This document shows, piece by piece, positions 1-64,000 of a stretch of 64,000 nt of DNA. Under the pieces are notes generated by a model, which saw only the letters and a program-made list of their open reading frames with translations, searched no databases and was not told the DNA's origin. The stretch covers positions 186,001 to 250,000 of the forward strand of contig JAKLJG010000003.1 in the NCBI GenBank assembly GCA_023151255.1. The letters run 5' to 3'. The translations under genes and the position numbers were made by a program. The stretch comes from Cyclobacteriaceae bacterium (GTDB lineage: Bacteria; Bacteroidota; Bacteroidia; Cytophagales; Cyclobacteriaceae). Positions within the stretch are counted from its first letter, which is position 1. Each line of letters opens with the position of its first letter.

Positions 1-68
1 CAGGCTTTTTGGTAATCGATGAGACCGAGGTGGATGAAGCGGGTTTTACAATTGATTACCTGATTCAC
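1..68 (-). CDS. lipB: lipoyl(octanoyl) transferase LipB, N-terminal fragment
   Basis: Only the first 22 codons are inside the window. Read on the minus strand from a GTG at 66-68 they give VNQVINCKTRFIHLG and then LIDYQKA. The 'hLG..dYqka' pattern is the usual beginning of LipB, which moves octanoate from acyl carrier protein to lipoyl domains in the cytoplasm. The GTG overlaps the TGA stop of the upstream isomerase gene (GTGA), so the two are probably co-transcribed. The catalytic Lys/Cys region lies outside the window, so the call rests on the N-terminal pattern alone. Confidence 0.7.
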   Translation of the reverse strand, partial: MNQVINCKTRFIHLGLIDYQKA

Positions 69-1072
69 TTTGTCTTCTCCAGTTCTTCCTTCAGTTGCAC
101 GATGGGTTCAACCGGATCCGGGTCAATACCGTTTTCTTTGGCCAGGTAGTACGACACCCAGTCGGTAAGGTGGATGAGGTAATAATATTGCTCCAGCAGG
201 GAGGCACCCTCACCGATGATGTCGATAATCGGGTTGGACTTGCGCTCAAAAAACTCACGACAGATTTCCATGCGCTTCTCCACACGCTCGTGGTCGTGGT
301 CGGAGTACATATACACCACTTGCAGCAGCGGTAAAATATTTTCAGGGAAACGCCAGCCTACAATTTCGTTGTGGTTCATTTCGGGGAACGTGTTTACGTG
401 CGCCAGTTGCTTGGCATTTTCGTTTAGTTGTTGCTGGAAACGCAGCGCCATGGCGTGCAGGCGGCTGTCGCAGTAAATAACGGGCAGCTTGCCTTTTAAT
501 TTTTTGGCAATCAGTTCGGCCTCGCTTTGTATTCCTTTTTCACCGCGGTCCAGAAACTGAATGGCGTTTTCGGTTTCTTTAATGAAAGCAGCGCCAATCA
601 GGTTGGTGTGGTACAGCACCGAGAGCAGCGCAATCATGTTGTAGGCCAGCATGGCCCGCGGACTGTCGGAGCCGGCCGGCAATTGAATATAAAAGAGGTT
701 ATACTCTTTGGCGATTTCGAGCAGTTTGCCGCCTGAGGCGATGGCAATGACATGCGAGCGCTTGAGCATGGCCTTGTTCAGTGCGGCAATGGTTTCTTCG
801 GTGTTGCCGCTGTACGAGCAGGCAATGAACAGCGTATGCGGGCTAACAAACTGGGGAATGCTGTAACTCTTGCACACCGTAATGGGGATGGGTATGCGCC
901 CGAAAGTGAGCGACTCCACCAGGTTGGCGCCAATGCCCGAGCCGCCCATGCCGGCAATGACAATGTTGCGGATGTCGCTGCCGGGGCGCACCAAATCGAG
1001 CGATTCGCCCAGGCGCAGCGCCTCAGCCAGTTGGCGGGTAAAGCCTTCGATGTATTTTTTGGTTGTAGACAT
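65..1072 (-). CDS. bifunctional phosphoglucose/phosphomannose isomerase (SIS family)
   Basis: 335 residues, the normal length for the bifunctional PGI/PMI family, which interconverts fructose 6-phosphate with glucose 6-phosphate and mannose 6-phosphate. Two SIS domains can be traced: GMGGSGIG at residues 41-48 and the sugar-phosphate binding CSYSGNTEET near 85-94, then SPRAMLAY near 138-144, and a C-terminal PGI domain carrying the NHNEIVGW motif near 233. The start is the ATG ending at 1072; a TACCTTTG box lies 17 bases upstream. Its stop overlaps the lipB start. It could supply mannose and glucose phosphates for the polysaccharide genes farther along, but that link is inference. Confidence 0.9.
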   Translation of the reverse strand: MSTTKKYIEGFTRQLAEALRLGESLDLVRPGSDIRNIVIAGMGGSGIGANLVESLTFGRIPIPITVCKSYSIPQFVSPHTLFIACSYSGNTEETIAALNKAMLKRSHVIAIASGGKLLEIAKEYNLFYIQLPAGSDSPRAMLAYNMIALLSVLYHTNLIGAAFIKETENAIQFLDRGEKGIQSEAELIAKKLKGKLPVIYCDSRLHAMALRFQQQLNENAKQLAHVNTFPEMNHNEIVGWRFPENILPLLQVVYMYSDHDHERVEKRMEICREFFERKSNPIIDIIGEGASLLEQYYYLIHLTDWVSYYLAKENGIDPDPVEPIVQLKEELEKTK

Positions 1073-1089
1073 AGTGGTAATTTCCGGTG

Positions 1090-1097
1090 CAAAGGTA
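1090..1097 (-). promoter_or_regulatory. -7 box TACCTTTG of the isomerase-lipB operon
   Basis: Minus-strand TACCTTTG matches the Bacteroidota -7 consensus TAnnTTTG and ends 17 bases before the ATG. No clear -33 TTTG at the usual spacing was found, so this is a candidate only. Confidence 0.45.
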
Positions 1098-1127
1098 TTA
1101 TAAATACCCGCGAATTACGAGGCATGT

Positions 1128-1484
1128 ATGGCCAAGGACAACAAGATCACAATCGGAAAGAAAGGGGAGGAACTGGCTGCAGCCTTTCTGGAGGGCAAGG
1201 GTTTTACGGTGGTGGCCAAAAACTACCGGCATAAGAAGGCCGAGATTGACCTGGTTGTGAAGAAGGATGACTTTCTGGTATTCGTAGAAGTAAAAACCCG
1301 GTCCTCAACGGCATTTGGCGAGCCGGAAGCCTTTGTTGACAACAAGAAAGCCCAGATGATCTTCAGCGCAGCCGAAGAATTTATTTTTGCCAACCACTGG
1401 CACGGCCACGTTCGGTTTGATGTTGTGTCGGTTAAGCTGGGGCGCGAAACTACGATTGAGCACTTTGAGGATGCGATTAATTAG
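1128..1484 (+). CDS. YraN/UPF0102 family endonuclease-like protein
   Basis: 118 residues, the normal size for UPF0102. The PD-(D/E)xK nuclease-fold core is visible: KKGEELAAAFLEGKGF near the N-terminus, AEIDLVV near 38-44, then VFVEVKTRSS near 50-60 with the E-x-K pair. Members are thought to act on DNA, but the role is poorly defined. The start is the ATG at 1128. It is divergent from the isomerase with about 55 bases between the starts. Confidence 0.85.
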   Translation: MAKDNKITIGKKGEELAAAFLEGKGFTVVAKNYRHKKAEIDLVVKKDDFLVFVEVKTRSSTAFGEPEAFVDNKKAQMIFSAAEEFIFANHWHGHVRFDVVSVKLGRETTIEHFEDAIN

Positions 1485-1544
1485 CTTGAAAAATAAGGGA
1501 TGACAATTGCTTATCACCCCTTGATTAGCGAACTGATTTACAGT

Positions 1545-1643
1545 TTATTTAGGCAGTGCCTTTGTGTCATTGTTGCACTTGTCAAAGAACCGGTAATCCA
1601 GGCCTGGAATTTCAAATGATGTGCATGAGGTTTTCAAATAAGA
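1545..1643 (-). pseudogene. duplicated C-terminal tail of the next gene (32-codon remnant)
   Basis: Directly after the stop codon of the gene at 1644-2054, and in the same frame, 32 sense codons and a TAA follow. They include FEIPGLDYRFFDKC, which matches FEFPGLDYMYFKKC near the end of the upstream protein, at nearly the same distance from the stop. No start codon precedes the segment. It is best read as the leftover of a tandem paralogue or an alternative C-terminal exchange segment. The similarity is seen directly; the mechanism is inference. Confidence 0.6.
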
Positions 1644-2054
1644 TCACTTCTTTTTTCTCAGCAGAGCAGCCTCGTCCTCACATTTTTTAAAATACATGTA
1701 GTCCAGTCCGGGAAATTCAAACTGATAAGTTCTTGAGAAGGAACTTATGTAATTTTCTCTTTGTGGCATTTTTAAGAAAGAACTGTAAAGCTCTTTAAGT
1801 ATATACTCTTCTTTAATCTCATACATTTTAACAATTGCTTCTTGATAACGTTGTCGCTCACAACTATCAAGATTTTGTGGGGACTGCAGTTTTGCAAACT
1901 GCAATAAGTAAGGCTTTAAATTCTTTGAATAAATGGAGGTTAGTTCATCAAGTTGCTTTGTTAAAGCATCATTTGGATTTTGTGCAAATAATTCAGAAGA
2001 TAGTGAAAGTGCCAGATGAGCACTAACTATCAATAAGTATTTTTTTAGTGTCAT
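1644..2054 (-). CDS. small secreted protein of unknown function
   Basis: 136 residues. The N-terminus MTLKKYLLIVSAHLALSLSS then ELFAQ is a good signal peptide with cleavage expected after A-Q. The mature part is helical and lysine/glutamate-rich, with one Cys near 65 and one near 124 and the motif FEFPGLDYMYFKKC near the C-terminus. No family was recognised. The DNA is visibly richer in A and T than the flanking housekeeping genes, which suggests a gene of foreign or fast-evolving origin. It lies 22 bases downstream of the Cys-rich reading frame at 2077, on the same strand. Confidence 0.65.
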   Translation of the reverse strand: MTLKKYLLIVSAHLALSLSSELFAQNPNDALTKQLDELTSIYSKNLKPYLLQFAKLQSPQNLDSCERQRYQEAIVKMYEIKEEYILKELYSSFLKMPQRENYISSFSRTYQFEFPGLDYMYFKKCEDEAALLRKKK

Positions 2055-2076
2055 AAGCTGAATTGTTAATTAGCCA

Positions 2077-2652
2077 TTATTGTTGCGGACGACAACTACT
2101 CTCCATACAACACGAAAAACACCCACTCCAGAAATTTGTTCTTGCGGTGGCATCAGCGTGATTCTTGCTGTCTGTAACGTTGTCACAAGCATATGTGCAT
2201 CCGATCCATGCTTCACCCAGACCACCCCAATACGTTATACGGCCATTTGCAATTCTTCCAACTTCTACCTGTAAATGGCGTTCAAGTATTGAATAAAAGT
2301 CACTCTCTTTATATTGGAATCTATCCAAAATAGCAACAAGGTTCTTAAATGATCCTGAGCTTGGGGATAAAATCCAATCCTCTCAAGTATATCCTCGATC
2401 TCAGTATTTTTTGCATTTTTGCCGCTGGATACTAACTTGTAGTACTTAATGAGTAAATCTTTATCTTCTTTTTTCATTGAACTTAGAGCAACTATATTTT
2501 TTGAATGAAGAGACACGAATAAACCGAAATCGGGTTGATTAATAAGTTCTTGCTCTAGTTGTGCTTGTGTCAGATTTTTTGAATCAAATTCTGAGCATTG
2601 AAAAGCAAACTCAAATAGAACCAATGGAATAAATCCGGGTAATTGTTTTCAT
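2077..2652 (-). pseudogene. frameshifted gene for a secreted Cys-rich protein of unknown function
   Basis: Two overlapping minus-strand frames look like one interrupted gene. The 5' part (to 2265) has a hydrophobic start (IPLVLFEFAFQC) and a charged helical body ending near ILERIGF. The 3' part (2328 to 2077) continues in another frame with LVAILDRFQYKESDFYSILE and a tail rich in Cys (IGCTYACDNV, then WSGCFSCCMESSC). One base missing in the A4 run at 2369-2372 would join them as ...ERIGFLSPSSGSFKNLVAIL. One extra base in the run at 2646-2649 would supply an ATG at 2652 and a signal-peptide-like start MKQLPGFIPLVLFEFAFQC. An alternative TTG start at 2624 avoids that second change. No family recognised. 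Confidence 0.5.
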
Positions 2653-2724
2653 AAGCTGATGATTTTGGTTTAGATGCTCAATTTACACCCGGAAGGGCTT
2701 TTAATCAAGCGGCTTAAGAAATAT

Positions 2725-3540
2725 TTAAACGCCTGTTTTATTATTCCGGTAAATCTCCTTGCCCTTGTCGTTCCACTCGGTTTTAACATAGGGCCGTCCG
2801 TTTTTATCGAACGGTTCTTTGGGGTAGGCGATTAATTTTTTTCTGCGTCCGTTCGGATAGTACTCGTACCAGTCGCCTACGCGCTGGTTCCAGTGGTACT
2901 CACCGGTAACGGCCACCTGCCCGTTTTCATGAAACATGTAGTAGTTGCCTTCTTTCTCACCAAACTCAATCGGGATGATTTCCTTGGGTTTTGTTTTTTC
3001 AACGGGGTCCCAGTAGCTGATCAATGATTCCTTGGGCCAGCCACGGAAATACTTTTCCTTATCTACCAGCACGCTGTCGCGGTTGTACTTCATCCACCGG
3101 CCGTGCTTCAGGCCTTTGTAAAAGATGCCTGTTTCGAGCGTGATGCCGTTTTGAATTTTCTGGTACGGCCCGTGCACGAGCACGCCTTTTTTGGGGTCGA
3201 ACCGGCTGGTGCGCATCACTTCCCTTCGGGCGTAGTCGTAATAATAAATGTCGCGTACCAGGGTTTGTGTGGTTTCAGGTTTCTTCAGGTAGTGAAACAG
3301 TTCGTAGGTGGTGCGTTCGCCAACACCTTTGCGCACAAATCCTTTTTTGGTTTTAACGCCATAGAAAACGTTCTTCTTCGGCTTTTTCTTTTTTGGGGTG
3401 TTGATGGGCTCTTCTTCGCGCAGAAAATCCAGGCTGGCGGGGGTATCAATGGTGAAGAGTTGATCGGGTTGTTCTTCCTGCGCCAGCAACGGAAAACAAC
3501 CGACAACGACCAGCAACGTGATTATCAAGCCCGGCTTCAT
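2725..3540 (-). CDS. secreted YwqK/MORN-repeat protein
   Basis: 271 residues with a signal peptide (MKPGLIITLLVVVGCFPLLA, then Q). From about residue 110 there are repeated strand-turn units of the MORN/YwqK type, for example HGPYQKIQNG, GLKHGRWMKYN, GNYYMFHENGQ and VGDWYEYYPNGR. These beta-hairpin repeats are common in Bacteroidota envelope proteins and usually bind proteins or lipids; a specific role cannot be given. A basic stretch (NTPKKKKPKKN, near 48-58) precedes the repeats. It is often annotated as a YwqK-family antitoxin, but nothing toxin-like is adjacent. Confidence 0.75.
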   Translation of the reverse strand: MKPGLIITLLVVVGCFPLLAQEEQPDQLFTIDTPASLDFLREEEPINTPKKKKPKKNVFYGVKTKKGFVRKGVGERTTYELFHYLKKPETTQTLVRDIYYYDYARREVMRTSRFDPKKGVLVHGPYQKIQNGITLETGIFYKGLKHGRWMKYNRDSVLVDKEKYFRGWPKESLISYWDPVEKTKPKEIIPIEFGEKEGNYYMFHENGQVAVTGEYHWNQRVGDWYEYYPNGRRKKLIAYPKEPFDKNGRPYVKTEWNDKGKEIYRNNKTGV

Positions 3541-3607
3541 GCTGCTCTACAACGAACCGAAAGTTCAAAAATTATAAGTGAACTTTCAATACCGGTTTCA
3601 GCAAGGC

Positions 3608-5509
3608 TTAGGAAACAAACTCCAGGCTCCGCTTAATAAAATTTGTAAGGTCCGGACCGGTAAGCATGTTTTGCGATAGCAGGGCCAGGTCGAACGCCTG
3701 CTTGGCCAGTTTCAGTTTCTCCTCTTCCGTTTCGGCTTTTACAATGCGCTGTATCAGCGCATGGTTTCCGTTAACGGCTACGCTGTACGCATCGGGCATG
3801 GCGCCCATAAACGGGTAACCGCCACCGCCTACTTTAGCCATGTCTTTCATTCTGCGCATGAACTCGCTCATGGTAATCACCACCGGAAACTCATCGGGCG
3901 ACATAGGCTCAATGGCTACCGTCATGCTTTTGTTGTTGATGGCTTTTTCAAAAATGGTTTTCAGTTGTTCCTGTTCCTCCTTGCTCAGCACGCTTTCCAT
4001 TTTCTCATCTTTGTGGATGAGCTTGTCAATCGGGTCGCTGTCCACGCGCTTGATGTGAACTTTATCGAGTTTTTGTTCCAGCGTGTTAATGAAGTGGCTG
4101 TCGAGAATGCCGTCCAGCACCAGCACATCGTAGGCTTTGTTTTTCGCAGCCTGGATGAAGCTGTCCTGCTTGCCGGCATCGGTGGTGTAGAGATAAATCA
4201 GTTGTTTGTCTTTGTCTTGCTGGGTTTCTTTTACTTTGTCTTTGTATTCATCCAGCGTAAAGTAGTTGCCTTCGGTATTTTTAAGCAGTGTAAATTCTTT
4301 GGCGCGGTCGTAAAACTTTTCATCGCTGATGATGCCGTACTTGACAAAGATGTTGATGTCGTCCCACTTCTTTTCAAAATCAGCGCGATCTTTTTTAAAC
4401 ATTTCCTGCAGCTTGTCGGCCACTTTTTTGGTAATGTGCTGGCTGATCTTCTTTACGTTCGAGTCGCTTTGCAGGTAACTGCGCGAAACGTTCAGCGGGA
4501 TATCGGGCGAATCGAGCACGCCATGCAGCAGCATGAGGAAGTCGGGAACCACATCCTTCACTTCATCGGTAATGAACACCTGGCGTGAGTAGAGTTGGAT
4601 TTTGTTTTTCTGAAGCTCAAAGTCATTTTTCACTTTCGGGAAGTACAGGATGCCCGTAAGGTTAAAGGGATAATCTACGTTGAGGTGAATCCAGAAGAGC
4701 GGGTCTTCGCTGAACGGGTAGAGTTCTTTGTAGAACTTCAGGTAGTCTTCGTCTTTTAAATCTGCGGGCGATTTGGTCCACAGCGGTTGTGTGTTGTTGA
4801 TGATGCGGTCAACGGTAATGGTTTTATACTTTTTCTTGCCGTCTTTGTCTTCACCGTCTTCAACGCTTTCTTCTTTGGTGCCGAACTTGATTTCAACCGG
4901 CAGGAATTTGCAGTATTTTTCCAAAATTCCCTTCAGGCGCCATTCGTCCAGAAATTCTTCACTGTCTTTGTTGATGTGCAGGATCACATCGGTACCCCGT
5001 TGTTTTTTTACAGCCGGGGTCAGTTCAAATTCGGTGGAGCCATCGCACGCCCAGCGGGCGGCTTCTTTTTCACCGGCTTTGTACGAACGCGAGATCAGTT
5101 CAACCTTATCGGCCACCATAAAGGCCGAGTAAAAACCAAGGCCGAATTTCCCGATGATATCTTTCGCATCGGTTTTGTCTTTGAATTTTTCGATGAACTC
5201 GGTGGCGCCCGAAAAGGCAATCTGGTTGATGTATTTTTTGACTTCATCGGCTGTCATGCCGATACCTTTATCGGAAACGGTGATGGTTTTTTTCTTCTTG
5301 TCGAAGCTTACTTCAATTTTCAGGTCGCCCAGTTCTTCGGAGTACTCGCCCAGGGAGGCCAGCTTTTTGAGTTTCTGGGTGGCATCCACGGCATTTGACA
5401 CCAGTTCGCGCAAAAAGATTTCGTGATCGGAATAGAGAAACTTTTTGATGATGGGAAAGATGTTCTCGGTATTGATCGAAATGGTGCCTTTTTCCTGTAC
5501 TTCTGCCAT
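3608..5509 (-). CDS. htpG: molecular chaperone HtpG (Hsp90)
   Basis: 633 residues, full length for bacterial Hsp90. The N-terminal ATPase domain shows RELVSNAVDA near 34-43 (catalytic Glu and the ATP-binding Asn), SDKGIGMT near 79-86 and GKFGLGFYSAF near 120-130. The middle domain carries the conserved segment LPLNVSRSYLQ-type sequence (here IPLNVSRSYLQ), whose Arg contacts ATP. The C-terminal dimerisation domain follows. It is an ATP-driven homodimeric chaperone in the cytoplasm. It appears to be a single-gene unit; the upstream DUF4293 gene has its own terminator. Confidence 0.97.
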   Translation of the reverse strand: MAEVQEKGTISINTENIFPIIKKFLYSDHEIFLRELVSNAVDATQKLKKLASLGEYSEELGDLKIEVSFDKKKKTITVSDKGIGMTADEVKKYINQIAFSGATEFIEKFKDKTDAKDIIGKFGLGFYSAFMVADKVELISRSYKAGEKEAARWACDGSTEFELTPAVKKQRGTDVILHINKDSEEFLDEWRLKGILEKYCKFLPVEIKFGTKEESVEDGEDKDGKKKYKTITVDRIINNTQPLWTKSPADLKDEDYLKFYKELYPFSEDPLFWIHLNVDYPFNLTGILYFPKVKNDFELQKNKIQLYSRQVFITDEVKDVVPDFLMLLHGVLDSPDIPLNVSRSYLQSDSNVKKISQHITKKVADKLQEMFKKDRADFEKKWDDINIFVKYGIISDEKFYDRAKEFTLLKNTEGNYFTLDEYKDKVKETQQDKDKQLIYLYTTDAGKQDSFIQAAKNKAYDVLVLDGILDSHFINTLEQKLDKVHIKRVDSDPIDKLIHKDEKMESVLSKEEQEQLKTIFEKAINNKSMTVAIEPMSPDEFPVVITMSEFMRRMKDMAKVGGGGYPFMGAMPDAYSVAVNGNHALIQRIVKAETEEEKLKLAKQAFDLALLSQNMLTGPDLTNFIKRSLEFVS

Positions 5510-5524
5510 AACTGTTCGGTTTAA

Positions 5525-5552
5525 ATCAAAAAATCCTGCGGGCGGCAGGATT
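5525..5552 (-). terminator. rho-independent terminator of the DUF4293 gene
   Basis: On the minus strand AATCCTGC (5545-5552) pairs with GCAGGATT (5532-5539) around a 5-base loop and is followed by a T-rich run (TTTTTTGATTT, counting the last stem bases). It sits between the DUF4293 stop and the htpG start, so it would insulate htpG from upstream transcription. Confidence 0.7.
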
Positions 5553-5592
5553 CAAGTTTTATTCCAAAACACTTTTTATGACAGGTTGGCAG

Positions 5593-6042
5593 TTATCGAA
5601 GTCTATCAGAATCCCGTACCAGCCGTTCATCGCGCCTGATAAACCGGATGGCCAGCCAGTTGCTGATAACGGCTACGAAAATCATATACAGCCCCCAGCC
5701 GTACTTAAAGTTACCGGGGTTTTGTTCGGCTACCTTGTTAGCAAACCATACCGCGCAAATCATCATGCCTGCAAGCAGCACGGAGTTCAACGCGCCCAGT
5801 TTTATCTGAAGCATCCGGTTGTCGTACCGCTTTATTTCCATTACAGTTACGGTAATGGAAGCAATGCCTATTATCGCAGTAATGGAATACGGCATGTATA
5901 AAAAAGTATCGCCATGTACATAATAAAAAGGGGTAAGCGCACTACCAATGTTGTCGGTGCTCAGCCATATGGGTTGTACCAGCGAAATGACCAGCGCTAT
6001 GGCGGTGATTACAAGAAATACGGTTTGGATTCTTTGCCACAT
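5593..6042 (-). CDS. DUF4293 family membrane protein
   Basis: 149 residues from the ATG ending at 6042 (MWQRIQTVFLVITAIALVIS); a GTG four codons upstream is also possible. The beginning matches the typical M-[IW]-QRIQTVFL start of the DUF4293 family, known from Bacteroidota. Four hydrophobic segments are seen (about 5-25, 48-70, 80-105, 115-135), so it is an inner-membrane protein. The function is unknown. It runs divergently from the thiolase gene. Confidence 0.8.
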   Translation of the reverse strand: MWQRIQTVFLVITAIALVISLVQPIWLSTDNIGSALTPFYYVHGDTFLYMPYSITAIIGIASITVTVMEIKRYDNRMLQIKLGALNSVLLAGMMICAVWFANKVAEQNPGNFKYGWGLYMIFVAVISNWLAIRFIRRDERLVRDSDRLR

Positions 6043-6065
6043 AGGGGGGTTCACGTAACTTGCCT

Positions 6066-6073
6066 CAAAACTA
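6066..6073 (-). promoter_or_regulatory. -7 box TAGTTTTG for the DUF4293 gene
   Basis: The minus-strand TAnnTTTG match lies 23 bases before the ATG at 6042. It is part of a compact divergent promoter region shared with the thiolase gene. Confidence 0.4.
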
Positions 6074-6102
6074 CTAATTAATTTTCAGCAGGGAGCTGAT
6101 TC

Positions 6103-6110
6103 TAAATTTG
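6103..6110 (+). promoter_or_regulatory. -7 box TAAATTTG, three bases before the thiolase ATG
   Basis: TAAATTTG is followed by CCC and the ATG at 6114. A transcript made from it would have almost no leader. There is no Shine-Dalgarno-like sequence in the gap. Confidence 0.45.
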
Positions 6111-6113
6111 CCC

Positions 6114-7313
6114 ATGAAACCCTCCTACATCGTTGATATTCTCCGTACCCCCATTGGCAAGTACGGTGGTGCATTGGCCTCTGTACGACCGGACGACCTG
6201 GCTGCACATGTAATTAAAAAATTAATGGAGCGAAATCCTTCGGTTGGTGGTAACCGGATTGAAGATGTTGTTTTTGGCGCAGCCAACCAAAGTGGAGAAG
6301 ATAACCGCAATGTGGCGCGCATGGCATTGCTGCTGGCCGGCCTTCCTAAAGAAGTGGGTGGTGCTACCGTTAACCGGTTGTGCGCCTCCGGCCTGCAGGC
6401 TATTATGGATGCTTCGCGCGCGGTGATGCTCGGAGAGGGTGATCTGTATATAGCCGGTGGCGTTGAGAGCATGAGCCGTGCCCCGTTTGTCATGGCCAAA
6501 GCACAGGAAGCGTATTCGCGCAAAACCGAAGTGTACGACACCACCATGGGCTGGCGGTTTATTAATTCAAAACTTTCCAAATTGTATTACCCATACTCCA
6601 TGGGAGAGACTGCGGAAAATGTTGCTGAGAAATGGAAGATTAGCCGGGAAGAGCAGGATAACTTCGGATTAGCCTCGCAGCAAAAGTACCAACGTGCGCA
6701 TGAAGCCGGAAAGTTTAAAGATGAGTTGGTTACTGTGCCTGTTGAGCAAGGAAAAGAGATTATCGAATTCGCAAAAGATGAACATCCGCGGACAACCACA
6801 CTTGAAAAACTGGCTGCACTTAAGCCCGCATTTAAGGAAGGCGGAACTGTTACAGCCGGCAATTCATCGGGCATTAACGATGGCGCTGCAGCCTGTTTGC
6901 TGGCTGGCGAAGAGGCAATAAAGCAGATGAACCTGAAGCCCCTCGCGCGTGTGGTTTCATTTGCCGTGGCGGGCGTTGACCCGGCCTACATGGGTGTGGG
7001 GCCGGTGCCGGCAGTTCAAAAGGCATTGAAACGTGCAGGCTTAAAAATTTCAGACCTTGATTTAGTTGAGTTGAATGAAGCCTTTGCCTCCCAATCGCTT
7101 GCGTGTATCCGTGATCTAGAAATTGATCCACAGATTGTAAATGTAAATGGGGGCGCAATTGCTATCGGTCACCCGTTGGGGTGCAGCGGGGTTCGGATAA
7201 GCGCTACACTGCTGCATGAAATGGTGAAACAGAAAGCACGTTATGGTGTAGCGACCATGTGCATTGGTGTGGGGCAGGGTGCGGCTGTGGTTTTTGAGAA
7301 TTTGAGAAGGTGA
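6114..7313 (+). CDS. acetyl-CoA C-acyltransferase (3-oxoadipyl-CoA thiolase-like)
   Basis: 399 residues from the ATG at 6114, normal thiolase length. The acyl-accepting Cys is C90 in NRLCASGLQA; the catalytic His is near 353 in GHPLGCSG; the second Cys is near 383 in CIGVGQG. The segment DTTMGWRFINSKL resembles the 3-oxoadipyl-CoA thiolases of aromatic catabolism (PcaF/PaaJ), but general beta-oxidation thiolases share much of it. No other beta-ketoadipate genes are nearby; a 3-hydroxyacyl-CoA dehydrogenase lies at 50 kb. The family is certain, the substrate is not. It overlaps the start of truA, suggesting an operon with truA and the ABC exporter half. Confidence 0.9.
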   Translation: MKPSYIVDILRTPIGKYGGALASVRPDDLAAHVIKKLMERNPSVGGNRIEDVVFGAANQSGEDNRNVARMALLLAGLPKEVGGATVNRLCASGLQAIMDASRAVMLGEGDLYIAGGVESMSRAPFVMAKAQEAYSRKTEVYDTTMGWRFINSKLSKLYYPYSMGETAENVAEKWKISREEQDNFGLASQQKYQRAHEAGKFKDELVTVPVEQGKEIIEFAKDEHPRTTTLEKLAALKPAFKEGGTVTAGNSSGINDGAAACLLAGEEAIKQMNLKPLARVVSFAVAGVDPAYMGVGPVPAVQKALKRAGLKISDLDLVELNEAFASQSLACIRDLEIDPQIVNVNGGAIAIGHPLGCSGVRISATLLHEMVKQKARYGVATMCIGVGQGAAVVFENLRR

Positions 7314-7315
7314 GC

Positions 7316-8065
7316 ATGCCCCGCTATTTTTTCGAAATTACCTACAACGGTTCAAATTATGCAGGGTGGCAAAGTCAGGCTAATGCTTTGGGTGTTCAAA
7401 CTGTCGTGGAAGATGCCTTAACGAAACTCCTTCGAACACCGACTAAGATCATCGGAAGTGGAAGAACGGATACAGGCGTGCACTGCGTACAACAGTTTTT
7501 TCATGCGGATATTGAAAAGTTGTTTACGAAGGAGAATCTGATTCACCGGCTCAATTCGTTTCTTCCGAGAGACATTGCCATACGGTCTGTTCGTAAAGTT
7601 AAACCGGATGCCAGCGCCCGGTACGATGCGGTTGAGCGTACGTACGCTTATCATATTACCACCGTTAAGGATCCGCTGCTGCTCGGGCTGGCGCTTCATT
7701 ATTTTAAGCCGCTCAATATCCAAACCATGAACCAGGCCGCTGCGTTACTATGCGGAGAACATGATTTTACCTGTTTCAGCAAAGTGAAGACGGATGTAAA
7801 TCATTTTATTTGCCGGGTGAAAAAGGCTTCGTGGAAACAAGGCGGCACCAAGCTGGTGTTTACTATTACCGCCAACCGGTTTTTACGAGGTATGGTGCGG
7901 GCTATTGTAGGTACCTTGCTGGATGTTGGAACAGGAAAAATTTCAGTGAAAGACGTTGAAAGGATAATAAAGAGTAAAGACCGGAGAAAGGCGGGCGCCA
8001 ATGTTGATCCGCACGGTCTGTACTTGGTCAGCGTAAAATACCCACGTTCAGTTTTTATTGATTAA
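7316..8065 (+). CDS. truA: tRNA pseudouridine synthase A
   Basis: About 249 residues. It converts uridines 38-40 in the tRNA anticodon arm to pseudouridine. The catalytic Asp is D52 in SGRTDTGVH, with the substrate-binding YDAVERTYAYHI segment near 100-111 and FLRGMVRAIVGTLLDVG near 190-206. The start is taken as the ATG at 7316 (MPRYFFEITYNG); a GTG at 7310 overlapping the thiolase stop is the alternative. Confidence 0.93.
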   Translation: MPRYFFEITYNGSNYAGWQSQANALGVQTVVEDALTKLLRTPTKIIGSGRTDTGVHCVQQFFHADIEKLFTKENLIHRLNSFLPRDIAIRSVRKVKPDASARYDAVERTYAYHITTVKDPLLLGLALHYFKPLNIQTMNQAAALLCGEHDFTCFSKVKTDVNHFICRVKKASWKQGGTKLVFTITANRFLRGMVRAIVGTLLDVGTGKISVKDVERIIKSKDRRKAGANVDPHGLYLVSVKYPRSVFID

Positions 8066-8068
8066 GCA

Positions 8069-9841
8069 TTGGAAAAAGAACAGGTAAGCAGCGGCAACAT
8101 CATTGACTTTAAGGTACTCAGGCGCCTGATGCAATTTGTGCGCCCATATAAATCGCGATTTTATTTTCTGGTTTTCCTCACGCTGGCTGTAGGCGTGCTG
8201 TCGCCCCTGCGGCCGCTGCTCATTCAACACACACTGGATAATGAGGTAGCCTCCGGTGATTATAACGGAATGGTGTGGATGATGGGCATTCTTTTGTTTC
8301 TGCTGCTGGCACAGTCAGTTCTTCAATATGTACACACCTACCTTTCCGGTTGGATGGGCCAGCAGGTTATACGCGACATCCGTACAAAGTTATACCAGCA
8401 CCTGGTTCATCTGCGGCTCCGTTTTTTTGATAAAACGCCCATCGGCCGGTTGGTTACCCGCACCATTTCGGATGTAGAGACTCTTGCCGATGTTTTTAGC
8501 GAAGGGCTTGCTGCCATGGTGAGCGACCTGCTGCAGCTAATTTTTATACTTGCATTTATGTTTTATCAAGACTGGCGGCTGGCCCTGCTTAGCCTGGCCA
8601 CCTTGCCGTTGTTACTTATTTCCACGTATATCTTCAAAGAAAAAATTAAAGTGGCATTTAACGATGTACGCAATGCGGTGGCGAACCTTAACACGTTCGT
8701 GCAGGAACATATCACCGGGATGAATGTCGTTCAGATCTTTGCCAGCGAAAAGCGCGAGTTTGAAAAGTTCAAAGCCATTAATGAAGAGCACAAGCAGGCT
8801 AACCTGCGCTCAGTACTATATTATTCCATCTACTTTCCGGTGGCTGAAATCATTGCTGCAGCAGGTATTGGCTTGCTGGTATGGTACGGAGCCAAAGGGG
8901 CAATCAATTTCGAAGAAACGGGCATTACCATAGGTAAACTTATAGCCTTTATCATGTACATCCAGATGTTCTTCCGGCCTATCCGCATGATAGCCGACCG
9001 CTATAATACCTTGCAGATGGGTATTGTCAGCTCTTCACGCATCATCAACCTGCTGGATAACAAGGAGCATGTGCAGGAAACCGGAACCTACAAACCCGAA
9101 CACCTTGATGGCCGGGTGGAGTTTGACCAGGTGTGGTTTGCGTATAACGATGATCAGTACGTTCTTAAAGACATTAGTTTTACAGTAAAGCCCGGTGAGA
9201 CAATTGCATTGGTGGGCGCAACCGGAGCAGGAAAATCGTCTATCATTAATTTGCTTAATCGGTTTTATGAAATCAACAAAGGCTCCATACGGATAGATGG
9301 TAAAGATATCCGCTTGTATGATTTAGGGAGTTTGCGTAGAAATATTGGGGTGGTGTTGCAGGATGTATTTCTTTTTTCCGATACCATTTTCAATAACATT
9401 ACGCTGGGTAATACCGAAGTAACCGAAGATATGGTGTGGCACGCGGCCGAGCTGGTTGGGGCAAGAAAATTTATTGAACGATTGCCGGGGCAATTCAACT
9501 ATAATGTGATGGAGCGGGGTGCTACGTTATCAGTGGGGCAACGCCAACTCATCTCGTTTATTCGTGCGATGGTGTACGATCCAAAGATTCTGATACTCGA
9601 TGAAGCCACTTCTTCGGTTGACAGTGAAACAGAAGAGATGATACAGCAGGCGATAGATAAGATGATGAAAGGACGCACCTCTATTGTCATCGCCCACCGG
9701 CTTTCCACCATCCAGCGGGCCGATAAAATTCTGGTGCTTGACCACGGCCACATCATCGAGTCGGGCCGGCACGAAGAACTTCTTCAACACCAGGGCGCAT
9801 ACGCCCAACTGCATAAAATGCAGTATAAAGAGATTGCCTGA
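8069..9841 (+). CDS. ABC exporter half-transporter, MdlB/YheH-like
   Basis: 590 residues starting at a TTG three bases after the truA stop. Six membrane segments occupy residues 25-320, followed by an ATPase domain: Walker A GATGAGKS near 382, signature LSVGQRQL near 486, Walker B ILILDEATSSVD near 507 and the switch IAHRLSTI near 540. The signature LSVGQ and intact DE pair are typical of the MdlB/YheH/TM288 half of heterodimeric exporters. The matching MdlA-like half lies at 10601-12418 on the other strand. Substrate unknown; such pumps export lipids or drugs. Confidence 0.92.
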   Translation: MEKEQVSSGNIIDFKVLRRLMQFVRPYKSRFYFLVFLTLAVGVLSPLRPLLIQHTLDNEVASGDYNGMVWMMGILLFLLLAQSVLQYVHTYLSGWMGQQVIRDIRTKLYQHLVHLRLRFFDKTPIGRLVTRTISDVETLADVFSEGLAAMVSDLLQLIFILAFMFYQDWRLALLSLATLPLLLISTYIFKEKIKVAFNDVRNAVANLNTFVQEHITGMNVVQIFASEKREFEKFKAINEEHKQANLRSVLYYSIYFPVAEIIAAAGIGLLVWYGAKGAINFEETGITIGKLIAFIMYIQMFFRPIRMIADRYNTLQMGIVSSSRIINLLDNKEHVQETGTYKPEHLDGRVEFDQVWFAYNDDQYVLKDISFTVKPGETIALVGATGAGKSSIINLLNRFYEINKGSIRIDGKDIRLYDLGSLRRNIGVVLQDVFLFSDTIFNNITLGNTEVTEDMVWHAAELVGARKFIERLPGQFNYNVMERGATLSVGQRQLISFIRAMVYDPKILILDEATSSVDSETEEMIQQAIDKMMKGRTSIVIAHRLSTIQRADKILVLDHGHIIESGRHEELLQHQGAYAQLHKMQYKEIA

Positions 9842-9871
9842 CAAGGCCGTGGGGTGCTTCGCTTAAAGCAT

Positions 9872-9879
9872 TATATTTG
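9872..9879 (+). promoter_or_regulatory. -7 box TATATTTG, five bases before the ATG at 9885
   Basis: A perfect TAnnTTTG match that would give a transcript starting at or next to the start codon of the barrel-like protein gene. Confidence 0.45.
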
Positions 9880-9884
9880 CCTTA

Positions 9885-10613
9885 ATGCACCTGAACCTGT
9901 CAGTTTGTTTTGTCCTGCTTTTGTTGGTTTCGGCAGTCTTTGCCCAGCGACCCAAGGTACACCATGGCGGCCGGGTTGTACACCACCGCACAAACCACAA
10001 CTATAATGTCATTAAAATTTCCAGGGCCAAAGCCAAAACCGTTTGCCCGGTATTTGAGGATACCGGCTATCCCTATCATGGTTTGGGTGTTAAACTTGGC
10101 GATCCCTTTGCCGTTACGTATAAATACTATGCCAGTAAACATTTTTCATTGGGTATAGATGCGGGCCGTTCAGCCAGCGGTTTGTACAGCCGCTATTACC
10201 GCGAAATTTTTCCAGAGTTCATCAACACCGACACGCTGGGCCCTATGCAAAGCATTGAGTATATGACGCACAGGGTCAATTCGGACTGGGTGGCTGAGCT
10301 ACGGGCCCTCTATCATATTAAAGCCGACCGGCTGAGCCAAGGCCTTCAACTCTATGCCGGACTTGGTTGGGAGTTCAGGAAACTGAATATTTCGTATGAT
10401 TTTTTTGTTAATGACGGACCGCTCGAAAACAAAGTTGAACGAATAACGGTTGACCGATTCACTTACGGCATACAGGCAACTATAGGTATTGAATATTCAT
10501 ACTTCAGTTTACCTGTTTCAGCTTTTATGGAACTGGACCTGTATAACGATCTGCTCAAAAGTCCGGGCTATAGGCGAATTCAGGGCGGGGTGGGCTTGCG
10601 CTATGTATTCTGA
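9885..10613 (+). CDS. putative outer-membrane beta-barrel protein
   Basis: 242 residues with a signal peptide (MHLNLSVCFVLLLLVSAVFA, then Q). After a basic His-rich linker (HHGGRVVHHRTNHNY) the chain alternates short amphipathic strands, several with aromatic girdle residues, and ends in Phe (GGVGLRYVF), the usual last residue of outer-membrane barrels. No specific family recognised. It lies between the two halves of an ABC exporter and its last 13 bases overlap the end of the convergent one. A role with that exporter is only a guess from position. Confidence 0.7.
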   Translation: MHLNLSVCFVLLLLVSAVFAQRPKVHHGGRVVHHRTNHNYNVIKISRAKAKTVCPVFEDTGYPYHGLGVKLGDPFAVTYKYYASKHFSLGIDAGRSASGLYSRYYREIFPEFINTDTLGPMQSIEYMTHRVNSDWVAELRALYHIKADRLSQGLQLYAGLGWEFRKLNISYDFFVNDGPLENKVERITVDRFTYGIQATIGIEYSYFSLPVSAFMELDLYNDLLKSPGYRRIQGGVGLRYVF

Positions 10614-12418
10614 ATCGTGTTCCCCTCGCTAACCTGCGCTTCATCGCCAAGGACTTGCTTTTCATACAGTTCGCGGTACACACCGTTGTTCTTTAAAAGT
10701 GTTTCGTGTGTGCCCTGCTCAACAATACGGCCATCAACCAGCACGATGATTTTATTAGCCAGTTTGGCTGAAGAAACCCGGTGCGAAACAATAACGGTGG
10801 TACGGTCCTTCATAATCCGCTTCAGGCTGTTGAGAATGGTGTTCTCTGTTTTTGTGTCAACGGCTGAAAGGGCATCATCCAGAATGAGGATGCGCGGCTC
10901 GTGAACAATGGCCCGCGCAATGCTTACGCGCTGCTTCTGCCCGCCCGAAAGGGTAATGCCCCGCTCGCCCACACGGGTATCAAGGCCGTGTGGAAATGCC
11001 AGAATGTTTTGGTACACATCGGCATCTTGGGCTGCCTGAATAATTTGTTCTTCACTGAGTTGTTTGGCGCCACCAAAAGCAATGTTGTTACGGATGCTTT
11101 CGCTGAACAGAAATACATCCTGAGGAACATAGCCAATCTGGCTTCGCAAACTCGTCAGATCATAATCAGCAATCGGAATATCATCAATTCTGATTTCGCC
11201 TTCGCGAACGTCATACAGGCGTGTAATCAGATTGGAAACGGTGCTTTTACCTGAGCCGGTTGTGCCGATAATGGCCAGCGATTCACCGGGGTTTATCACA
11301 AACGAAACATCGGTTAATGCTTTTATGCCTGTGTCAGGGTACGTAAAACTAACATGGTCAAATTCCACTTTACCTTTTATCTCACGCTGCAGCTTTTTTA
11401 CCGAAAAAATGGTGGGCTGTGTTTTTAAAAATTCATTTATACGTTTCTGGCTTGCTTCGGCCCGCTGCACCAGGCTGCTGGTGTATCCCAATGAAGTAAC
11501 CGGCCAGGTAAGCAGGTTAACATAAATGATAAACTCGGCAATATGGCCAAACGATAAATTTCCGTTAATAACTTCCGTGCTGCCTGCGTAAACCGTGAGA
11601 ATGGTGCTCAGCCCGATTAGTCCCATGATTAGTGGAAAAAAAAGCGCTTGTACACGCGTGAGCCGGAGCGATTGGGCCTTGTAATGATCACTGGCTTTTT
11701 CAAAACTGGCTATCGATTCTGCTTCGCGATTAAATGATTTAAGCACCCGAATGCCGCTGAAGGCCTCCTGCACAAACGTTGATAACCGTGATTGACTTTG
11801 CTGAATTCGCTCCGAACGTCTCTCAATTGTGTTGTTAACCAGGTAAATACTCAGCGACAACAACGGAAGCGGTATAAGGGCATACCAGGTAAGTTTGGCG
11901 CTGATGGTAAACATAACCGGAATTAAGATGAGGAACAGGGTAATTAGTTGCAGTCCGTACATGATGGCGGGTCCCAGGTACATTCGCACACGGCTTACAT
12001 CTTCCGAAATACGGTTCATCAGATCACCCGTGTTATTCTTTCTGTAAAAACTTAATGGCAATGCCTGGTAATGTGTAAAGATCTCATTCTTCAGATCGAA
12101 CTCAATCAATCGCGACATGACAATTAAGGTTTGCCTGACGAGATAAAGAAAAAATCCGCGCAGCAGGGCCATCAATAAAATTAATCCTGCATACAGCAGG
12201 ATGCCCTGTGCAAAAATTCCGTAAAAATTTTCCTGCAGTGAAAGATTGGCAAATGACCGGTAAATGCGAATGTTTTCAATAACCAAATCGATAGCATGCC
12301 TTACCAGTTGGGCCGGAATAATCTGGAAAATGTTTGAAATAATCACGAACACGATACCCCACAATAAGTGATACTTGTATTTGAGCAGGTATTTATTGAG
12401 GTATTTGAGTTCTTTCAT
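10601..12418 (-). CDS. ABC exporter half-transporter, MdlA/YheI-like (degenerate site)
   Basis: 605 residues. Membrane segments cover about 15-330. The ATPase domain has Walker A GTTGSGKST near 385, signature LSGGQKQR near 488, Walker B ILILDDALSAVD near 507 and switch VSHRVSS near 540. In Walker B the catalytic Glu is replaced by Asp (LDDALS), as in the MdlA/YheI/TM287 half of heterodimeric exporters that carry one non-hydrolysing site. This pairs naturally with the gene at 8069-9841. It is separated from the divergent dehydrogenase gene by about 160 bases. Confidence 0.92.
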   Translation of the reverse strand: MKELKYLNKYLLKYKYHLLWGIVFVIISNIFQIIPAQLVRHAIDLVIENIRIYRSFANLSLQENFYGIFAQGILLYAGLILLMALLRGFFLYLVRQTLIVMSRLIEFDLKNEIFTHYQALPLSFYRKNNTGDLMNRISEDVSRVRMYLGPAIMYGLQLITLFLILIPVMFTISAKLTWYALIPLPLLSLSIYLVNNTIERRSERIQQSQSRLSTFVQEAFSGIRVLKSFNREAESIASFEKASDHYKAQSLRLTRVQALFFPLIMGLIGLSTILTVYAGSTEVINGNLSFGHIAEFIIYVNLLTWPVTSLGYTSSLVQRAEASQKRINEFLKTQPTIFSVKKLQREIKGKVEFDHVSFTYPDTGIKALTDVSFVINPGESLAIIGTTGSGKSTVSNLITRLYDVREGEIRIDDIPIADYDLTSLRSQIGYVPQDVFLFSESIRNNIAFGGAKQLSEEQIIQAAQDADVYQNILAFPHGLDTRVGERGITLSGGQKQRVSIARAIVHEPRILILDDALSAVDTKTENTILNSLKRIMKDRTTVIVSHRVSSAKLANKIIVLVDGRIVEQGTHETLLKNNGVYRELYEKQVLGDEAQVSEGNTIQNT

Positions 12419-12512
12419 TTAAAAAAATTTTGCTAATGCACCTAAAAACGAAACAAACACGTTAAAGTTCATGCAATCGTTTGTTTTACATGGAAAAGCC
12501 GAGCAAAGCAAG

Positions 12513-12520
12513 TAATTTTG
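12513..12520 (+). promoter_or_regulatory. -7 box TAATTTTG upstream of the dehydrogenase gene
   Basis: TAnnTTTG match, leaving a leader of about 55 bases before the ATG at 12581. No -33 element at standard spacing was seen; a TTTG lies farther off at 12480-12483. Confidence 0.35.
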
Positions 12521-12580
12521 TGCCGTTCCGGGCGAACCAGAAATTAAAAGTACTATCAATCATCCCTAAAACAAACCCCG

Positions 12581-13681
12581 ATGGAAGTAAAGGAACTGAA
12601 AAAACCCGCTCAACCTGATTTATTCACCTCGCTTTCAACCCTTGGTCATGAACAGGTGGTGTTTTGTCATGATGAGGCTACCGGTCTGAAGGCCATTATC
12701 GGAATTCACAACACAGCCCTTGGCCCGGCACTTGGCGGAACGCGGATGTGGAATTATGCTACCGAACAGGAAGCGCTTACCGATGTATTGCGCCTGAGCC
12801 GGGGCATGACGTTCAAAGCATCCATCAGTGGATTAAATCTCGGAGGTGGCAAAGCGGTAATCATTGGCGATGCCAAAACCATGAAGACCGAGGCGTTTCT
12901 GCGCAGGTTCGGCAAATTCGTAAACAGCCTGGGTGGCAAATACATCACGGCTGAAGATGTAAATATGAAAACGGCCGACATGGAATACATCGCCATGGAA
13001 ACCAAACATGTTACCGGTTTACCCGAATCCGTTGGTGGTGGTGGTGACCCTTCTCCGGTTACTGCCTATGGTACGTACCTTGGTATGAAAGCCAGCGCTA
13101 AAAAAGTATTTGGCTCCGATAGCCTTGTCGGAAAAAAGGTGGCCGTGCAGGGTGTAGGTCAGGTGGGTATGCACCTGGTAGAATACCTCACCAAAGAAAA
13201 TGCAATCGTTTATATCACCGATATTTCCGAAGATAAAGTAAAGCATGTTGCCACAAAATTCGGAGCAACTGCTGTTTCGCAGGAAGCCATCTACGACCTG
13301 GACGTGGATATCTATGCCCCTTGCGCGTTGGGAGCCACCCTTAATGACAACACTATTCCGCGGTTAAGATGCAGTATCATTGCCGGTGCCGCCAACAACC
13401 AGTTGAAAGATGAAGTGAAACACGGCTATATGCTTATTGACCGCAGCATTACCTATGCACCCGATTTTCTGATCAATGCCGGTGGATTAATTAATGTGTA
13501 TAATGAGTTTCTCGGCAACTATAATCGTAACCGTGTTTTTGAGCAAGCCGAAAGAATTTACAGCACATGCCTTAATATTTTTGATTTGGCTTCGAAAGAA
13601 AAAATAAATACCCAGGAGGCTGCTATTAAAATTGCCGAGAAACGTATTGAAGACGTGTGCCGGGTAAGAATACCCCGTTAA
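12581..13681 (+). CDS. leucine dehydrogenase-type amino acid dehydrogenase
   Basis: 366 residues, the size of branched-chain (leucine) dehydrogenases rather than the longer glutamate enzymes. It interconverts branched-chain amino acids and 2-oxo acids with NAD. The glycine-rich active segment GLNLGGGKAVI near 86-96 carries the catalytic Lys, with PALGGTRM near 48-55 and the NAD-binding GVGQVGMHLVEYL near 190-202. Start ATG at 12581. It is followed by a clear terminator. Confidence 0.9.
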   Translation: MEVKELKKPAQPDLFTSLSTLGHEQVVFCHDEATGLKAIIGIHNTALGPALGGTRMWNYATEQEALTDVLRLSRGMTFKASISGLNLGGGKAVIIGDAKTMKTEAFLRRFGKFVNSLGGKYITAEDVNMKTADMEYIAMETKHVTGLPESVGGGGDPSPVTAYGTYLGMKASAKKVFGSDSLVGKKVAVQGVGQVGMHLVEYLTKENAIVYITDISEDKVKHVATKFGATAVSQEAIYDLDVDIYAPCALGATLNDNTIPRLRCSIIAGAANNQLKDEVKHGYMLIDRSITYAPDFLINAGGLINVYNEFLGNYNRNRVFEQAERIYSTCLNIFDLASKEKINTQEAAIKIAEKRIEDVCRVRIPR

Positions 13682-13689
13682 GCAACCAT

Positions 13690-13723
13690 AAAAACCCGCA
13701 TACCATCTGCGGGTTTTTTATTT
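13690..13723 (+). terminator. rho-independent terminator after the dehydrogenase gene
   Basis: AAAAACCCGCA (13690-13700) pairs with TGCGGGTTTTT (13708-13718) across a 7-base loop, followed by a T-rich stretch. It lies nine bases after the stop codon. Confidence 0.88.
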
Positions 13724-13739
13724 TAACCGAATCAACCTG

Positions 13740-13747
13740 TATCTTTG
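13740..13747 (+). promoter_or_regulatory. -7 box TATCTTTG upstream of nusB
   Basis: TAnnTTTG match 16 bases before the nusB ATG, directly after the preceding terminator. It likely drives the nusB cluster. Confidence 0.5.
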
Positions 13748-13763
13748 GCTGTTCTTTGAAACC

Positions 13764-14903
13764 ATGCTCAACCGCAGAAGCCTTCGGATTAAAGTAATGC
13801 AAAGCCTGTTTGCATTTCAGCAAAGCAAAGAAGCCAACCTGCAGCTTTGTTACGACCGGATTGAAGAAGCCTTTGCGCCCGATCTCAATTCAATGGAAGT
13901 GCAGGATAAAAAACTCCTCAGTCAGCAAAAATCACAAGCCCTCAAAGTTTTCAAGAAGGTCTTTGAACAAAAAGCCGATTTACCAGCCAACCTGGATAAC
14001 AAAATCAAAAAAGCCGTAACCGACTCGCTTGAGTTTTATGCAAAAAGTGAGCATAAAGACTTTACTTATTTTAAACGAAATCTGGTTACCGAAGTTGAAC
14101 GCATCTACGATCAGTACCTGGCCGTATTAAATCTGGCTGTTGCCCTGGCTGATGCAGCCGCAGACGACAAGAAGATCAACCACAAAAATTTTTTGAACAA
14201 CGCCTGGATAACGGCCTTTCGTGAAAGCGAAGATCTGAAAACCCGAACCTCAAAAGCTGCTACCCTGTGGGTATCACACGCAAACCTTGTTAAACTGTGG
14301 CTGCGTGATGTGGTTAAACAGGATGCGGACTACATGGACTACCTGGATAGAAAAAATCCATCGGTTGACGAGCAGAAAAAACTAATTAACCATTTATTCC
14401 GGAAGATTATCCTGGGCAAAACCGTCATTAACGAATTCTTTGAATCTGAAATATTACGATGGGCCGAGGATCGGGAGATTGTTAAAGGCATGGTGGAGAA
14501 AACCGTTAAATCATACGACCCGCAATCTCAAAAGCCACTTCAGCTGCATGAACTTTCGCTAAACTGGGACGATGACCGGGAGTTCATCGAAAAACTGTTT
14601 ACCGATGCCGCCAACCTGCCCGATTCGCTTAAGGAACACATCGCCAAAAACACGCGCAACTGGGAGGTGGAGCGCCTGCCGTTAACTGACCGGATAATCC
14701 TCGAAATGGCGTTAGCCGAGCTTACCGGATTTCCGAGCATACCCGTTAAAGTAACCATTAACGAGTACATTGAACTGGCCAAAAACTACAGCACCCCTAA
14801 AAGCCGGCAATTTATTAATGGCATACTGGATGTTATTTCCAAAGAGTTAAAAACGGCTGGCATACTAAAGAAAAGCGGCCGTGGACTGATTGACAATAAG
14901 TAA
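13764..14903 (+). CDS. nusB: transcription antitermination factor NusB (long form)
   Basis: 379 residues, far longer than the about 140-residue proteobacterial protein; long N-terminal extensions are usual in Bacteroidota. The NusB fold is clearest at the C-terminus: LPLTDRIILEMALAEL, IPVKVTINEYIELAKNYS and FINGILD near 305-355. It starts MLNRRSLRIKVMQSLFA, also typical. With NusE it binds boxA RNA and supports antitermination on rRNA operons. First gene of the nusB-ytxH-DUF1573-yajC-ybbR-coaE series. Confidence 0.92.
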   Translation: MLNRRSLRIKVMQSLFAFQQSKEANLQLCYDRIEEAFAPDLNSMEVQDKKLLSQQKSQALKVFKKVFEQKADLPANLDNKIKKAVTDSLEFYAKSEHKDFTYFKRNLVTEVERIYDQYLAVLNLAVALADAAADDKKINHKNFLNNAWITAFRESEDLKTRTSKAATLWVSHANLVKLWLRDVVKQDADYMDYLDRKNPSVDEQKKLINHLFRKIILGKTVINEFFESEILRWAEDREIVKGMVEKTVKSYDPQSQKPLQLHELSLNWDDDREFIEKLFTDAANLPDSLKEHIAKNTRNWEVERLPLTDRIILEMALAELTGFPSIPVKVTINEYIELAKNYSTPKSRQFINGILDVISKELKTAGILKKSGRGLIDNK

Positions 14904-15037
14904 ACCATTTTAAATGTGTAAAATTGCAATCTCAAAGGTTACAATAAACCATACGGTAGTATTTTTACAGGATTTTATAAACCGGCTTTGGTCATGCACG
15001 TTGTAATCATGAGGTTTGTTAGAAAATTCGTACAAGT

Positions 15038-15352
15038 ATGAGTAAACGCGGAGGAAATACGCTTCTGGCTTTTCTGGCAGGCGCTGCAGCGGGTGCCATT
15101 ATCGGCATTTTGTACGCACCCGATAAGGGGATTAACACCAGGCAAAAGCTATCCTTTCAATTGGAGAAGTACAGAAACATGCTTCAAAACCTGGTTAACG
15201 ACCTGATTGACGGCAAAGAAACCCCACTAACCAGCGAGGCGAAGTCGCAAGGCCAGCGCGTGGTGGACGATGCCAAATTAAAAGCTGAAAAACTTCTGGA
15301 AGATGTGGATGAACTTTTAGGACAGATTAAAGGTAAAAAAGGAAAAGGGTAA
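15038..15352 (+). CDS. YtxH domain protein
   Basis: 104 residues. A Gly/Ala-rich membrane segment (LLAFLAGAAAGAIIGILYAP, residues 8-27) followed by a charged helical tail with basic C-terminus is the YtxH pattern. Such small membrane-anchored proteins are linked to stress responses in Bacillus; the role here is unknown. It sits in the conserved nusB-coaE neighbourhood. Confidence 0.8.
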   Translation: MSKRGGNTLLAFLAGAAAGAIIGILYAPDKGINTRQKLSFQLEKYRNMLQNLVNDLIDGKETPLTSEAKSQGQRVVDDAKLKAEKLLEDVDELLGQIKGKKGKG

Positions 15353-15368
15353 TAAACGTTATAGCGAT

Positions 15369-15896
15369 ATGAAAACACGATGGATCGTATTTATAGTGCT
15401 TGCTGGCGTGGCCATCGCCTGCAAGGATAAAGACGCAGAGAAAAAGATTGCCGCGCTGGAAGCAAGGCTTTCTCAACTGGAGGGAGGCAAGAGTCAATCA
15501 CCAACCTTTACGCCAACGGAACAGGCGGCCCAGCCCGAACAAAAGCCGGAAGGCCCGCTGCCGGTAATCACCTTCGAGAAAACCGAGCACGACTTTGGCA
15601 CCATTAACGAAGGACAAAAAGTTACCTACACCTACAAGTTTAAAAACACAGGCGAGGCCCCGTTGATCATCCAAAGTGCCCAGCCCTCATGCGGCTGCAC
15701 CGTGCCGGAGTGGTCGAAAGATCCGATACCGGTAGGAGGCGAAGGATTTGTTAAAGCCGAGTTTGACAGCAACGGCAAACCGAACATTCAAAATAAAACC
15801 ATTACTGTAACAGCCAACACCTGGCCTAAAACCACCACGCTTCGGTTTAAGGCTATGGTTACGCCTAAAGACCAAGCAACCGGCCCCAAGAAATAG
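15369..15896 (+). CDS. DUF1573 lipoprotein
   Basis: 175 residues. The signal ends at C18 (LAGVAIAC), so it is probably a lipoprotein. A short coiled region (KKIAALEARLSQLEGG) and a Pro/Gln linker precede one DUF1573 domain: EHDFGTINEGQKVTYTYKF, the hallmark PSCGCTVPEW near 110-118 and the strand NKTITVTAN. DUF1573 is an immunoglobulin-like fold very common in Bacteroidota envelope proteins. Exact role unknown. Confidence 0.88.
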   Translation: MKTRWIVFIVLAGVAIACKDKDAEKKIAALEARLSQLEGGKSQSPTFTPTEQAAQPEQKPEGPLPVITFEKTEHDFGTINEGQKVTYTYKFKNTGEAPLIIQSAQPSCGCTVPEWSKDPIPVGGEGFVKAEFDSNGKPNIQNKTITVTANTWPKTTTLRFKAMVTPKDQATGPKK

Positions 15897-15915
15897 GTAT
15901 TATTCACCTCCTATA

Positions 15916-15955
15916 CAAGCATCCCAGGCCCTGTAGGTTTGGGATGCTTGCTTTT
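15916..15955 (+). terminator. stem-loop with short T tract after the DUF1573 gene
   Basis: CAAGCATCCCA (15916-15926) pairs perfectly with TGGGATGCTTG (15940-15950) around a 13-base loop, followed by CTTTT. Likely terminator before the yajC promoter. Confidence 0.7.
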
Positions 15956-15961
15956 ATGGCC

Positions 15962-15969
15962 TAACTTTG
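15962..15969 (+). promoter_or_regulatory. -7 box TAACTTTG upstream of yajC
   Basis: TAnnTTTG match directly after the stem-loop and 25 bases before the yajC ATG. Confidence 0.45.
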
Positions 15970-15994
15970 CCAGCCTTAATTTTAACGATAATCC

Positions 15995-16306
15995 ATGAAC
16001 GCCATTATTCTTCAAGCCACGGCCCAGGGCAGCAACTACAGTTTCTACATTATGATGGGCCTGATGATCCTGATCTTTTATTTCTTTATGATCAGGCCGC
16101 AACAGAAAAAAGCAAAAGAGCAGAAAAAATTTATTGACGAGATTAAAAAGGGCGATTACGTAGTAACCATTGGCGGTGCTCATGGCCGGGTGGCCGAACT
16201 GGAAGGTGATACCTTTATCCTCGAAGTTGAAAAAGGCGGACGCATCCGGTTTAACAAGTCGGCCATTTCGCTGGAGGCCAGCCGCGCAGCCAATAAGAAG
16301 CAATAA
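15995..16306 (+). CDS. yajC: preprotein translocase subunit YajC
   Basis: 103 residues. One N-terminal membrane helix (IMMGLMILIFYFFMIRPQQK) followed by the conserved KEQKKFIDEIKKGDYVVTIGG segment (residues about 47-67) and a small beta-rich cytoplasmic domain. YajC associates with SecDF and the Sec translocon in the inner membrane. Seven bases separate it from the ybbR gene. Confidence 0.93.
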   Translation: MNAIILQATAQGSNYSFYIMMGLMILIFYFFMIRPQQKKAKEQKKFIDEIKKGDYVVTIGGAHGRVAELEGDTFILEVEKGGRIRFNKSAISLEASRAANKKQ

Positions 16307-16312
16307 CCCCGG

Positions 16313-17254
16313 ATGGGATTTGTAAACTCGATATTCAACCTGTTTCGATTCAACAAAAAGAACTGGAAGGCCATATTATTGTGCATTTTTGCCGCAACAG
16401 TATTCTGGTTTTTCAACGCCCTTAATAAAAATTATTCAGCCAACATCGGGTTTCCCATCGTATTTGATTACGATCATGAAAAATTTGTGCCGGTTAAAGA
16501 GTTGCCCGAAAAAATACGGCTCAATGTCAGCGGCAACGGCTGGGACCTGTTTCGCAGAAGTTCCGGTCTTAAAGTTCCACCGCTTGTAATTCCGCTGGAA
16601 CGCCCGGCCGAAGTAAAAAAAATTGTCGGCTCCGGTTTGCCCCCCTTATTCACCACCCAGTTAGAAGGTCTCCAAATTAACTTTGTGCTGACCGACACGA
16701 TTTATATTGACATTAACCCCAAAGCCAAGCGGATTATAAAACTGGCGATTGATTCGGTCGACAAATTTATTCAGCGAAACTACGGAGTGGCCAGCCCCAT
16801 TTCCATTGTGCCTGATTCAGTACAGGTAGAAGGACCCGAAGGCCTGATACAGGCTTTACCGGCAACCTTATACTTAACACTGCCCGATGATCGGATAAAA
16901 AGCAATTTTGATGATGTGGTTGAAGTTGATGCCGGCTCGGAATTTATTACACGCACTCCGCCCGTTGTACGCGTGGCGTTCAATGTTGAGAGTATGGAGG
17001 AAGTAACACATACCTGCCCGCTAAAACTCATTCATGTGCCCGAGCAGTTACGTGTGGCGGCAGAAGCAAGCCAGGTTAGTGTTACTGTATTAACACCGGC
17101 ATCACAGGCAAAATTAATGCGTGCCGATTCTATTTACGCGGTTGTTGATTTAAAATCAGTGCCCCGGGGTCATCATAAAATTGCACCACGCATTACCGGG
17201 CTGCCTCAGTACAGCCGCGTAATAAAAGTTGATACCGTTTCCGTATCCTATTAA
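16313..17254 (+). CDS. YbbR-like domain membrane protein
   Basis: 313 residues. One membrane helix (WKAILLCIFAATVFWFFNAL, about 21-40) then an extracytoplasmic part built of YbbR-type beta domains; RLNVSGNGWDLFR, VQVEGPEGLIQALP and VTVLTPASQAKLMRA are repeat-like starts. In Firmicutes the YbbR protein CdaR regulates c-di-AMP cyclase; no cyclase gene is adjacent here, so that function is not implied. Position before coaE is conserved in Bacteroidota. Confidence 0.82.
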   Translation: MGFVNSIFNLFRFNKKNWKAILLCIFAATVFWFFNALNKNYSANIGFPIVFDYDHEKFVPVKELPEKIRLNVSGNGWDLFRRSSGLKVPPLVIPLERPAEVKKIVGSGLPPLFTTQLEGLQINFVLTDTIYIDINPKAKRIIKLAIDSVDKFIQRNYGVASPISIVPDSVQVEGPEGLIQALPATLYLTLPDDRIKSNFDDVVEVDAGSEFITRTPPVVRVAFNVESMEEVTHTCPLKLIHVPEQLRVAAEASQVSVTVLTPASQAKLMRADSIYAVVDLKSVPRGHHKIAPRITGLPQYSRVIKVDTVSVSY

Positions 17255-17261
17255 AGAAATT

Positions 17262-17861
17262 ATGCCTCTGCAAGTTGGTATCACAGGAGGAATCGGATCG
17301 GGTAAAAGCCTGGTCTGTCGCATCTTTGGCCTGCTGGGTGTACCCGTTTATGATGCCGACAGCCGTGCGAAATCCGTAATGACCTCCGATGGAATACTCA
17401 TCGCAGCCATCAAGAAAGAATTCGGAAGTTTGTCGTACCGGCAGGATGGCAGTTTAAACAATGAATACCTGGCACAAGCCGTTTTTGGTAATGCCGATAG
17501 GTTATCGTTGTTGAACAGCCTGGTTCATCCTGCGGTTGGTGCCGATTATAGCAGGTGGGTTGAGCAACACCGAAATAGCCGGTACATAATTAAAGAAGCT
17601 GCATTGTTGTTTGAGGCCGGCTCATACACCGCACTGGATAAGATAGTAGTGGTTTATGCGCCCGAAGAGGTAAGGATTAAGCGTGTGCTCAAACGCGACC
17701 CGCACCGAAACCGGCAGCAAATTATAAATATTATTGCACGCCAACTTAGCGATGAGGAGAAACGAAAACGGGCTGATTTTGTTATTGTAAATGATGATAC
17801 GCAATTGGTTATTCCGCAAGTGATAAAGTTGCATGAGTTGTTTCAGAAGTTGAATGGATAG
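17262..17861 (+). CDS. coaE: dephospho-CoA kinase
   Basis: 199 residues from the ATG at 17262 (MPLQVGITGGIGSGKS); an earlier in-frame TTG at 17229 would run into ybbR and is not needed. It phosphorylates dephospho-CoA in the last step of CoA synthesis. P-loop GGIGSGKS near 9-16, the substrate segment VYDADSRAK, and LVHPAVGADY with LLFEAG typical of CoaE. Immediately followed by the efflux adaptor gene, 15 bases later. Confidence 0.94.
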   Translation: MPLQVGITGGIGSGKSLVCRIFGLLGVPVYDADSRAKSVMTSDGILIAAIKKEFGSLSYRQDGSLNNEYLAQAVFGNADRLSLLNSLVHPAVGADYSRWVEQHRNSRYIIKEAALLFEAGSYTALDKIVVVYAPEEVRIKRVLKRDPHRNRQQIINIIARQLSDEEKRKRADFVIVNDDTQLVIPQVIKLHELFQKLNG

Positions 17862-17876
17862 ATTCCTGGTGATTTA

Positions 17877-18947
17877 ATGAAAAAGAAGATCTTTACAATA
17901 GTTATTATACTCGCCATCATTTTTCTGGTGGCGCTTCCTAAACTGAACTTATTCAGCGAGAAAGAGAAAATGCCCCAGGCAGGCGGCCCGCCTCCGGGCG
18001 CAATGGCGTTGCAGGTGAACGCAGTAATCCTTAAACCTGAAAAACTGGACAATAAGCTGGTATTTACCGGTTCGGTTTTGCCGAATGAGTCGCTTGAATT
18101 GCGGGTTGAATCGTCAGGTAAAATTTCAAAAATTCATTTTGAAGAAGGAAAACCCGTAAAGAAGGGGCAGTTGTTGCTTGAAATAAATGATGATGAGTTG
18201 GTTGCCCAACTTCAAAAACAACGGTACAACCAAAAGCTAAATCAGGATAATGAGTACCGGCAGCGCAAACTGCTGGAAAAAGATGCCATTAGCCAGGAGG
18301 AGTACGACAATGCATTAAACAGGCTCAACACCACCATTGCCGATATTAAACTGCTCGAAGCCCAACTCGCCAAAACCCGCATCATCGCCCCGTTTGATGG
18401 AGTCATCGGGCTGCGGTTTGTCAGCGAAGGGGCTTATGTTAACTCCAATACAACTGTGGCTACATTGTATAGCCTGACTCCGGCTAAAATCGACTTTAGT
18501 GTACCGGGCCGGTACAGTACCCAGGTACGCAGCGGAAAAAAAATAAGGTTTACCATTGAAAATGATCCGCGTGTGTTGGAAGGCGAAGTATATGCTGTTG
18601 AACCACAGATTGATTTAAATACACGCACATTAAAGGTGCGTGCGCTGGCCGATAATCCGGAAGGCTTGTTGTTGCCGGGGCAGTTTGTTAGGGTTGAACT
18701 GATTTTGGAGACCATTGAAAATGCTTTGCTGGTACCATCAGAGGCGTTGGTACCCGAAATGCAAGGGCACAAAGTTTTTGTTGCTGCTTCCGGTAAAGCC
18801 AAAGAATCAAAAGTTGAAATCGGTTTGCGAACCGACCGGTATGTGGAAATTGTTAATGGCCTGAATGAAGGTGATACGTTGATTACGACCGGTATCCTCC
18901 AACTACGCCACGGGCTTCCGGTGCAATTAAATTTCATTAATCAGTAA
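17877..18947 (+). CDS. RND efflux periplasmic adaptor (membrane fusion protein)
   Basis: 356 residues. An N-terminal membrane anchor (IFTIVIILAIIFLVALP) instead of a lipobox, a Pro/Gly-rich linker, then a split lipoyl domain (SSGKISKIHFEEGKPVKKG near 79-97 and TRIIAPFDGVIGLRFVSEG near 163-182) around a helical hairpin, and beta-barrel and membrane-proximal domains. It links the RND pump downstream to the TolC channel. First gene of a three-gene operon. Confidence 0.92.
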   Translation: MKKKIFTIVIILAIIFLVALPKLNLFSEKEKMPQAGGPPPGAMALQVNAVILKPEKLDNKLVFTGSVLPNESLELRVESSGKISKIHFEEGKPVKKGQLLLEINDDELVAQLQKQRYNQKLNQDNEYRQRKLLEKDAISQEEYDNALNRLNTTIADIKLLEAQLAKTRIIAPFDGVIGLRFVSEGAYVNSNTTVATLYSLTPAKIDFSVPGRYSTQVRSGKKIRFTIENDPRVLEGEVYAVEPQIDLNTRTLKVRALADNPEGLLLPGQFVRVELILETIENALLVPSEALVPEMQGHKVFVAASGKAKESKVEIGLRTDRYVEIVNGLNEGDTLITTGILQLRHGLPVQLNFINQ

Positions 18948-18958
18948 ATTAAGTAACG

Positions 18959-21900
18959 GTGGCCAGCCTATCAACCATAAGCATTAACCGCCCGGTGTTA
19001 TCGATAGTGATGTCACTGGTGATCATCCTTTTCGGATTGATTGGTTTTTCTTACCTGGGGGTGCGCGAGTTTCCCAGCGTTGACCCGCCCGTGATATCCG
19101 TTTCAACAACGTATGTCGGGGCCAATGCCGATATCATCGAGTCGCAAATAACCGAACCGCTCGAAGAGGCCATCAACGGCATTCAGGGTATTAAAATGAT
19201 AACATCAACCAGCCGGGAAGGCAGAAGCAATATTTCGGTTGAGTTTGAACTGGGTATTGACCTGGAAGCTGCAGCTAACGATGTGCGCAACAAAGTTTCA
19301 GGCGCATTAAACCGCCTGCCGCCCGATGTAAACCCACCAGTTGTTGAAAAAGCCGATGCCGACTCAAGCCCGATCATGTTTTTAACGGTGATGAGCGACA
19401 AACGCGACCCGCTGGAACTTTCTCGTATCACTGAAAATATTTTCAAGGAACGACTACAAACCATTCCGGGAATCAGTTCAGTACAAATCTGGGGGCAGAA
19501 GCGTTACTCGATGCGGCTGTGGATGGACCCGATAAAACTGGCTTCGCTTAAGCTGGCCCCGTCTGATGTATTACAAGCGGTGAACCGTGAAAATGTGGAG
19601 CTACCCTCGGGCCGCGTGGAGGGCCAGGCTACTGAATTAACCGTACGTACCATGGGGCGCCTCACTACGGTTGAAGATTTCGATAACCTGATAATTAAGG
19701 AAAGCGGAGATCAGGTTGTGCGCTTCCGCGATGTAGGGTATGCACAACTCTACCCCGAAAATGAGCGAACCATTTTACGCAGAGATGGAGTGCCCGGTGT
19801 GGCGCTGGCGGTGGTAGCCCAGCCCGGTGCCAACAACATTGACATTGCACAGCGGCTGTATAAGAAACTGGATGAAATCAAGCGTGACCTGCCGGGCGAC
19901 ATCACCTACCAGATGAGTTACGACTCCACTCAATATATACTTGCATCAATAGCTGAGGTACAAGAAACCATCCTGATTGCATTTGTTCTTGTGCTTTCCA
20001 TCATCTTTATTTTTCTGCGCGACTGGCGCACCACGTTAATCCCCGTGGTTACCATACCCATTTCACTCATCGGTGCATTCTTTGTGATGTACCTGCTTGG
20101 GTTTACTATTAATGTACTCACCCTGCTGGGTATTGTACTGGCTATCGGGCTGGTGGTTGACGATGCGATTGTGGTATTAGAAAATATCTACACCAAAGTT
20201 GAAGAAGGCGAAGACCCGGTGAATGCCGCTAAACGAGGCTCTACAGAAATTTATTTCGCAGTAATTTCAACAACCGTAGCCGTGGTGGCCGTGTTTTTGC
20301 CGGTTATCTTTCTGCAAGGTTTAACCGGCAGGTTATTTCGCGAATTTGGACTTGTCGTAGCAAGTGCCGTTGTCATCTCGTCATTTGTTTCGCTTACGCT
20401 TACACCCATGATGAGTTCAAAGCTGTTGAAGAAACGCGAAAAACAAACATGGCTGTATGTGGTTACTGAACCCTTCTTTAACTGGCTTACCAACGGATAT
20501 AGCAATGCGCTGAAATCATTTATGAAATTCCGGTGGCTGGCCTTTGTCATTATCCTCATCGCGGGCGGGCTGATTTACTACTTCGGCATGATACTTCCCT
20601 CTGAACTGGCCCCGATGGAAGACCGTAGTGAATTCCGCCTTCAGGCGCAGGCCCCCGAAGGGGCCACTTTTGAATACATGGATACGTATGTGCGTGAACT
20701 CACCAGTTTTGTTCAACAGGAAGTACCCGAGCACAAGGGGTTAGTAAGTGTTACGGCACCGGGTTTTGGCGGGTCGGGGGTTAACTCGGGTTTCGTGCGG
20801 GTCATCCTAAAAGATCCGCAAGAACGTACCCGCAGCCAGCAAGCCATTGTTGATGAAGTAACCAAGAAGGTGCGCAAATACAGTGGCGTGCGCACGTTCG
20901 TAACCCAGGCGCAAACCATTGGCGACAGGCGCGGAGGATTTCCGGTGCAGTTTGTTATCCAGGCCGCTGAACTGGAGAAACTAAAGGCCGTACTGCCCGA
21001 GTTTATGGCTAAAGCAAGCGCCAGTCCGAAGTTTGCTTTTGTTGACCTGGATTTGAAATTCAATAAGCCGGAGATCAACATCAACATTAACCGCGAAAAA
21101 GCACGCAACCTCGGTGTAAATATTATTGACATTGCGCAGACCTTGCAATTAGGACTCAGCGGTTCGCGTTTTGGGTACTTCATCATGGATGGCAAACAGT
21201 ACCAAATCATTGGCCAGGTTGAGCGAACCAACCGGGATGAGCCACTGGACCTGAAAACGTTGTATGTAAAAAACAGGCGCGGTGAACTGGTACAGTTGGA
21301 TAACCTGGTCACTATGCAGGAGAGCAGCAATCCGCCCCAGTTATACCGGTTTAACCGCTACTCTTCTGCTAAAGTAAGTGCGCAGCTGGCCAATGGCGTG
21401 GCGCTGGGTGAAGGCATTAAAGAAATGGAACGCATTGCCAGCGAAGTGCTGGATGAAACCTATACCACAAGTTTGGATGGTGCTTCCCGCCAGTTTGTGG
21501 AAAGTTCATCAACTATTTACCAGGCCTTTTTTATTGCGCTGGCCATAATTTACCTGGTGCTGGCCGGTCAGTTCGAAAGTTTTCGCGACCCCTTCATCAT
21601 CATGTTTACCGTGCCGTTGGCTTTGGCGGGTGCTTTGTTATCGTTGTGGTATTTTGATCAGACGCTTAACATCTTCAGTCAGATTGGAATCATCATGTTG
21701 ATTGGGCTGGTTACCAAAAACGGTATTCTGATTGTTGAGTTTGCCAATCAGCGCAAGGAGCAAGGTATGAACCGACTCGATGCTGTAATCGATGCGGCTG
21801 AATCACGCTTCCGCCCCATCATCATGACCAGCCTCTCCACCATTTTAGGTATTTTACCTATTGCACTTGCCTTGGGTGCCGGCTCCGAAAGCCGCGTGTC

Positions 21901-22015
21901 TATGGGCTTAGCGGTTATCGGAGGGATGGTGTTTGCTACCGTGCTCACCTTATTTATCATTCCGGCCATTTATTCTTACTTCAGCAGCAAACAAGGAAGG
22001 GTTTCAATTACATGA
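18959..22015 (+). CDS. RND efflux pump inner-membrane subunit (AcrB/MexB family)
   Basis: 1018 residues from a GTG at 18959, full length for the HAE1-type RND family. It exports drugs or other amphiphiles using the proton gradient. TM4 carries the paired Asp in GLVVDDAIVVLENI near 395-408; the first periplasmic loop has ITEPLEEAINGIQG. Twelve membrane segments and two large periplasmic loops are seen. The substrate cannot be read from sequence. Stop overlaps the next gene's start (ATGA). Confidence 0.95.
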   Translation: MASLSTISINRPVLSIVMSLVIILFGLIGFSYLGVREFPSVDPPVISVSTTYVGANADIIESQITEPLEEAINGIQGIKMITSTSREGRSNISVEFELGIDLEAAANDVRNKVSGALNRLPPDVNPPVVEKADADSSPIMFLTVMSDKRDPLELSRITENIFKERLQTIPGISSVQIWGQKRYSMRLWMDPIKLASLKLAPSDVLQAVNRENVELPSGRVEGQATELTVRTMGRLTTVEDFDNLIIKESGDQVVRFRDVGYAQLYPENERTILRRDGVPGVALAVVAQPGANNIDIAQRLYKKLDEIKRDLPGDITYQMSYDSTQYILASIAEVQETILIAFVLVLSIIFIFLRDWRTTLIPVVTIPISLIGAFFVMYLLGFTINVLTLLGIVLAIGLVVDDAIVVLENIYTKVEEGEDPVNAAKRGSTEIYFAVISTTVAVVAVFLPVIFLQGLTGRLFREFGLVVASAVVISSFVSLTLTPMMSSKLLKKREKQTWLYVVTEPFFNWLTNGYSNALKSFMKFRWLAFVIILIAGGLIYYFGMILPSELAPMEDRSEFRLQAQAPEGATFEYMDTYVRELTSFVQQEVPEHKGLVSVTAPGFGGSGVNSGFVRVILKDPQERTRSQQAIVDEVTKKVRKYSGVRTFVTQAQTIGDRRGGFPVQFVIQAAELEKLKAVLPEFMAKASASPKFAFVDLDLKFNKPEINININREKARNLGVNIIDIAQTLQLGLSGSRFGYFIMDGKQYQIIGQVERTNRDEPLDLKTLYVKNRRGELVQLDNLVTMQESSNPPQLYRFNRYSSAKVSAQLANGVALGEGIKEMERIASEVLDETYTTSLDGASRQFVESSSTIYQAFFIALAIIYLVLAGQFESFRDPFIIMFTVPLALAGALLSLWYFDQTLNIFSQIGIIMLIGLVTKNGILIVEFANQRKEQGMNRLDAVIDAAESRFRPIIMTSLSTILGILPIALALGAGSESRVSMGLAVIGGMVFATVLTLFIIPAIYSYFSSKQGRVSIT

Positions 22016-23442
22016 CCATGAGAAGCATTTTTGTTGCACTGTTGCTTGTCCTGAGTTTGATGGCAATTGCGCAAGAGCAACTTAGCCTTGCCCGGGCTAT
22101 TGAATTGGGGTTACAAAATAACCTCGATGTTCAGATTCAAAAACTGGAGATTGATATCGCAGATCGAAATAACAACTGGGGGCAGGCGGGGGCCCTGCCT
22201 GCGATAAATCTTAATGTCAATCAAAATAATAGTGTTACCGAGCGGAAGCCGGCCAACCCGTTTGCCGTTCCCGGCCGGAATATTTCAGATAACGTGAACG
22301 GTCAGCTTGATGTGCAATTTGTGCTATTCGATGGATTTTTCATCCGGTTGTCAAAACGAAGACTGGAGCAACTGGAACAACTCAGCTATGGAAATGCCAC
22401 CCTGGTTATTGAGCAGGTCATCCAGTCCATTATACTTTCATATTACCAATCGTTACTGGAGCGCGAACGTACCCTGGTGCGTAAACGGGTAATGGATTTT
22501 TCGCACGAGCGACTGGAATATGTTAAGCTGAGAAAAGAGCTTGGCGGGGCCATTACCTTTGATGTTTTGCAGGAACAGAACAATTACCTTACCGACTCGA
22601 CCAATTACCTGCTGCAGCAGCAAGTATATGTTAATTCGCTGCGCAACCTTAACCTGCTGTTAAACGAGCCCATTACCAAAGAATACATTCTTACCGATTC
22701 CCTGCAGTTTATTGATGAAACATATGACCTGGCCACCATGACCGCAAAGATGAGCAGCACCAATACCAACCTGCGCAATCAATACATTAACCAGGAGTTG
22801 CTGCGCATCGCAACCGGTTCGGCCCTTTCCGACAGGTATCCTACCATCTCGTTGAATGTCGGGGCCAATGGATCGCTTGATCGGCTCAATGCAAATTTTG
22901 GATCAAATACGGGTCCGTTGGTTACCAATACCGTAGGGTATGTTAATGGCGATCCGGCTTTTCCGGTAACAAACACCGTTCCTTCAAGAATACTGGTTAA
23001 CCAAACCAACGATGGTTATGCGTATGGAGCCTATGGCAATTTTACGTTGCGTTATACGCTGTTTAATGGCGGCCAGATTCACCGCAATGTTGAAAATGCC
23101 CGGGTGCGCGAACGAATGGCCCAACTAAGTGTTGACCAACTCAAGTTGTCCCTGCAAAATGATTTACTGATCACTTACGACAACTACAACCTGTTACGCC
23201 AGTTGGCGCAGATTGCCCGTATAAAACTGCAGGCAGCCGAGTTGAACCTTTCACTGGCTAATGAGCGCTACAAAAATGGCGCCCTCAGTGCTATTGACCT
23301 GCGGATTGTACAGGAGAACTACCAGAATGCCGCACTCGAAAATTACCTGGCCGTGTTTTCGGTGTTGGCAAGCCGTACCGACCTGGTGCGCTTAACGGGG
23401 GGGTTGGTTGACGAATACAATGCCCGACCGGGTAAAGAGTAA
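22012..23442 (+). CDS. TolC-family outer-membrane efflux channel
   Basis: 476 residues with a signal peptide (SIFVALLLVLSLMAIAQ) and two repeats of the OEP domain: LSLARAIELGLQNNLDVQ near the start and AELNLSLANERYKNGALS near 405-422. It forms the trimeric outer-membrane exit duct for the RND pump upstream, with which it overlaps by four bases. Confidence 0.93.
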   Translation: MTMRSIFVALLLVLSLMAIAQEQLSLARAIELGLQNNLDVQIQKLEIDIADRNNNWGQAGALPAINLNVNQNNSVTERKPANPFAVPGRNISDNVNGQLDVQFVLFDGFFIRLSKRRLEQLEQLSYGNATLVIEQVIQSIILSYYQSLLERERTLVRKRVMDFSHERLEYVKLRKELGGAITFDVLQEQNNYLTDSTNYLLQQQVYVNSLRNLNLLLNEPITKEYILTDSLQFIDETYDLATMTAKMSSTNTNLRNQYINQELLRIATGSALSDRYPTISLNVGANGSLDRLNANFGSNTGPLVTNTVGYVNGDPAFPVTNTVPSRILVNQTNDGYAYGAYGNFTLRYTLFNGGQIHRNVENARVRERMAQLSVDQLKLSLQNDLLITYDNYNLLRQLAQIARIKLQAAELNLSLANERYKNGALSAIDLRIVQENYQNAALENYLAVFSVLASRTDLVRLTGGLVDEYNARPGKE

Positions 23443-23507
23443 TAACTGCAGAGTCGGGTATTTAGTTTTTTTTGTGCAGCGCGGGGATCATAGCCTTGGT
23501 ACAAGCA

Positions 23508-24269
23508 TTAGCCCGCATTCACTTCGGCCCGCGAAATCCAGAAATTATTAAAGCCTTCGCCTACCTGAATGTTCAAATCACCCAAGGCAAGCAACTCCAA
23601 TATGGCCAGGAAGTTAAAGATCAGGGCTATGCGGGTGTTGTAGGCGGTAATAATATCGGTAAACGAAACACGCTCTTTACGGGTAACTTCATTGAGAATG
23701 TATTCCTTCTGCCCCTCCAGGGTGTAGGGGTATTGAATAACCTGATGAACCGGACGGTTTTTTTCGTACTCGTATCGCCTGAGTACTTTTTCAAACACCG
23801 TCATCAATTTAAACAGATCCACATCTTGCAACTCGGCCTCCACATTGCTGCTCGCTGCCAGCGATTTGATTTCTTTCATCAGGTTACCGCGCTTCTCCTT
23901 GGCCAGTTCGGCTTCTTCCATTTTCTGGAATGAATCAAGTACGGATTTGTATTTTTTATATTCAAGCAGATGCTTTACCAGTTCTTCGCGTGGATCAATT
24001 TCATTACCCTGTTCATCAAGTTGCGGGCGGGGAAGCAGCATTTTTGATTTAATGCGCATCAGGGTGGCTGCTACCAGGATAAATTCGCTGGCTACCTCAA
24101 TGTTCATGTTCTCCATGTGGTGGAGGTAGTTCAGAAAATCGGTAGTGATTTTAGAAATCGGGATGTCGTAAATATCCAGTTCGTCCCGCTCAATAAAAAA
24201 AAGCAGCAGGTCAAAGGGCCCTTCAAAAAGCGGGAGTTTAATCTCGAAGTTTTCGGTAGCGGTCGTCAT
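23508..24269 (-). CDS. scpA: segregation and condensation protein A
   Basis: 253 residues, normal kleisin ScpA length. LPLFEGPFDLLLFFIERDELDIYDIPIS near the N-terminus is the conserved SMC-binding start, with MRIKSKMLLPRP near 92-103 and a winged-helix C-terminus (FTDIITAYNTRIALIFNFLAILEL). It bridges SMC heads in chromosome condensation. scpB is not present here. Convergent with the TolC gene. Confidence 0.95.
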   Translation of the reverse strand: MTTATENFEIKLPLFEGPFDLLLFFIERDELDIYDIPISKITTDFLNYLHHMENMNIEVASEFILVAATLMRIKSKMLLPRPQLDEQGNEIDPREELVKHLLEYKKYKSVLDSFQKMEEAELAKEKRGNLMKEIKSLAASSNVEAELQDVDLFKLMTVFEKVLRRYEYEKNRPVHQVIQYPYTLEGQKEYILNEVTRKERVSFTDIITAYNTRIALIFNFLAILELLALGDLNIQVGEGFNNFWISRAEVNAG

Positions 24270-24276
24270 TGAGGGG

Positions 24277-24284
24277 CAAAGGTA
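24277..24284 (-). promoter_or_regulatory. -7 box TACCTTTG of scpA
   Basis: Minus-strand TAnnTTTG match only seven bases before the scpA ATG, implying a very short leader. Confidence 0.5.
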
Positions 24285-24325
24285 TTGATAAAATGGGCCC
24301 GAAGCGCGGCTTCCGGCTAATTATC

Positions 24326-24333
24326 TATCTTTG
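24326..24333 (+). promoter_or_regulatory. -7 box TATCTTTG upstream of dxs
   Basis: TAnnTTTG match in the scpA-dxs divergent region, leaving a leader of about 85 bases before the dxs ATG at 24420. Confidence 0.4.
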
Positions 24334-24419
24334 CAGGCTGATTTGGAACTTTTTGATGCTTAAAATCAAACACTTACCTTCATTCTGTTGTTTAAACCGG
24401 TAAATCGAACCCAAACCGT

Positions 24420-26348
24420 ATGCTCATAACACCCGGGCCACTGCTGGCCAAAATCAACAGTCCTGACGACCTTAAAAAACTCGATCAGGAAAAACTCGTG
24501 CAGTTATGCGATGAACTCCGGCATTTTATTATTGATAACGTATCCATTTACGGGGGTCATTTTGGTGCCAGCCTGGGTGTGGTAGAATTAACCGTTGCCT
24601 TGCATTACGTATTCAATACTCCGTATGATCAACTTGTATGGGATGTAGGCCACCAGGCTTATGGCCATAAAATACTTACAGGCAGGCGCAATGTATTTCA
24701 TACAAACCGCTTTTATGGAGGTATATCGGGTTTTCCAAAGCGGTCGGAGAGCATCTATGATGCGTTTGGCGTAGGGCATTCATCTACTTCTGTTTCGGCT
24801 GCGTTGGGAATGGCTGAGGCTTCAAAATACCTGAAACTGGATAACAAGCAACACATTGCTGTTATTGGCGATGGCGCATTAACCGGTGGCATTGCCTTCG
24901 AAGGACTAAACAATGCAGGGGTTTCCAATACGAACCTGCTCATCATCCTCAACGATAACTGCATGTCGATTGACCCAAATGTGGGTGCACTTAAGGACTA
25001 TCTTACCGATATCACTACCTCGAAGGCGTATAACAAATTAAAGGACGAGGTATGGAACCTGCTGGGCAAACTATCAACCTTCGGAAAAAGTGCACAGGAG
25101 ATTGTCTCCAAAGTGGAGAATGGAATTAAGTCAACGCTGCTGAGCCAGAGTAACTTGTTTGAATCGCTTAACCTGCGATACTTTGGTCCGGTTGACGGGC
25201 ATGATGTGAACCACCTTGTAGGTGTACTTAACGATCTGAAAGAAATAAAAGGCCCTAAAATACTCCATTGTGTAACCGTAAAGGGTAAAGGCTATGGGCC
25301 GGCTGAGAAAGGTAATGCAACTACCTGGCATGCGCCGGGCACATTTGATAAAATTACCGGTGAAATCCATAAGAAAGTTCACGATACACCCCAGCCCCCC
25401 AAGTATCAGGACGTATTCGGCCACACCTTAGTTGAACTGGCCAAGGCCAATGATAAAATTATGGGCATTACCCCGGCAATGCCATCAGGTTCATCCATGA
25501 ATATCATGATGAAGGAAATGCCCGACCGGGCTTTTGATGTGGGCATTGCCGAGCAACATGCGGTGACGTTTTCGGCCGGGCTTGCCACACAGGGACTAAT
25601 ACCCTTCTGTAATATCTACAGCTCGTTTATGCAACGTGCGTATGATCAGGTGGTACACGATGTATGCATTCAGAACCTGCCCGTTAACTTTTGCCTCGAC
25701 CGTGCAGGATTTGCCGGAGCCGATGGCCCAACCCACCACGGAGCGTATGATATTGCCTACCTGCGTTGCCTGCCTAATATTATAGTATCTTCTCCGATGA
25801 ACGAGGCAGAGCTTCGTAACCTGATGTATACCGCATCGTTGCCGCGAAGCAAACAGGCCTTCGCCATACGGTACCCACGCGGGCAAGGGGTGATGCCCAA
25901 CTGGAAAACTCCATTTGAAGAAGTGAAAATCGGAACAGGCCGTAAGATCCGTGACGGAAAAGATCTGGCTATCCTTACAATCGGGCACATCGGCAACTAT
26001 GCGGTAACAGTTTGCGAAAACCTGGCGAAGCAGGGGCTGGAAGTGGCCCATTACGATTTGCGTTTTGTTAAGCCTCTAGACGAAGCGTTGTTGCATGAGG
26101 TCTTCACCTCCTTCAAAAAAATTGTCACCGTTGAAGACGGTTGTATTCAAGGAGGGTTTGGAAGTGCTGTGCTTGAATTCATGGCCGATCATCAGTACCA
26201 GGCAGAAGTTAAGCGACTGGGTATTCCTGATAGGGTGGTTGAGCACGGTGAACAACTTGAATTACATAATGAGTGCGGCTTCGGACCGGAAGGTATCCAG
26301 CAGGCTGTGCTCCATATGCTTGAGCATGTTAGTACTGCTGCAGGGTAA
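24420..26348 (+). CDS. dxs: 1-deoxy-D-xylulose-5-phosphate synthase
   Basis: 642 residues, full length. First enzyme of the MEP isoprenoid pathway: condenses pyruvate and glyceraldehyde 3-phosphate using thiamine diphosphate. Motifs: DVGHQAYGHKILTGR near 76-90, thiamine-binding GDGALTGGIAFEGLNNAG near 149-166, the IALIVLND-type segment LIILNDN, and DRAGFAGADGPTHHGAYD near 428-445 in the transketolase domain. Stop and the next start share one base. Confidence 0.96.
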   Translation: MLITPGPLLAKINSPDDLKKLDQEKLVQLCDELRHFIIDNVSIYGGHFGASLGVVELTVALHYVFNTPYDQLVWDVGHQAYGHKILTGRRNVFHTNRFYGGISGFPKRSESIYDAFGVGHSSTSVSAALGMAEASKYLKLDNKQHIAVIGDGALTGGIAFEGLNNAGVSNTNLLIILNDNCMSIDPNVGALKDYLTDITTSKAYNKLKDEVWNLLGKLSTFGKSAQEIVSKVENGIKSTLLSQSNLFESLNLRYFGPVDGHDVNHLVGVLNDLKEIKGPKILHCVTVKGKGYGPAEKGNATTWHAPGTFDKITGEIHKKVHDTPQPPKYQDVFGHTLVELAKANDKIMGITPAMPSGSSMNIMMKEMPDRAFDVGIAEQHAVTFSAGLATQGLIPFCNIYSSFMQRAYDQVVHDVCIQNLPVNFCLDRAGFAGADGPTHHGAYDIAYLRCLPNIIVSSPMNEAELRNLMYTASLPRSKQAFAIRYPRGQGVMPNWKTPFEEVKIGTGRKIRDGKDLAILTIGHIGNYAVTVCENLAKQGLEVAHYDLRFVKPLDEALLHEVFTSFKKIVTVEDGCIQGGFGSAVLEFMADHQYQAEVKRLGIPDRVVEHGEQLELHNECGFGPEGIQQAVLHMLEHVSTAAG

Positions 26349-27133
26349 TGTTGCCTGTTTATTTCACCGATCAGGGTAAGGGGTTTCCGGTCGTATTCCT
26401 TCATGGCTTTTGTGAGACAAACCGCATATGGCAAGGGGTAATCACTCACTTGCAGGATTCTTGGCGCGTACTGGCTGTTGATCTTCCCGGCTTTGGGAAC
26501 AGTAAACTTGCAACCGTACCGGAATCAATAGATGAAATTGCCGATGCAATCATCCAATGGTTAGAATCAATCCGGGTTACCAGATGCATAGTATTTGGCC
26601 ATAGCCTTGGCGGTTACATTACACTGGCTATTGCTAAAAAGAAACCAGATTTGCTGGCTGCATTTGGATTAATACACTCCACGGCCTATGCTGACAGCGA
26701 TGAAAAAAAAGCCAACCGCAACCGGGTTATTGAGTTCGTTAAAGAGCATGGTGTTAATCCTTTCATTGAATCATTTATCCCGCCATTATTCGCCAATTCT
26801 CAACATACCCGGATTGCAGAAGTTATCAGTATTGGTAAAACAACCCCGGTACAAACCCTTATCGCATACACGCGTGCAATGCGCGACAGGCCTGACCGTA
26901 CCGATGTGCTGGCGGATTTTAAGGGTAAGATATTGCTGCTCGCGGGGGAACACGACCGATTGATTTCGGTAGAAAGTATTGCCGTACAGGCTCAACGTTG
27001 CCAGCAGCCGGTATTTGCTGTGCTTCAGGGTGTTGCGCACATGGGCATGTTGGAAGATGAGGCCGGAATCGTTCGTGTGCTTAGGCTTTTTTTAACCAAC
27101 ACAGGGGGTATTCAGCCCGCAAGGCTTAATTAA
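26348..27133 (+). CDS. alpha/beta hydrolase
   Basis: 261 residues. Catalytic triad candidates: Ser in GHSLGGYI near 80-87, Asp in GEHDRLIS near 201-208 and His in GVAHMGML near 231-238; oxyanion region VFLHGFCET near 17-25. Substrate unknown. It begins one base into the dxs stop codon, so it is translated from the same message. Confidence 0.88.
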   Translation: MLPVYFTDQGKGFPVVFLHGFCETNRIWQGVITHLQDSWRVLAVDLPGFGNSKLATVPESIDEIADAIIQWLESIRVTRCIVFGHSLGGYITLAIAKKKPDLLAAFGLIHSTAYADSDEKKANRNRVIEFVKEHGVNPFIESFIPPLFANSQHTRIAEVISIGKTTPVQTLIAYTRAMRDRPDRTDVLADFKGKILLLAGEHDRLISVESIAVQAQRCQQPVFAVLQGVAHMGMLEDEAGIVRVLRLFLTNTGGIQPARLN

Positions 27134-27216
27134 ACCTGAAAAGAACTGTTTTTTTGATTTTTTTGCCAAAAGTGTATTAAATTGTGATGCTTTTAGGTAT
27201 TTGGAGGCCGGACCTC

Positions 27217-27247
27217 CTTGTGAAGTGAATTGGCAATTCTATATTTG
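27217..27247 (+). promoter_or_regulatory. Bacteroidota-type promoter (TTG - 19 bases - TATATTTG)
   Basis: TTG at 27218-27220 and TATATTTG at 27240-27247 are 19 bases apart, the expected -33/-7 spacing. The start codon at 27274 lies 27 bases downstream. Confidence 0.55.
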
Positions 27248-27273
27248 TAAGATACACTAAAACCAATACCCTT

Positions 27274-28023
27274 ATGGTGGAAGAACTTATACGAGAATAC
27301 GAACCTTGGAACAGATTGGCGCAAAACATCGCTTTTGGATGCTGGGCGCTTGCTTTACTGATTGTTCTCGGTCATATCGTTAAGCTTGGGATAACCAAAG
27401 ACCCAAAGCTTAAGTATGATTACATCAACAAAAGCGAGATTAACCTCCTGTGGATAGCCTCTATTATCCTTATTGTGGGCTGTTGCTTTTACGCCAACTC
27501 TAATATTGAGGAACTCAATGCCCTCTGGATATTTGTTCGGGTGTTTACCACGGTTTCTATGGGGTTGATTGTTGCCCTGATTATTCAAAACCTGCTTAAG
27601 TTTTACTATCCCTTCTTTATTGAAAAGCGCCTTAAGGCCCTGCGTTATCAGCCGCGCATTTCGCCTAAAACCGGTAAAGCAATGAAACTGCTGAGCGAAG
27701 AAGAAGAGGATGCGTACCTGGATGAAGGGATGCAGGCTGAAGAGAATGTCTTCTCCATTGATTACGATGTATGGAAGGACGAAGAAACAGGGTACATTAA
27801 AATTGAAAAGTATGCCGGTCATTTGCATGCGCTGGAATGCCCTGAATGTAACTATCAGACGTTTAAAGTAGTAAAAGAAGAAATTCTAAAAACCCCGACC
27901 CCTACCGAAGAAGGCGAATTGTTAAAACATTACCAGTGCAGCTACTGCGGATATAAAGCCAAGAAAACAGTAACCCTCAAAACTTCAACAAAGTTTGAAG
28001 AGTCAACTGCGGCTACGGCTTAA
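27274..28023 (+). CDS. membrane protein with C-terminal zinc-ribbon, unknown function
   Basis: 249 residues. Three membrane helices near 18-38, 56-76 and 87-108, then a basic amphipathic linker, an acidic stretch (LLSEEEEDAYLDEG) and a cytoplasmic domain with two Cys pairs: CPECNY (C189, C192) and CSYCGY (C222, C225), spaced for one Zn site. The C-terminus is Thr-rich. No named family recognised. It has its own promoter and terminator and so appears to be a single-gene unit. Confidence 0.72.
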   Translation: MVEELIREYEPWNRLAQNIAFGCWALALLIVLGHIVKLGITKDPKLKYDYINKSEINLLWIASIILIVGCCFYANSNIEELNALWIFVRVFTTVSMGLIVALIIQNLLKFYYPFFIEKRLKALRYQPRISPKTGKAMKLLSEEEEDAYLDEGMQAEENVFSIDYDVWKDEETGYIKIEKYAGHLHALECPECNYQTFKVVKEEILKTPTPTEEGELLKHYQCSYCGYKAKKTVTLKTSTKFEESTAATA

Positions 28024-28048
28024 GAAAAAATAAATTTATTATTACGGT

Positions 28049-28080
28049 AACCCCGATGATTTCATCGGGGTTTCTTTTTT
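28049..28080 (+). terminator. rho-independent terminator
   Basis: AACCCCGAT (28049-28057) pairs with ATCGGGGTT (28064-28072) with GATTTC as loop, followed by TCTTTTTT. It ends the membrane/zinc-ribbon gene and may also act on the convergent small gene. Confidence 0.85.
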
Positions 28081-28334
28081 CATTGGATTTCAACCGGCAG
28101 TTTAATCTGGTCCGAATAGAATTTCATCCGGCTGTGCGAGGTATCCAGTAAAGTAACCTTTTCAATGCAGGCGTGTTTGTGGTTAACAAATACCTCGACA
28201 AAAAAATTATTAAGCAGATATAAGTTTACCTTATAGCCGTAGTAGCGAATAGCCATAACAAATGAACCGTGCTCATAGAGCGTTTTCACTTTTTGGTCAA
28301 CCGGCCAAGTATCAAATTCAGTACAGGTAATCAC
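28080..28334 (-). CDS. conserved small hypothetical protein
   Basis: 84 residues from a GTG start. No signal peptide or membrane helix. Mixed aromatic and charged composition (FVMAIRYYGYKVNLYLLNN; FVEVFVNHKHACIEKV) suggests a small alpha/beta domain. No family recognised. It ends at the terminator of the convergent upstream gene, which supports a real gene boundary. Confidence 0.6.
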   Translation of the reverse strand: MITCTEFDTWPVDQKVKTLYEHGSFVMAIRYYGYKVNLYLLNNFFVEVFVNHKHACIEKVTLLDTSHSRMKFYSDQIKLPVEIQ

Positions 28335-28377
28335 TCATTAAACTTACTGAAAAAATGCCCATTCAAATCAATTGATG

Positions 28378-29238
28378 TTACTTTAATTTTTCTTTAAGAA
28401 AGGCAACGGTTCTTGACCAAGCCAGTTGAGCGGCTTCGGCATTGTAGCGTGTAGGAGCCGTGTCGTTATTAAAAGCATGTTGCGCGCCCTTGTAAATGTG
28501 AATGGTGTAGCTGACACCGGCAGATTTTAATGCTTCTTCGAATGCCGGTATGCCGGCATTAACGCGTTCATCCATTTCGGCATAATGTAACAGTAAAGCA
28601 GCTTTTATTTTGGGAACATCGGCAGCTTCAGGTTGCCGCCCGTAGTACGGTACTGCTGCCCGCAGCGCGGGTACATGTACCGCCATGTTGTTGCTCATGG
28701 CACCACCCCAGCAAAACCCGATACACCCGTATTTGCCGTTGCAGTCTTTACGGGTTTTCAGGTAGTCAAAGCCTTTAGCAAAGTTGGTAATGGTTTTTTT
28801 CGCGTCCAGTTTTTGAAACAGTTCACGGGCCTTGTCGGCATCTTCGGGTGTTCCGCCCAAGGGTGCCAAGGCATTGGGCGCAAAGGCAAGAAATCCTTCC
28901 AGCGCCATCCTGCGGGTTACATCCTCGATGTGCGGGTTGAGGCCTCGGTTTTCGTGAATAACCATTACCGCGGCATACTTTCCCTTTTTTTTAGGGCGGG
29001 CAACATAAGCCTGCATCATATCGCCATCGGCACCAGCATAGCTTATGTATTCGGTAAACAGCCGCTCATCCTGCAGCGGCACGGTGGCGGCATGGGCATA
29101 ATTTACTTCCAGCAGCGGAAGGGTGGCCATGGCGGCAGCTGTGCTGCCGGTAAGCAGGGTTAGTTTTTTAATAAACTCTTCGCGCGTAAGCGGTTTGTGT
29201 GTGTATTCATCAAACAGGTTAATGATGCGTTGATCCAT
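28378..29238 (-). CDS. dienelactone hydrolase family protein, exported
   Basis: 286 residues. An N-terminal segment TREEFIKKLTLLTGSTAAAMATLP looks like an export signal but lacks the twin Arg of a Tat signal. The hydrolase domain has the nucleophile Cys in GFCWGGAMS near 172-180, an Asp in HYAEMDERVNAG and a His in GAQHAFNND, as in DLH. Substrate unknown; the family hydrolyses ester or lactone bonds. Confidence 0.85.
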   Translation of the reverse strand: MDQRIINLFDEYTHKPLTREEFIKKLTLLTGSTAAAMATLPLLEVNYAHAATVPLQDERLFTEYISYAGADGDMMQAYVARPKKKGKYAAVMVIHENRGLNPHIEDVTRRMALEGFLAFAPNALAPLGGTPEDADKARELFQKLDAKKTITNFAKGFDYLKTRKDCNGKYGCIGFCWGGAMSNNMAVHVPALRAAVPYYGRQPEAADVPKIKAALLLHYAEMDERVNAGIPAFEEALKSAGVSYTIHIYKGAQHAFNNDTAPTRYNAEAAQLAWSRTVAFLKEKLK

Positions 29239-29367
29239 AACAAATCTGGTTAATACCCGAGGTTATGATTTTTCTGCTGAATCAGCTATTAAAATGTTTT
29301 GAGTGGTAGCACAGGAAACTAACAGGCGTAATACAGAACATACACCAGTCGATTCCTTGAATGGAAG

Positions 29368-29442
29368 GGTGGAAGATGGGACTCGAACCCACGACCCTCA
29401 GAACCACAATCTGATGCTCTAACCAACTGAGCTACGTCCACC
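29368..29442 (-). tRNA. tRNA-His (anticodon GTG)
   Basis: The minus-strand sequence folds as a complete cloverleaf: D-arm GCTC/GAGC, anticodon stem TCAGA/TCTGA with loop TTGTGGT (GTG at 34-36) and T-loop TTCGAGT. An extra G at position -1 faces C73, the identity pair required by histidyl-tRNA synthetase. One acceptor-stem pair (6-67) is a C-T mismatch. CCA is not encoded. Confidence 0.95.
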
Positions 29443-29446
29443 ATCA

Positions 29447-29462
29447 TCCCGCCAAGGCGGGA
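29447..29462 (-). other. leader stem-loop of the tRNA-His transcript
   Basis: TCCCGC CAAG GCGGGA (plus-strand reading) forms a 6-bp hairpin four bases before the 5' end of tRNA-His, between the promoter box and the mature tRNA. It may guide 5' processing or be a dispersed hairpin; nothing more can be said. Confidence 0.4.
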
Positions 29463-29469
29463 AGGACGG

Positions 29470-29477
29470 CAAATTTA
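29470..29477 (-). promoter_or_regulatory. -7 box TAAATTTG for tRNA-His
   Basis: Minus-strand TAnnTTTG match 27 bases before the tRNA 5' end, in the gap after pyrC. Confidence 0.45.
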
Positions 29478-29501
29478 GCCAGCCTGCGCAGAATTACAAA
29501 G

Positions 29502-30836
29502 TCACCGGTTAAAGGATAGTCGCATACCCTGCCGCGACTCATCAAACTTACCTTCTGCATAAGCCAAATGCCCCGATACCCATGTATGTGTTACCCGCGA
29601 ACGAAAAGTGGTTCCTTCAAAAGGCGACCAGCCGCATTTAGCCAAAATATTGCTCCTTTCAACTTTCCAGGGGGCATCCGGATCGACCAAAACCAGGTCG
29701 GCATAATAACCTTCTTTAATAAAGCCACGCTTTTCAACAGCAAATAATAAAGCCGGGGCGTGGCACATTTTGGTAACAATCCAGTCAAGCGAGGTTTTTT
29801 GCTGATGATAAAATTCCAGCATGGCCACCAGGCTGTGTTGAACTAACGGGCCACCGGAAGGTGCATTGAAATAGGACTTGTTTTTTTCCTCTATCGTATG
29901 CGGAGCATGGTCGGTGGCAATTACATCAATACGGTTTTCAAGCAGGGCCCGCCAAATGGCTTGTTGGTCGGCCGCGGTTTTAATGGCCGGGTTCCACTTA
30001 ATGAACATGCCCAGCCGATCGTAATCCGAGTTGTTGAACCATAAGTGATGAATACAGGCTTCGGCTGTTATTTTTTTGCCGGTTACAGGGCCTGCATCAA
30101 ACATCATGGCTTCCTGTGCGGTAGAGATATGCAGGATGTGCAAACGGGTGCCGTGTTTGCGGGCCAGTTCCATGGCCAGGGTTGATGATTTTATACAGCC
30201 TTCAGCGCTGCGAATTTGCGGGTGCAGGTTAACGGGTACCTGCTCACCATATTTTGCTCGGTAATCTGCTGAGTTCTTTCGAATGGTAGGTTCGTCTTCG
30301 CAATGCGTAGCGATGAGCAAAGGCACGTTGGCAAAGAACTGCTCCAGTACTGTTGGGTCATCTACCAGCAGGTTACCGGTTGATGAACCCATAAAAATTT
30401 TTAAGCCGCAAACATTGGCTGGATTTGTTTTTAAAACCTCTTCGAGGTTATCATTGGAGGCACCAATGTAAAACGAATAATTGGCCAACGAATGCCGGGC
30501 GGCAATCCGATACTTATCTTCAAGGAGTTGTTGTGTAAAAACCGGTGGATTGGTGTTGGGCATTTCCATGTACGAAGTAATGCCACCGGCAACAGCCGCT
30601 TTTGCTTCGGTGTAAATGGTGCCTTTATGTGTAAGGCCGGGTTCGCGAAAGTGCACCTGATCATCGATAACTCCGGGTAACAGGTACTTGTTTTTCGCGT
30701 CAATAACGGCATCAGCCCGCAGGTTCTGCAAGTCGCCTCCGATGCGTTCAATGAAAGAACCTCTTACCAAAACATCGCCCTGAACGACCTTGCCCTCGTT
30801 AACTATATTTGCATTAACGATTAGTGTTGAACTCAT
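29502..30836 (-). CDS. pyrC: dihydroorotase (Bacteroidota type)
   Basis: 444 residues from the ATG ending at 30836 (MSSTLIVNANIV). An upstream in-frame start would run into the promoter box and the helicase gene. It cyclises carbamoyl-aspartate in pyrimidine synthesis. Motifs: GVIDDQVHFREPG near 55-67, MEMPNTNPP, the carbamylated Lys in GLKIFMGSSTG, THCE, LHISTAQE and ATDHAPH. The first metal His of the usual HxH pair is Gln (Q60), a variation I recall in Bacteroidota dihydroorotases. Hydantoinase relatives are possible but less likely. Confidence 0.9.
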   Translation of the reverse strand: MSSTLIVNANIVNEGKVVQGDVLVRGSFIERIGGDLQNLRADAVIDAKNKYLLPGVIDDQVHFREPGLTHKGTIYTEAKAAVAGGITSYMEMPNTNPPVFTQQLLEDKYRIAARHSLANYSFYIGASNDNLEEVLKTNPANVCGLKIFMGSSTGNLLVDDPTVLEQFFANVPLLIATHCEDEPTIRKNSADYRAKYGEQVPVNLHPQIRSAEGCIKSSTLAMELARKHGTRLHILHISTAQEAMMFDAGPVTGKKITAEACIHHLWFNNSDYDRLGMFIKWNPAIKTAADQQAIWRALLENRIDVIATDHAPHTIEEKNKSYFNAPSGGPLVQHSLVAMLEFYHQQKTSLDWIVTKMCHAPALLFAVEKRGFIKEGYYADLVLVDPDAPWKVERSNILAKCGWSPFEGTTFRSRVTHTWVSGHLAYAEGKFDESRQGMRLSFNR

Positions 30837-30841
30837 GGTGC

Positions 30842-30849
30842 CAAAGGTA
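30842..30849 (-). promoter_or_regulatory. -7 box TACCTTTG of pyrC, five bases before its ATG
   Basis: Minus-strand TACCTTTG, then GCACC and the ATG. Transcription would begin at or next to the start codon. The box abuts the helicase start codon on the other strand (30850), so the two genes leave each other no leader. Confidence 0.5.
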
Positions 30850-32094
30850 ATGAAAGAAGTTTCATTTGCGGATTTTAAACTCAACCGGCAATTGCTTAAC
30901 GCGGTAGTTGCCATTGGCTATGAGCAACCTACTGAAATACAGCGAAAGTGTATTCCGGTAATTCTCTCCGGTCAGCAGGTAATTGGCATAGCACAAACCG
31001 GAACCGGAAAAACAGCTGCCTACCTGTTACCGATTTTGATGAACGTAAAATTTGCGGCAGGTAATGAACCCCGTGCCCTTATTCTGGCGCCTACTAAAGA
31101 ACTTGTTATACAGATTGCCGAGCATGCGCGGCTACTGGCAATGAATACGGATTTACGTATACTGGCCCTTTATGGTGGCATCGGTCCCAAAGGTCAAATC
31201 GAAGCACTTCAACAAGGAGTTGATATTGTGGTGGCTACTCCCGGCAGGTTTATGGAGTTGTACCTAAAGGGAGAACTTCCCACTAAGCAGGTTAAAACCC
31301 TTGTTTTGGATGAGGCCGACCGGATGATGGATATGGGCTTTATGCCGCAGTTGCGGAAGATTTTTGAGGTGATACCGCACAAGCGACAAAACCTGCTGTT
31401 TTCGGCTACTTTTCCGGAAAAGGTTGAGCGCCTGGCAGCAGAATTTCTTGAATTCCCGGTTCGAATTGAAGTATCGCCACCGGCAACTCCGGCTGCCCAG
31501 GTTAAGCAGGTATTGTACCTGGTCCCTAACCTTAAATCAAAAATTAATTTTTTAGAATATTTACTTCAACAACCAGAGTTCAGCCGGGTACTGATTTTTA
31601 CGCGCACGAAAGAAAATGCCGATAACGTGTTTAAGTTTATTGAACGGAAAAAACTGGGGCCTGTTCGTGTAATTCATTCTAACAAAGGCCAGAACAGCCG
31701 CATCAACGCGGTCAATGAATTTAAAGCCGGTGCCTTGCGCGTGCTGGTTTCTACGGATGTAACCTCCAGGGGCATTGATGTAACGCAGGTGTCGCATGTA
31801 ATTAACTTTGATGTGCCGATTGTCTATGAGGATTACGTGCACAGGATTGGACGCACCGGGAGGGCCTTTCAAACAGGCACCGCAATTACCCTGGCCAACG
31901 AAGCGGAGCTATATCATGTGCGTAAAATCGAGTTGCTCATCCGCGAGCAAATACCGGTAAATGAATTACCGCCTCAGGTGGCAGTAACCGAAACACCGAA
32001 GGAAGAAAAACAGGCTATAGCCCGTGAGATTGATCGGCAAAAGAAAAAAGAAGATCCGTTATATAAAGGTGCTTTTCACGAAAAGAAGGATTAG
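30850..32094 (+). CDS. DEAD-box RNA helicase
   Basis: 414 residues from the ATG at 30850 (MKEVSFADFKLN); the ATG at 30835 is an alternative. All helicase motifs are visible: Q motif YEQPTEIQ, AQTGTGKT at 48-55, PTKEL, TPGR, LDEADRMM, FSAT, LIFTRT, STDVTSRGID and HRIGRTGR. The C-terminus is a short Lys/Glu-rich tail. RhlE-like proteins act in RNA decay or ribosome assembly. Its promoter must lie inside pyrC. Confidence 0.93.
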   Translation: MKEVSFADFKLNRQLLNAVVAIGYEQPTEIQRKCIPVILSGQQVIGIAQTGTGKTAAYLLPILMNVKFAAGNEPRALILAPTKELVIQIAEHARLLAMNTDLRILALYGGIGPKGQIEALQQGVDIVVATPGRFMELYLKGELPTKQVKTLVLDEADRMMDMGFMPQLRKIFEVIPHKRQNLLFSATFPEKVERLAAEFLEFPVRIEVSPPATPAAQVKQVLYLVPNLKSKINFLEYLLQQPEFSRVLIFTRTKENADNVFKFIERKKLGPVRVIHSNKGQNSRINAVNEFKAGALRVLVSTDVTSRGIDVTQVSHVINFDVPIVYEDYVHRIGRTGRAFQTGTAITLANEAELYHVRKIELLIREQIPVNELPPQVAVTETPKEEKQAIAREIDRQKKKEDPLYKGAFHEKKD

Positions 32095-32099
32095 TGAAG

Positions 32100-33563
32100 T
32101 CAGAGTCCCTCGCGCCCAAGGTTGCGCACTCCGGCTGCCCAATACAACAGGGCTTTTTGTTTTTCATATTCGGCCAGCAACTTAGCCCATTTGGTTTGAG
32201 CCTGCAGCAGGTATTCAAGTTGAATATTGATTTTAAACAGATCACTTTCGCCATTCTCAAAATTTAAAAGTTCGGCCTGTAACAGGCGTTCATAATTTTC
32301 GACCATGGCTTGTTGGTTGGTGATGATGGTATTAGTGGCCATAAGTGAATTGTAGGTAGCCCGTATGGAGTTGACTACTTCGCGCTCGGCAAGGCCCCGT
32401 TCAAATTGGGTAGCATTGATTTTCAGTTTTACCTGGGCCAGCCGGGCCCTTTCTTTACGGAGAAACAGGGGCATACTAAAATCCAATCCGAATTTATAGT
32501 CTTCACCGTTTGGCACATTCCAGTTCCATTGTGGATCAAATGGTTGATTGAGCCAGTAGTAGTTCAGGTCGAGTCGTGGCTTAAGGTATTCGGCTGCGAG
32601 CCTGCGGCTTACATCCAATTGCATAAGGGTTATGGAGAGTTTGCGCAAGTCGGGATGGTTTTGACGAGCCAGGTCTGCCAGTTCTTGAAGTTCGGTCCCT
32701 GTCATAATCAGCATTTCTTTTTCAGGAACTGGCACCCATTGCAGATTAATTGAAGCGGGCTGGCCTACGCTATCCCATAAGTAGGTGCTTAATTGTACGC
32801 CAGCATTTTTGAAACTGAGAAGAGCCTCTTGTTGCTGAATCAGGCGGTTTTGCCAGGTTATTTTTGCCTGTACTGAATCAATGGGTGCATTCTCGCCAAG
32901 TTCAACATTTAGTTTGGTTCGTCTAAAGATCTCCTGTGCAACCACAACTCCACGGTTCATCAGTCGAAAATTGTAATAACTGTAAAACCAGTTCCAGTAA
33001 TCGTAAGCCGCATCCAGCATCAATTTGTTAATCATTTTAACCTGCTCGGCTTCTGTTAAACTTTTGAAAAGCTCGGCTTGTCGTAAGGCAGCCCTTCGAT
33101 CATCGGTTATCAGCCCCCTGCCCAGGGGTACTGAAAGGCCGGCATAAAATTGCCGGTAGTTAAACTGGTTGGAGATGTACCGCTCGGGGTTCAGAAATTC
33201 TCCGAGGTTTTTTTCCATTCCAATTTTCGGATCAACAGGAAAAACCGCGTTAAACGTAATTGATCCATTGAAAACAGAATAGTATTCTTTATCCGAGAAA
33301 TTTTTTGTCAGATAAGTAATCTCAGCCTTTGGGTCGAAATTCCCCCGCGCAAGGCGTATCTCTTGTTTGGCTACATCGCTTAACAATCCCGCTTGCCGGG
33401 CTACCGGGTGGTAGCGCGTTACCAGTACATAAAAGTTTTCGATGGTGAGCACTTTTGCCGTATCTGGAATGCGAAAAAGTGTATCACTGGGTGTTTGTCC
33501 CCGGGCTGAGGTCAAAACACCTACCACGATAATGAAGAACCAATTCCGATTACTTCTCTTCAT
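32100..33563 (-). CDS. TolC-family outer-membrane channel of the ABC export operon
   Basis: 487 residues from the ATG ending at 33563 (MKRSNRNWFFIIVVGVLTS), which gives a proper signal peptide ending ARGQ; longer upstream readings lack one. The mature protein has the long paired helices of the OEP family, e.g. LSDVAKQEIRLARGNFDPKA and LNYYWL. It begins inside the last codons of the hlyD gene (14-base overlap), the last gene of the tetR-ABC-hlyD-tolC operon. Confidence 0.87.
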   Translation of the reverse strand: MKRSNRNWFFIIVVGVLTSARGQTPSDTLFRIPDTAKVLTIENFYVLVTRYHPVARQAGLLSDVAKQEIRLARGNFDPKAEITYLTKNFSDKEYYSVFNGSITFNAVFPVDPKIGMEKNLGEFLNPERYISNQFNYRQFYAGLSVPLGRGLITDDRRAALRQAELFKSLTEAEQVKMINKLMLDAAYDYWNWFYSYYNFRLMNRGVVVAQEIFRRTKLNVELGENAPIDSVQAKITWQNRLIQQQEALLSFKNAGVQLSTYLWDSVGQPASINLQWVPVPEKEMLIMTGTELQELADLARQNHPDLRKLSITLMQLDVSRRLAAEYLKPRLDLNYYWLNQPFDPQWNWNVPNGEDYKFGLDFSMPLFLRKERARLAQVKLKINATQFERGLAEREVVNSIRATYNSLMATNTIITNQQAMVENYERLLQAELLNFENGESDLFKINIQLEYLLQAQTKWAKLLAEYEKQKALLYWAAGVRNLGREGL

Positions 33564-34854
33564 CCTTTTGTGTATTAACCGGAACTTGTTTTTTCTGTAG
33601 CACCTCATCAAGCGGCTCTTCATACAAACTGGGCGGGAAGCCGTTAAGTTGCCGCCATATTTCGTACCACACCGGTACATCATCAAGCATTACCCACCCC
33701 TTAATGCCTGAGCCCAGGCGAAGTTGTTTTGGCCACGCTATATCGGTGGAATCAGGCACCACCAGAATACGAAACTCACCCGGTTTAGAATTTACATAAT
33801 CAATAACCTTAACAGTTCCGCCAAATGTTCCAACCGAAACACTGGGCCAGCCGGAAAACTGGATGGCAGGCCAGCCGTCAAAAATGATGCGCACCTTGCG
33901 CCCTTTGCTTACCAGCGGTACATCCATGGCGCGTATATACATTTCAGCGGCCATATCGGATGTGGCCAGTGGCATAATGGTACACACGGCTTCGCCTTCT
34001 TTAATGGTTTCGCCAATACCGGCTTTCATGGCCTTAACCACCACGCCATCCTGGGGTGCAATGATCTGATACTGCTGGTTTCGGATTTCCATGTTAGCAA
34101 ATTCGTTGCGCAGTTTAGCCAGGTCGGCCTGTGTTTCAAAAATCTCGGCCTCGGTATTGCTCCGGTCTGATTCGGCCTTGCTGATTTTATCAAGGTATTC
34201 TGCCTGAACGCGATCGAGTTCAATCTGTACATTGAGGTATTCCGCCTGGGCATTTTGGTATTTGTATTCAATTTCCTGGAACTTGGTTAGCGGTATGTTG
34301 CCGGCTTCAAAAAGTTTTTTATTTCGTTGAAATTGGTTTTCCATGTTCATGAAACGCACCCGCTCGGCTTCCAGCTTGGCTTTTGTCTGCTCTACTTTAT
34401 TGGCAAGTGCCAATTGCAAAGCATTGATCTGACGCGATAGGGCCTGAGCCTTTTCGGTTTTTGCGGCTACACTTTTCTCTTTGGCGTTAAGTTGCTCAGT
34501 CAATCGCTTCAACAGTTCCGGGTCAAAGAATTTTTCACGCACCTCACTGAGCGTGATGATGGTATCACCCTTGTCTACGTACTCACCTTCCTGCACGTGC
34601 CATTGTTGGATTCGACCGGCAATAGCGGTCTCTACGGTTTGTGGCCGGTTACCCGGATTAAAGGCTGTAACTTTACCGGTGCCGCGTATGTTTTGTTGCC
34701 ACGGAACAAACAGGATGATGAGGAACAGTACCCCAATAACAGCAAGGATACGGGCCAGCACCTTGCCGGCTTTAGGTACTTTAATGGCACGCAGCGAGTA
34801 CAGTTTTTCCTGCTCAATGATTTTATTAACCCGGTTTGGCGAGAGGTTCAGCAT
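33550..34854 (-). CDS. HlyD-family periplasmic adaptor
   Basis: 434 residues. One membrane helix near 35-53 (ILAVIGVLFLIILFVPW), lipoyl half-motifs AGRIQQWHVQEGEYVDKGD near 79-97 and IIAPQDGVVVKAMKAGIGE, and a long coiled-coil hairpin between them, as in type I secretion or microcin-export adaptors. It joins the inner-membrane ABC protein to the TolC-like protein. Two bases separate it from the ABC gene. Confidence 0.9.
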   Translation of the reverse strand: MLNLSPNRVNKIIEQEKLYSLRAIKVPKAGKVLARILAVIGVLFLIILFVPWQQNIRGTGKVTAFNPGNRPQTVETAIAGRIQQWHVQEGEYVDKGDTIITLSEVREKFFDPELLKRLTEQLNAKEKSVAAKTEKAQALSRQINALQLALANKVEQTKAKLEAERVRFMNMENQFQRNKKLFEAGNIPLTKFQEIEYKYQNAQAEYLNVQIELDRVQAEYLDKISKAESDRSNTEAEIFETQADLAKLRNEFANMEIRNQQYQIIAPQDGVVVKAMKAGIGETIKEGEAVCTIMPLATSDMAAEMYIRAMDVPLVSKGRKVRIIFDGWPAIQFSGWPSVSVGTFGGTVKVIDYVNSKPGEFRILVVPDSTDIAWPKQLRLGSGIKGWVMLDDVPVWYEIWRQLNGFPPSLYEEPLDEVLQKKQVPVNTQKDEEK

Positions 34855-34856
34855 AG

Positions 34857-37034
34857 TTAATCGAGGTATCGGTTTATAATCCCGTCTTTAAGCAGTTCCT
34901 CAAATTTTCCTTCGGCTTCAATCAACCCGTCATTTAAAACAATCACCCGGTCGCAGGCAGCCATAATCAGCGGGTCGTTCGAAACGGCCAGCACGGTCCA
35001 TTTGTTTTTGCGGTCAACCAAGCACTGAATTAATTCAATTTTGGCGGCTCGTTTTAGTCCGGTAAAGAAATCGTTCAGGATTACCAATTCAGGTTTTTTG
35101 GCAAGGCAACGAGCTAAAATAAGCCGATGAACTGCGGTGTTGGAAAGATTTTTGCCTCCGCTGGTCAGGTGGGTGTTTAAGCCATCGGGTAGCCGGTTTA
35201 TTTCCTCTGTGAGACCCACCATCTTAATGGCGTCTATGGCATCTTCAACGCTTTCCATGGGTTTGCCAACGGTAACGTTGTCTAGAATAGTTCCGTCAAA
35301 AATATCTTCCTGCGAAATGTTTTTCCCGATTTTATTGCGCAGGTGCGTGAGGTCCAGGTCGCGTATTGAATAATTATTTATCGATACAGCGCCTTCAAAA
35401 TCCGTGTAGATGCCAGAGATAATGTTCATTAACGTAGTCTTCCCAGATCCGCCCGGCCCGGAAATGCAAATATGTTCGCCAGGTTTGATGTTGAGGTCAA
35501 TTCCCTTCAGCATATAGTCGTATTGACCCGGGTACTTGTATTTAAGTTTGTTTACCTGAATGCTATATCCCAAACCTTGCTGATGGCTCGGGAAATCCAG
35601 GCCGCCAACCCGCTCAAGCGGGATATCGGTTACATGCGCAACCTTATCAACCGCTGTAAGCAAATCGTAGATGACATCCATATACATCACAATTTTTTCT
35701 ACAGAAGAGAGCAACAGGATGATGATGACTTCGGATGCGACAAACTGCCCTAACGTAATTTGGCGATCAACGACTAATATGGTGCCCACGATGAGCAGGC
35801 CTCCGGTAACCAGCGCTTTGAACAGCAGGATAAAACTAAATTGGCTGATTAACACCTGGAAATGGATCTTCCGATACTTCAGGTAATTGTTTACAGTATA
35901 GTCGGTTTTATTAATGGGTAAATCGGTTGTGCCGGCTAACTTAAAGGAGTTGATCGCACGCGCCAGTTCTTCAAGCCAGTGAACCACTTTATACTTGTAT
36001 TTGGATTCCTCGATGGATGAGCGCAAGCCTTTGGGCCCGGTGGCTGTAAATAAAATAGCCAGCAGGCTTAATAACCCCACGCTAAAGAAAACGAAGAACG
36101 GGTGATACAACGACAGCAGAATTAAGCCAAAAATGATTTGAACGATACCGGCTGTAAAATCAATTAACAGTTTTGGCAGGCCTTTTTGAATGGTGATGAT
36201 GTCAAAGAACCTGTTTACAAGTTCCGGTGCATAATTGCTGATGATGGCCTCGGCCCTGAGCCGCGGAATGCGAAAGGCAAATTCCAAGGCTGCTTTGGTA
36301 AAAATTCTTCGCTGAAGAAATTCAACAAGGCTTATCTGAATAAGTTGCAAAACACCGCCTACAATAACACCTAAAATAACTATGCCGATGAGCACGTAAA
36401 CGGAGCTGAAAAAAACTCCGCCCGAGATGAGTTCAATGGTTGCCTGAATACCCAATGGTAAAACCAGGCTTATTAAACCGGCTATCAGCGCGTAGAAGAA
36501 AATGTAGTTAATCTGGCTGCGTTCAGCATGGAGCAAACGGAACAACCGGGTTACCGGATTAAGTCGTTTCCCTCCGGCCGTTTCATCAAGACCGTAGTCG
36601 CTCACCAGGCTTTCTTGCGGAAAGAGAACAAAAAACAGTACCTCGTTGCCCGAATGCGAAAACCATGGCAAAGACGTAGTAAAGGCTGTTTGTTCCCAGC
36701 CTTTATCATGAAGTTGTGTAATAGTGCGGTTGTTACCGGCCGGTTGGATGAGTGCGGGTATTAGTCCTTTTTCTGTTTTGGAAAAAGCCAACACATACTG
36801 CTCTTCTTTTTCGAGGAAAGATGCAAATTCGCCCGGGCTCAGCGTGTATTGCAACATCATCAGTTGCATTTTGCTGGCCGCCTCAAACAAATCCTGCTTG
36901 AATTCATCAAATTCAGCCTCGCTGTAAGTTCGGTTGTTAATTTCGGTAAAGCGAAGGCTTTCCGGATCATACTCATGGCCAAGTTGTAGCGCTGCTTCCC
37001 GGAGAATTCGAACAATATGATGGTTCCGTAACAT
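34857..37034 (-). CDS. type I secretion-like ABC protein with degenerate ATPase motifs
   Basis: 725 residues. About 160 N-terminal residues could be a worn C39-like domain, but no catalytic Cys/His pattern is visible. Membrane helices cover about 165-440. The ATPase domain keeps Walker A (GPGGSGKTT near 525) and a Q-loop (NISQEDIFDGTI). The other motifs are changed: signature LSGGQ reads LSNTA (near 629), Walker B reads VILNDFF so Asp is Asn and the catalytic Glu is Asp (near 650), D-loop Asp is Lys (TGLK) and the switch His is Asn (VSNDP near 683). As a homodimer it would have no standard hydrolysis site. Substrate unknown; no small precursor peptide gene was found next to it. Confidence 0.88.
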   Translation of the reverse strand: MLRNHHIVRILREAALQLGHEYDPESLRFTEINNRTYSEAEFDEFKQDLFEAASKMQLMMLQYTLSPGEFASFLEKEEQYVLAFSKTEKGLIPALIQPAGNNRTITQLHDKGWEQTAFTTSLPWFSHSGNEVLFFVLFPQESLVSDYGLDETAGGKRLNPVTRLFRLLHAERSQINYIFFYALIAGLISLVLPLGIQATIELISGGVFFSSVYVLIGIVILGVIVGGVLQLIQISLVEFLQRRIFTKAALEFAFRIPRLRAEAIISNYAPELVNRFFDIITIQKGLPKLLIDFTAGIVQIIFGLILLSLYHPFFVFFSVGLLSLLAILFTATGPKGLRSSIEESKYKYKVVHWLEELARAINSFKLAGTTDLPINKTDYTVNNYLKYRKIHFQVLISQFSFILLFKALVTGGLLIVGTILVVDRQITLGQFVASEVIIILLLSSVEKIVMYMDVIYDLLTAVDKVAHVTDIPLERVGGLDFPSHQQGLGYSIQVNKLKYKYPGQYDYMLKGIDLNIKPGEHICISGPGGSGKTTLMNIISGIYTDFEGAVSINNYSIRDLDLTHLRNKIGKNISQEDIFDGTILDNVTVGKPMESVEDAIDAIKMVGLTEEINRLPDGLNTHLTSGGKNLSNTAVHRLILARCLAKKPELVILNDFFTGLKRAAKIELIQCLVDRKNKWTVLAVSNDPLIMAACDRVIVLNDGLIEAEGKFEELLKDGIINRYLD

Positions 37035-37042
37035 AGCGGGGA

Positions 37043-37720
37043 TCAGGGTTGAATAACTTTATTTAATATCAAACCGATGAAATCATTCAGTTGCTGATAA
37101 TGCTTCTTCGGATTGAATTGAATTTCAGTCAGCGAAGGCAGGTGCTCGGCATAAAATAATTGATGATTGGCCGATAATATCAATGTGCTTACCAATGCAT
37201 GCGGATACGGAAATGCTGGATTGATTTGACGGATAAGACCCGCTATTTTTTTGCAAACCGATTTAAACGGAAGAAATACTCCCTCCTGATTGTCTTTATC
37301 CACCTGTTTGGTCAGGTAGGTCTTTTCAAACTCAGCCATCATGATGCGATTGAGAGCCTGGCCATCAATACCGTTGGAATAAAGATCGCTTTTCTTTTCT
37401 GAAGTAAGCAGGTTAATGTAAATCTTAAGTTTTTCCCGGGGATCATTAATGTTGGTTGTGAAATAATCAAACTGATATTCAAGCCAGGTCCAGTACCAGT
37501 CAATCAGGTAAAGCAGTAGCCTGTGCTTGTTTTCAAAATACCGGTATACCGAAGCCTCCGTTGAACCGATTTCCTCAGCCAGTTTTTTAAAAGTGAAGTT
37601 CTCGAAGCCTAAACGGTCGATTAACCGTATCCCTTCGGTAACAATGCGCCACCCCAAAGCCGATTGTTGCGGATCTTTGAGGTAAAGGGAGGCATTCAGC
37701 CGAATTGATAGTGAAACCAT
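37043..37720 (-). CDS. TetR/AcrR-family transcriptional regulator
   Basis: 225 residues from the ATG ending at 37720; an in-frame start at 37744 would include the palindrome and is less likely. The helix-turn-helix is RLGFENFTFKKLAEEIG and STEASVYRYFENKHRLL, residues about 37-68. The rest is a helical ligand domain with aromatic residues. It heads the operon with the ABC, HlyD and TolC genes (8 bases to the ABC start) and probably represses it in response to a ligand or substrate. Confidence 0.9.
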   Translation of the reverse strand: MVSLSIRLNASLYLKDPQQSALGWRIVTEGIRLIDRLGFENFTFKKLAEEIGSTEASVYRYFENKHRLLLYLIDWYWTWLEYQFDYFTTNINDPREKLKIYINLLTSEKKSDLYSNGIDGQALNRIMMAEFEKTYLTKQVDKDNQEGVFLPFKSVCKKIAGLIRQINPAFPYPHALVSTLILSANHQLFYAEHLPSLTEIQFNPKKHYQQLNDFIGLILNKVIQP

Positions 37721-37728
37721 ACAAGATA

Positions 37729-37741
37729 ATAGTAATACTAT
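37729..37741. promoter_or_regulatory. perfect palindrome, candidate TetR operator
   Basis: ATAGTA-A-TACTAT, six-base arms around one base, lies nine bases before the tetR start codon. Its position and size fit an autoregulatory operator. Binding is inferred. Confidence 0.55.
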
Positions 37742-37791
37742 CAAAAAACGGTAAAACTACATGAAGGTTTAAGGGAGAATTGAAAAAATTT

Positions 37792-38100
37792 TTAAATGTG
37801 CTGATTCAGGGCATTTCGTAGGTTCATCAGAGGTACTACACCGGCTTGCCGCCACAGGATTTTACCTGCTTTAAACAGCATCAGCGTAGGTACTCCCTGT
37901 ACCTGGTATTGGCCGGCCAATGCCGGGTTCCGGTCAACGTCTATCTTTATTACCTTAACCTTGCCGCTGAATTCCCGTGCAATTTCCTCAACGATGGGGG
38001 CAATCATTTTGCAGGGCCCGCACCAATCGGCATAAAAATCAACCAATACCGGTTGTTCACCGGCAATCAAATCAGCAAAAGATGGTTTTGAGGTACTCAT
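37792..38100 (-). CDS. trxA: thioredoxin
   Basis: 102 residues. Active site WCGPC at 26-30, the cis-Pro segment VQGVPTLMLF near 67-76 and the start VLVDFYADW identify a classical cytoplasmic thioredoxin. No signal peptide. Separate from the tetR operon by about 50 bases. Confidence 0.95.
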   Translation of the reverse strand: MSTSKPSFADLIAGEQPVLVDFYADWCGPCKMIAPIVEEIAREFSGKVKVIKIDVDRNPALAGQYQVQGVPTLMLFKAGKILWRQAGVVPLMNLRNALNQHI

Positions 38101-38111
38101 GGCGTAATACG

Positions 38112-38119
38112 CAAAAGTA
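38112..38119 (-). promoter_or_regulatory. -7 box TACTTTTG of trxA
   Basis: Minus-strand TAnnTTTG match 11 bases before the trxA ATG. Confidence 0.5.
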
Positions 38120-38158
38120 CAGCCTGCCCGTACACGGAGCCGTGATAAAAATCACCAA

Positions 38159-38842
38159 TCATAGCCGCGTATACTCAACAATAAAGGCGTCCGGAAATTT
38201 TTTGCGTAACTCTTCACGGAAGGTCTCCGCCTTTTCCCGACTTGGAAATTGCCCAAGGATAAGGGAGTAATACTTTATGCCGTTGATAATCTTGACCTGA
38301 ACAGTAACTTTTTTCTGATATGATTTCTTCAGGTTATCCGTCAGGCGCATCAGGTTAACCAGTTCCTGGTAGGTGCCCACCTGTACGCCAAAGCCTGAAG
38401 GTCGGGCACGGCTTATTTCGAAATTGTAAAATTCCTTCTCATCTACGCTTACGTTACCGATTACCCGCACCGGATCGGAAGTTTTACCATCGCCCGGATC
38501 GATAACCTCAATTTTAACTTCGGCAAGGCCCTGCGTAATAAAACCCAGTTTTTCGGCTGCCGATTTTGACAGGTCAATAATCCGGTCTTCAACGTAAGGA
38601 CCGCGATCATTTATCGTAACCTCTACACTATTATTAGTAGCAAGGTTGGTTACCCTTACTTTGGTTCCGAAAGGCAGGGTTTTGTGCGCAGCGGTTAACT
38701 TGTTGTGCCTGTACTTTTCTCCGCTGGCCGTGGGTTGTCCTTCAAATTTATCGGCATAATACGAGGCCTTTCCGGTTTGAACTTGAGCTAAGAGGAGGGC
38801 AGTTGAAAGAAAAAAGCAAAGACTAAAAAACAGTTTTTTCAT
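38159..38842 (-). CDS. rlpA: RlpA-like septal lytic transglycosylase with SPOR domain
   Basis: 227 residues from the ATG ending at 38842 (MKKLFFSLCFFLSTALLLAQ), which supplies the signal peptide. A double-psi beta-barrel domain follows: GKASYYADKFEGQPTASGE near 24-42 and the catalytic-type segment NDRGPYVEDRIIDLS. The C-terminal SPOR domain (FGVQVGTYQEL to the end) binds denuded peptidoglycan at the division site. Divergent from guaB. Confidence 0.88.
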   Translation of the reverse strand: MKKLFFSLCFFLSTALLLAQVQTGKASYYADKFEGQPTASGEKYRHNKLTAAHKTLPFGTKVRVTNLATNNSVEVTINDRGPYVEDRIIDLSKSAAEKLGFITQGLAEVKIEVIDPGDGKTSDPVRVIGNVSVDEKEFYNFEISRARPSGFGVQVGTYQELVNLMRLTDNLKKSYQKKVTVQVKIINGIKYYSLILGQFPSREKAETFREELRKKFPDAFIVEYTRL

Positions 38843-38859
38843 ATAACCAGGCTTGTTTA

Positions 38860-38867
38860 CAAAGGTA
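38860..38867 (-). promoter_or_regulatory. -7 box TACCTTTG of rlpA
   Basis: Minus-strand match 17 bases before the rlpA ATG. The identical box serves guaB on the other strand 45 bases away. Confidence 0.5.
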
Positions 38868-38912
38868 AAACCATTTTTGCTTGGATTCGCTCGGTTAATC
38901 CTCAATTTAGCT

Positions 38913-38920
38913 TACCTTTG
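38913..38920 (+). promoter_or_regulatory. -7 box TACCTTTG of guaB
   Basis: TAnnTTTG match with a leader of about 30 bases before the guaB ATG at 38954. It mirrors the rlpA box. Confidence 0.5.
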
Positions 38921-38953
38921 CCCGGCAAATAATCAATCGTAAATTATTTGCCC

Positions 38954-40426
38954 ATGCCCCTCGATAATTCCAAATTTCTCTTCGAAGCCCTTACATATGA
39001 TGATGTGCTCCTTGTGCCGGCTTATTCCGAAGTATTGCCCCGCGAAACTAACATTGCCGGCAAGTTAACCCGCAACATCCGCCTTAATATCCCGATTGTT
39101 TCGGCAGCCATGGATACCGTTACCGAAGCAGACCTGGCCATCAGCATGGCGCTGGAAGGTGGCATTGGGTTTATTCATAAAAACATGCGGATTGATCAAC
39201 AAGCCGAACAGGTGCGCAAAGTTAAGCGCTCGCAAAGCGGCCTCATCCTCGACCCGGTAACGCTCAGTATCAATTCAACCGTGCAGGATGCTGAAAACAT
39301 TATGCGTGAGTTTAAAATTGGTGGCATACCCGTGGTGGATGGAAACGGTAAATTGCTGGGTATTATCACCAACCGCGATCTCCGCTTTCAAAAAGACCTG
39401 AGTGTGCCGGTGGAAAAAATTATGACTAAAGAAAATCTGATAACTGCTTCGGAAGGAATTACCCTGGAGAAAGCCGAGATTGTTCTTCAGCAATACAAAA
39501 TCGAAAAACTCCCGATTGTCAATAAAAAAGGAAAGCTTACCGGGCTGATTACCTTTCGGGACATTCAGAAGAAAAAAAATAAACCCTTCGCCTGCCAGGA
39601 TAAGTTCGGCAGGTTACGGGTGGGTGCTGCCGTTGGTGTAACGGCTGATATCCTTGACAGGGTAGATGCCCTGAAAACAGCGGGTGCCGATGTGATTACC
39701 ATCGATACTGCGCATGGTCATTCAAAAGGGGTTATTGATGCCTGCAAAAAAGTAAAACGAAAATTTCCTGAACTGGATGTGGTGGTTGGGAACATCGGAA
39801 CGGGCGAAGCGGCAAAAGCGTTGGTTAAAGCCGGAGCGGATGCAGTAAAAGTGGGGGTAGGGCCGGGCAGCATTTGTACCACACGCATTGTGGCCGGTGT
39901 TGGTCTTCCGCAACTTTCAGCAGTTTACGAATCGGCCAAGGCCCTAAAAGGCTCGGGTGTGCCGGTTATTGCCGATGGTGGTATCCGGTTTTCCGGAGAT
40001 ATTGTTAAGGCCATTGCGGCCGGAGCCGATAGTGTCATGATCGGTTCGTTGCTTGCCGGTACCGAAGAAGCTCCGGGCGAAGTAATTATTTATGAAGGTC
40101 GTAAGTTTAAATCATACCGTGGCATGGGTTCCATCGAAGCCATGGAAGAAGGCTCCAAGGACCGCTACTTTCAGGATGTTGAAGATGATATTAAAAAACT
40201 GGTGCCCGAAGGTATTTCAGGGCGTGTACCGTATAAGGGCCTTGTGGCCGAAGTACTCTATCAGTTGGTTGGCGGGTTGCGGGCCGGCATGGGTTATTGC
40301 GGAGCAAAAAACATTGAAGCCCTTAAAAAAGCCCGCTTTGTTAAAATAACCAGTGCCGGTGTAACCGAAAGCCACCCGCACGATGTAACCATAACGCGCG
40401 AGGCGCCCAATTACAGCAGAAAGTAA
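38954..40426 (+). CDS. guaB: inosine-5'-monophosphate dehydrogenase
   Basis: 490 residues from the ATG at 38954. Committed step of GTP synthesis: IMP to XMP with NAD. The catalytic Cys is near 307 in [11 protein letters not shown]. Two CBS domains are inserted near 95-205 ([20 protein letters not shown]). The mobile flap [10 protein letters not shown] and the C-terminal ESHPHDV segment are present. Full length. Confidence 0.96.
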
Positions 40427-40490
40427 CAGGCCGATCCAACTCCGGTGCCTGTAGGTGTGTCTAAAACATCAGTAACCTTAAACTCTGCAT

Positions 40491-41468
40491 ATGGTAAAAA
40501 AAATCTCTTTTGGTGTACTGGTGGCCTTGCTGGCGCTGGCATTCAGTTGTTCAGACACTACTGAAACTGCCGGATTTAATGAACTAAGCGACTTTGCAAA
40601 AAACTTTCTTTCGCTGCGCAGTAATTCGGCAGCAACGGTCGGAGGCCCGGTAAGCGGTGCCATTAACCGGTCGTTCCAAAACCTTAGCGGGTTTGCTTTT
40701 TCAGGAGGCCGAAAGAAAGATGGCCCAAACGAAGGCGATACAACCCTTGTTGATCCCTGGCCCTGGCAAAGTTGCGCACAGATAACCGAGTTTGATAACG
40801 AAGACGGAAGCCATACTGTAATATACGACTATGGCGAAGGTTGCGAGGAAGGCTGGGGCGAATATACCTGGCTGATGTTCGGAAAATTTACTGAAACGTA
40901 TCGTTACCTGTTTAGTGAAAACGGCAGTGTATTTACCGATGATTATTATTATTATGTTGATTACGACAATTATGGCGGACGCTACCAGTTTGACAGCCTG
41001 AGTTGGCAACTGGATGGTACTTCAGTTTACGAGGGTACATCAACATACGATACAGCCACAAATAAATTTTCAGGAGCCTTCAATTACAATAGCCAGACCG
41101 CATATACCTATGGAGAATGGTCGTACGCCTATGAGGCTTCGGGCGAAACCGCGTATAATGAAGAGCAGTACAAAATGAAATCCGGTGAATACCGGTACGC
41201 CCAAGGCACCGATTTTTATCATTCCGAAGTACTGAAGCCGCTGGTGTATCGCTATGATTGTTTCTCTCTTTCCGTTTTTCAGGGTTGCTTTATGATGACG
41301 TACGTGTCGGGCCAGGAGCGGATAACCTATAAACAGGGTGATAAAGAAGGCAGTTTTATTATTGATTACGGCAACGGGGAGTGTGATAACATTATCATCA
41401 TCGTTGAAAACGGAAAACGTATCATAGTTGATTTAAGCAAAGACCCCTGGTTGATTACACCTAACTAG
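40491..41468 (+). CDS. acidic, tyrosine-rich lipoprotein of unknown function
   Basis: 325 residues. The signal ends in LALAFSC with C20 as the likely lipidated residue, so it is probably anchored in the outer membrane. The mature chain is acidic and unusually rich in Tyr and Gly (for example DDYYYYVDYDNYGGRY and AYTYGEWSYAYEASGETAY), and seems built of repeating antiparallel strands, as in a beta-barrel or beta-helix. Cys residues occur as CAQ, CEEGW, CFSL, CFMM and CDN. No family recognised. It has about 65 bases to guaB and may share its message. Confidence 0.7.
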   Translation: MVKKISFGVLVALLALAFSCSDTTETAGFNELSDFAKNFLSLRSNSAATVGGPVSGAINRSFQNLSGFAFSGGRKKDGPNEGDTTLVDPWPWQSCAQITEFDNEDGSHTVIYDYGEGCEEGWGEYTWLMFGKFTETYRYLFSENGSVFTDDYYYYVDYDNYGGRYQFDSLSWQLDGTSVYEGTSTYDTATNKFSGAFNYNSQTAYTYGEWSYAYEASGETAYNEEQYKMKSGEYRYAQGTDFYHSEVLKPLVYRYDCFSLSVFQGCFMMTYVSGQERITYKQGDKEGSFIIDYGNGECDNIIIIVENGKRIIVDLSKDPWLITPN

Positions 41469-41546
41469 GGCCCGAAATCCTTAATTTTTGCCTATACTTG
41501 CAAAGCCGGTCATAGCCTGATTGGCTTTTTTTCTTTTGCGGTAATC

Positions 41547-43628
41547 ATGCGCACCAAGGCCCTTACCCGTTTGCTTTTTGTTGTTACCGGCATCGCCTGG
41601 GTGGCCTTGTTTTTCACCGATCTGTCGGTGGTGTTTAGTATAAAAACGGGCATTCAGCCCGATATGCCCGTATGGATGCCGGGCCTGTTGTTTAACATTT
41701 ATCTGCTAAGTCTTTATTACTACTATAAACTCAAAATCGATCGGGATGAAATACTGAATTTTGTTGACCTGCTATGGCGTGTATTTGCAACGGGGTTGGT
41801 AGCCACGGTAGTGTCGCTGGCATTACGGCTTATTGAATTTTTGCCCGGCACCTCCAGGCTGGTAAGCCACTTTTTATATCTGGAAATAACCTACCTCATC
41901 ACTATGCCCCTCATGGGGGGCTTTCTGATAATGTGTTTTACGGCCTGGAAGCGACTTATACTTTATCAGAAATCAAAATGGTTATTCCGACTATGGCAGG
42001 TATTTGAGTACGGCCTGTTCCTCGCCCTCGTTTACAGCAGCTTTTCTTTACCCGGGTTAGACTGGCTGTATGATGTTTTGCTTGCAGTATTTGTGGTTAT
42101 CGGCCTGGTGCTGTCGGCCAACACCAAATGGGTAGCTTACCTCAACTTTAAACAAAAATGGACAGGACTGCTGCTGTTGTTGCTTACAGTATTTTACCTG
42201 ATATACCTGTTTTACACCAGCAACTCGCAAATTGTAGCTGCATTTAATGATGAACGCGGCATTGTTGACCACCGCTACCACCTTTACTTTTTAGCGGTAT
42301 TCATTTTTGTGATAATGTACTGCTCATTCTCCTTCCTGGTTATTTTGTTTAACCTGCCCACCACTTCGGTTTTTGAGCAAAAACTCGAAGAGGTAGTCAA
42401 TTTTCAGCGCATCAGCCAATCCATTCAAACCGAGCAAAGCGAGGAGAGTGTATATAAAATCCTGCTGGAAACCTCGGTGAGTACTGTGTTTGCCGATGCG
42501 GCCTGGCTTGAAGTAAAAGACAACGAGCACCATCACCGCCTGTTCACTTATCGCATCTCTGAAAAAGAAGCAGGTGATATTATTAACCACCTGAAAAATA
42601 ACCACGTTACCGGTATCCTTGAGCAGGCACAGGATAAAACAAAAAACCTTTCAAAGCACCTCAGTTCGTTACGCGGTTCGCGCTTCCGGTCCATTCTGGC
42701 ATTTCCGATTTATGTTAAAGGCGACAACATCGGTACACTGGCACTGCTAAAAGAATTGTCTGACGGCTTTAACAAAGAAATGACCAAAATCGTTAGCACG
42801 TTTGCAAACCAGGCCGGCATCTCCATCGAAAACTTCAGGCTGATGGAAGAGGCTCTTCAAAGTGAACGCTATAAGGAGGAATTGAAAATCGCCAAGATGG
42901 TGCAAAAAAGCCTGCTCCCTGAGGTGCTTGAACGTGATACTGATTTTGAAATGGCCGCCTTTTCCGAATCGGCCGATGAAGTTGGAGGTGACTATTACGA
43001 TACCCTGCGTGTTACCGAGAATGAGGTGGCTTTGGTTATAGCCGATGTTTCGGGCAAGGGTACTACGGCAGCCTTTCACATGTCGCAAATGAAAGGCATC
43101 TTTCACAGCCTGGCGCAGCAAGGCATACGTCCTGAAGAATTTATGATACGCGCCAATAATGCGCTGACCCGCTGCCTCGAACGCGGTTCATTTATATCGG
43201 CTACATTTTTTGTTATTGATACACACAAAAAAATTATCCGCTACGCGCGTGCAGGGCATTGCCCCGTATTGTATTATCATGCCGACACAGGTAAGGCCGA
43301 GTACCTGAAGGACCGGGGCGTTGCCCTGGGCATGGTGCGCAACAGCAGCTATGCCAATTTTATCGGAGCTAATGAGGTGCACTATAAACCCGGTGATATT
43401 ATGGTGCTCTACACCGATGGGATTACCGAATCAAAAAGTAGCAAAGGTGAAGAATTTGGGTACGACCGCCTGATAACCTGCCTGCTGGAGGTGCCTGATA
43501 AGCCGGCTCCTGAAATCATTGATCACCTCATCGCCAGGCTTTATGAGTTTTCGGGAAGCGATAACATCAATGATGACTATACTGCCTTAATAGTAAAATT
43601 TGCTAAACAGGTTAATCCGCCAGATTAG
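41547..43628 (+). CDS. membrane GAF-SpoIIE protein phosphatase (RsbU-like)
   Basis: 693 residues. Eight or so membrane helices occupy 1-270, a GAF domain 290-435, a coiled linker (EALQSERYKEELKIAKMVQKS) and a PP2C/SpoIIE phosphatase domain 465-690. The metal-binding Asp residues are intact: EVGGDYYD near 478, VIADVSGKGT near 497, YTDGITE and NDDYTALIV near 676. The enzyme should dephosphorylate a STAS antagonist; the gene for one follows directly. Its membrane and GAF parts suggest that an envelope or small-molecule signal controls it. Confidence 0.92.
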   Translation: MRTKALTRLLFVVTGIAWVALFFTDLSVVFSIKTGIQPDMPVWMPGLLFNIYLLSLYYYYKLKIDRDEILNFVDLLWRVFATGLVATVVSLALRLIEFLPGTSRLVSHFLYLEITYLITMPLMGGFLIMCFTAWKRLILYQKSKWLFRLWQVFEYGLFLALVYSSFSLPGLDWLYDVLLAVFVVIGLVLSANTKWVAYLNFKQKWTGLLLLLLTVFYLIYLFYTSNSQIVAAFNDERGIVDHRYHLYFLAVFIFVIMYCSFSFLVILFNLPTTSVFEQKLEEVVNFQRISQSIQTEQSEESVYKILLETSVSTVFADAAWLEVKDNEHHHRLFTYRISEKEAGDIINHLKNNHVTGILEQAQDKTKNLSKHLSSLRGSRFRSILAFPIYVKGDNIGTLALLKELSDGFNKEMTKIVSTFANQAGISIENFRLMEEALQSERYKEELKIAKMVQKSLLPEVLERDTDFEMAAFSESADEVGGDYYDTLRVTENEVALVIADVSGKGTTAAFHMSQMKGIFHSLAQQGIRPEEFMIRANNALTRCLERGSFISATFFVIDTHKKIIRYARAGHCPVLYYHADTGKAEYLKDRGVALGMVRNSSYANFIGANEVHYKPGDIMVLYTDGITESKSSKGEEFGYDRLITCLLEVPDKPAPEIIDHLIARLYEFSGSDNINDDYTALIVKFAKQVNPPD

Positions 43629-43683
43629 TTCGTCATGAATAGAGAAATTACATAAAGCAAATACCATTAAAAAATTATACGCT

Positions 43684-44022
43684 ATGGTTCAAATAAAACG
43701 AATTCAGGAAGATGGAATGGACATTATTATCCCTATCGGTGAGGTGGACGCCAGTTCTTCCATCGAACTGGATCTGGTCATTGCCAAAAGTGTTGGCGAG
43801 GGCCATACCAAGATACTGGTGGACTGTACTGCCCTGGAATACATATCATCCGCAGGATTAGGTGTGTTTATGTCGTACATCGAAGAATTCAGGGATAAAA
43901 ATATCCGGATGGTGCTTTTTGGTATGAACGAACGCGTGGCTAATACGTTTGAAATATTAGGCCTGAAAGAACTATTAACTATTGCAGAAGATAAAGTGCA
44001 GGCCAAACAACTACTGGCATGA
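43684..44022 (+). CDS. STAS anti-sigma-factor antagonist (RsbV/SpoIIAA-like)
   Basis: 112 residues, a single STAS domain. The phosphorylation site is S56 in EYISSAGLGVF, aligned with S58 of SpoIIAA. The kinase should be the protein encoded next (overlap of four bases, ATGA) and the phosphatase the one before. The antagonist would release the kinase's target when unphosphorylated. Confidence 0.93.
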   Translation: MVQIKRIQEDGMDIIIPIGEVDASSSIELDLVIAKSVGEGHTKILVDCTALEYISSAGLGVFMSYIEEFRDKNIRMVLFGMNERVANTFEILGLKELLTIAEDKVQAKQLLA

Positions 44023-44438
44023 AGAAAGTATATAAAGTAGGTTGCAGCATCGAAAACCTCAGGGGTATTCGCGACTTTATACGGAATGCCTTGAAGCCCT
44101 ATGGGGTACGTGAGTTGGATATCAGCGAGATGGTGCTAGCCATGGATGAAATGTGCTCAAACCTGATGATTCATGCCCATCATTGCAACCCCGATGATCT
44201 CTTTGAACTTTCTGTTAACGTAGATAAGCGCAAGGGGGTGGTGTTTGAAATCGTTGACGACAAAAGCGTGTTTGATATCAACGCCTTTCAGGAGCCGGCC
44301 TTGGATAACCTCGTGCACGAAAAAAGAAAAGGCGGTTTGGGCATCCGCCTGGTTAAAGCCATCATGGATGAGATTGAATATCACCAGCAAAACGGCAAAA
44401 CCATTTGCCGCCTTACAAAAAAAGTTCAATTCAATTAA
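44019..44438 (+). CDS. RsbW-like ATP-binding anti-sigma kinase
   Basis: 139 residues, GHKL (HATPase) fold. The N-box is MVLAMDEMCSNLMIHA with Glu and Asn in place; the G2 box is KGGLGIRLVKAIMDEI. The G1 box reads EIVDDKSVFD, so the usual Gly of DxG is replaced by Lys. It should phosphorylate the STAS protein upstream. Its client (sigma factor or other protein) is not in the window. Confidence 0.88.
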   Translation: MKKVYKVGCSIENLRGIRDFIRNALKPYGVRELDISEMVLAMDEMCSNLMIHAHHCNPDDLFELSVNVDKRKGVVFEIVDDKSVFDINAFQEPALDNLVHEKRKGGLGIRLVKAIMDEIEYHQQNGKTICRLTKKVQFN

Positions 44439-44443
44439 CTTTG
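44436..44443 (+). promoter_or_regulatory. -7 box TAACTTTG at the rsbW-ppiase junction
   Basis: TAnnTTTG match overlapping the stop region of the kinase gene and 19 bases before the ATG at 44463. It could start a separate message for the folding-factor genes. Confidence 0.4.
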
Positions 44444-44462
44444 CCGGTTTATTCGCATAACG

Positions 44463-46403
44463 ATGAGAGGAAGATTCATTTTTCTGCTCGTATCTGTTTT
44501 ATTTTCTGCTAATGCCCAGCTTGGAAAGCAGACGTCCCCCAATTTATTTGTTATCAATAACCGCCCGGTATCTGCTGATGAATTTATTTATATCTACAGG
44601 AAGAACCACCCGGATAAGAAGACTGAATACACCAAGGAAAGGATCAGCCAGTACCTTGAGTTGTACATCAACTTTAAATTAAAAGTTGAAGAAGCCCGCG
44701 CCCGGGGCATGGATACCACTGCAACTTTTTTGCGCGAGTTCAATACCTATCGGGATGAGTTGCGCAAACCTTATTTACCCGAAAGCAAACTGGTGGACAG
44801 CCTCGTAAAGTTAACTTACCAGCGGTTGCAAGAAGAAATAAGCGCTTCGCATATAATGATAAGTATTAAACCCGAGGCCACCCCTGCTGATACCACAGAA
44901 GCGTGGAAGAAAATTATGGAAATCAAAAAGCGAATTGATACGGGTGAAGATTTCTACCGGCTGGCCAATCAGCTTTCTGATGACCCTTCGGCACGCCAGA
45001 ACAACGGCCGCTTAGGGTACTTTACCGCCATGCAAATGGTTTACCCGTTTGAGACGGCCGCTTACGCTGGTAAGCCCGGTGAGGTTGTCGGGCCGGTGCG
45101 AACCCGCTTCGGGTATCACCTGCTAAAAATTGAAGATCGCAAACCCGCCCGGGGCGAAGTGGAAGTTGCCCACATTATGTTGCGTACAGGTACCGGAAGA
45201 GACGATGCAAAAACCCGTGACCTGATTTTTGAAATTTATGATCAGCTAAAAGGTGGAGTTCCCTGGGCCGAATTGTGTTCGCGCTACTCCGAAGATCAAA
45301 ACTCTAAAAGCAATGGGTGTAAACTGCGTCCGTTTGGTGTTGGCGCCATGGCTTCGGTACCCGAGTTCGATCGGGTGGCCTTCAGCCTGCAGAATGCCGG
45401 AGAGTTTTCCGATCCGTTTCAGACGGCTTACGGCTGGCATATTGTTTTGCTTGAGCGAAAAATTCCGTTACCGTCTTTAAAGGAACTAGAGACCTCACTG
45501 CGCACCCGTGTTCAGCGCGATGAGCGGGTGCAAGTGTCGCGCCAGCAATTACTTGAAAAACTTAAAAAACAGTTTTCATTTACTGAAAACCCGGATGTGA
45601 AATTAAAATTGTTTCAGCAAGCCGATTCATCACTGGTGGCCGGCCGTTGGTATTTGGCTAGTTGGCCCGAGCATGAAAATATCTTTGCGCTATCATCCCG
45701 TAATATCCCGGTAGCCGAGTTCCTATCGTTTGTCAAAATTCATCAGCAAAAAACAACCCTGCAGCCCGCTGTGTACCTGGGTGAGCTATATAACCGATTT
45801 GTTGAATGGGTGATTAACCTGGAGTTTGAAGAGAGACTAAAGCGCACAAATCCTGAATTTGACATGTTGCTAAAAGAATATCATGAGGGCATTCTGTTGT
45901 TTGAAATTATGGAGCAGGAGGTATGGAATAAAGCCAGCGAAGATTCGCTAGGGCAGCGTCAGTATTTTGAGCAAAACCGGTTGAAATACACCGCAGGCGA
46001 ACGGGCCCGGACAGTTATCTATTCCTCAACGGATGAAGAGCAACTGAAAACCCTGCAGGCTTTACTTGTAAAAAGCGACTCAGCAGCGGTTGCAAACTTT
46101 GTGCAGGCAAAACGGATAAGACAGGAGTCGGGCACCTTTCAACGGGCAGACAGACCCATGCTGGCACATATACCCTGGCAGCCGGGTTACCATACCCATC
46201 AAAACAACGGAATGTATTACCTTGCGCGGATTTTTGAAATACTGCCGGCTGGCCCCGCAACGTTTGAAGAAGCGCGCACGGCTGTCATTTCGGATTACCA
46301 GAATGACCTGGAGCAGCGGTGGTTGGCCGGTCTGAAAGCAAAATATCCGGTATCAATAAATGAAAAGGGTAAAAAATACATTACAAAAAAACTGGCTCGG
46401 TAA
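44463..46403 (+). CDS. periplasmic peptidyl-prolyl isomerase with two rotamase domains
   Basis: 646 residues with a signal peptide (GRFIFLLVSVLFSANAQ). An N-terminal SurA/PpiD-like chaperone helix region is followed by two parvulin domains: ISASHIMISIKPEA to HLLKIEDRKPARG (about 130-230) and EVAHIMLRTGTGRDD to WHIVLLERK (about 236-335). The C-terminal half is a chaperone-like helical region with no clear motif. Probably assists outer-membrane protein folding. Confidence 0.87.
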   Translation: MRGRFIFLLVSVLFSANAQLGKQTSPNLFVINNRPVSADEFIYIYRKNHPDKKTEYTKERISQYLELYINFKLKVEEARARGMDTTATFLREFNTYRDELRKPYLPESKLVDSLVKLTYQRLQEEISASHIMISIKPEATPADTTEAWKKIMEIKKRIDTGEDFYRLANQLSDDPSARQNNGRLGYFTAMQMVYPFETAAYAGKPGEVVGPVRTRFGYHLLKIEDRKPARGEVEVAHIMLRTGTGRDDAKTRDLIFEIYDQLKGGVPWAELCSRYSEDQNSKSNGCKLRPFGVGAMASVPEFDRVAFSLQNAGEFSDPFQTAYGWHIVLLERKIPLPSLKELETSLRTRVQRDERVQVSRQQLLEKLKKQFSFTENPDVKLKLFQQADSSLVAGRWYLASWPEHENIFALSSRNIPVAEFLSFVKIHQQKTTLQPAVYLGELYNRFVEWVINLEFEERLKRTNPEFDMLLKEYHEGILLFEIMEQEVWNKASEDSLGQRQYFEQNRLKYTAGERARTVIYSSTDEEQLKTLQALLVKSDSAAVANFVQAKRIRQESGTFQRADRPMLAHIPWQPGYHTHQNNGMYYLARIFEILPAGPATFEEARTAVISDYQNDLEQRWLAGLKAKYPVSINEKGKKYITKKLAR

Positions 46404-47283
46404 GGGCGGAGTAATCCTGCTCTACTGCTTAACCTTTTCGGTATTTCTTGCCGGCTGCGATTTTATCCGTATGAAAAAAGAAAAGGCTGCTGTTGACAAC
46501 ACCGTGCGCCAGCCCGTGGCCCGTGTAAATAAAACTTATCTGTATAAGGATGAACTTTCGGGCATTGTGCAACCGGGTACCAATCCGGATGACAGCACCA
46601 CCCGTGTAGAGGCATACATTAACAGTTGGATAAAGAAACAACTTTTGATTCAGGAGGCTTCACGCAAGATAAACATCAATGAAGCAGAAGTTGAGCGTAA
46701 AATACTCGATTACCGGTACAGCCTGATCGCTTATGAATACCAGGCGTACTACATCCGCCAGCGACTCGACACGGCTATTCAGGAAACAGCTATTGAAACG
46801 TATTACAAAGAGAATATCGACAACTTCATATTAAAGCAAAATATCGTGCGGGCAACATTTATTAAAGTTCCGAAAACAGCCCCCCGTACCGGTAAGATCA
46901 AAGAACTGATCTTTTCAAAAAAAGAAAACGATAAAAAAGAATTGAAATCATACTGCCTCAGCTTTGCGGCTGCCTACCACCTGACCGACTCAACCTGGAT
47001 GGTATTTGATGAACTGGTCAAAAACTCACCATTAATCGAAATACCCAATAAAATTCAGTTTTTAAAGAGCAACCCCTATTTTGAAACCGCTGATGAAAAC
47101 TATCTTTACTTTTTAAAGGTAGAGGAATACCGTATTTCAGATAATATTTCACCGCTGGAATTTGTGCGGGATGAGATAAAAAATATTTTACTGAATAAGC
47201 GAAAAGTTGAGTTGGCCAAACAACTGGAAGACGAGGTCTACTCAACCGGCATGAAAAATCAGGAATTTGAGATTTTTAAATAA
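46360..47283 (+). CDS. SurA/PpiC-like lipoprotein without rotamase domain
   Basis: 307 residues. The ATG at 46360 overlaps the previous gene by 44 bases; it is supported because it yields a lipoprotein signal ending LAGC (C33). The region PVARVNKTYLYKDELSGI and WIKKQLLIQEASRKINI is the SurA N-terminal chaperone pattern, but no parvulin core can be seen. Likely a chaperone-only partner of its two neighbours. Confidence 0.82.
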   Translation: MKRVKNTLQKNWLGKGGVILLYCLTFSVFLAGCDFIRMKKEKAAVDNTVRQPVARVNKTYLYKDELSGIVQPGTNPDDSTTRVEAYINSWIKKQLLIQEASRKININEAEVERKILDYRYSLIAYEYQAYYIRQRLDTAIQETAIETYYKENIDNFILKQNIVRATFIKVPKTAPRTGKIKELIFSKKENDKKELKSYCLSFAAAYHLTDSTWMVFDELVKNSPLIEIPNKIQFLKSNPYFETADENYLYFLKVEEYRISDNISPLEFVRDEIKNILLNKRKVELAKQLEDEVYSTGMKNQEFEIFK

Positions 47284-47290
47284 CAGACAG

Positions 47291-48625
47291 ATGCGCAGCG
47301 CACTACTTTGCAGTGTAGGTATATTATTCGGAGCCATTACGCAGGCACAGGAATCTGAGGGATTTGTTGTTGATAAGATTATCGGCAAAGTAGATAACTA
47401 CATTGTGCTCAAGTCGGAACTGGATAAAGCTTATCAGGAATATGTTTCCAACGGGGGCCGGCCGGGAGAAGAAACACGGTGCCAGTACCTGGCGCTGCTC
47501 CTCCGTAATAAACTGATGATGGCCAAAGCCGAAATTGATTCCATTGTGGTGAGCGATTCGGATGTGGATGCCAACACCAAGCAGCGGATGGATATGATAC
47601 TGGCCCAGTATGGCGGTTCGCAGGATGATCTTGAAAGAAAATTCGGCAAAACCTTCGAGCAGTTTCGCATTGAACTGCGCGACCAGGTGCGCGAGCAAAT
47701 GGTAATAAGCGAAATGCAAAAGCACTTAACCAAAGGGCTTACTGTGACCCCGGCCGAAGTAAGGCGATTTTTTAACAAAATACCGAAAGACAGCCTGCCG
47801 TACTTTTCGGCTGAGGTGGAAGTAGCCCAGATTGTGCGCGTAGCCAAAGTGAGTAATGCCCAGAAGGAGATAACCAAGCGGGAACTGATTGACATCCGCA
47901 ACCGGATACTGGCCGGTGAAGATTTTGCTACACTGGCCCGCAAGTACTCCTCCGATCCGAGTGTAACGGTAAATGGTGGCGACATGGGCTTTGTAGGAAG
48001 GGGCGTGATGGTGCCTGAGTTTGAGGCCATGTCGTTTAAACTCAAACCCGGTGAAATTTCCATGCCAGTAGAAACGCAGTTTGGTTTTCACATCATCCAA
48101 TTGCTGGAGCGCAGAGGCAACGAATATCATTCGCGCCACATTTTAATGGCGCCCACACCCTCCAAACAGGATGTTGAAAATGCCAGCCGTTTTTTGGATA
48201 GCCTGCGCACCATGATCTTGAAAGATACAGTTTCGTTTCAGCGTGCAGCCAAGGAGCATTCGGATGATATGCGCACCAAAGGCAATGGCGGTTTTTTTAC
48301 CGATGATGACGGAGGCACCCGCCTGTCGGTGGATGAACTGGACCCGGTGGTGTTTTTTGCCATTGATACCATGAAAGTGGGCACCGTATCGAAACCCATG
48401 GCTTACCGCACGGATGATGGAAAAGAGGCGGTTCGCATATTGCTCTATAAATCCAGAACTCCTCCCCATTTAGCAAGCCTCGAACAGGATTGGGATCGGA
48501 TACGGGCAGCCGCACTAAATGAAAAACAAAGCCGCATCCTGGAAAAGTGGTTTAACAAAGCCCGCAAAGATGTGTACATCAACATCGATCCGGCCTATAA
48601 TTATTGCGGTATTCTCGATGATTAG
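47291..48625 (+). CDS. SurA-like periplasmic chaperone/peptidyl-prolyl isomerase
   Basis: 444 residues from the ATG at 47291 (MRSALLCSVGILFGAITQAQ); an upstream TTG would overlap the previous gene. A SurA N-terminal domain (VDKIIGKVDNYIVLKSELDKA) is followed by two parvulin domains, the first with VEVAQIVRVAK, GDMGFVGRG and FGFHIIQLLERR, the second with YHSRHILMAPTPS. Ends the three-gene folding cluster; SurA delivers barrel proteins to the BAM complex. Confidence 0.88.
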   Translation: MRSALLCSVGILFGAITQAQESEGFVVDKIIGKVDNYIVLKSELDKAYQEYVSNGGRPGEETRCQYLALLLRNKLMMAKAEIDSIVVSDSDVDANTKQRMDMILAQYGGSQDDLERKFGKTFEQFRIELRDQVREQMVISEMQKHLTKGLTVTPAEVRRFFNKIPKDSLPYFSAEVEVAQIVRVAKVSNAQKEITKRELIDIRNRILAGEDFATLARKYSSDPSVTVNGGDMGFVGRGVMVPEFEAMSFKLKPGEISMPVETQFGFHIIQLLERRGNEYHSRHILMAPTPSKQDVENASRFLDSLRTMILKDTVSFQRAAKEHSDDMRTKGNGGFFTDDDGGTRLSVDELDPVVFFAIDTMKVGTVSKPMAYRTDDGKEAVRILLYKSRTPPHLASLEQDWDRIRAAALNEKQSRILEKWFNKARKDVYINIDPAYNYCGILDD

Positions 48626-48694
48626 AGTCGCTCGTGTAAAACAAGAACCACCTGAACACGTTTACCGTTAGGTTTACTAATTAATTTCAACACC

Positions 48695-49663
48695 ATGACC
48701 CGATTTGCAAATGATGTAGAAGCAGCCGATGCCCTGGCGGTAACCTACAAAAACCTTACCCGTGAAATTGCCAATGTAATTGTTGGCCAGGATGAGGTGG
48801 TGCGGCTGGTGCTTACCGGTATATTCTGCCACGGGCATTCGTTACTGGTTGGCGTACCGGGTCTTGCCAAAACCCTGCTGGTACAAACTATTGCCACCTC
48901 GCTGGACTTACAATTTAAGCGCATACAGTTTACCCCCGACCTAATGCCATCGGATATCATTGGCGCTGAAACCATGGATAAGGAGCGCAATTTTAAGTTT
49001 GTAAAGGGCCCTGTTTTCGCCAACATCATTTTGGCCGATGAGATAAACCGGACGCCACCGAAAACACAGGCTGCACTGCTTGAGTCGATGCAGGAATATG
49101 CCGTTACTATTGCGGGCGTACGCTATGAATTGCCCAAACCATTTTTTGTTTTGGCAACTCAAAACCCGATAGAGCAGGAGGGAACCTACCCCCTACCCGA
49201 AGCCCAACTTGACCGGTTCATGTTCAACATACTCCTTACCTATCCTTCCATGAAAGAGGAGATAGAGGTGGTGAAGAATACGACTACAGACGAGCCGCGA
49301 AAAGTAAACACTATTCTCACAGCCGAAGATATCAACGCTTACCAACACCTGGTTCGCAGGGTGCCGGTGCCCGACAACGTAATTGAGTACGCGGTAACGC
49401 TGGTTAATAAAACCAGGCCCAATACACCGGCTGGTTCAGCCGTTGCTACCGAATACCTGGAGTGGGGCGCAGGCCCGCGGGCTTCGCAGTTTTTGGTACT
49501 GGGCGCCAAGTGCAACGCGCTGCTCAACGGTAAATACTCACCCGATATTGAGGATGTGCAGGCTATTGCCAAGCCCGTGCTGCGCCACCGCATGGTGCGC
49601 AACTTCAAAGCCGAAGCCGAAGGTATTACTATTGACGAGTTGATAGAAAAGATGATGGGGTAA
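48695..49663 (+). CDS. MoxR-family AAA ATPase
   Basis: 322 residues. Walker A GVPGLAKT near 52-59, Walker B ILADEINR near 112-119 and sensor LATQNPIEQEG near 150-160 match the MoxR (AAA_3) family, which acts as a chaperone for VWA and DUF58 partners. The DUF58 and VWA genes that normally follow are absent; a convergent gene begins after four bases. Confidence 0.93.
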   Translation: MTRFANDVEAADALAVTYKNLTREIANVIVGQDEVVRLVLTGIFCHGHSLLVGVPGLAKTLLVQTIATSLDLQFKRIQFTPDLMPSDIIGAETMDKERNFKFVKGPVFANIILADEINRTPPKTQAALLESMQEYAVTIAGVRYELPKPFFVLATQNPIEQEGTYPLPEAQLDRFMFNILLTYPSMKEEIEVVKNTTTDEPRKVNTILTAEDINAYQHLVRRVPVPDNVIEYAVTLVNKTRPNTPAGSAVATEYLEWGAGPRASQFLVLGAKCNALLNGKYSPDIEDVQAIAKPVLRHRMVRNFKAEAEGITIDELIEKMMG

Positions 49664-49666
49664 GTT

Positions 49667-50072
49667 TTAATCAACCACCTCATCGGTAATCGTAAGTTCA
49701 TTCCCGCTTAGAATCGTCTGGTATTGCCGCAGGGGCCGCCAGGCCGGACCGCCCGTAGGATCGCCATTGAAGTTGAAGGTTGAGCCACAGCAACTATCTT
49801 CCATAAAAAGTGTTGATACATGCACACCTACGGTTGCACACGCTTCGTTGGGCTGAAACGAGCAATTGCGTTCGAATGCCCGGTAGGTTGATGCGTTAAC
49901 CCGGTGCACAATAATACCCCGTACCCCGCCATTGAAATATTTTGAATTGCCATCAGTATTCAGCACCAGGTTTTCAGGCAGGCTCAGGTTAATGAAAATA
50001 TCGGCAAAGGTGGCAGGGGGTATCGGGTCGTGACGGCAAAATTTTACGGAACAGCTTATTTATTGTAATCAT
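49667..50072 (-). pseudogene. Rieske-like lipoprotein with disrupted N-terminus
   Basis: The frame from about 50060 to 49667 has the hallmark of the Bacteroidota Rieske-like lipoproteins: GGVRGIIVHRV, YRAFERNCSFQPNEAC and DSCCGSTF, with a Pro-Ala-Leu tail. The region upstream (FCRHDPIPPATFADIFINLSL) fits the part just after a lipoprotein Cys, but no start codon is in frame. An ATG at 50072 gives MITINKLFRKI in another frame, and removing one base in the AAAATTTT run at 50038-50045 would join them; the result still lacks a hydrophobic signal. Only the part from 49966 down is in frame from a GTG. Decay or sequence error; it overlaps the dehydrogenase stop. Confidence 0.55.
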
Positions 50073-50913
50073 AAAATCCTTTCCCGCTCTTCCTGCCGTG
50101 ATGCCCCGCATCCACTTTTTGTTGCTGTATGCGACTGGGCCTGAATTTTGGCTCGTGATGAAAGGCGTTGTAGATGGAGGTGGTAACGGCAAAATTGGTG
50201 TCCACGCCAATCAGGTCCATCAACTCGAAGGGGCCCATTTTAAATCCGCTGGTCTTCATCAGCGCATCAATGGTTTTAATATCGGCTACCTGTTCTTCAA
50301 GCATTTTCAGCGCCTCCACATAATAGTGCCGGGCTACCCGGTTAACGATAAACCCCGGACTATCTTTTGCCAGAACAGCAATTTTTTGAATGCTTTCTGA
50401 AAAAGAAAGCAAAACTGCTGTTGTTTGGTCTGATGTTAAGGCTCCGCTGATTACCTCAACCAGTTTCATAACGGGAGCCGGGTTAAAAAAATGAAGACCG
50501 GCAAATCGCTCCGGATTTTTTAATACTGAAGCAATTTGGGTAATGGGTATAGACGAGGTGTTGGTGGTAAGAATACAACCAGGGCTGTTTACTTCTTCGA
50601 TAGTTTTAAAAAGCTGCTGCTTTACTTCCAGATTTTCAGCAACGGCTTCAATAAGCAAATCTCCTTTCAGGTCGTGCAGGTTGTCAATCACCTGTATTCT
50701 TGCTAGGGCCTGATTTTTCTGTTCTCGATTCAGTTTACCTTTGTTCACCGAACTATCCAAAACCTGCTCAATTGCTTTCAACGCCTTTTCAGCGAGCGGT
50801 TTAGAAACATCATATAATAAAACCGTATAACCATTAAGCGCACACACCTGGGCAATGCCCTGCCCCATGGTGCCGGCACCGGCTATGCCAATGGTCTTGA
50901 TGTTGGTAGCCAT
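50056..50913 (-). CDS. 3-hydroxybutyryl-CoA dehydrogenase family protein
   Basis: 285 residues. The NAD site GAGTMGQG is at 12-18 in a Rossmann fold; NTSSIPITQIA near 118-128, HFFNPAPVMKLVEVI near 142-156 with the catalytic His, and GFIVNRVARHY near 188-198 are typical of L-3-hydroxyacyl-CoA dehydrogenases. It oxidises 3-hydroxyacyl-CoA in beta-oxidation or butyrate-type metabolism. Start overlaps the pheS stop by one base, so co-transcription is likely. Confidence 0.92.
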   Translation of the reverse strand: MATNIKTIGIAGAGTMGQGIAQVCALNGYTVLLYDVSKPLAEKALKAIEQVLDSSVNKGKLNREQKNQALARIQVIDNLHDLKGDLLIEAVAENLEVKQQLFKTIEEVNSPGCILTTNTSSIPITQIASVLKNPERFAGLHFFNPAPVMKLVEVISGALTSDQTTAVLLSFSESIQKIAVLAKDSPGFIVNRVARHYYVEALKMLEEQVADIKTIDALMKTSGFKMGPFELMDLIGVDTNFAVTTSIYNAFHHEPKFRPSRIQQQKVDAGHHGRKSGKGFYDYNK

Positions 50914-51932
50914 CAGATAACCGTATGAAATTGTTTTAAGAAGCGGACGTCATTCTCAGAAAACAACCGCAGGTCGTTTATCTGGTAGCGCAGCATAGCC
51001 ACCCGCTCAATGCCCATGCCGAAAGCGAAACCGGTGAATTCTTCCGGGTCTATATTGCAGTTGCGCAATACGTTGGGATGCACCATGCCCGAGCCGGCAA
51101 TTTCTACCCAGCCTGAATATTTGCACACATTACAGCCGGTGCCTTTGCAGATCAGGCAGGTAATGTCAATTTCGGCACTCGGTTCAGTAAACGGAAAAAA
51201 AGACGGACGAAACCGAATCTGAATGTCTTTGCCAAACATCTCTTTGGCAAAATGGTAAAGGGTTTGTTTTAAATCAACAAAGCCCACGTTGCGATCGACA
51301 TACAATCCTTCAACCTGATGGAAGAAACAATGCGCCCGCGCTGAGATGGCTTCGTTGCGGTACACCCGCCCCGGCATGATAGCGCGGAGCGGAGGTTTTT
51401 CATGCGTCATCAAACGTATCTGCACATTAGATGTATGCGTGCGCAACAGCACATCCGGATTTTTGCTGATAAAAAATGTATCCTGCATTTCGCGGGCCGG
51501 GTGGTTTTCCGGAAAATTGAGTGCCGTAAAGTTGTGCCAGTCGTCTTCAATCTCCGGGCCATCGGCTACATTAAAACCCAGGCGCTCGAAGATTTCGATA
51601 ATCCGGTTTCTGGTAAGTGTTAACGGATGCAGGTTACCAATTTTGTTGGGAATGGTCGGCAGCGTGAGATCGGGGATGCTCAGATCCTTTACCTGGCTTT
51701 CGAGTGCGCTGGTCAGTACAGCAAATTTAGCTTCTGCTGATTGCTTGAGTTCATTCAGTATTTTACCGACTTTCTTTTTTTCTTCGGCCGGCACCCTTTT
51801 AAGTTCATCAAATAATTCAGGGATAGCGCCTTTCTTACTGATGAACTTTAACCGGAAATTCTCAACGGCATCCCGGCTGGTGGCGGTATACTCTTGTACT
51901 TCCTTTAGCAGTTGTTGTATGCGTTCTTCCAT
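50913..51932 (-). CDS. pheS: phenylalanyl-tRNA synthetase alpha subunit
   Basis: 339 residues, normal PheS length. The N-terminal coiled coil (residues 1-90) binds tRNA. Class II motifs: [11 protein letters not shown] near 149-159, [11 protein letters not shown] near 214, [10 protein letters not shown] near 285 and [15 protein letters not shown] near 308. pheT is elsewhere. Start ATG at 51930-51932 with a TACTTTTG box 11 bases upstream. Confidence 0.96.
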
Positions 51933-51943
51933 CGTTAAATGCT

Positions 51944-51951
51944 CAAAAGTA
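51944..51951 (-). promoter_or_regulatory. -7 box TACTTTTG of pheS
   Basis: Minus-strand TAnnTTTG match 11 bases upstream of the pheS ATG, within the gap after the WecA-like gene. Confidence 0.5.
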
Positions 51952-51963
51952 CGATTTTAAGGA

Positions 51964-53043
51964 TTACGTAATTACCTGGTTATTATCCGCATCGGTTTTT
52001 TCAACACGCTTGCTGATGAGGCGGTCGAGCAGGATGCTTAGTAAAACAGAAGCCAAGACGATACCCGGCAAAAGATAGTTGTCACTTGTCTTCATGAAGA
52101 TAATACTGGTGGCGATGAAGAACCATTGCACGAGTCCAAGCAAAAGGGTTGTGCTCCTGTGCGATAAACCCAGGCGCATTATGCTGTGGTGAATGTGGCT
52201 CTTATCGGGGGTAAAAGGCGATTGTTTGCGGGCGATGCGGATGAGAAATATACGTAACGTATCGGCCAGGGGAATAATCAATACACTAACAGCGGGCGAG
52301 ACCGAACCTGTAAATCGAGCTGGGTGTGAAGCCGGTAAAATGGAATTGTAATCAATAAAGTGGATGGCAAAGATGGCCAATGTCATGCCGATTACCAGGG
52401 CCCCCGTATCGCCCATGAACACTTCCGATGGTTCCCAGTTAAAAATCAAAAAGGCAATAATGGATCCCAACAAACCGAATGCAAGAATGGCATAGATAGT
52501 ATCGTCTGCAAGAAAAAACCAGGTTCCAAATGCAAGTAATGCAATGGCCGCAATAAAACCGGCCAAGCCATCCAGGCCGTCAATCAGGTTGAAGGAGTTG
52601 GTAATAACGATAATGGTAAAAACTGTAATGAAATAGCTCAGCGCCTCCGGAATGTTGTACAGTCCGAAAATACCGTAGAACGAATTCAGCCGGAGGTCGA
52701 GCAAAAAAACCAATATGCCGGCTGCCAGTAGTTGCCCCAACAATTTCATATATGGTTTTAACGGCACCAAGTCATCGCGAACACCAATAAAAAAGATTAC
52801 AAACTGGGCAATGAGGATGTAGCGGATGTCTTTCCAGAGACTGATATCAACCCAGATTAACGAGGCAATTGTAAAGCCCAAAAAGATGGCAATGCCGCCC
52901 ATCGAAGGAGTAATCTTTTTATGAATTTTGCGCCTGCCCGGAATGTCTACCAGGTTTTTTTCCAGCGAATACTTAATGATCACAGGGATGATCAGAAAGC
53001 AGATAACAAACGAGGTGACGGCAGCCGCTAACAAAATGGCCAT
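51964..53043 (-). CDS. WecA/MraY-family undecaprenyl-phosphate sugar-1-phosphate transferase
   Basis: 359 residues with about ten membrane helices. Motifs: RKIHKKITPSMGGIAIF near 38-54, the metal-binding NLIDGLDGLAG near 155-165, MGDTGALVIG near 215-224 and HIHH near 285. It starts lipid-linked surface sugar synthesis by loading a HexNAc-phosphate on undecaprenyl phosphate. It is the natural first step for the block of sugar genes upstream on the same strand. MraY proper is less likely because no mur genes are near. Confidence 0.88.
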   Translation of the reverse strand: MAILLAAAVTSFVICFLIIPVIIKYSLEKNLVDIPGRRKIHKKITPSMGGIAIFLGFTIASLIWVDISLWKDIRYILIAQFVIFFIGVRDDLVPLKPYMKLLGQLLAAGILVFLLDLRLNSFYGIFGLYNIPEALSYFITVFTIIVITNSFNLIDGLDGLAGFIAAIALLAFGTWFFLADDTIYAILAFGLLGSIIAFLIFNWEPSEVFMGDTGALVIGMTLAIFAIHFIDYNSILPASHPARFTGSVSPAVSVLIIPLADTLRIFLIRIARKQSPFTPDKSHIHHSIMRLGLSHRSTTLLLGLVQWFFIATSIIFMKTSDNYLLPGIVLASVLLSILLDRLISKRVEKTDADNNQVIT

Positions 53044-53065
53044 AAGCAGGTTACAGGTCTTCGCT

Positions 53066-53073
53066 CAAAAGTA
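53066..53073 (-). promoter_or_regulatory. -7 box TACTTTTG upstream of the WecA-like gene
   Basis: Minus-strand TAnnTTTG match 22 bases before the start. It could allow separate expression of the transferase. Confidence 0.4.
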
Positions 53074-53091
53074 AGGATTATATCGAAGGGG

Positions 53092-54207
53092 CTATCGGCT
53101 GTGCCGGTTAAAAAAATCGGATAGAGTTGAACAAACGAAGGTTACCTCCTCAGTGGTCAGTTCAGGGAAAACCGGCAGCGAGAGCACTTCGTGCTGAAGT
53201 GCATGTGTAACCGGAAAATCGGTTGGTTTGTGCCCGAAGTTGCGGTAGGCCGCTGTAGAGGGCAAGCCAAGCGGATAGTGAATGGCGGTTTCAATTCCTT
53301 TTTCATCAAGAAATTTTTTTAATGCATCCCGTAAGCGCGTGCGCAAGCAATAAATGTGGAAGGTGTGGGTGGTGCCCGGGCGGATTTGTGGAAGGGTTAA
53401 TCCGGCAACTTTTTTTAACGTGTATGTGTACTGCCAGGCAATTTGATTCCTTCGTTTGTTCCATTCTTTAAGATGCCCAAGTTTTACTGAAAGGAAAGCC
53501 GCCTGCAGGGTGTCCATCCGGCTGTTGGTTCCTTCCATAAGGTGGTCATCTTTTTGAAGGGCGCCATGGTTGGCTAATCTACGGATGCGCTCGGCCAGTT
53601 GCGGGTCGTACGTAAGCACACAACCGGCATCGCCATAGGCGCCCAGATTTTTTGTCGGGTAAAAACTGAATGCACTGGCAACGCCTGTTGTGCCGGCCAT
53701 GGTTCCGTTTTCGGTCGCACCGTGTGCTTGTGCGCAGTCTTCAATAAGAAAAATATTATGCCGATCACAAATTTCCTTCAGCGCATGTACCGGTGCCATT
53801 TGTCCATACAGGTGCACAGCCATAACGGCTTTGGTTTTGGAGGTGATTTTTTTCTGAACAGTCTCCGGGGTCAGCGTGTAGTAGTTTGGGTCAACATCGC
53901 AAAAAACAAGGTTTAATCCAGCCAGCGCAACAGGCTCTGCAGAGGCAATGCACCCCCATGCGGGAACAATAACTTCTGAACCGGGCGGTAAATCTAACGC
54001 CTTCAGTATAAGAAATAGCGCATCGGTCCCGTTACCTGTGCTGATGCAGTGTGGCACTCCAATGTATTCAGCAAACTGCTTTTCGAAATTTGCCACGGGT
54101 GTTCCGCCTATGAAACGGGAAGCTGTAAATACATGGTTTATCGCTTCATCAATTTCAGTTTTGATAGACTGGTATTGCCGTTGCAGGTCGAAGAACGGGA
54201 TGCGCAT
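53092..54207 (-). CDS. DegT/DnrJ/EryC1-family sugar aminotransferase
   Basis: 371 residues from the ATG ending at 54207 (MRIPFFDLQRQYQSIK), the usual family start; a longer reading would overlap galE. The PLP enzyme forms amino sugars from keto sugars. GNGTDALFL near 62-70, the VPAWGCIASAEP segment, EDCAQAHGA near 165-173 (PLP-contacting Asp and the His region) and SFYPTKNLGAYGDAG near 189-203 with the catalytic Lys are visible. Near adjacent galE; exact sugar unknown. Confidence 0.9.
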   Translation of the reverse strand: MRIPFFDLQRQYQSIKTEIDEAINHVFTASRFIGGTPVANFEKQFAEYIGVPHCISTGNGTDALFLILKALDLPPGSEVIVPAWGCIASAEPVALAGLNLVFCDVDPNYYTLTPETVQKKITSKTKAVMAVHLYGQMAPVHALKEICDRHNIFLIEDCAQAHGATENGTMAGTTGVASAFSFYPTKNLGAYGDAGCVLTYDPQLAERIRRLANHGALQKDDHLMEGTNSRMDTLQAAFLSVKLGHLKEWNKRRNQIAWQYTYTLKKVAGLTLPQIRPGTTHTFHIYCLRTRLRDALKKFLDEKGIETAIHYPLGLPSTAAYRNFGHKPTDFPVTHALQHEVLSLPVFPELTTEEVTFVCSTLSDFFNRHSR

Positions 54208-54208
54208 A

Positions 54209-55228
54209 TCAGCGGCTAAGTTTCTGTTGCCAGGCCCAGGCGTGTACCAGCGCATCTTCAGGTGTATAGCGTGGTTTCCAGTTCATCATCCGGTTTATTT
54301 TTTCAGGGTTGGCATACACTTTTTCCACATCGCCCGGCCTGCGCGGCCCGATGCGGAAGGGAAGCTTTGCCCCGGTTTTCCGGATGAATGCATTAACCAG
54401 TTGCAGTACCGATACCCCATTGCCGGTACCCACATTGAACACTTCGTATAAGGCAGTAGTTTTTGTTGCCTGCAGCCAGGCCAGCGCTTTTACGTGTGCC
54501 TCGGCTAGGTCAACTACGTGAATGAAATCGCGGACGCACGAACCATCGGGGGTGTTGTAATCGTTGCCAAAAACAATCAGCTTATCGCGCCAGCCGGCTG
54601 CGGTTTGTGTAATGTAGGGCACCAGGTTGTTGGGCGTGCCGATCGGCATTTCGCCAATGAGGGCCGAAGGGTGAGCGCCAATGGGGTTGAAGTAACGAAG
54701 TGAGATGATGCGAAAACCCGTTTTATAAACATCTTCCAGAATCTGTTCGCAGATTTGTTTAGTTAGCCCGTAAGGCGATTCGGCTTTTTTAAAAGGCGCG
54801 TGTTCGTCCACTGGTATATTGTCGGGCTGGCCGTACACGGTGCAGGACGAGGAAAAGATAAAATCTTTTACTTTTTGTTCGCGCATCACCTGCAACACGG
54901 TTATCAGTGAACTGATGTTGTTTTCGTGGTATTCCAGTGGTTTTTGTACCGATTCGCCTACTGCCTTTAAAGCGGCAAAATGCATAACACCGGCAATACT
55001 TTCTGTGCGAAACAGGTTAGTGAGAAACGTTTTGTCGCGGCAATCGCCTTTATGAAAGTTTATTTTTTTACCGGTAATTTTTTCAATTCCGGTAATCAGG
55101 GTCATGTCACTGTTTACCAGGTTATCGATCACCACAACTTCATAGCCTGCGTTCATCAGTTCAACAACGGTATGGGCCCCGATGTACCCGGCACCGCCTG
55201 TAACCACTATTTTTTTTGAAGCGTGCAT
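54209..55228 (-). CDS. galE: UDP-glucose 4-epimerase
   Basis: 339 residues. NAD site TGGAGYIG at 10-17, active SSSCTVYG near 126-133 and YGLTKQICE near 152-160 (catalytic Tyr and Lys), with GVSVLQLVNAFIRKTG near 275-290. It interconverts UDP-glucose and UDP-galactose for the polysaccharide genes around it. It sits two bases from the aminotransferase. Confidence 0.93.
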   Translation of the reverse strand: MHASKKIVVTGGAGYIGAHTVVELMNAGYEVVVIDNLVNSDMTLITGIEKITGKKINFHKGDCRDKTFLTNLFRTESIAGVMHFAALKAVGESVQKPLEYHENNISSLITVLQVMREQKVKDFIFSSSCTVYGQPDNIPVDEHAPFKKAESPYGLTKQICEQILEDVYKTGFRIISLRYFNPIGAHPSALIGEMPIGTPNNLVPYITQTAAGWRDKLIVFGNDYNTPDGSCVRDFIHVVDLAEAHVKALAWLQATKTTALYEVFNVGTGNGVSVLQLVNAFIRKTGAKLPFRIGPRRPGDVEKVYANPEKINRMMNWKPRYTPEDALVHAWAWQQKLSR

Positions 55229-55230
55229 AC

Positions 55231-56487
55231 TCAGAGTCGCTCGGTAACGGCTGACTTATCCAAGAATCCTTTTACATCGTACACCACTGCGCCAGGGCTT
55301 TTTATGGCGGTCAGGTCGAGTGACTTGAATTCGTTGTGACTTACCGTTAGCACGATGGCGTGGTATTTTTTTGTTGGCGATGGAATCAGTTCAAATCCAT
55401 ACTCGTGCTTTACTTCTTCGGCATCAGCTTGCGGGTCGTACACATCAACGTGGGTTCCAAAACTTTTCAGTTCATTGATTACATCCACCACTTTGCTGTT
55501 TCGGATATCCGGGCAGTTTTCTTTGAAGGTGATGCCCAGCACCAAAATGTTGCTGCCGTGAATAGGCAACTTGTTTTGTGCCATCAGTTTGATTACGGTG
55601 CCAGCCACGTGTGCGCCCATGTTATCGTTAATGCGCCTGCCCGCATTGATCACTTCGGGGTGGTAGCCCAAGCTTTCGGCCTTGTGGGTTAAGTAATACG
55701 GATCAACGCCAATGCAATGGCCACCCACCAGGCCTGGCTTAAAGTTCAGGAAGTTCCACTTGGTGCCGGCTGCTTCCAGCACTTCGTGGGTATCGATGCC
55801 CATTTTTTCGAAAATAAGGGCCAGTTCGTTAACAAAGGCGATGTTAATATCGCGCTGGGCGTTTTCAATAACCTTGGCGGCTTCGGCTACTTTTATGGAA
55901 GAGGCTTTGTGTGTGCCGGCTTTAATAATTTTTCTGTATAGCTGATCAACCTTTTCAGCTACTTCGGGGGTGCTGCCACTGGTAATCTTTTTAATGGTAG
56001 TAACACGATGCTGCTTGTCGCCCGGGTTAATCCGCTCAGGCGAGTAGCCGCAGAAGAAATCCACGTTGTACTTAAGTCCGCTTTCTTTTTCCAGTATCGG
56101 TACACAATCTTCTTCGGTGCAGCCCGGATACACGGTTGATTCGTAGATGACGATATCGCCTTTCTTTAGTACACTGCCTACAGTTTTACTGGCACTGATA
56201 AGGGGACGCAAGTCGGGTTTTTTGTAATCATCAACAGGGGTGGGAACAGTTACAATAAAATAGTTTACCGACTTCAGATCAGCGATGGAATGGCTGTAGG
56301 TAAGGCGAGTAGCTTCCTTCAGTTCGTGGGGTTCTACTTCGCGGGTGCGATCGTGGCCGGAGGTTAATTCATCGATGCGCTCTTTATTGATATCAAAGCC
56401 CACCACGTCCATTACCTTTCCAAACTCCACCGCCAACGGCAAACCAACATAACCCAAACCAATAATTCCGATTTTCTCCATGTTCAC
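55231..56487 (-). CDS. nucleotide-sugar dehydrogenase (TviB/WbpO-like)
   Basis: 418 residues. NAD site GLGYVGLPLAVEFG near 10-23, ESTVYPGCTEE near 115-125, FCGYSPERINPGD near 145-157 and the catalytic Cys in LVGGHCIGVDPYY near 255-267. The C-terminal domain holds GITFKENCPDIRNSK. The pattern fits UDP-N-acetylhexosamine (galactosamine or glucosamine) 6-dehydrogenases of Vi-antigen and O-antigen pathways rather than plain UDP-glucose dehydrogenase. Two bases before galE. Confidence 0.88.
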   Translation of the reverse strand: MNMEKIGIIGLGYVGLPLAVEFGKVMDVVGFDINKERIDELTSGHDRTREVEPHELKEATRLTYSHSIADLKSVNYFIVTVPTPVDDYKKPDLRPLISASKTVGSVLKKGDIVIYESTVYPGCTEEDCVPILEKESGLKYNVDFFCGYSPERINPGDKQHRVTTIKKITSGSTPEVAEKVDQLYRKIIKAGTHKASSIKVAEAAKVIENAQRDINIAFVNELALIFEKMGIDTHEVLEAAGTKWNFLNFKPGLVGGHCIGVDPYYLTHKAESLGYHPEVINAGRRINDNMGAHVAGTVIKLMAQNKLPIHGSNILVLGITFKENCPDIRNSKVVDVINELKSFGTHVDVYDPQADAEEVKHEYGFELIPSPTKKYHAIVLTVSHNEFKSLDLTAIKSPGAVVYDVKGFLDKSAVTERL

Positions 56488-57506
56488 TTAACGTTATAAT
56501 ATGCCTTATACCAGGTTACAAATTTTTCAATACCCTCTTCGATGGGGGTGTTGGGCTTAAAGCCGGCATCGCGCATCAGGTCATCCACATCGGCAAAGGT
56601 TTCGGGCACATCACCATCCTGAATGGGTAAAAAGTTCTTAACAGCTTTGCGTTGCAATTGTTGTTCAAGCACGTCAATAAAATGCATGAGCTCAACAGGC
56701 TTGTTATTGCCGATGTTGTACAGCCGGTACGGGGCGAAGCTGGAGGAAGGATCAGGATGCTTACCGCTCCACGATAAATCAGGTGCTGGAATGAGCGGAA
56801 TCAGACGCACCATGCCTTCAATAATGTCGTCAATATAAGTGAAGTCGCGCTTCATTTTGCCGTTGTTATATACATCAATCGGCTTTCCTTCTATAATAGC
56901 TTTGGTAAAGATAAACAAGGCCATATCAGGCCGGCCGTACGGGCCGTAAACCGTAAAAAAACGAAGACCTGTTGTTGGTAACTTATAAAGTGCCGAGTAG
57001 GTATGTGCCATCAACTCGTTTGATTTTTTTGAGGCTGCGTATAACGAGATGGGATGGTCAACATTGTCATGAACCGAGAAAGGCATTTTGGTATTGGCCC
57101 CGTAAACCGAACTGGAAGAGGCGTAGATCAAATGCTTAACCGTTGCATGACGGCAAGCCTCAAGAATGTTGAGAAAGCCGTGCATGTTGCTTTCGAGGTA
57201 AGCGTACGGGTTAATAAGCGAGTAGCGTACACCGGCCTGGGCGGCCAGGTTTACCACGTAGTGAAAACGGTTTTCAACAAAAAGCCTGTCGATATTTTTC
57301 TTGTCGCACAAATCAATGGCTTGAAACCGAAAACCGGGAAGTTTTAAAAGGATATCCAGGCGGGATTGTTTGAGTTGCGCATCGTAGTACGTGTTCATGT
57401 TGTCGATGCCGGTTACCGCATACCCATCGTTTACCAGGCGTTTACAAAGGTGAAACCCGATAAAGCCGGCTGCCCCGGTAACCAGAATTGTTTTGTCAGA
57501 AGCCAT
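56484..57506 (-). CDS. NAD-dependent epimerase, UDP-glucuronate 4-epimerase-like
   Basis: 340 residues. TGAAGFIGFHLCKRL near 10-24, IYASSSSVYGANTKMPF near 125-141, YAASKKSNELMAH with the catalytic Tyr/Lys, and TVYGPYGRPDMALFIFTK and GKMKRDFTYIDDI as in uronate epimerases. It overlaps the dehydrogenase gene by four bases and would act before or after it on a sugar nucleotide. First gene of the polysaccharide block; a TAGCTTTG box lies 20 bases upstream. Confidence 0.9.
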   Translation of the reverse strand: MASDKTILVTGAAGFIGFHLCKRLVNDGYAVTGIDNMNTYYDAQLKQSRLDILLKLPGFRFQAIDLCDKKNIDRLFVENRFHYVVNLAAQAGVRYSLINPYAYLESNMHGFLNILEACRHATVKHLIYASSSSVYGANTKMPFSVHDNVDHPISLYAASKKSNELMAHTYSALYKLPTTGLRFFTVYGPYGRPDMALFIFTKAIIEGKPIDVYNNGKMKRDFTYIDDIIEGMVRLIPLIPAPDLSWSGKHPDPSSSFAPYRLYNIGNNKPVELMHFIDVLEQQLQRKAVKNFLPIQDGDVPETFADVDDLMRDAGFKPNTPIEEGIEKFVTWYKAYYNVK

Positions 57507-57526
57507 GTGCCCTTTAAAAAGGAGTG

Positions 57527-57534
57527 CAAAGCTA
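57527..57534 (-). promoter_or_regulatory. -7 box TAGCTTTG of the polysaccharide operon
   Basis: Minus-strand TAnnTTTG match 20 bases before the epimerase ATG. It is the only candidate promoter heading the sugar genes. Confidence 0.45.
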
Positions 57535-57596
57535 ATAATTTATGGGCTGGAACCGCTATTTTGGGCTGAAATTGGCATATATGCCAACCTCCGGGC

Positions 57597-58259
57597 ATGA
57601 AGAATATCCTTACCCTGCTGCGCAAAGAATTTATTCTTGAACTGAGGCGTAAATCGGTCATGGCCGGATTGGGCCTTTACCTGTTTAGCCTCACCTTTAT
57701 TTGTTACATCACCTTTAGTTTACGGCAGCAGGCGATTAATGAAAACACCTGGGCTGCGTTGTTCTGGTTGGTTATTCTTTTTTCGGTGGTGAACAGCGTG
57801 GCCAAAAGTTTTATTGGCGAGCGTAAAGGTGTTTTTATTTACTTGTACTCGGTGGCCAGTGCGCAGCAGATTATTTTGTCGAAGATGATATACAACAGCC
57901 TGCTGGCCTTTTTGCTGTCGGTTGCCGGGTATTTTTTGTTTGCCGTGTTCATTTATAATCCGGTAACCGATCAGTTGTTGTTTATGGTGCTGTTGTTGCT
58001 GGTAGCAGCCGGGTTTTCCGTTTCGCTCAGTCTTATTTCGGGCATTGCATCGAAAGCCAATAACAGCAACGTGCTGATGGCGGTGCTGAGTTTTCCGGTG
58101 GTGATTTCAATTTTACTGATGGCTGTTCGAACCACGGGAAATGTGCTTAACGGAATGGAGCGGGCAGCAAGCTCCGATGAGTTGCTGAACCTGCTGGCAA
58201 TTAATTGTATTGCCGGTGCGTTGGCGTACATCTTGTTCCCTTATATTTGGCGAAGTTGA
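57597..58259 (+). CDS. ccmB: heme exporter subunit CcmB
   Basis: 220 residues, six membrane helices. The start LTLLRKEFILELRRKS and the later SGIASKANNSNVLMAVLSFPVVI fit CcmB, the membrane part of the CcmAB ABC complex that drives release of holo-CcmE. ccmA is not in the window. First gene of the ccmBCDEF cluster. Confidence 0.9.
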   Translation: MKNILTLLRKEFILELRRKSVMAGLGLYLFSLTFICYITFSLRQQAINENTWAALFWLVILFSVVNSVAKSFIGERKGVFIYLYSVASAQQIILSKMIYNSLLAFLLSVAGYFLFAVFIYNPVTDQLLFMVLLLLVAAGFSVSLSLISGIASKANNSNVLMAVLSFPVVISILLMAVRTTGNVLNGMERAASSDELLNLLAINCIAGALAYILFPYIWRS

Positions 58260-58319
58260 CTTCACCCTTCCGACCCCCTCTCTGCAGGTGGAAAGGGGAG
58301 ATAGAAAAGTTCCGGTTCA

Positions 58320-58985
58320 ATGAAAACATGGCTTAAAATAACAGCGATTGTTCTGCTCGTTTATGTTCACACAGCCGGGTTGCTGATGGACGTTCCGCGG
58401 CTAAATATCCTGAACGAAACGATACGCGCCCTCTATTTTCACGTGCCGATGTGGTTCGGCATGGTGCTGTTGTATCTGGGCTCGGTGTACTATTCCATAA
58501 AGTATTTGCGAAATCCTTCGCATGAGTTGGATGTTAAAGCAGAAGCGTTTGCGCATGTGGGTACCGCCTTTGGCGTGCTGGGCATGATTACGGGCATGCT
58601 GTGGGCCAATTACACATGGGGTTCGCCCTGGCATGGCGACCCGAAGCAGAACGGTGCGGCCATCGCCCTGCTGGTGTACCTTGCTTATTTTGTGTTGCGC
58701 GGTTCGCTCGACAATCCGGAACAGCGTGCGCGACTGAGCGCGGTGTACAACATCTTCGCGTTTGCTGCGATGATTCCGTTACTCTTTATCATTCCCCGGT
58801 TAACCAGCAGTATGCACCCCGGCAGCGGGGGTAACCCCGGCTTCAACGCCTACGATCTTGACAGCCGGATGCGCTGGGTTTTTTATCCCGCTGTAGCGGG
58901 CTGGTTTTTGGTGGGGCTGTGGATTAGCAACTTGCGGCTACGATTTAAATTGATTCAGGAAAAAAGTTCAGATACAAGCATATGA
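58320..58985 (+). CDS. ccmC: cytochrome c maturation protein CcmC
   Basis: 221 residues, six membrane helices. It attaches heme to CcmE. The heme-handling Trp-rich segment reads TWGSPWHGDPKQNGAA near 98-113; His ligands flank it (FHVPMWF near 40-46, and SMHPGSGGNPGF near 167-178). The stretch WHGD lacks one Trp of the textbook WxWD pattern, which I recall as normal in Bacteroidota CcmC. Confidence 0.92.
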   Translation: MKTWLKITAIVLLVYVHTAGLLMDVPRLNILNETIRALYFHVPMWFGMVLLYLGSVYYSIKYLRNPSHELDVKAEAFAHVGTAFGVLGMITGMLWANYTWGSPWHGDPKQNGAAIALLVYLAYFVLRGSLDNPEQRARLSAVYNIFAFAAMIPLLFIIPRLTSSMHPGSGGNPGFNAYDLDSRMRWVFYPAVAGWFLVGLWISNLRLRFKLIQEKSSDTSI

Positions 58986-59200
58986 AAAATTGGTCAGCAC
59001 GGTTTTTAACAACAGCATTATTGGTTTGTTCAAGCCTGTCAACATGGGCACAAGAGGTTGAAATGGCCGACACCCTGCGCGCGGAAGGGAAGATTTATGT
59101 GATTGTGGGGATTATCCTGATTGTACTGGCCGGATTGTTTGTGTACCTGTTTCTGCTGGACAGAAAGGTATCCCGTATTGAAAAGAGCCTCAATAAGTAA
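58982..59200 (+). CDS. ccmD: CcmD-like small membrane protein
   Basis: 72 residues. A signal-like start (LTTALLVCSSLSTWAQ), then one helix (YVIVGIILIVLAGLFVYLFLL) with a basic tail (DRKVSRIEKSLNK). The size, single helix and place between ccmC and ccmE fit CcmD, which stabilises the CcmC-CcmE complex. Starts four bases inside ccmC. Confidence 0.75.
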   Translation: MKNWSARFLTTALLVCSSLSTWAQEVEMADTLRAEGKIYVIVGIILIVLAGLFVYLFLLDRKVSRIEKSLNK

Positions 59201-59221
59201 AGCGGCAACTTTCTTTTTCGG

Positions 59222-59229
59222 TACTTTTG
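59222..59229 (+). promoter_or_regulatory. -7 box TACTTTTG upstream of ccmE
   Basis: TAnnTTTG match 25 bases before the ccmE ATG. Confidence 0.4.
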
Positions 59230-59254
59230 CATCAGTTACCAGTAAGTAAAAAGC

Positions 59255-59659
59255 ATGAAAAAATCGCACATCTTCATCATCGTAATTATTGCGGCAGCGG
59301 TGGCCATTATTTTGTCAACGGCAGAAGATGCCAGTACCTATGTATCCTTTTCAGAGGCTTATCAAATGGCCTCGGCCGGCAACCGCAAGCCTATACACGT
59401 GGTTGGCGAACTGAAGAAAGATGAGTCGGGTAATGTAGTAGGCATTGAAGCCGGTGAAGACAAAGTTTCTTTCTCGTTTATAATGATTGATGACAACGGA
59501 AAAGAGCAAAAGGTTTTTTACAACCAGCCTATGCCACAGGATTTTACCCGGTCTGAAAAAGTGGTGGTCATCGGCACTTACATGGGCGAGAATTTTTATG
59601 CAGAGAAAATCTTACTCAAGTGCCCTTCCAAATACCAGGAAAACACGGTTAATGTTTGA
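59255..59659 (+). CDS. ccmE: heme chaperone CcmE, CXXXY type
   Basis: 134 residues. One N-terminal helix (IFIIVIIAAAVAIILS) and an OB-fold domain (HVVGELKKDESGN; KVVVIGTYMGENFYAEKILLK). At the usual HxxxY heme-binding site the sequence is CPSKY, so the covalent heme ligand would be Cys (near 127) and not His. CXXXY-type CcmE is known from sulfate reducers and archaea. It carries heme from CcmC to CcmF in the periplasm. Confidence 0.92.
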   Translation: MKKSHIFIIVIIAAAVAIILSTAEDASTYVSFSEAYQMASAGNRKPIHVVGELKKDESGNVVGIEAGEDKVSFSFIMIDDNGKEQKVFYNQPMPQDFTRSEKVVVIGTYMGENFYAEKILLKCPSKYQENTVNV

Positions 59660-59676
59660 AAAATGTGTTTGATGTG

Positions 59677-59750
59677 CTTATGTGTTAATGTGCCCGTGCG
59701 CTTAAATATTACTTTTGTACATTAACACCACGAGCACATTAACACTTAAG
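59677..59750. repeat. 22-bp inverted repeat around the ccmF promoter box
   Basis: Left arm 59677-59698 (CTTATGTGTTAATGTGCCCGTG) pairs with the right arm 59729-59750, with two mismatches, across a 30-base spacer. A partial third copy, CATTAACAC, lies in the spacer at 59720-59728. The unit TGTGTTAATGTG resembles dispersed intergenic words seen in Bacteroidota. Confidence 0.75.
59710..59717 (+). promoter_or_regulatory. -7 box TACTTTTG inside the inverted repeat
   Basis: TAnnTTTG match in the spacer between the arms at 59677-59698 and 59729-59750, 44 bases before the ccmF ATG. If it is a promoter, the right arm becomes part of the leader RNA. Confidence 0.4.
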
Positions 59751-59761
59751 ATCGTCCACGA

Positions 59762-61111
59762 ATGCACTATTTTATCGGTAATCTCGGCCATTTTTTTGTC
59801 ATCACTTCGTTTGTAGCAGCCATTGCCACGGCATTTTCTTATTTCAAAGCTACAACCTCATCGGATTTGCTCAACAAGAACGGCTGGTTGGTTAACGGAC
59901 GGGCCGGGTTTTACCTTCATGCTTTTGCAGTGCTTGGCATTGTTATCAGCCTCTTCCTGATTATTTACAACCATTACTTTGAATATCATTACGCTTACAG
60001 CTATTCCGACAAGAAATTACCTGCACACTACCTGTTTTCAACTTTTTGGAACGGCCAGGAGGGCAGCTTTCTGCTATGGATGTTCTGGCATGCGGTGTTG
60101 GGTATTGTGCTCATTCATACAAACAAGTTTTGGGAAGCTCCGGTGATGACAGTGTTTGCGGCCGTGCAGGCATTTCTTGCTTCGATGATCCTTGGTGTGG
60201 TGCTGCCTGTTATTGATTTTAAGATCGGCAGCTCGCCTTTTATTCTATTGCGCGATGCGCTTCCTGATCCAATCTTCACCGTTCAGCCTGATTTTATTCC
60301 GGCCGATGGCCAGGGATTAAATCCGCTGCTGCAAAACTACTGGATGGTAATTCACCCGCCCACGTTGTTTCTGGGTTTTGCCGCCACGCTTGTTCCGTTT
60401 TCGTTTTGCCTGGCGGGTTTGTGGCTGAAGAAATACCGCGAGTGGGTGCGGCCTGCGTTGCCGTGGTCGCTAGTTGCCGGTGCCGTACTGGGCCTGGGCA
60501 TTTTAATGGGCGGCTACTGGGCGTATGAAACATTGAACTTTGGCGGGTACTGGAACTGGGACCCCGTTGAAAATGCGGTGTATGTGCCGTGGCTGGTACT
60601 CATAGCCTCAATCCATACGATGATCACCTACAAGAACAGCGAAACCGCATTGAAGGCGTCTATCATCCTTGTAATAAGTGTTTTCATTCTGATATTATAC
60701 TCCACCTTTCTTACCCGCAGCGGTGTGCTGGGCGATGCCTCGGTACACTCATTTACCGATCTGGGCCTTTCCGGGCAATTGCTATTGTATATGTTTTTCT
60801 TTCTGGTTGTGGCAGTGGCACTGGCCGCTGTACGTTGGAAAGAAATTCCCTCGTCCGAAAAGGAGTCTTCCCTGTACTCGCGTGAGTTCTGGATTTTCGT
60901 AGGGGCCTCGGTGCTCTGCTTGATGGGTTTCCAGGTATTAGTACCAACGTCATTCCCCGTACTGAACAAAGTGGTTCAATTCTTTGGAGGCGTTTCCAAC
61001 CTGGCGCCCCCGGCCGATCAGGTTGGATTTTATTCACGCTTCCCTCTACAACCCGGCCATCCTGTCGCTTGTGCTGGTGGCGGTTATCATAACAGCCGGA
61101 AAGGTGTATAA
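59762..61111 (+). CDS. ccmF: cytochrome c heme lyase CcmF, N-terminal part (frame interrupted)
   Basis: The CcmF core: many membrane helices, NGQEGSFLLWMFWHA near 97-111, VIHPPTLFLGF near 196-206 and the heme-binding Trp segment GGYWNWDPVENAVYVPW near 260-276. It delivers heme to apocytochrome c. The family reading runs to about residue 427 (near 61043), then the frame changes in CTTCCCTCTAC; the last 20-odd residues of this frame are not CcmF-like. The rest of the protein continues in the next frame. Confidence 0.85.
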   Translation: MHYFIGNLGHFFVITSFVAAIATAFSYFKATTSSDLLNKNGWLVNGRAGFYLHAFAVLGIVISLFLIIYNHYFEYHYAYSYSDKKLPAHYLFSTFWNGQEGSFLLWMFWHAVLGIVLIHTNKFWEAPVMTVFAAVQAFLASMILGVVLPVIDFKIGSSPFILLRDALPDPIFTVQPDFIPADGQGLNPLLQNYWMVIHPPTLFLGFAATLVPFSFCLAGLWLKKYREWVRPALPWSLVAGAVLGLGILMGGYWAYETLNFGGYWNWDPVENAVYVPWLVLIASIHTMITYKNSETALKASIILVISVFILILYSTFLTRSGVLGDASVHSFTDLGLSGQLLLYMFFFLVVAVALAAVRWKEIPSSEKESSLYSREFWIFVGASVLCLMGFQVLVPTSFPVLNKVVQFFGGVSNLAPPADQVGFYSRFPLQPGHPVACAGGGYHNSRKGV

Positions 61112-62204
61112 GCCCACATATATTTTACTGACGATAGCGGGTGTATTTACGGTGGTGGCCAACTTAAAAATACTCTGGTCGGTAGGTAAAAGCAGTCCGG
61201 CACTTTCGGGCGGAGCCGTTGCCCATATTGGCGTGGGCTTGATGTTAATTGGCATTATGTTTTCATCCGGTTACTCAACCGTTGTTTCGCTCAACAACAC
61301 AGGCATGCTCATTTCGCGCCAACTCAGCGAAGAGTTTAACCGTGAAAACCTGCTGCTGTTTGTAAACGAACCACGCGAAATGTTTGGGTATGAGATTGAA
61401 TACAAGGGCGAACGTGTAGAATCGCGCAGGAAGGCCGGCTACATCAGCAAGCGCGATATTGAATACACGGCCGATCCCTACACGGTTATCGCCAGGCGTG
61501 ACATAACATTTAACGGTCGCCTGTTGTATACCAAGGGCGAACGATTTGAAATTTATCCGGAGAATACGTTCTATGAAATTGAATTCCGTAAAAACGGAGA
61601 AGTGAAATTTGTTCAATATCCTCGTGTGCAAGTTAATCCGCGGTTTGGTAACATGGCTTCACCGGATATAAACCGTACGGTTTCGCTGGATTTGTATACG
61701 CATATTTCCGCGCCCATGACAGAAGAAGCCAAAGAAGACTGGGTAGGCCGCGAAGAAATTACCGTAAAACGCAATGCCGATTTTTTTGCCAACGATTATG
61801 TAGCCCGCATTGAAGAACTTTCGCGCGTCAGTGAAATTGGCGGAACTCCGCTCGACTCTACCTTTGTGGCCGTTCGGGCGCGCATCCGTGTGCAAGCCGA
61901 AAATACCGACTATACTGCGGAACCTGTTTTGATTTTAAGTACCACCATGCAGGGCGGGCTGGTTCCTGAAGAGATACCGGAACTTGGGTTGAAGTTCACT
62001 TTGCTGAATGTTCATCCACGAACCGATGAACTTACCCTGCGAGTAGAAAACCGCCAGAAGGATTGGGTGGTGATTAAAGCGCTTGAAAAGCCGTTTGTTA
62101 ACGTGCTATGGATTGGTACCGGCTTGTTAATGATTGGCTTTGGCATAGCCATGGTGCGCAGGTTCCGCGAGTTCAGCAAGATGAAAGAGAAAGGTCAGGA
62201 GTAA
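60984..62204 (+). CDS. ccmF: CcmF, C-terminal part (continues after a one-base frameshift)
   Basis: From about 61046 this frame resumes CcmF with LYNPAILSLVLVAVIITAGK and membrane helices, GGAVAHIGVGLMLIGIMFSSG, a periplasmic beta-rich region and a last helix (VLWIGTGLLMIGFGIAMV). Removing one C of the CCC run at about 61043-61045 joins both parts into a protein of about 815 residues, normal for Bacteroidota CcmF. The residues before 61046 in this frame are out-of-frame noise. True decay, an assembly error or a recent mutation cannot be told apart here. Confidence 0.8.
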   Translation: MEAFPTWRPRPIRLDFIHASLYNPAILSLVLVAVIITAGKVYKPTYILLTIAGVFTVVANLKILWSVGKSSPALSGGAVAHIGVGLMLIGIMFSSGYSTVVSLNNTGMLISRQLSEEFNRENLLLFVNEPREMFGYEIEYKGERVESRRKAGYISKRDIEYTADPYTVIARRDITFNGRLLYTKGERFEIYPENTFYEIEFRKNGEVKFVQYPRVQVNPRFGNMASPDINRTVSLDLYTHISAPMTEEAKEDWVGREEITVKRNADFFANDYVARIEELSRVSEIGGTPLDSTFVAVRARIRVQAENTDYTAEPVLILSTTMQGGLVPEEIPELGLKFTLLNVHPRTDELTLRVENRQKDWVVIKALEKPFVNVLWIGTGLLMIGFGIAMVRRFREFSKMKEKGQE

Positions 62205-62228
62205 ACTTCCTGATTACCTTGTGCAAAT

Positions 62229-62254
62229 AAAAATGGGGCGCAAGCCCCATTTTT
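62229..62254. terminator. bidirectional terminator, GCAA tetraloop
   Basis: AAAAATGGGGC (62229-62239) pairs perfectly with GCCCCATTTTT (62244-62254) around GCAA. The A/T flanks give a T tract on either strand. It ends both ccmF and the convergent permease gene. Confidence 0.9.
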
Positions 62255-62268
62255 CTTATTACAGTTTT

Positions 62269-63714
62269 TCAATACCGTGCATGACTTCGCCCGTAAGCCA
62301 GGTAAATCAGTACACCAATAACAAGCCAGACGCCACATATAATGAATGTGAGTTGATTTAGAAATGACATAACAGCTCCACAACAAATAACTCCGAGGAT
62401 GGGCACAACCGGGAATAGCGGAGTTTTGAACGGTCGAGGTAGCTCAGGGCTTTTATACCGGAGTATTAATATTCCGAGACAGACAATTATAAAGGCCAAC
62501 AGCGTACCGATGGAAACCAGTTCACCCAACACACTGATGGGCAGCAATCCGGAAGCTACCAGGGCAACTGTACCAGTAACAAGTGTTGAAACATGCGGAG
62601 TGCCGAATTTTGAGTGGACTTTTGAGAACGGTGTAAAGAACAATCCGTCATTAGCCATGGAGTAGAAAATCCGCGTTTGCCCCATCAACATTACCAGGAT
62701 CACCGAAGTTAATCCGGCAATGGCCCCGATTTTAATGAAGGGGCTAAGCCACTGCAAGCCGCTACCGGCTTTGTCGATGGCAACGGCAATCGGTGCTGCT
62801 GTATTCAGTTCGCCATAAGGAGCAATGCCCGTCATAACCAGCGAAACCAAAATGTACACAATGGTGCAAATAAACAGCGAACCTAAAATTCCCCACGGCA
62901 TATCCTTTTGCGGATTCTTTGCTTCTTGTGCGGCTGTTGATACGGCATCGAAGCCGATGTAGGCAAAAAAGATGACTGCCGATGCGCGTAAAATACCACT
63001 CACTCCATATTGTCCAAATGTTCCGGTGTTCTCCGGAATAAACGGCACCCAGTTGTCGGCAACAATGTATTGCCAGCCGAAAATGATAAATAAGAAGATG
63101 ACGGTGAGCTTAATAAGAACAACAATGTTGTTAAACGTGGCTGATTCTTTAATACCCCGGAATAACAACACTGTTACCAATGTTACAATAAATGCAGCCG
63201 GCAAATTGAATACGGCACCTGTTGCAATAAGATTATGATTTTCATCAAACGTATAGGGGGCATTGGCCAGTTCCGGTGGGATGTGAATACCCACGGAGTC
63301 CAGGAAGTTGACCACATAGCCCGACCAGCCGACAGCAACTGTTGAACCTGCAAACAAATATTCCAGCACCAGCGCCCAGCCGATAATCCATGCCACACCA
63401 CGACCCATGGTAGCATAGGCATAGGTGTAAGCGCTTCCGGCAATGGGTATCATCGCAGCGAACTCAGCATAACATAACCCGGCAAAGGCACAGGCCAGTG
63501 CAGAAACAATAAAAGAAAATGCTACTGCCGGACCGGCATATTGGGCGGCCGCCTGGCCGGTAAGTACAAATATGCCCGCACCAATTACGGCACCAATGCC
63601 GAGTGCAATGAGGTTAACTTTTCCGAGTGTGCGCTTTAATCCGTGTGACGATTCGCCCGAGGCTTCTTTCATCAGAACGTCCATGGGCTTTTTGGTAAAC
63701 AAAGGGTTGGCCAT
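62269..63714 (-). CDS. APC-family amino acid permease (CAT-like)
   Basis: 481 residues with 12 or more membrane helices. The first helix GIGAVIGAGIFVLTGQAAA near 36-54 is the substrate-contacting helix of the APC superfamily, and IPIAGSAYTYAYATMGRGVAWIIGW near 89-113 is typical of the cationic amino acid transporter branch (YfnA/CAT). Substrate not readable. Follows lspA on the same strand with about 95 bases between. Confidence 0.92.
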   Translation of the reverse strand: MANPLFTKKPMDVLMKEASGESSHGLKRTLGKVNLIALGIGAVIGAGIFVLTGQAAAQYAGPAVAFSFIVSALACAFAGLCYAEFAAMIPIAGSAYTYAYATMGRGVAWIIGWALVLEYLFAGSTVAVGWSGYVVNFLDSVGIHIPPELANAPYTFDENHNLIATGAVFNLPAAFIVTLVTVLLFRGIKESATFNNIVVLIKLTVIFLFIIFGWQYIVADNWVPFIPENTGTFGQYGVSGILRASAVIFFAYIGFDAVSTAAQEAKNPQKDMPWGILGSLFICTIVYILVSLVMTGIAPYGELNTAAPIAVAIDKAGSGLQWLSPFIKIGAIAGLTSVILVMLMGQTRIFYSMANDGLFFTPFSKVHSKFGTPHVSTLVTGTVALVASGLLPISVLGELVSIGTLLAFIIVCLGILILRYKSPELPRPFKTPLFPVVPILGVICCGAVMSFLNQLTFIICGVWLVIGVLIYLAYGRSHARY

Positions 63715-63807
63715 CAGATCTTCGTTTTAGGTTTGGTAATAAACCTAAAAGTAGCAAGATTCCTGAATTTGCCCGATGGCTCCTAACCCTGCATGCTGAA
63801 ACTTATT

Positions 63808-64000
63808 TTAAACGGCCGGAGGCTGGTTTTCGGGGGAGTTGTTCAAAACCGGTTGTTGTTTTTCAGCAGGGAAGGCATCAGCAGGGTCTTTGGCGTCTTC
63901 ACTATGTTTGAAGAACCGCTTCTGCATAATCAGGATGGTGACAACGCCAATGAAGATTGAAGAGTCGGCAATGTTGAACACCGGACTGAAAAATAAAAAG
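63808..64000 (-). CDS. lspA: lipoprotein signal peptidase LspA, C-terminal fragment
   Basis: The last 63 codons of the gene; the start is outside the window. The family motif FNIADSSIFIGV contains the second catalytic Asp, followed by the last membrane helix and a charged tail rich in Pro, Asp and Gln, longer than usual. LspA is the inner-membrane aspartic peptidase that cleaves prolipoprotein signals; several lipoproteins here would be clients. Confidence 0.9.
   Translation of the reverse strand, partial: FLFFSPVFNIADSSIFIGVVTILIMQKRFFKHSEDAKDPADAFPAEKQQPVLNNSPENQPPAV

Follow-up and report, generated by a model that had tools for sequence, protein, structure and literature searches.

The minus-strand gene at positions 34857–37034 of the window, which is the whole 64,000-nucleotide stretch of DNA analysed here, encodes a protein that probably derives from an ABC exporter and serves as an ATP-hydrolysis-independent inner-membrane component of a HlyD/TolC pump. 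The nucleotide-binding domain (NBD) of this protein would be a pseudo-ATPase, and the NBD would have been deleted altogether in one clade of relatives. The catalytic motifs are lost in the main clade of the family, a deep-branching grade has active-looking motifs, NBD-less relatives are located before hlyD, and the region that docks to the NBD is variable in these relatives.

The open reading frame starts with ATG, encodes 725 aa and contains zero internal stops, which confirms the intact frame described in an earlier note on this DNA. Pfam places ABC_membrane (PF00664) at residues 177–444 and ABC_tran (PF00005) at residues 509–653, both above the cut-off, with the membrane domain and the ATPase domain fused in a single chain. 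The Pfam matches and the AF2 model delimit a probably C39-like N-terminal domain (residues 1–155; 36570–37034), a membrane domain (residues 159–475; 35610–36560), which is the sole part retained in the NBD-less relatives, and a pseudo-ATPase domain (residues 490–725; 34860–35567), which was assigned by the PF00005 match and the motif tally. The neighbouring genes lie on the same minus strand. They encode a TetR-family regulator (PF00440; 37043–37720, 225 aa from the ATG at 37720, the listed frame beginning at 37744), a HlyD-family periplasmic adaptor of 434 aa (PF13437 and others; 33550–34854), and a TolC-family outer-membrane protein (PF02321; 32100–33686 as listed, which overlaps hlyD, the true start being probably downstream). 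The Pfam matches of the protein and its neighbours bear out the view that a T1SS/PCAT-like protein is encoded in an operon with tetR, hlyD and tolC. In NCBIfam, the best 25 of 171 matched families all scored below their cut-offs for the window protein; TIGR03375 reached 174.9 against a cut-off of 693.1.

The N-terminal domain, which was unassigned in the earlier note, most resembles the C39 peptidase fold without the cysteine. Modelled alone by AF2, the domain has a pLDDT of 87, and its best PDB fold match is the PCAT1 peptidase domain (7n87; TM 0.54, probability 1.00), with an E-value of only 2.8e-3; no fold match in the PDB was found at 0.001. A profile search of this domain against solved structures returned nothing significant. 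Residues 1–155 contain no cysteine, and the domain is absent from the short and the NBD-less family members. It is probably a decayed C39-like domain. The best PDB match of the full AF2 model is PCAT1 (9azl, E 2.2e-35), and the top TM-score among the matches listed is 0.70 for the HlyB/HlyD complex (8dck).

The ATPase domain of the window protein retains Walker A (GPGGSGKTT, residues 526–534; 35433–35459) and the Gln at position 575. The signature position reads LSNTA instead of LSGGQ (residues 630–634; 35133–35147). The Walker B position reads LVILND (residues 650–655; 35070–35087), in which Asp is replaced by Asn and Glu by Asp, and ILND (652–655) stands in place of LDE. Lys661 is found where the D-loop Asp is expected, and Asn686 replaces the switch His (34977–34979). 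Each of these motif readings had been made before and was confirmed from the sequence. In the four exporters of the window genome that match best, the P-loop, DE or DD, the D-loop Asp and the switch His are all present, with LSGGQ as the signature in three and LSVGQ in one. Each composite ATP site of an ABC exporter takes its signature from the partner chain. In a homodimer of the window protein, both composite sites would be without the signature, Walker B and switch residues, which supports the proposed absence of a normal hydrolysis site and suggests that energy comes from elsewhere or that transport is passive. The window protein may still bind nucleotide and perhaps turn it over slowly by an unusual site.

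All 21 relatives of 39–91% identity from genome contigs deviate from the canonical motifs, and even the least decayed of them, L023, does so while retaining the Walker B Asp and the switch His. A local mutation or a sequencing artefact was rejected because the losses are common to relatives. Regarded as a clade trait, the loss of the signature is general, but the particular form LSNTA is confined to near relatives; the long Cytophagales forms typically read ILND or SND, and other branches have ED, EN, EE or EH. The alignment comprises 135 distinct relatives, 106 with an NBD (95 main-clade rows, 8 deep-branching rows and 3 sphingomonad plasmid proteins) and 29 without. A row identical to the query (L001), canonical or unrelated ABC loci (L002–L010, L032–L036, L099 and L100) and two family members that are broken or partial (L127 and L130) were left out. 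Five features were scored, namely the P-loop GK[ST], the second signature Gly, the Walker B Asp, the catalytic Glu and the switch His. None of the 95 main-clade rows keeps all five and 93 keep two at most: 25 rows keep none, 58 keep one, 10 keep two and 2 (L023 and L098) keep three. The second signature Gly is retained in only 4 of the 95. The deep-branching rows keep all five features in six cases, four in one and three in one. A stricter pattern that includes an LS[GT]GQ-like signature is found in L101 alone among these eight rows, and their D-loop position is Glu, not Asp, in seven. Normal homologues are therefore absent from the 95 main-clade rows, and DE together with the switch His occurs only in deep-branching relatives. 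The clade-wide losses support the suggestion that selection has kept an ATPase-dead protein.

Of 291 genomes drawn from the order, 224 contain a match to the protein (E ≤ 1e-60); of 395 drawn from the phylum, 101 do (E ≤ 1e-40), and at least two of these latter matches (L099 and L100) are canonical exporters. Five plasmid members carry ordinary annotations, such as 'ABC transporter ATP-binding protein'. At the family loci L011–L031, read from genome contigs, hlyD is present in 21/21, tolC in 19/21 (L013 stops at a contig end and none was found at L023) and tetR in 8/21, which identifies hlyD and tolC, and not tetR, as the constant partners. At the loci of the eight deep rows, hlyD adjoins in seven (it was not seen at L109), tolC in six and tetR in none. 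A conserved cargo gene beside the operon was considered and rejected: every neighbour gene family is confined to at most 5 of the 46 loci, the recurrences are mostly between close kin, and no linked cargo gene was seen in these loci.

The 29 distinct NBD-less rows are proteins of 329–374 aa, whose gene stops just after the membrane domain; most of them end a few residues past the VTDL linker. PF00664 is above the cut-off in all five NBD-less proteins tested, with no PF00005 and no PF05992. The hlyD start overlaps the stop of the NBD-less gene in 20 of the 29 and lies 34–118 nt downstream in the other 9, which leaves no room for an NBD behind these genes. A frameshifted or split NBD at this place was rejected, as the hlyD frame begins −26 to +118 nt from the stop. 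In all six NBD-less loci that were fetched with long flanks (L091–L096), hlyD and tolC follow in order. Judged by ORF length, an NBD-less copy is encoded in at least 45 of the 291 genomes from the order, which belong to group codes f11, f13 and f18, and the NBD-less members of f23 came from the phylum sample. A full-length family member is absent (E ≤ 1e-60) in 14 of 16 NBD-less genomes, with at most 37 candidates scored per genome, and two genomes (G073 and G139) carry both forms.

The maximum-likelihood tree of the membrane domain includes 105 rows and 317 columns. Rows with more than 86% identity to a kept row or with fewer than 250 filled positions were dropped, which reduced the alignment from 135 to 105 rows and the NBD-less set from 29 to 24. 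All 24 NBD-less rows form one clade (support 100/99) that is nested inside the degenerate-NBD rows, within a 27-row group (100/100) that also contains L154, L156 and L066, all with a degenerate NBD. This nesting suggests that the NBD most likely lost catalysis first and was deleted once later. The rows with an intact DE were set as the outgroup of this tree, with canonical exporters left out, and their basal place is therefore chosen; a quick tree with a canonical exporter outgroup also placed them at the family base, but this tree joined long branches. L101, L110 and the sphingomonad proteins form long branches, and their exact places are unsure. The window protein and the NBD-less proteins belong to different branches, and traits of one need not apply to the other.

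Constraint differs between the two domains. Pairwise comparisons of this family among eight genomes show stronger conservation of the membrane domain than of the NBD in 28/28 pairs; for a canonical exporter of the same eight genomes, this holds in 7/28, with 3 ties and the opposite in 18. This control left out the G119 match (L172, 37% identity) and four more weak matches. Between the window gene and its nearest relative, dN/dS is 0.014 for the membrane domain and 0.042 for the NBD. Membrane-domain dN/dS ranges from 0.05 to 0.21 in NBD-less and from 0.01 to 0.09 in NBD-bearing members, although dS is high, saturated or not computable in most pairs and saturation is frequent in the NBD-bearing ones. 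The NBD appears to be still under selection in the branch of the window protein, less so than the membrane domain, and such constraint is more readily explained by a structural or regulatory role than by that of a motor.

We propose that an ATP-driven type I secretion/PCAT-like ABC exporter was the ancestor and that its ATPase died. The NBD of the window protein would then be a pseudo-ATPase that probably binds nucleotide via the P-loop it retains and serves for dimerisation in a structural or regulatory capacity. Transport by this family would not depend on ATP hydrolysis, and in the relative clade that deleted the NBD, the membrane domain would work alone with HlyD and TolC. We infer that ATP hydrolysis is absent and that transport continues.

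An ion gradient acting on conserved acidic residues of TM2 and TM6 may drive transport, as in SbmA; this is the drive that we favour, though at slightly less than even odds. The conserved acids of the family, to be set beside the glutamate ladder of proton-driven SbmA/BacA, are E238, E435, E446, D292 and D457. Glu238 in TM2 (36321–36323) is invariant in the 29 NBD-less and 95 degenerate rows. Glu435 in TM6 (35730–35732) is Glu in 29/29 NBD-less rows and in 97% of the 95 degenerate rows, and Ile or Leu occupies this position in most of the 8 canonical outgroup rows. The TM2/TM6 acids E238, E435, E446 and D457 are absent from most canonical outgroup rows. The deep, active-looking relatives already have most of them; these acids predate the decay of the motifs and are no specific sign of proton coupling, and they would be a pre-adaptation at most. 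New acids in the helices of NBD-less proteins were sought as a signature of proton coupling and rejected, as the gains above 0.4 in frequency are all located at 360–379. Outside 356–379, the sole partial acid gain in NBD-less rows is Glu241 (13/29 vs 7/95). Position 396, which is Ile, Leu or Val and mostly aliphatic elsewhere, is Lys or Arg in 29/29 NBD-less rows. Lys/Arg396 and Glu241 are possible new gate contacts in the NBD-less proteins.

The alternative that survives best is an ATP-binding switch, in which the NBDs hold ATP stably bound without hydrolysing it and gate a channel that is passive or coupled to the adaptor, as a sensor and not a motor. This alternative is compatible with our explanation, and we regard it as rather unlikely. 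Gly531 is retained in 93/95 and the Walker A Lys532 in 94/95 degenerate rows, and the P-loop appears to be the last motif to go in the decay. This retention favours a switch and counts against our explanation, since binding or slow turnover is still conceivable. The ILND and SND replacements of the long Cytophagales forms are regular, not random decay, and the coupling helix 2 region is as conserved as the rest in the long forms, both of which also favour a switch. However, 25/95 degenerate rows have Asn, Asp or His at residue 533 in place of the usual Ser or Thr, which should weaken Mg-ATP binding. The P-loop Lys is lost in 4 rows (L120 and the three sphingomonad plasmid relatives) and the whole domain in 29. 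A switch alone, moreover, supplies no energy.

The absence of a visible energy source favours the idea that the protein is no longer a transporter and that its membrane domain is a mere anchor or assembly platform for HlyD/TolC. The strongest conservation includes the family motifs NRFFD, YHPFF and GQFVASE, which could be interfaces. This idea is improbable, as positions of the membrane domain, including the TM6 acids, are strongly conserved in the long, short and NBD-less forms and dN/dS is low.

A stand-alone ATPase subunit might instead serve the NBD-less proteins in trans, and maybe the window protein too. Such an arrangement is quite improbable, and the docking region bears on it. ABC exporters dock into the partner NBD by a helix in the TM4/TM5 turn. 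The coupling helix 2 region of the window protein (residues 355–371; 35922–35972) comprises the end of TM4 and the TM4/TM5 cytoplasmic turn; in the AF2 model (mean pLDDT 78, below 50 at 362–366), this turn lies at about 366–371 and the TM2/TM3 turn at 258–261. The region is conserved in the long forms and is the most variable stretch in the NBD-less rows, which argues against an NBD in trans. A set of 19 NBD-less rows (mean identity 0.62) was compared with 44 long NBD-bearing rows of similar diversity (mean identity 0.64). Of the 299 windows of 17 residues, those with the greatest entropy gain start at 356–363, and region 355–371 gains 0.84 bits vs −0.05 elsewhere in the membrane domain. The region was noticed before this comparison, which was therefore not blind, and the topology that names it came later. 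Across the 29 NBD-less rows, its entropy is 2.08 vs 0.96 for the rest. This ratio of 2.15 compares with 1.04 in the 46 long rows, 1.35 in the 49 short rows and 1.05 in the 8 deep rows. The region shows the largest gain in both comparisons made, but it exceeds the short rows only slightly (top window 0.30). In absolute terms, the variability of the short NBD-bearing forms is likewise highest around 360–368, which raises the odds of an NBD in trans and suggests that the loosening began, or arose separately, without NBD loss. Variability of the docking region thus appears not to be exclusive to NBD loss. In favour of an NBD in trans, the first coupling helix is not relaxed in NBD-less rows, with no entropy gain (−0.34), and PMC13316013 reports that the YddA family has TMD and NBD encoded by separate genes.

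With the window NBD as the query, no family-like orphan NBD was seen among the matches listed for 18 NBD-less genomes. The best NBD match per genome scores 90.7–114.2 bits, which is the level of unrelated exporters (about 91–101 for those of the window genome), and it falls in a frame of at least 590 aa in 17 of the 18 among the matches listed. Two genomes of one genus (G101 and G087) have ABC frames of 323–343 aa among the NBD matches, at 27–28% identity, and in G101 the 343-aa frame, which lies at the start of a contig, shares the rank of best match with a 612-aa frame; these frames favour an ATPase in trans. The variability of the docking region and the lack of a family-like orphan NBD together argue against it, short of proof.

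The weakest alternative, a heterodimer with an active ABC half-transporter encoded elsewhere in the genome, like TmrAB or TM287/288, is highly improbable: degenerate sites are common in non-homodimeric exporters (PMC7756269) and the window genome has at least four canonical exporters as potential partners, but no second half-transporter adjoins the family gene in the loci read (flanks of about 1.5–5 kb), the signature is lost besides Walker B so that neither composite site would be normal, and NBD-less relatives exist. Other ABC genes near family loci are a 282-aa gene at L091, a 953-aa gene with a UvrA-like reading at L104, and a fragment at L054. Of the three mechanisms that the earlier note had offered (ATP binding without turnover, a partner ATPase and another energy source), the partner ATPase is the least likely, given the existence of NBD-less relatives and a signature that would be unusable for a partner.

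We therefore prefer the reading of an ABC exporter that became independent of ATP hydrolysis. Within one gene family beside hlyD/tolC, the ATPase ranges from active-looking to dead to absent. This series makes it testable whether the membrane domain of an ABC exporter can run without ATP and how such a switch evolves. To our knowledge, SbmA is the one case in which the membrane domain of an ABC exporter functions with no motor (PMC13316013), and the intermediate stages in that case are inferred ones. The series would possibly represent a second, independent conversion of an ABC exporter to a secondary, ion-gradient-driven transporter, through an active-looking motor, a dead motor and no motor; we put this forward with somewhat less than even confidence, and a shade below that in the ion gradient itself. 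If true, the family would constitute a new inner-membrane class for tripartite HlyD/TolC pumps beside ABC, RND and MFS.

Degenerate sites in heterodimers and the NBD-free SbmA are already known. In heterodimeric exporters, the degenerate chain keeps the signature for the partner's consensus site. The window protein, with LSNTA, has no usable signature for a partner site, and no gene for a partner half-transporter adjoins the family gene at the loci that were read. Degenerate catalytic motifs in one chain are shared with heterodimeric exporters such as TmrAB, TM287/288 and BmrCD (PMC7756269, PMC8277102), and also with MsRv1273c/72c. The type I secretion and PCAT proteins (HlyB, LssB and PCAT1) include the best fold matches of the window model and of its N-terminal domain, and the HlyD and TolC neighbours are a further likeness. 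Unlike them, the window protein has lost its ATPase motifs (signature, Walker B DE and switch His), scores far below the NCBIfam cut-offs, has no Cys in its putative C39-like domain, and shows no linked cargo gene across 46 loci. Among the matches listed from open-licence PMC texts, no report was found of a Bacteroidota ABC exporter with a dead or missing NBD beside HlyD/TolC.

The SbmA/BacA (SLiPT) peptide transporters are a further close parallel. According to PMC13316013, such a fold can be proton-driven, and SbmA/BacA is proposed to have descended from a full-length ABC exporter by loss of the NBD. The NBD-less relatives likewise consist of an ABC-exporter-type membrane domain without an NBD. 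Unlike SbmA/BacA, the window protein retains a pseudo-NBD, 29 relatives have none, and dead-NBD relatives survive in this family. Neither the window protein nor the five NBD-less proteins tested have a Pfam match to PF05992, and a length of 329–374 aa leaves the NBD-less proteins, by our own reading, little room for a TM0 domain. The family gene precedes hlyD and tolC. With respect to the coupling-helix loss of SbmA/BacA, the NBD-less rows are variable at the coupling helix 2 region, not at helix 1. The family was found here mainly in Bacteroidota, whereas SbmA/BacA was found only in Pseudomonadota according to PMC12003926. Judged by its ATPase motifs, the window protein is thus not a type I secretion ABC protein of the functional kind; judged by PF05992 and the NBD, it does not belong to the SbmA family. 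It is better described as part of a putative pseudo-ABC tripartite export system that may work like SbmA, and the best reading of the comparison is a resemblance to SbmA in mechanism with a separate origin.

Position 396 of P0001, the 725-residue pseudo-ABC exporter of the window, lies in TM5 and is occupied by Lys or Arg in all 29 proteins whose genes end after the membrane domain (NBD-less proteins); other forms of the family mostly carry Ile, Leu or Val at this position. The coupling helix 2 region at the TM4/TM5 turn normally docks the ATPase domain (NBD). Its central part (P0001 residues 360–368) is very variable already in the short forms, which lack the C39-like N-terminal domain and still retain a dead NBD. 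On sequence comparison, the variability of the docking region in these short NBD-bearing proteins appears as though loosening preceded domain loss. A full-length degenerate member is found together with one or two NBD-less members in each of two genomes (G139 and G073), and these paralogues could have divided their roles. A broken family copy is present in a further genome (L127 in G161): its ABC sequence is divided between two overlapping fragments and hlyD among three, all of them in separate ORFs.

Several relatives are located on plasmids. Three distant relatives accompanied by hlyD and tolC were observed on Novosphingobium, Croceicoccus and Sphingomonas plasmids (L160, L162 and L164). In the alignment, the Walker A lysine is also lost from these three sphingomonad proteins, which lie on a long branch in the tree. 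A degenerate member with hlyD and tolC (L161) is located on Riemerella anatipestifer NZ_CP081938.1; this record is labelled as a plasmid, and the genes annotated around the locus include the housekeeping genes murB, fabG and rsmI.

Directly upstream of tetR in the P0001 operon is a thioredoxin gene (window positions 37792–38100, minus strand). Thioredoxin-like genes were also observed near the operon at four further loci (L016, L018, L019 and L094), one of which is NBD-less. The proximity of thioredoxin to the pseudo-ABC operon may reflect old synteny or a functional link.

Two canonical ABC exporters are encoded on the same contig, approximately 25 kb from the pseudo-ABC gene (window positions about 8114–9787, plus strand, and 10673–12220, minus strand). 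One carries LSVGQ in place of LSGGQ, and the other has Asp at the position of the catalytic Glu.
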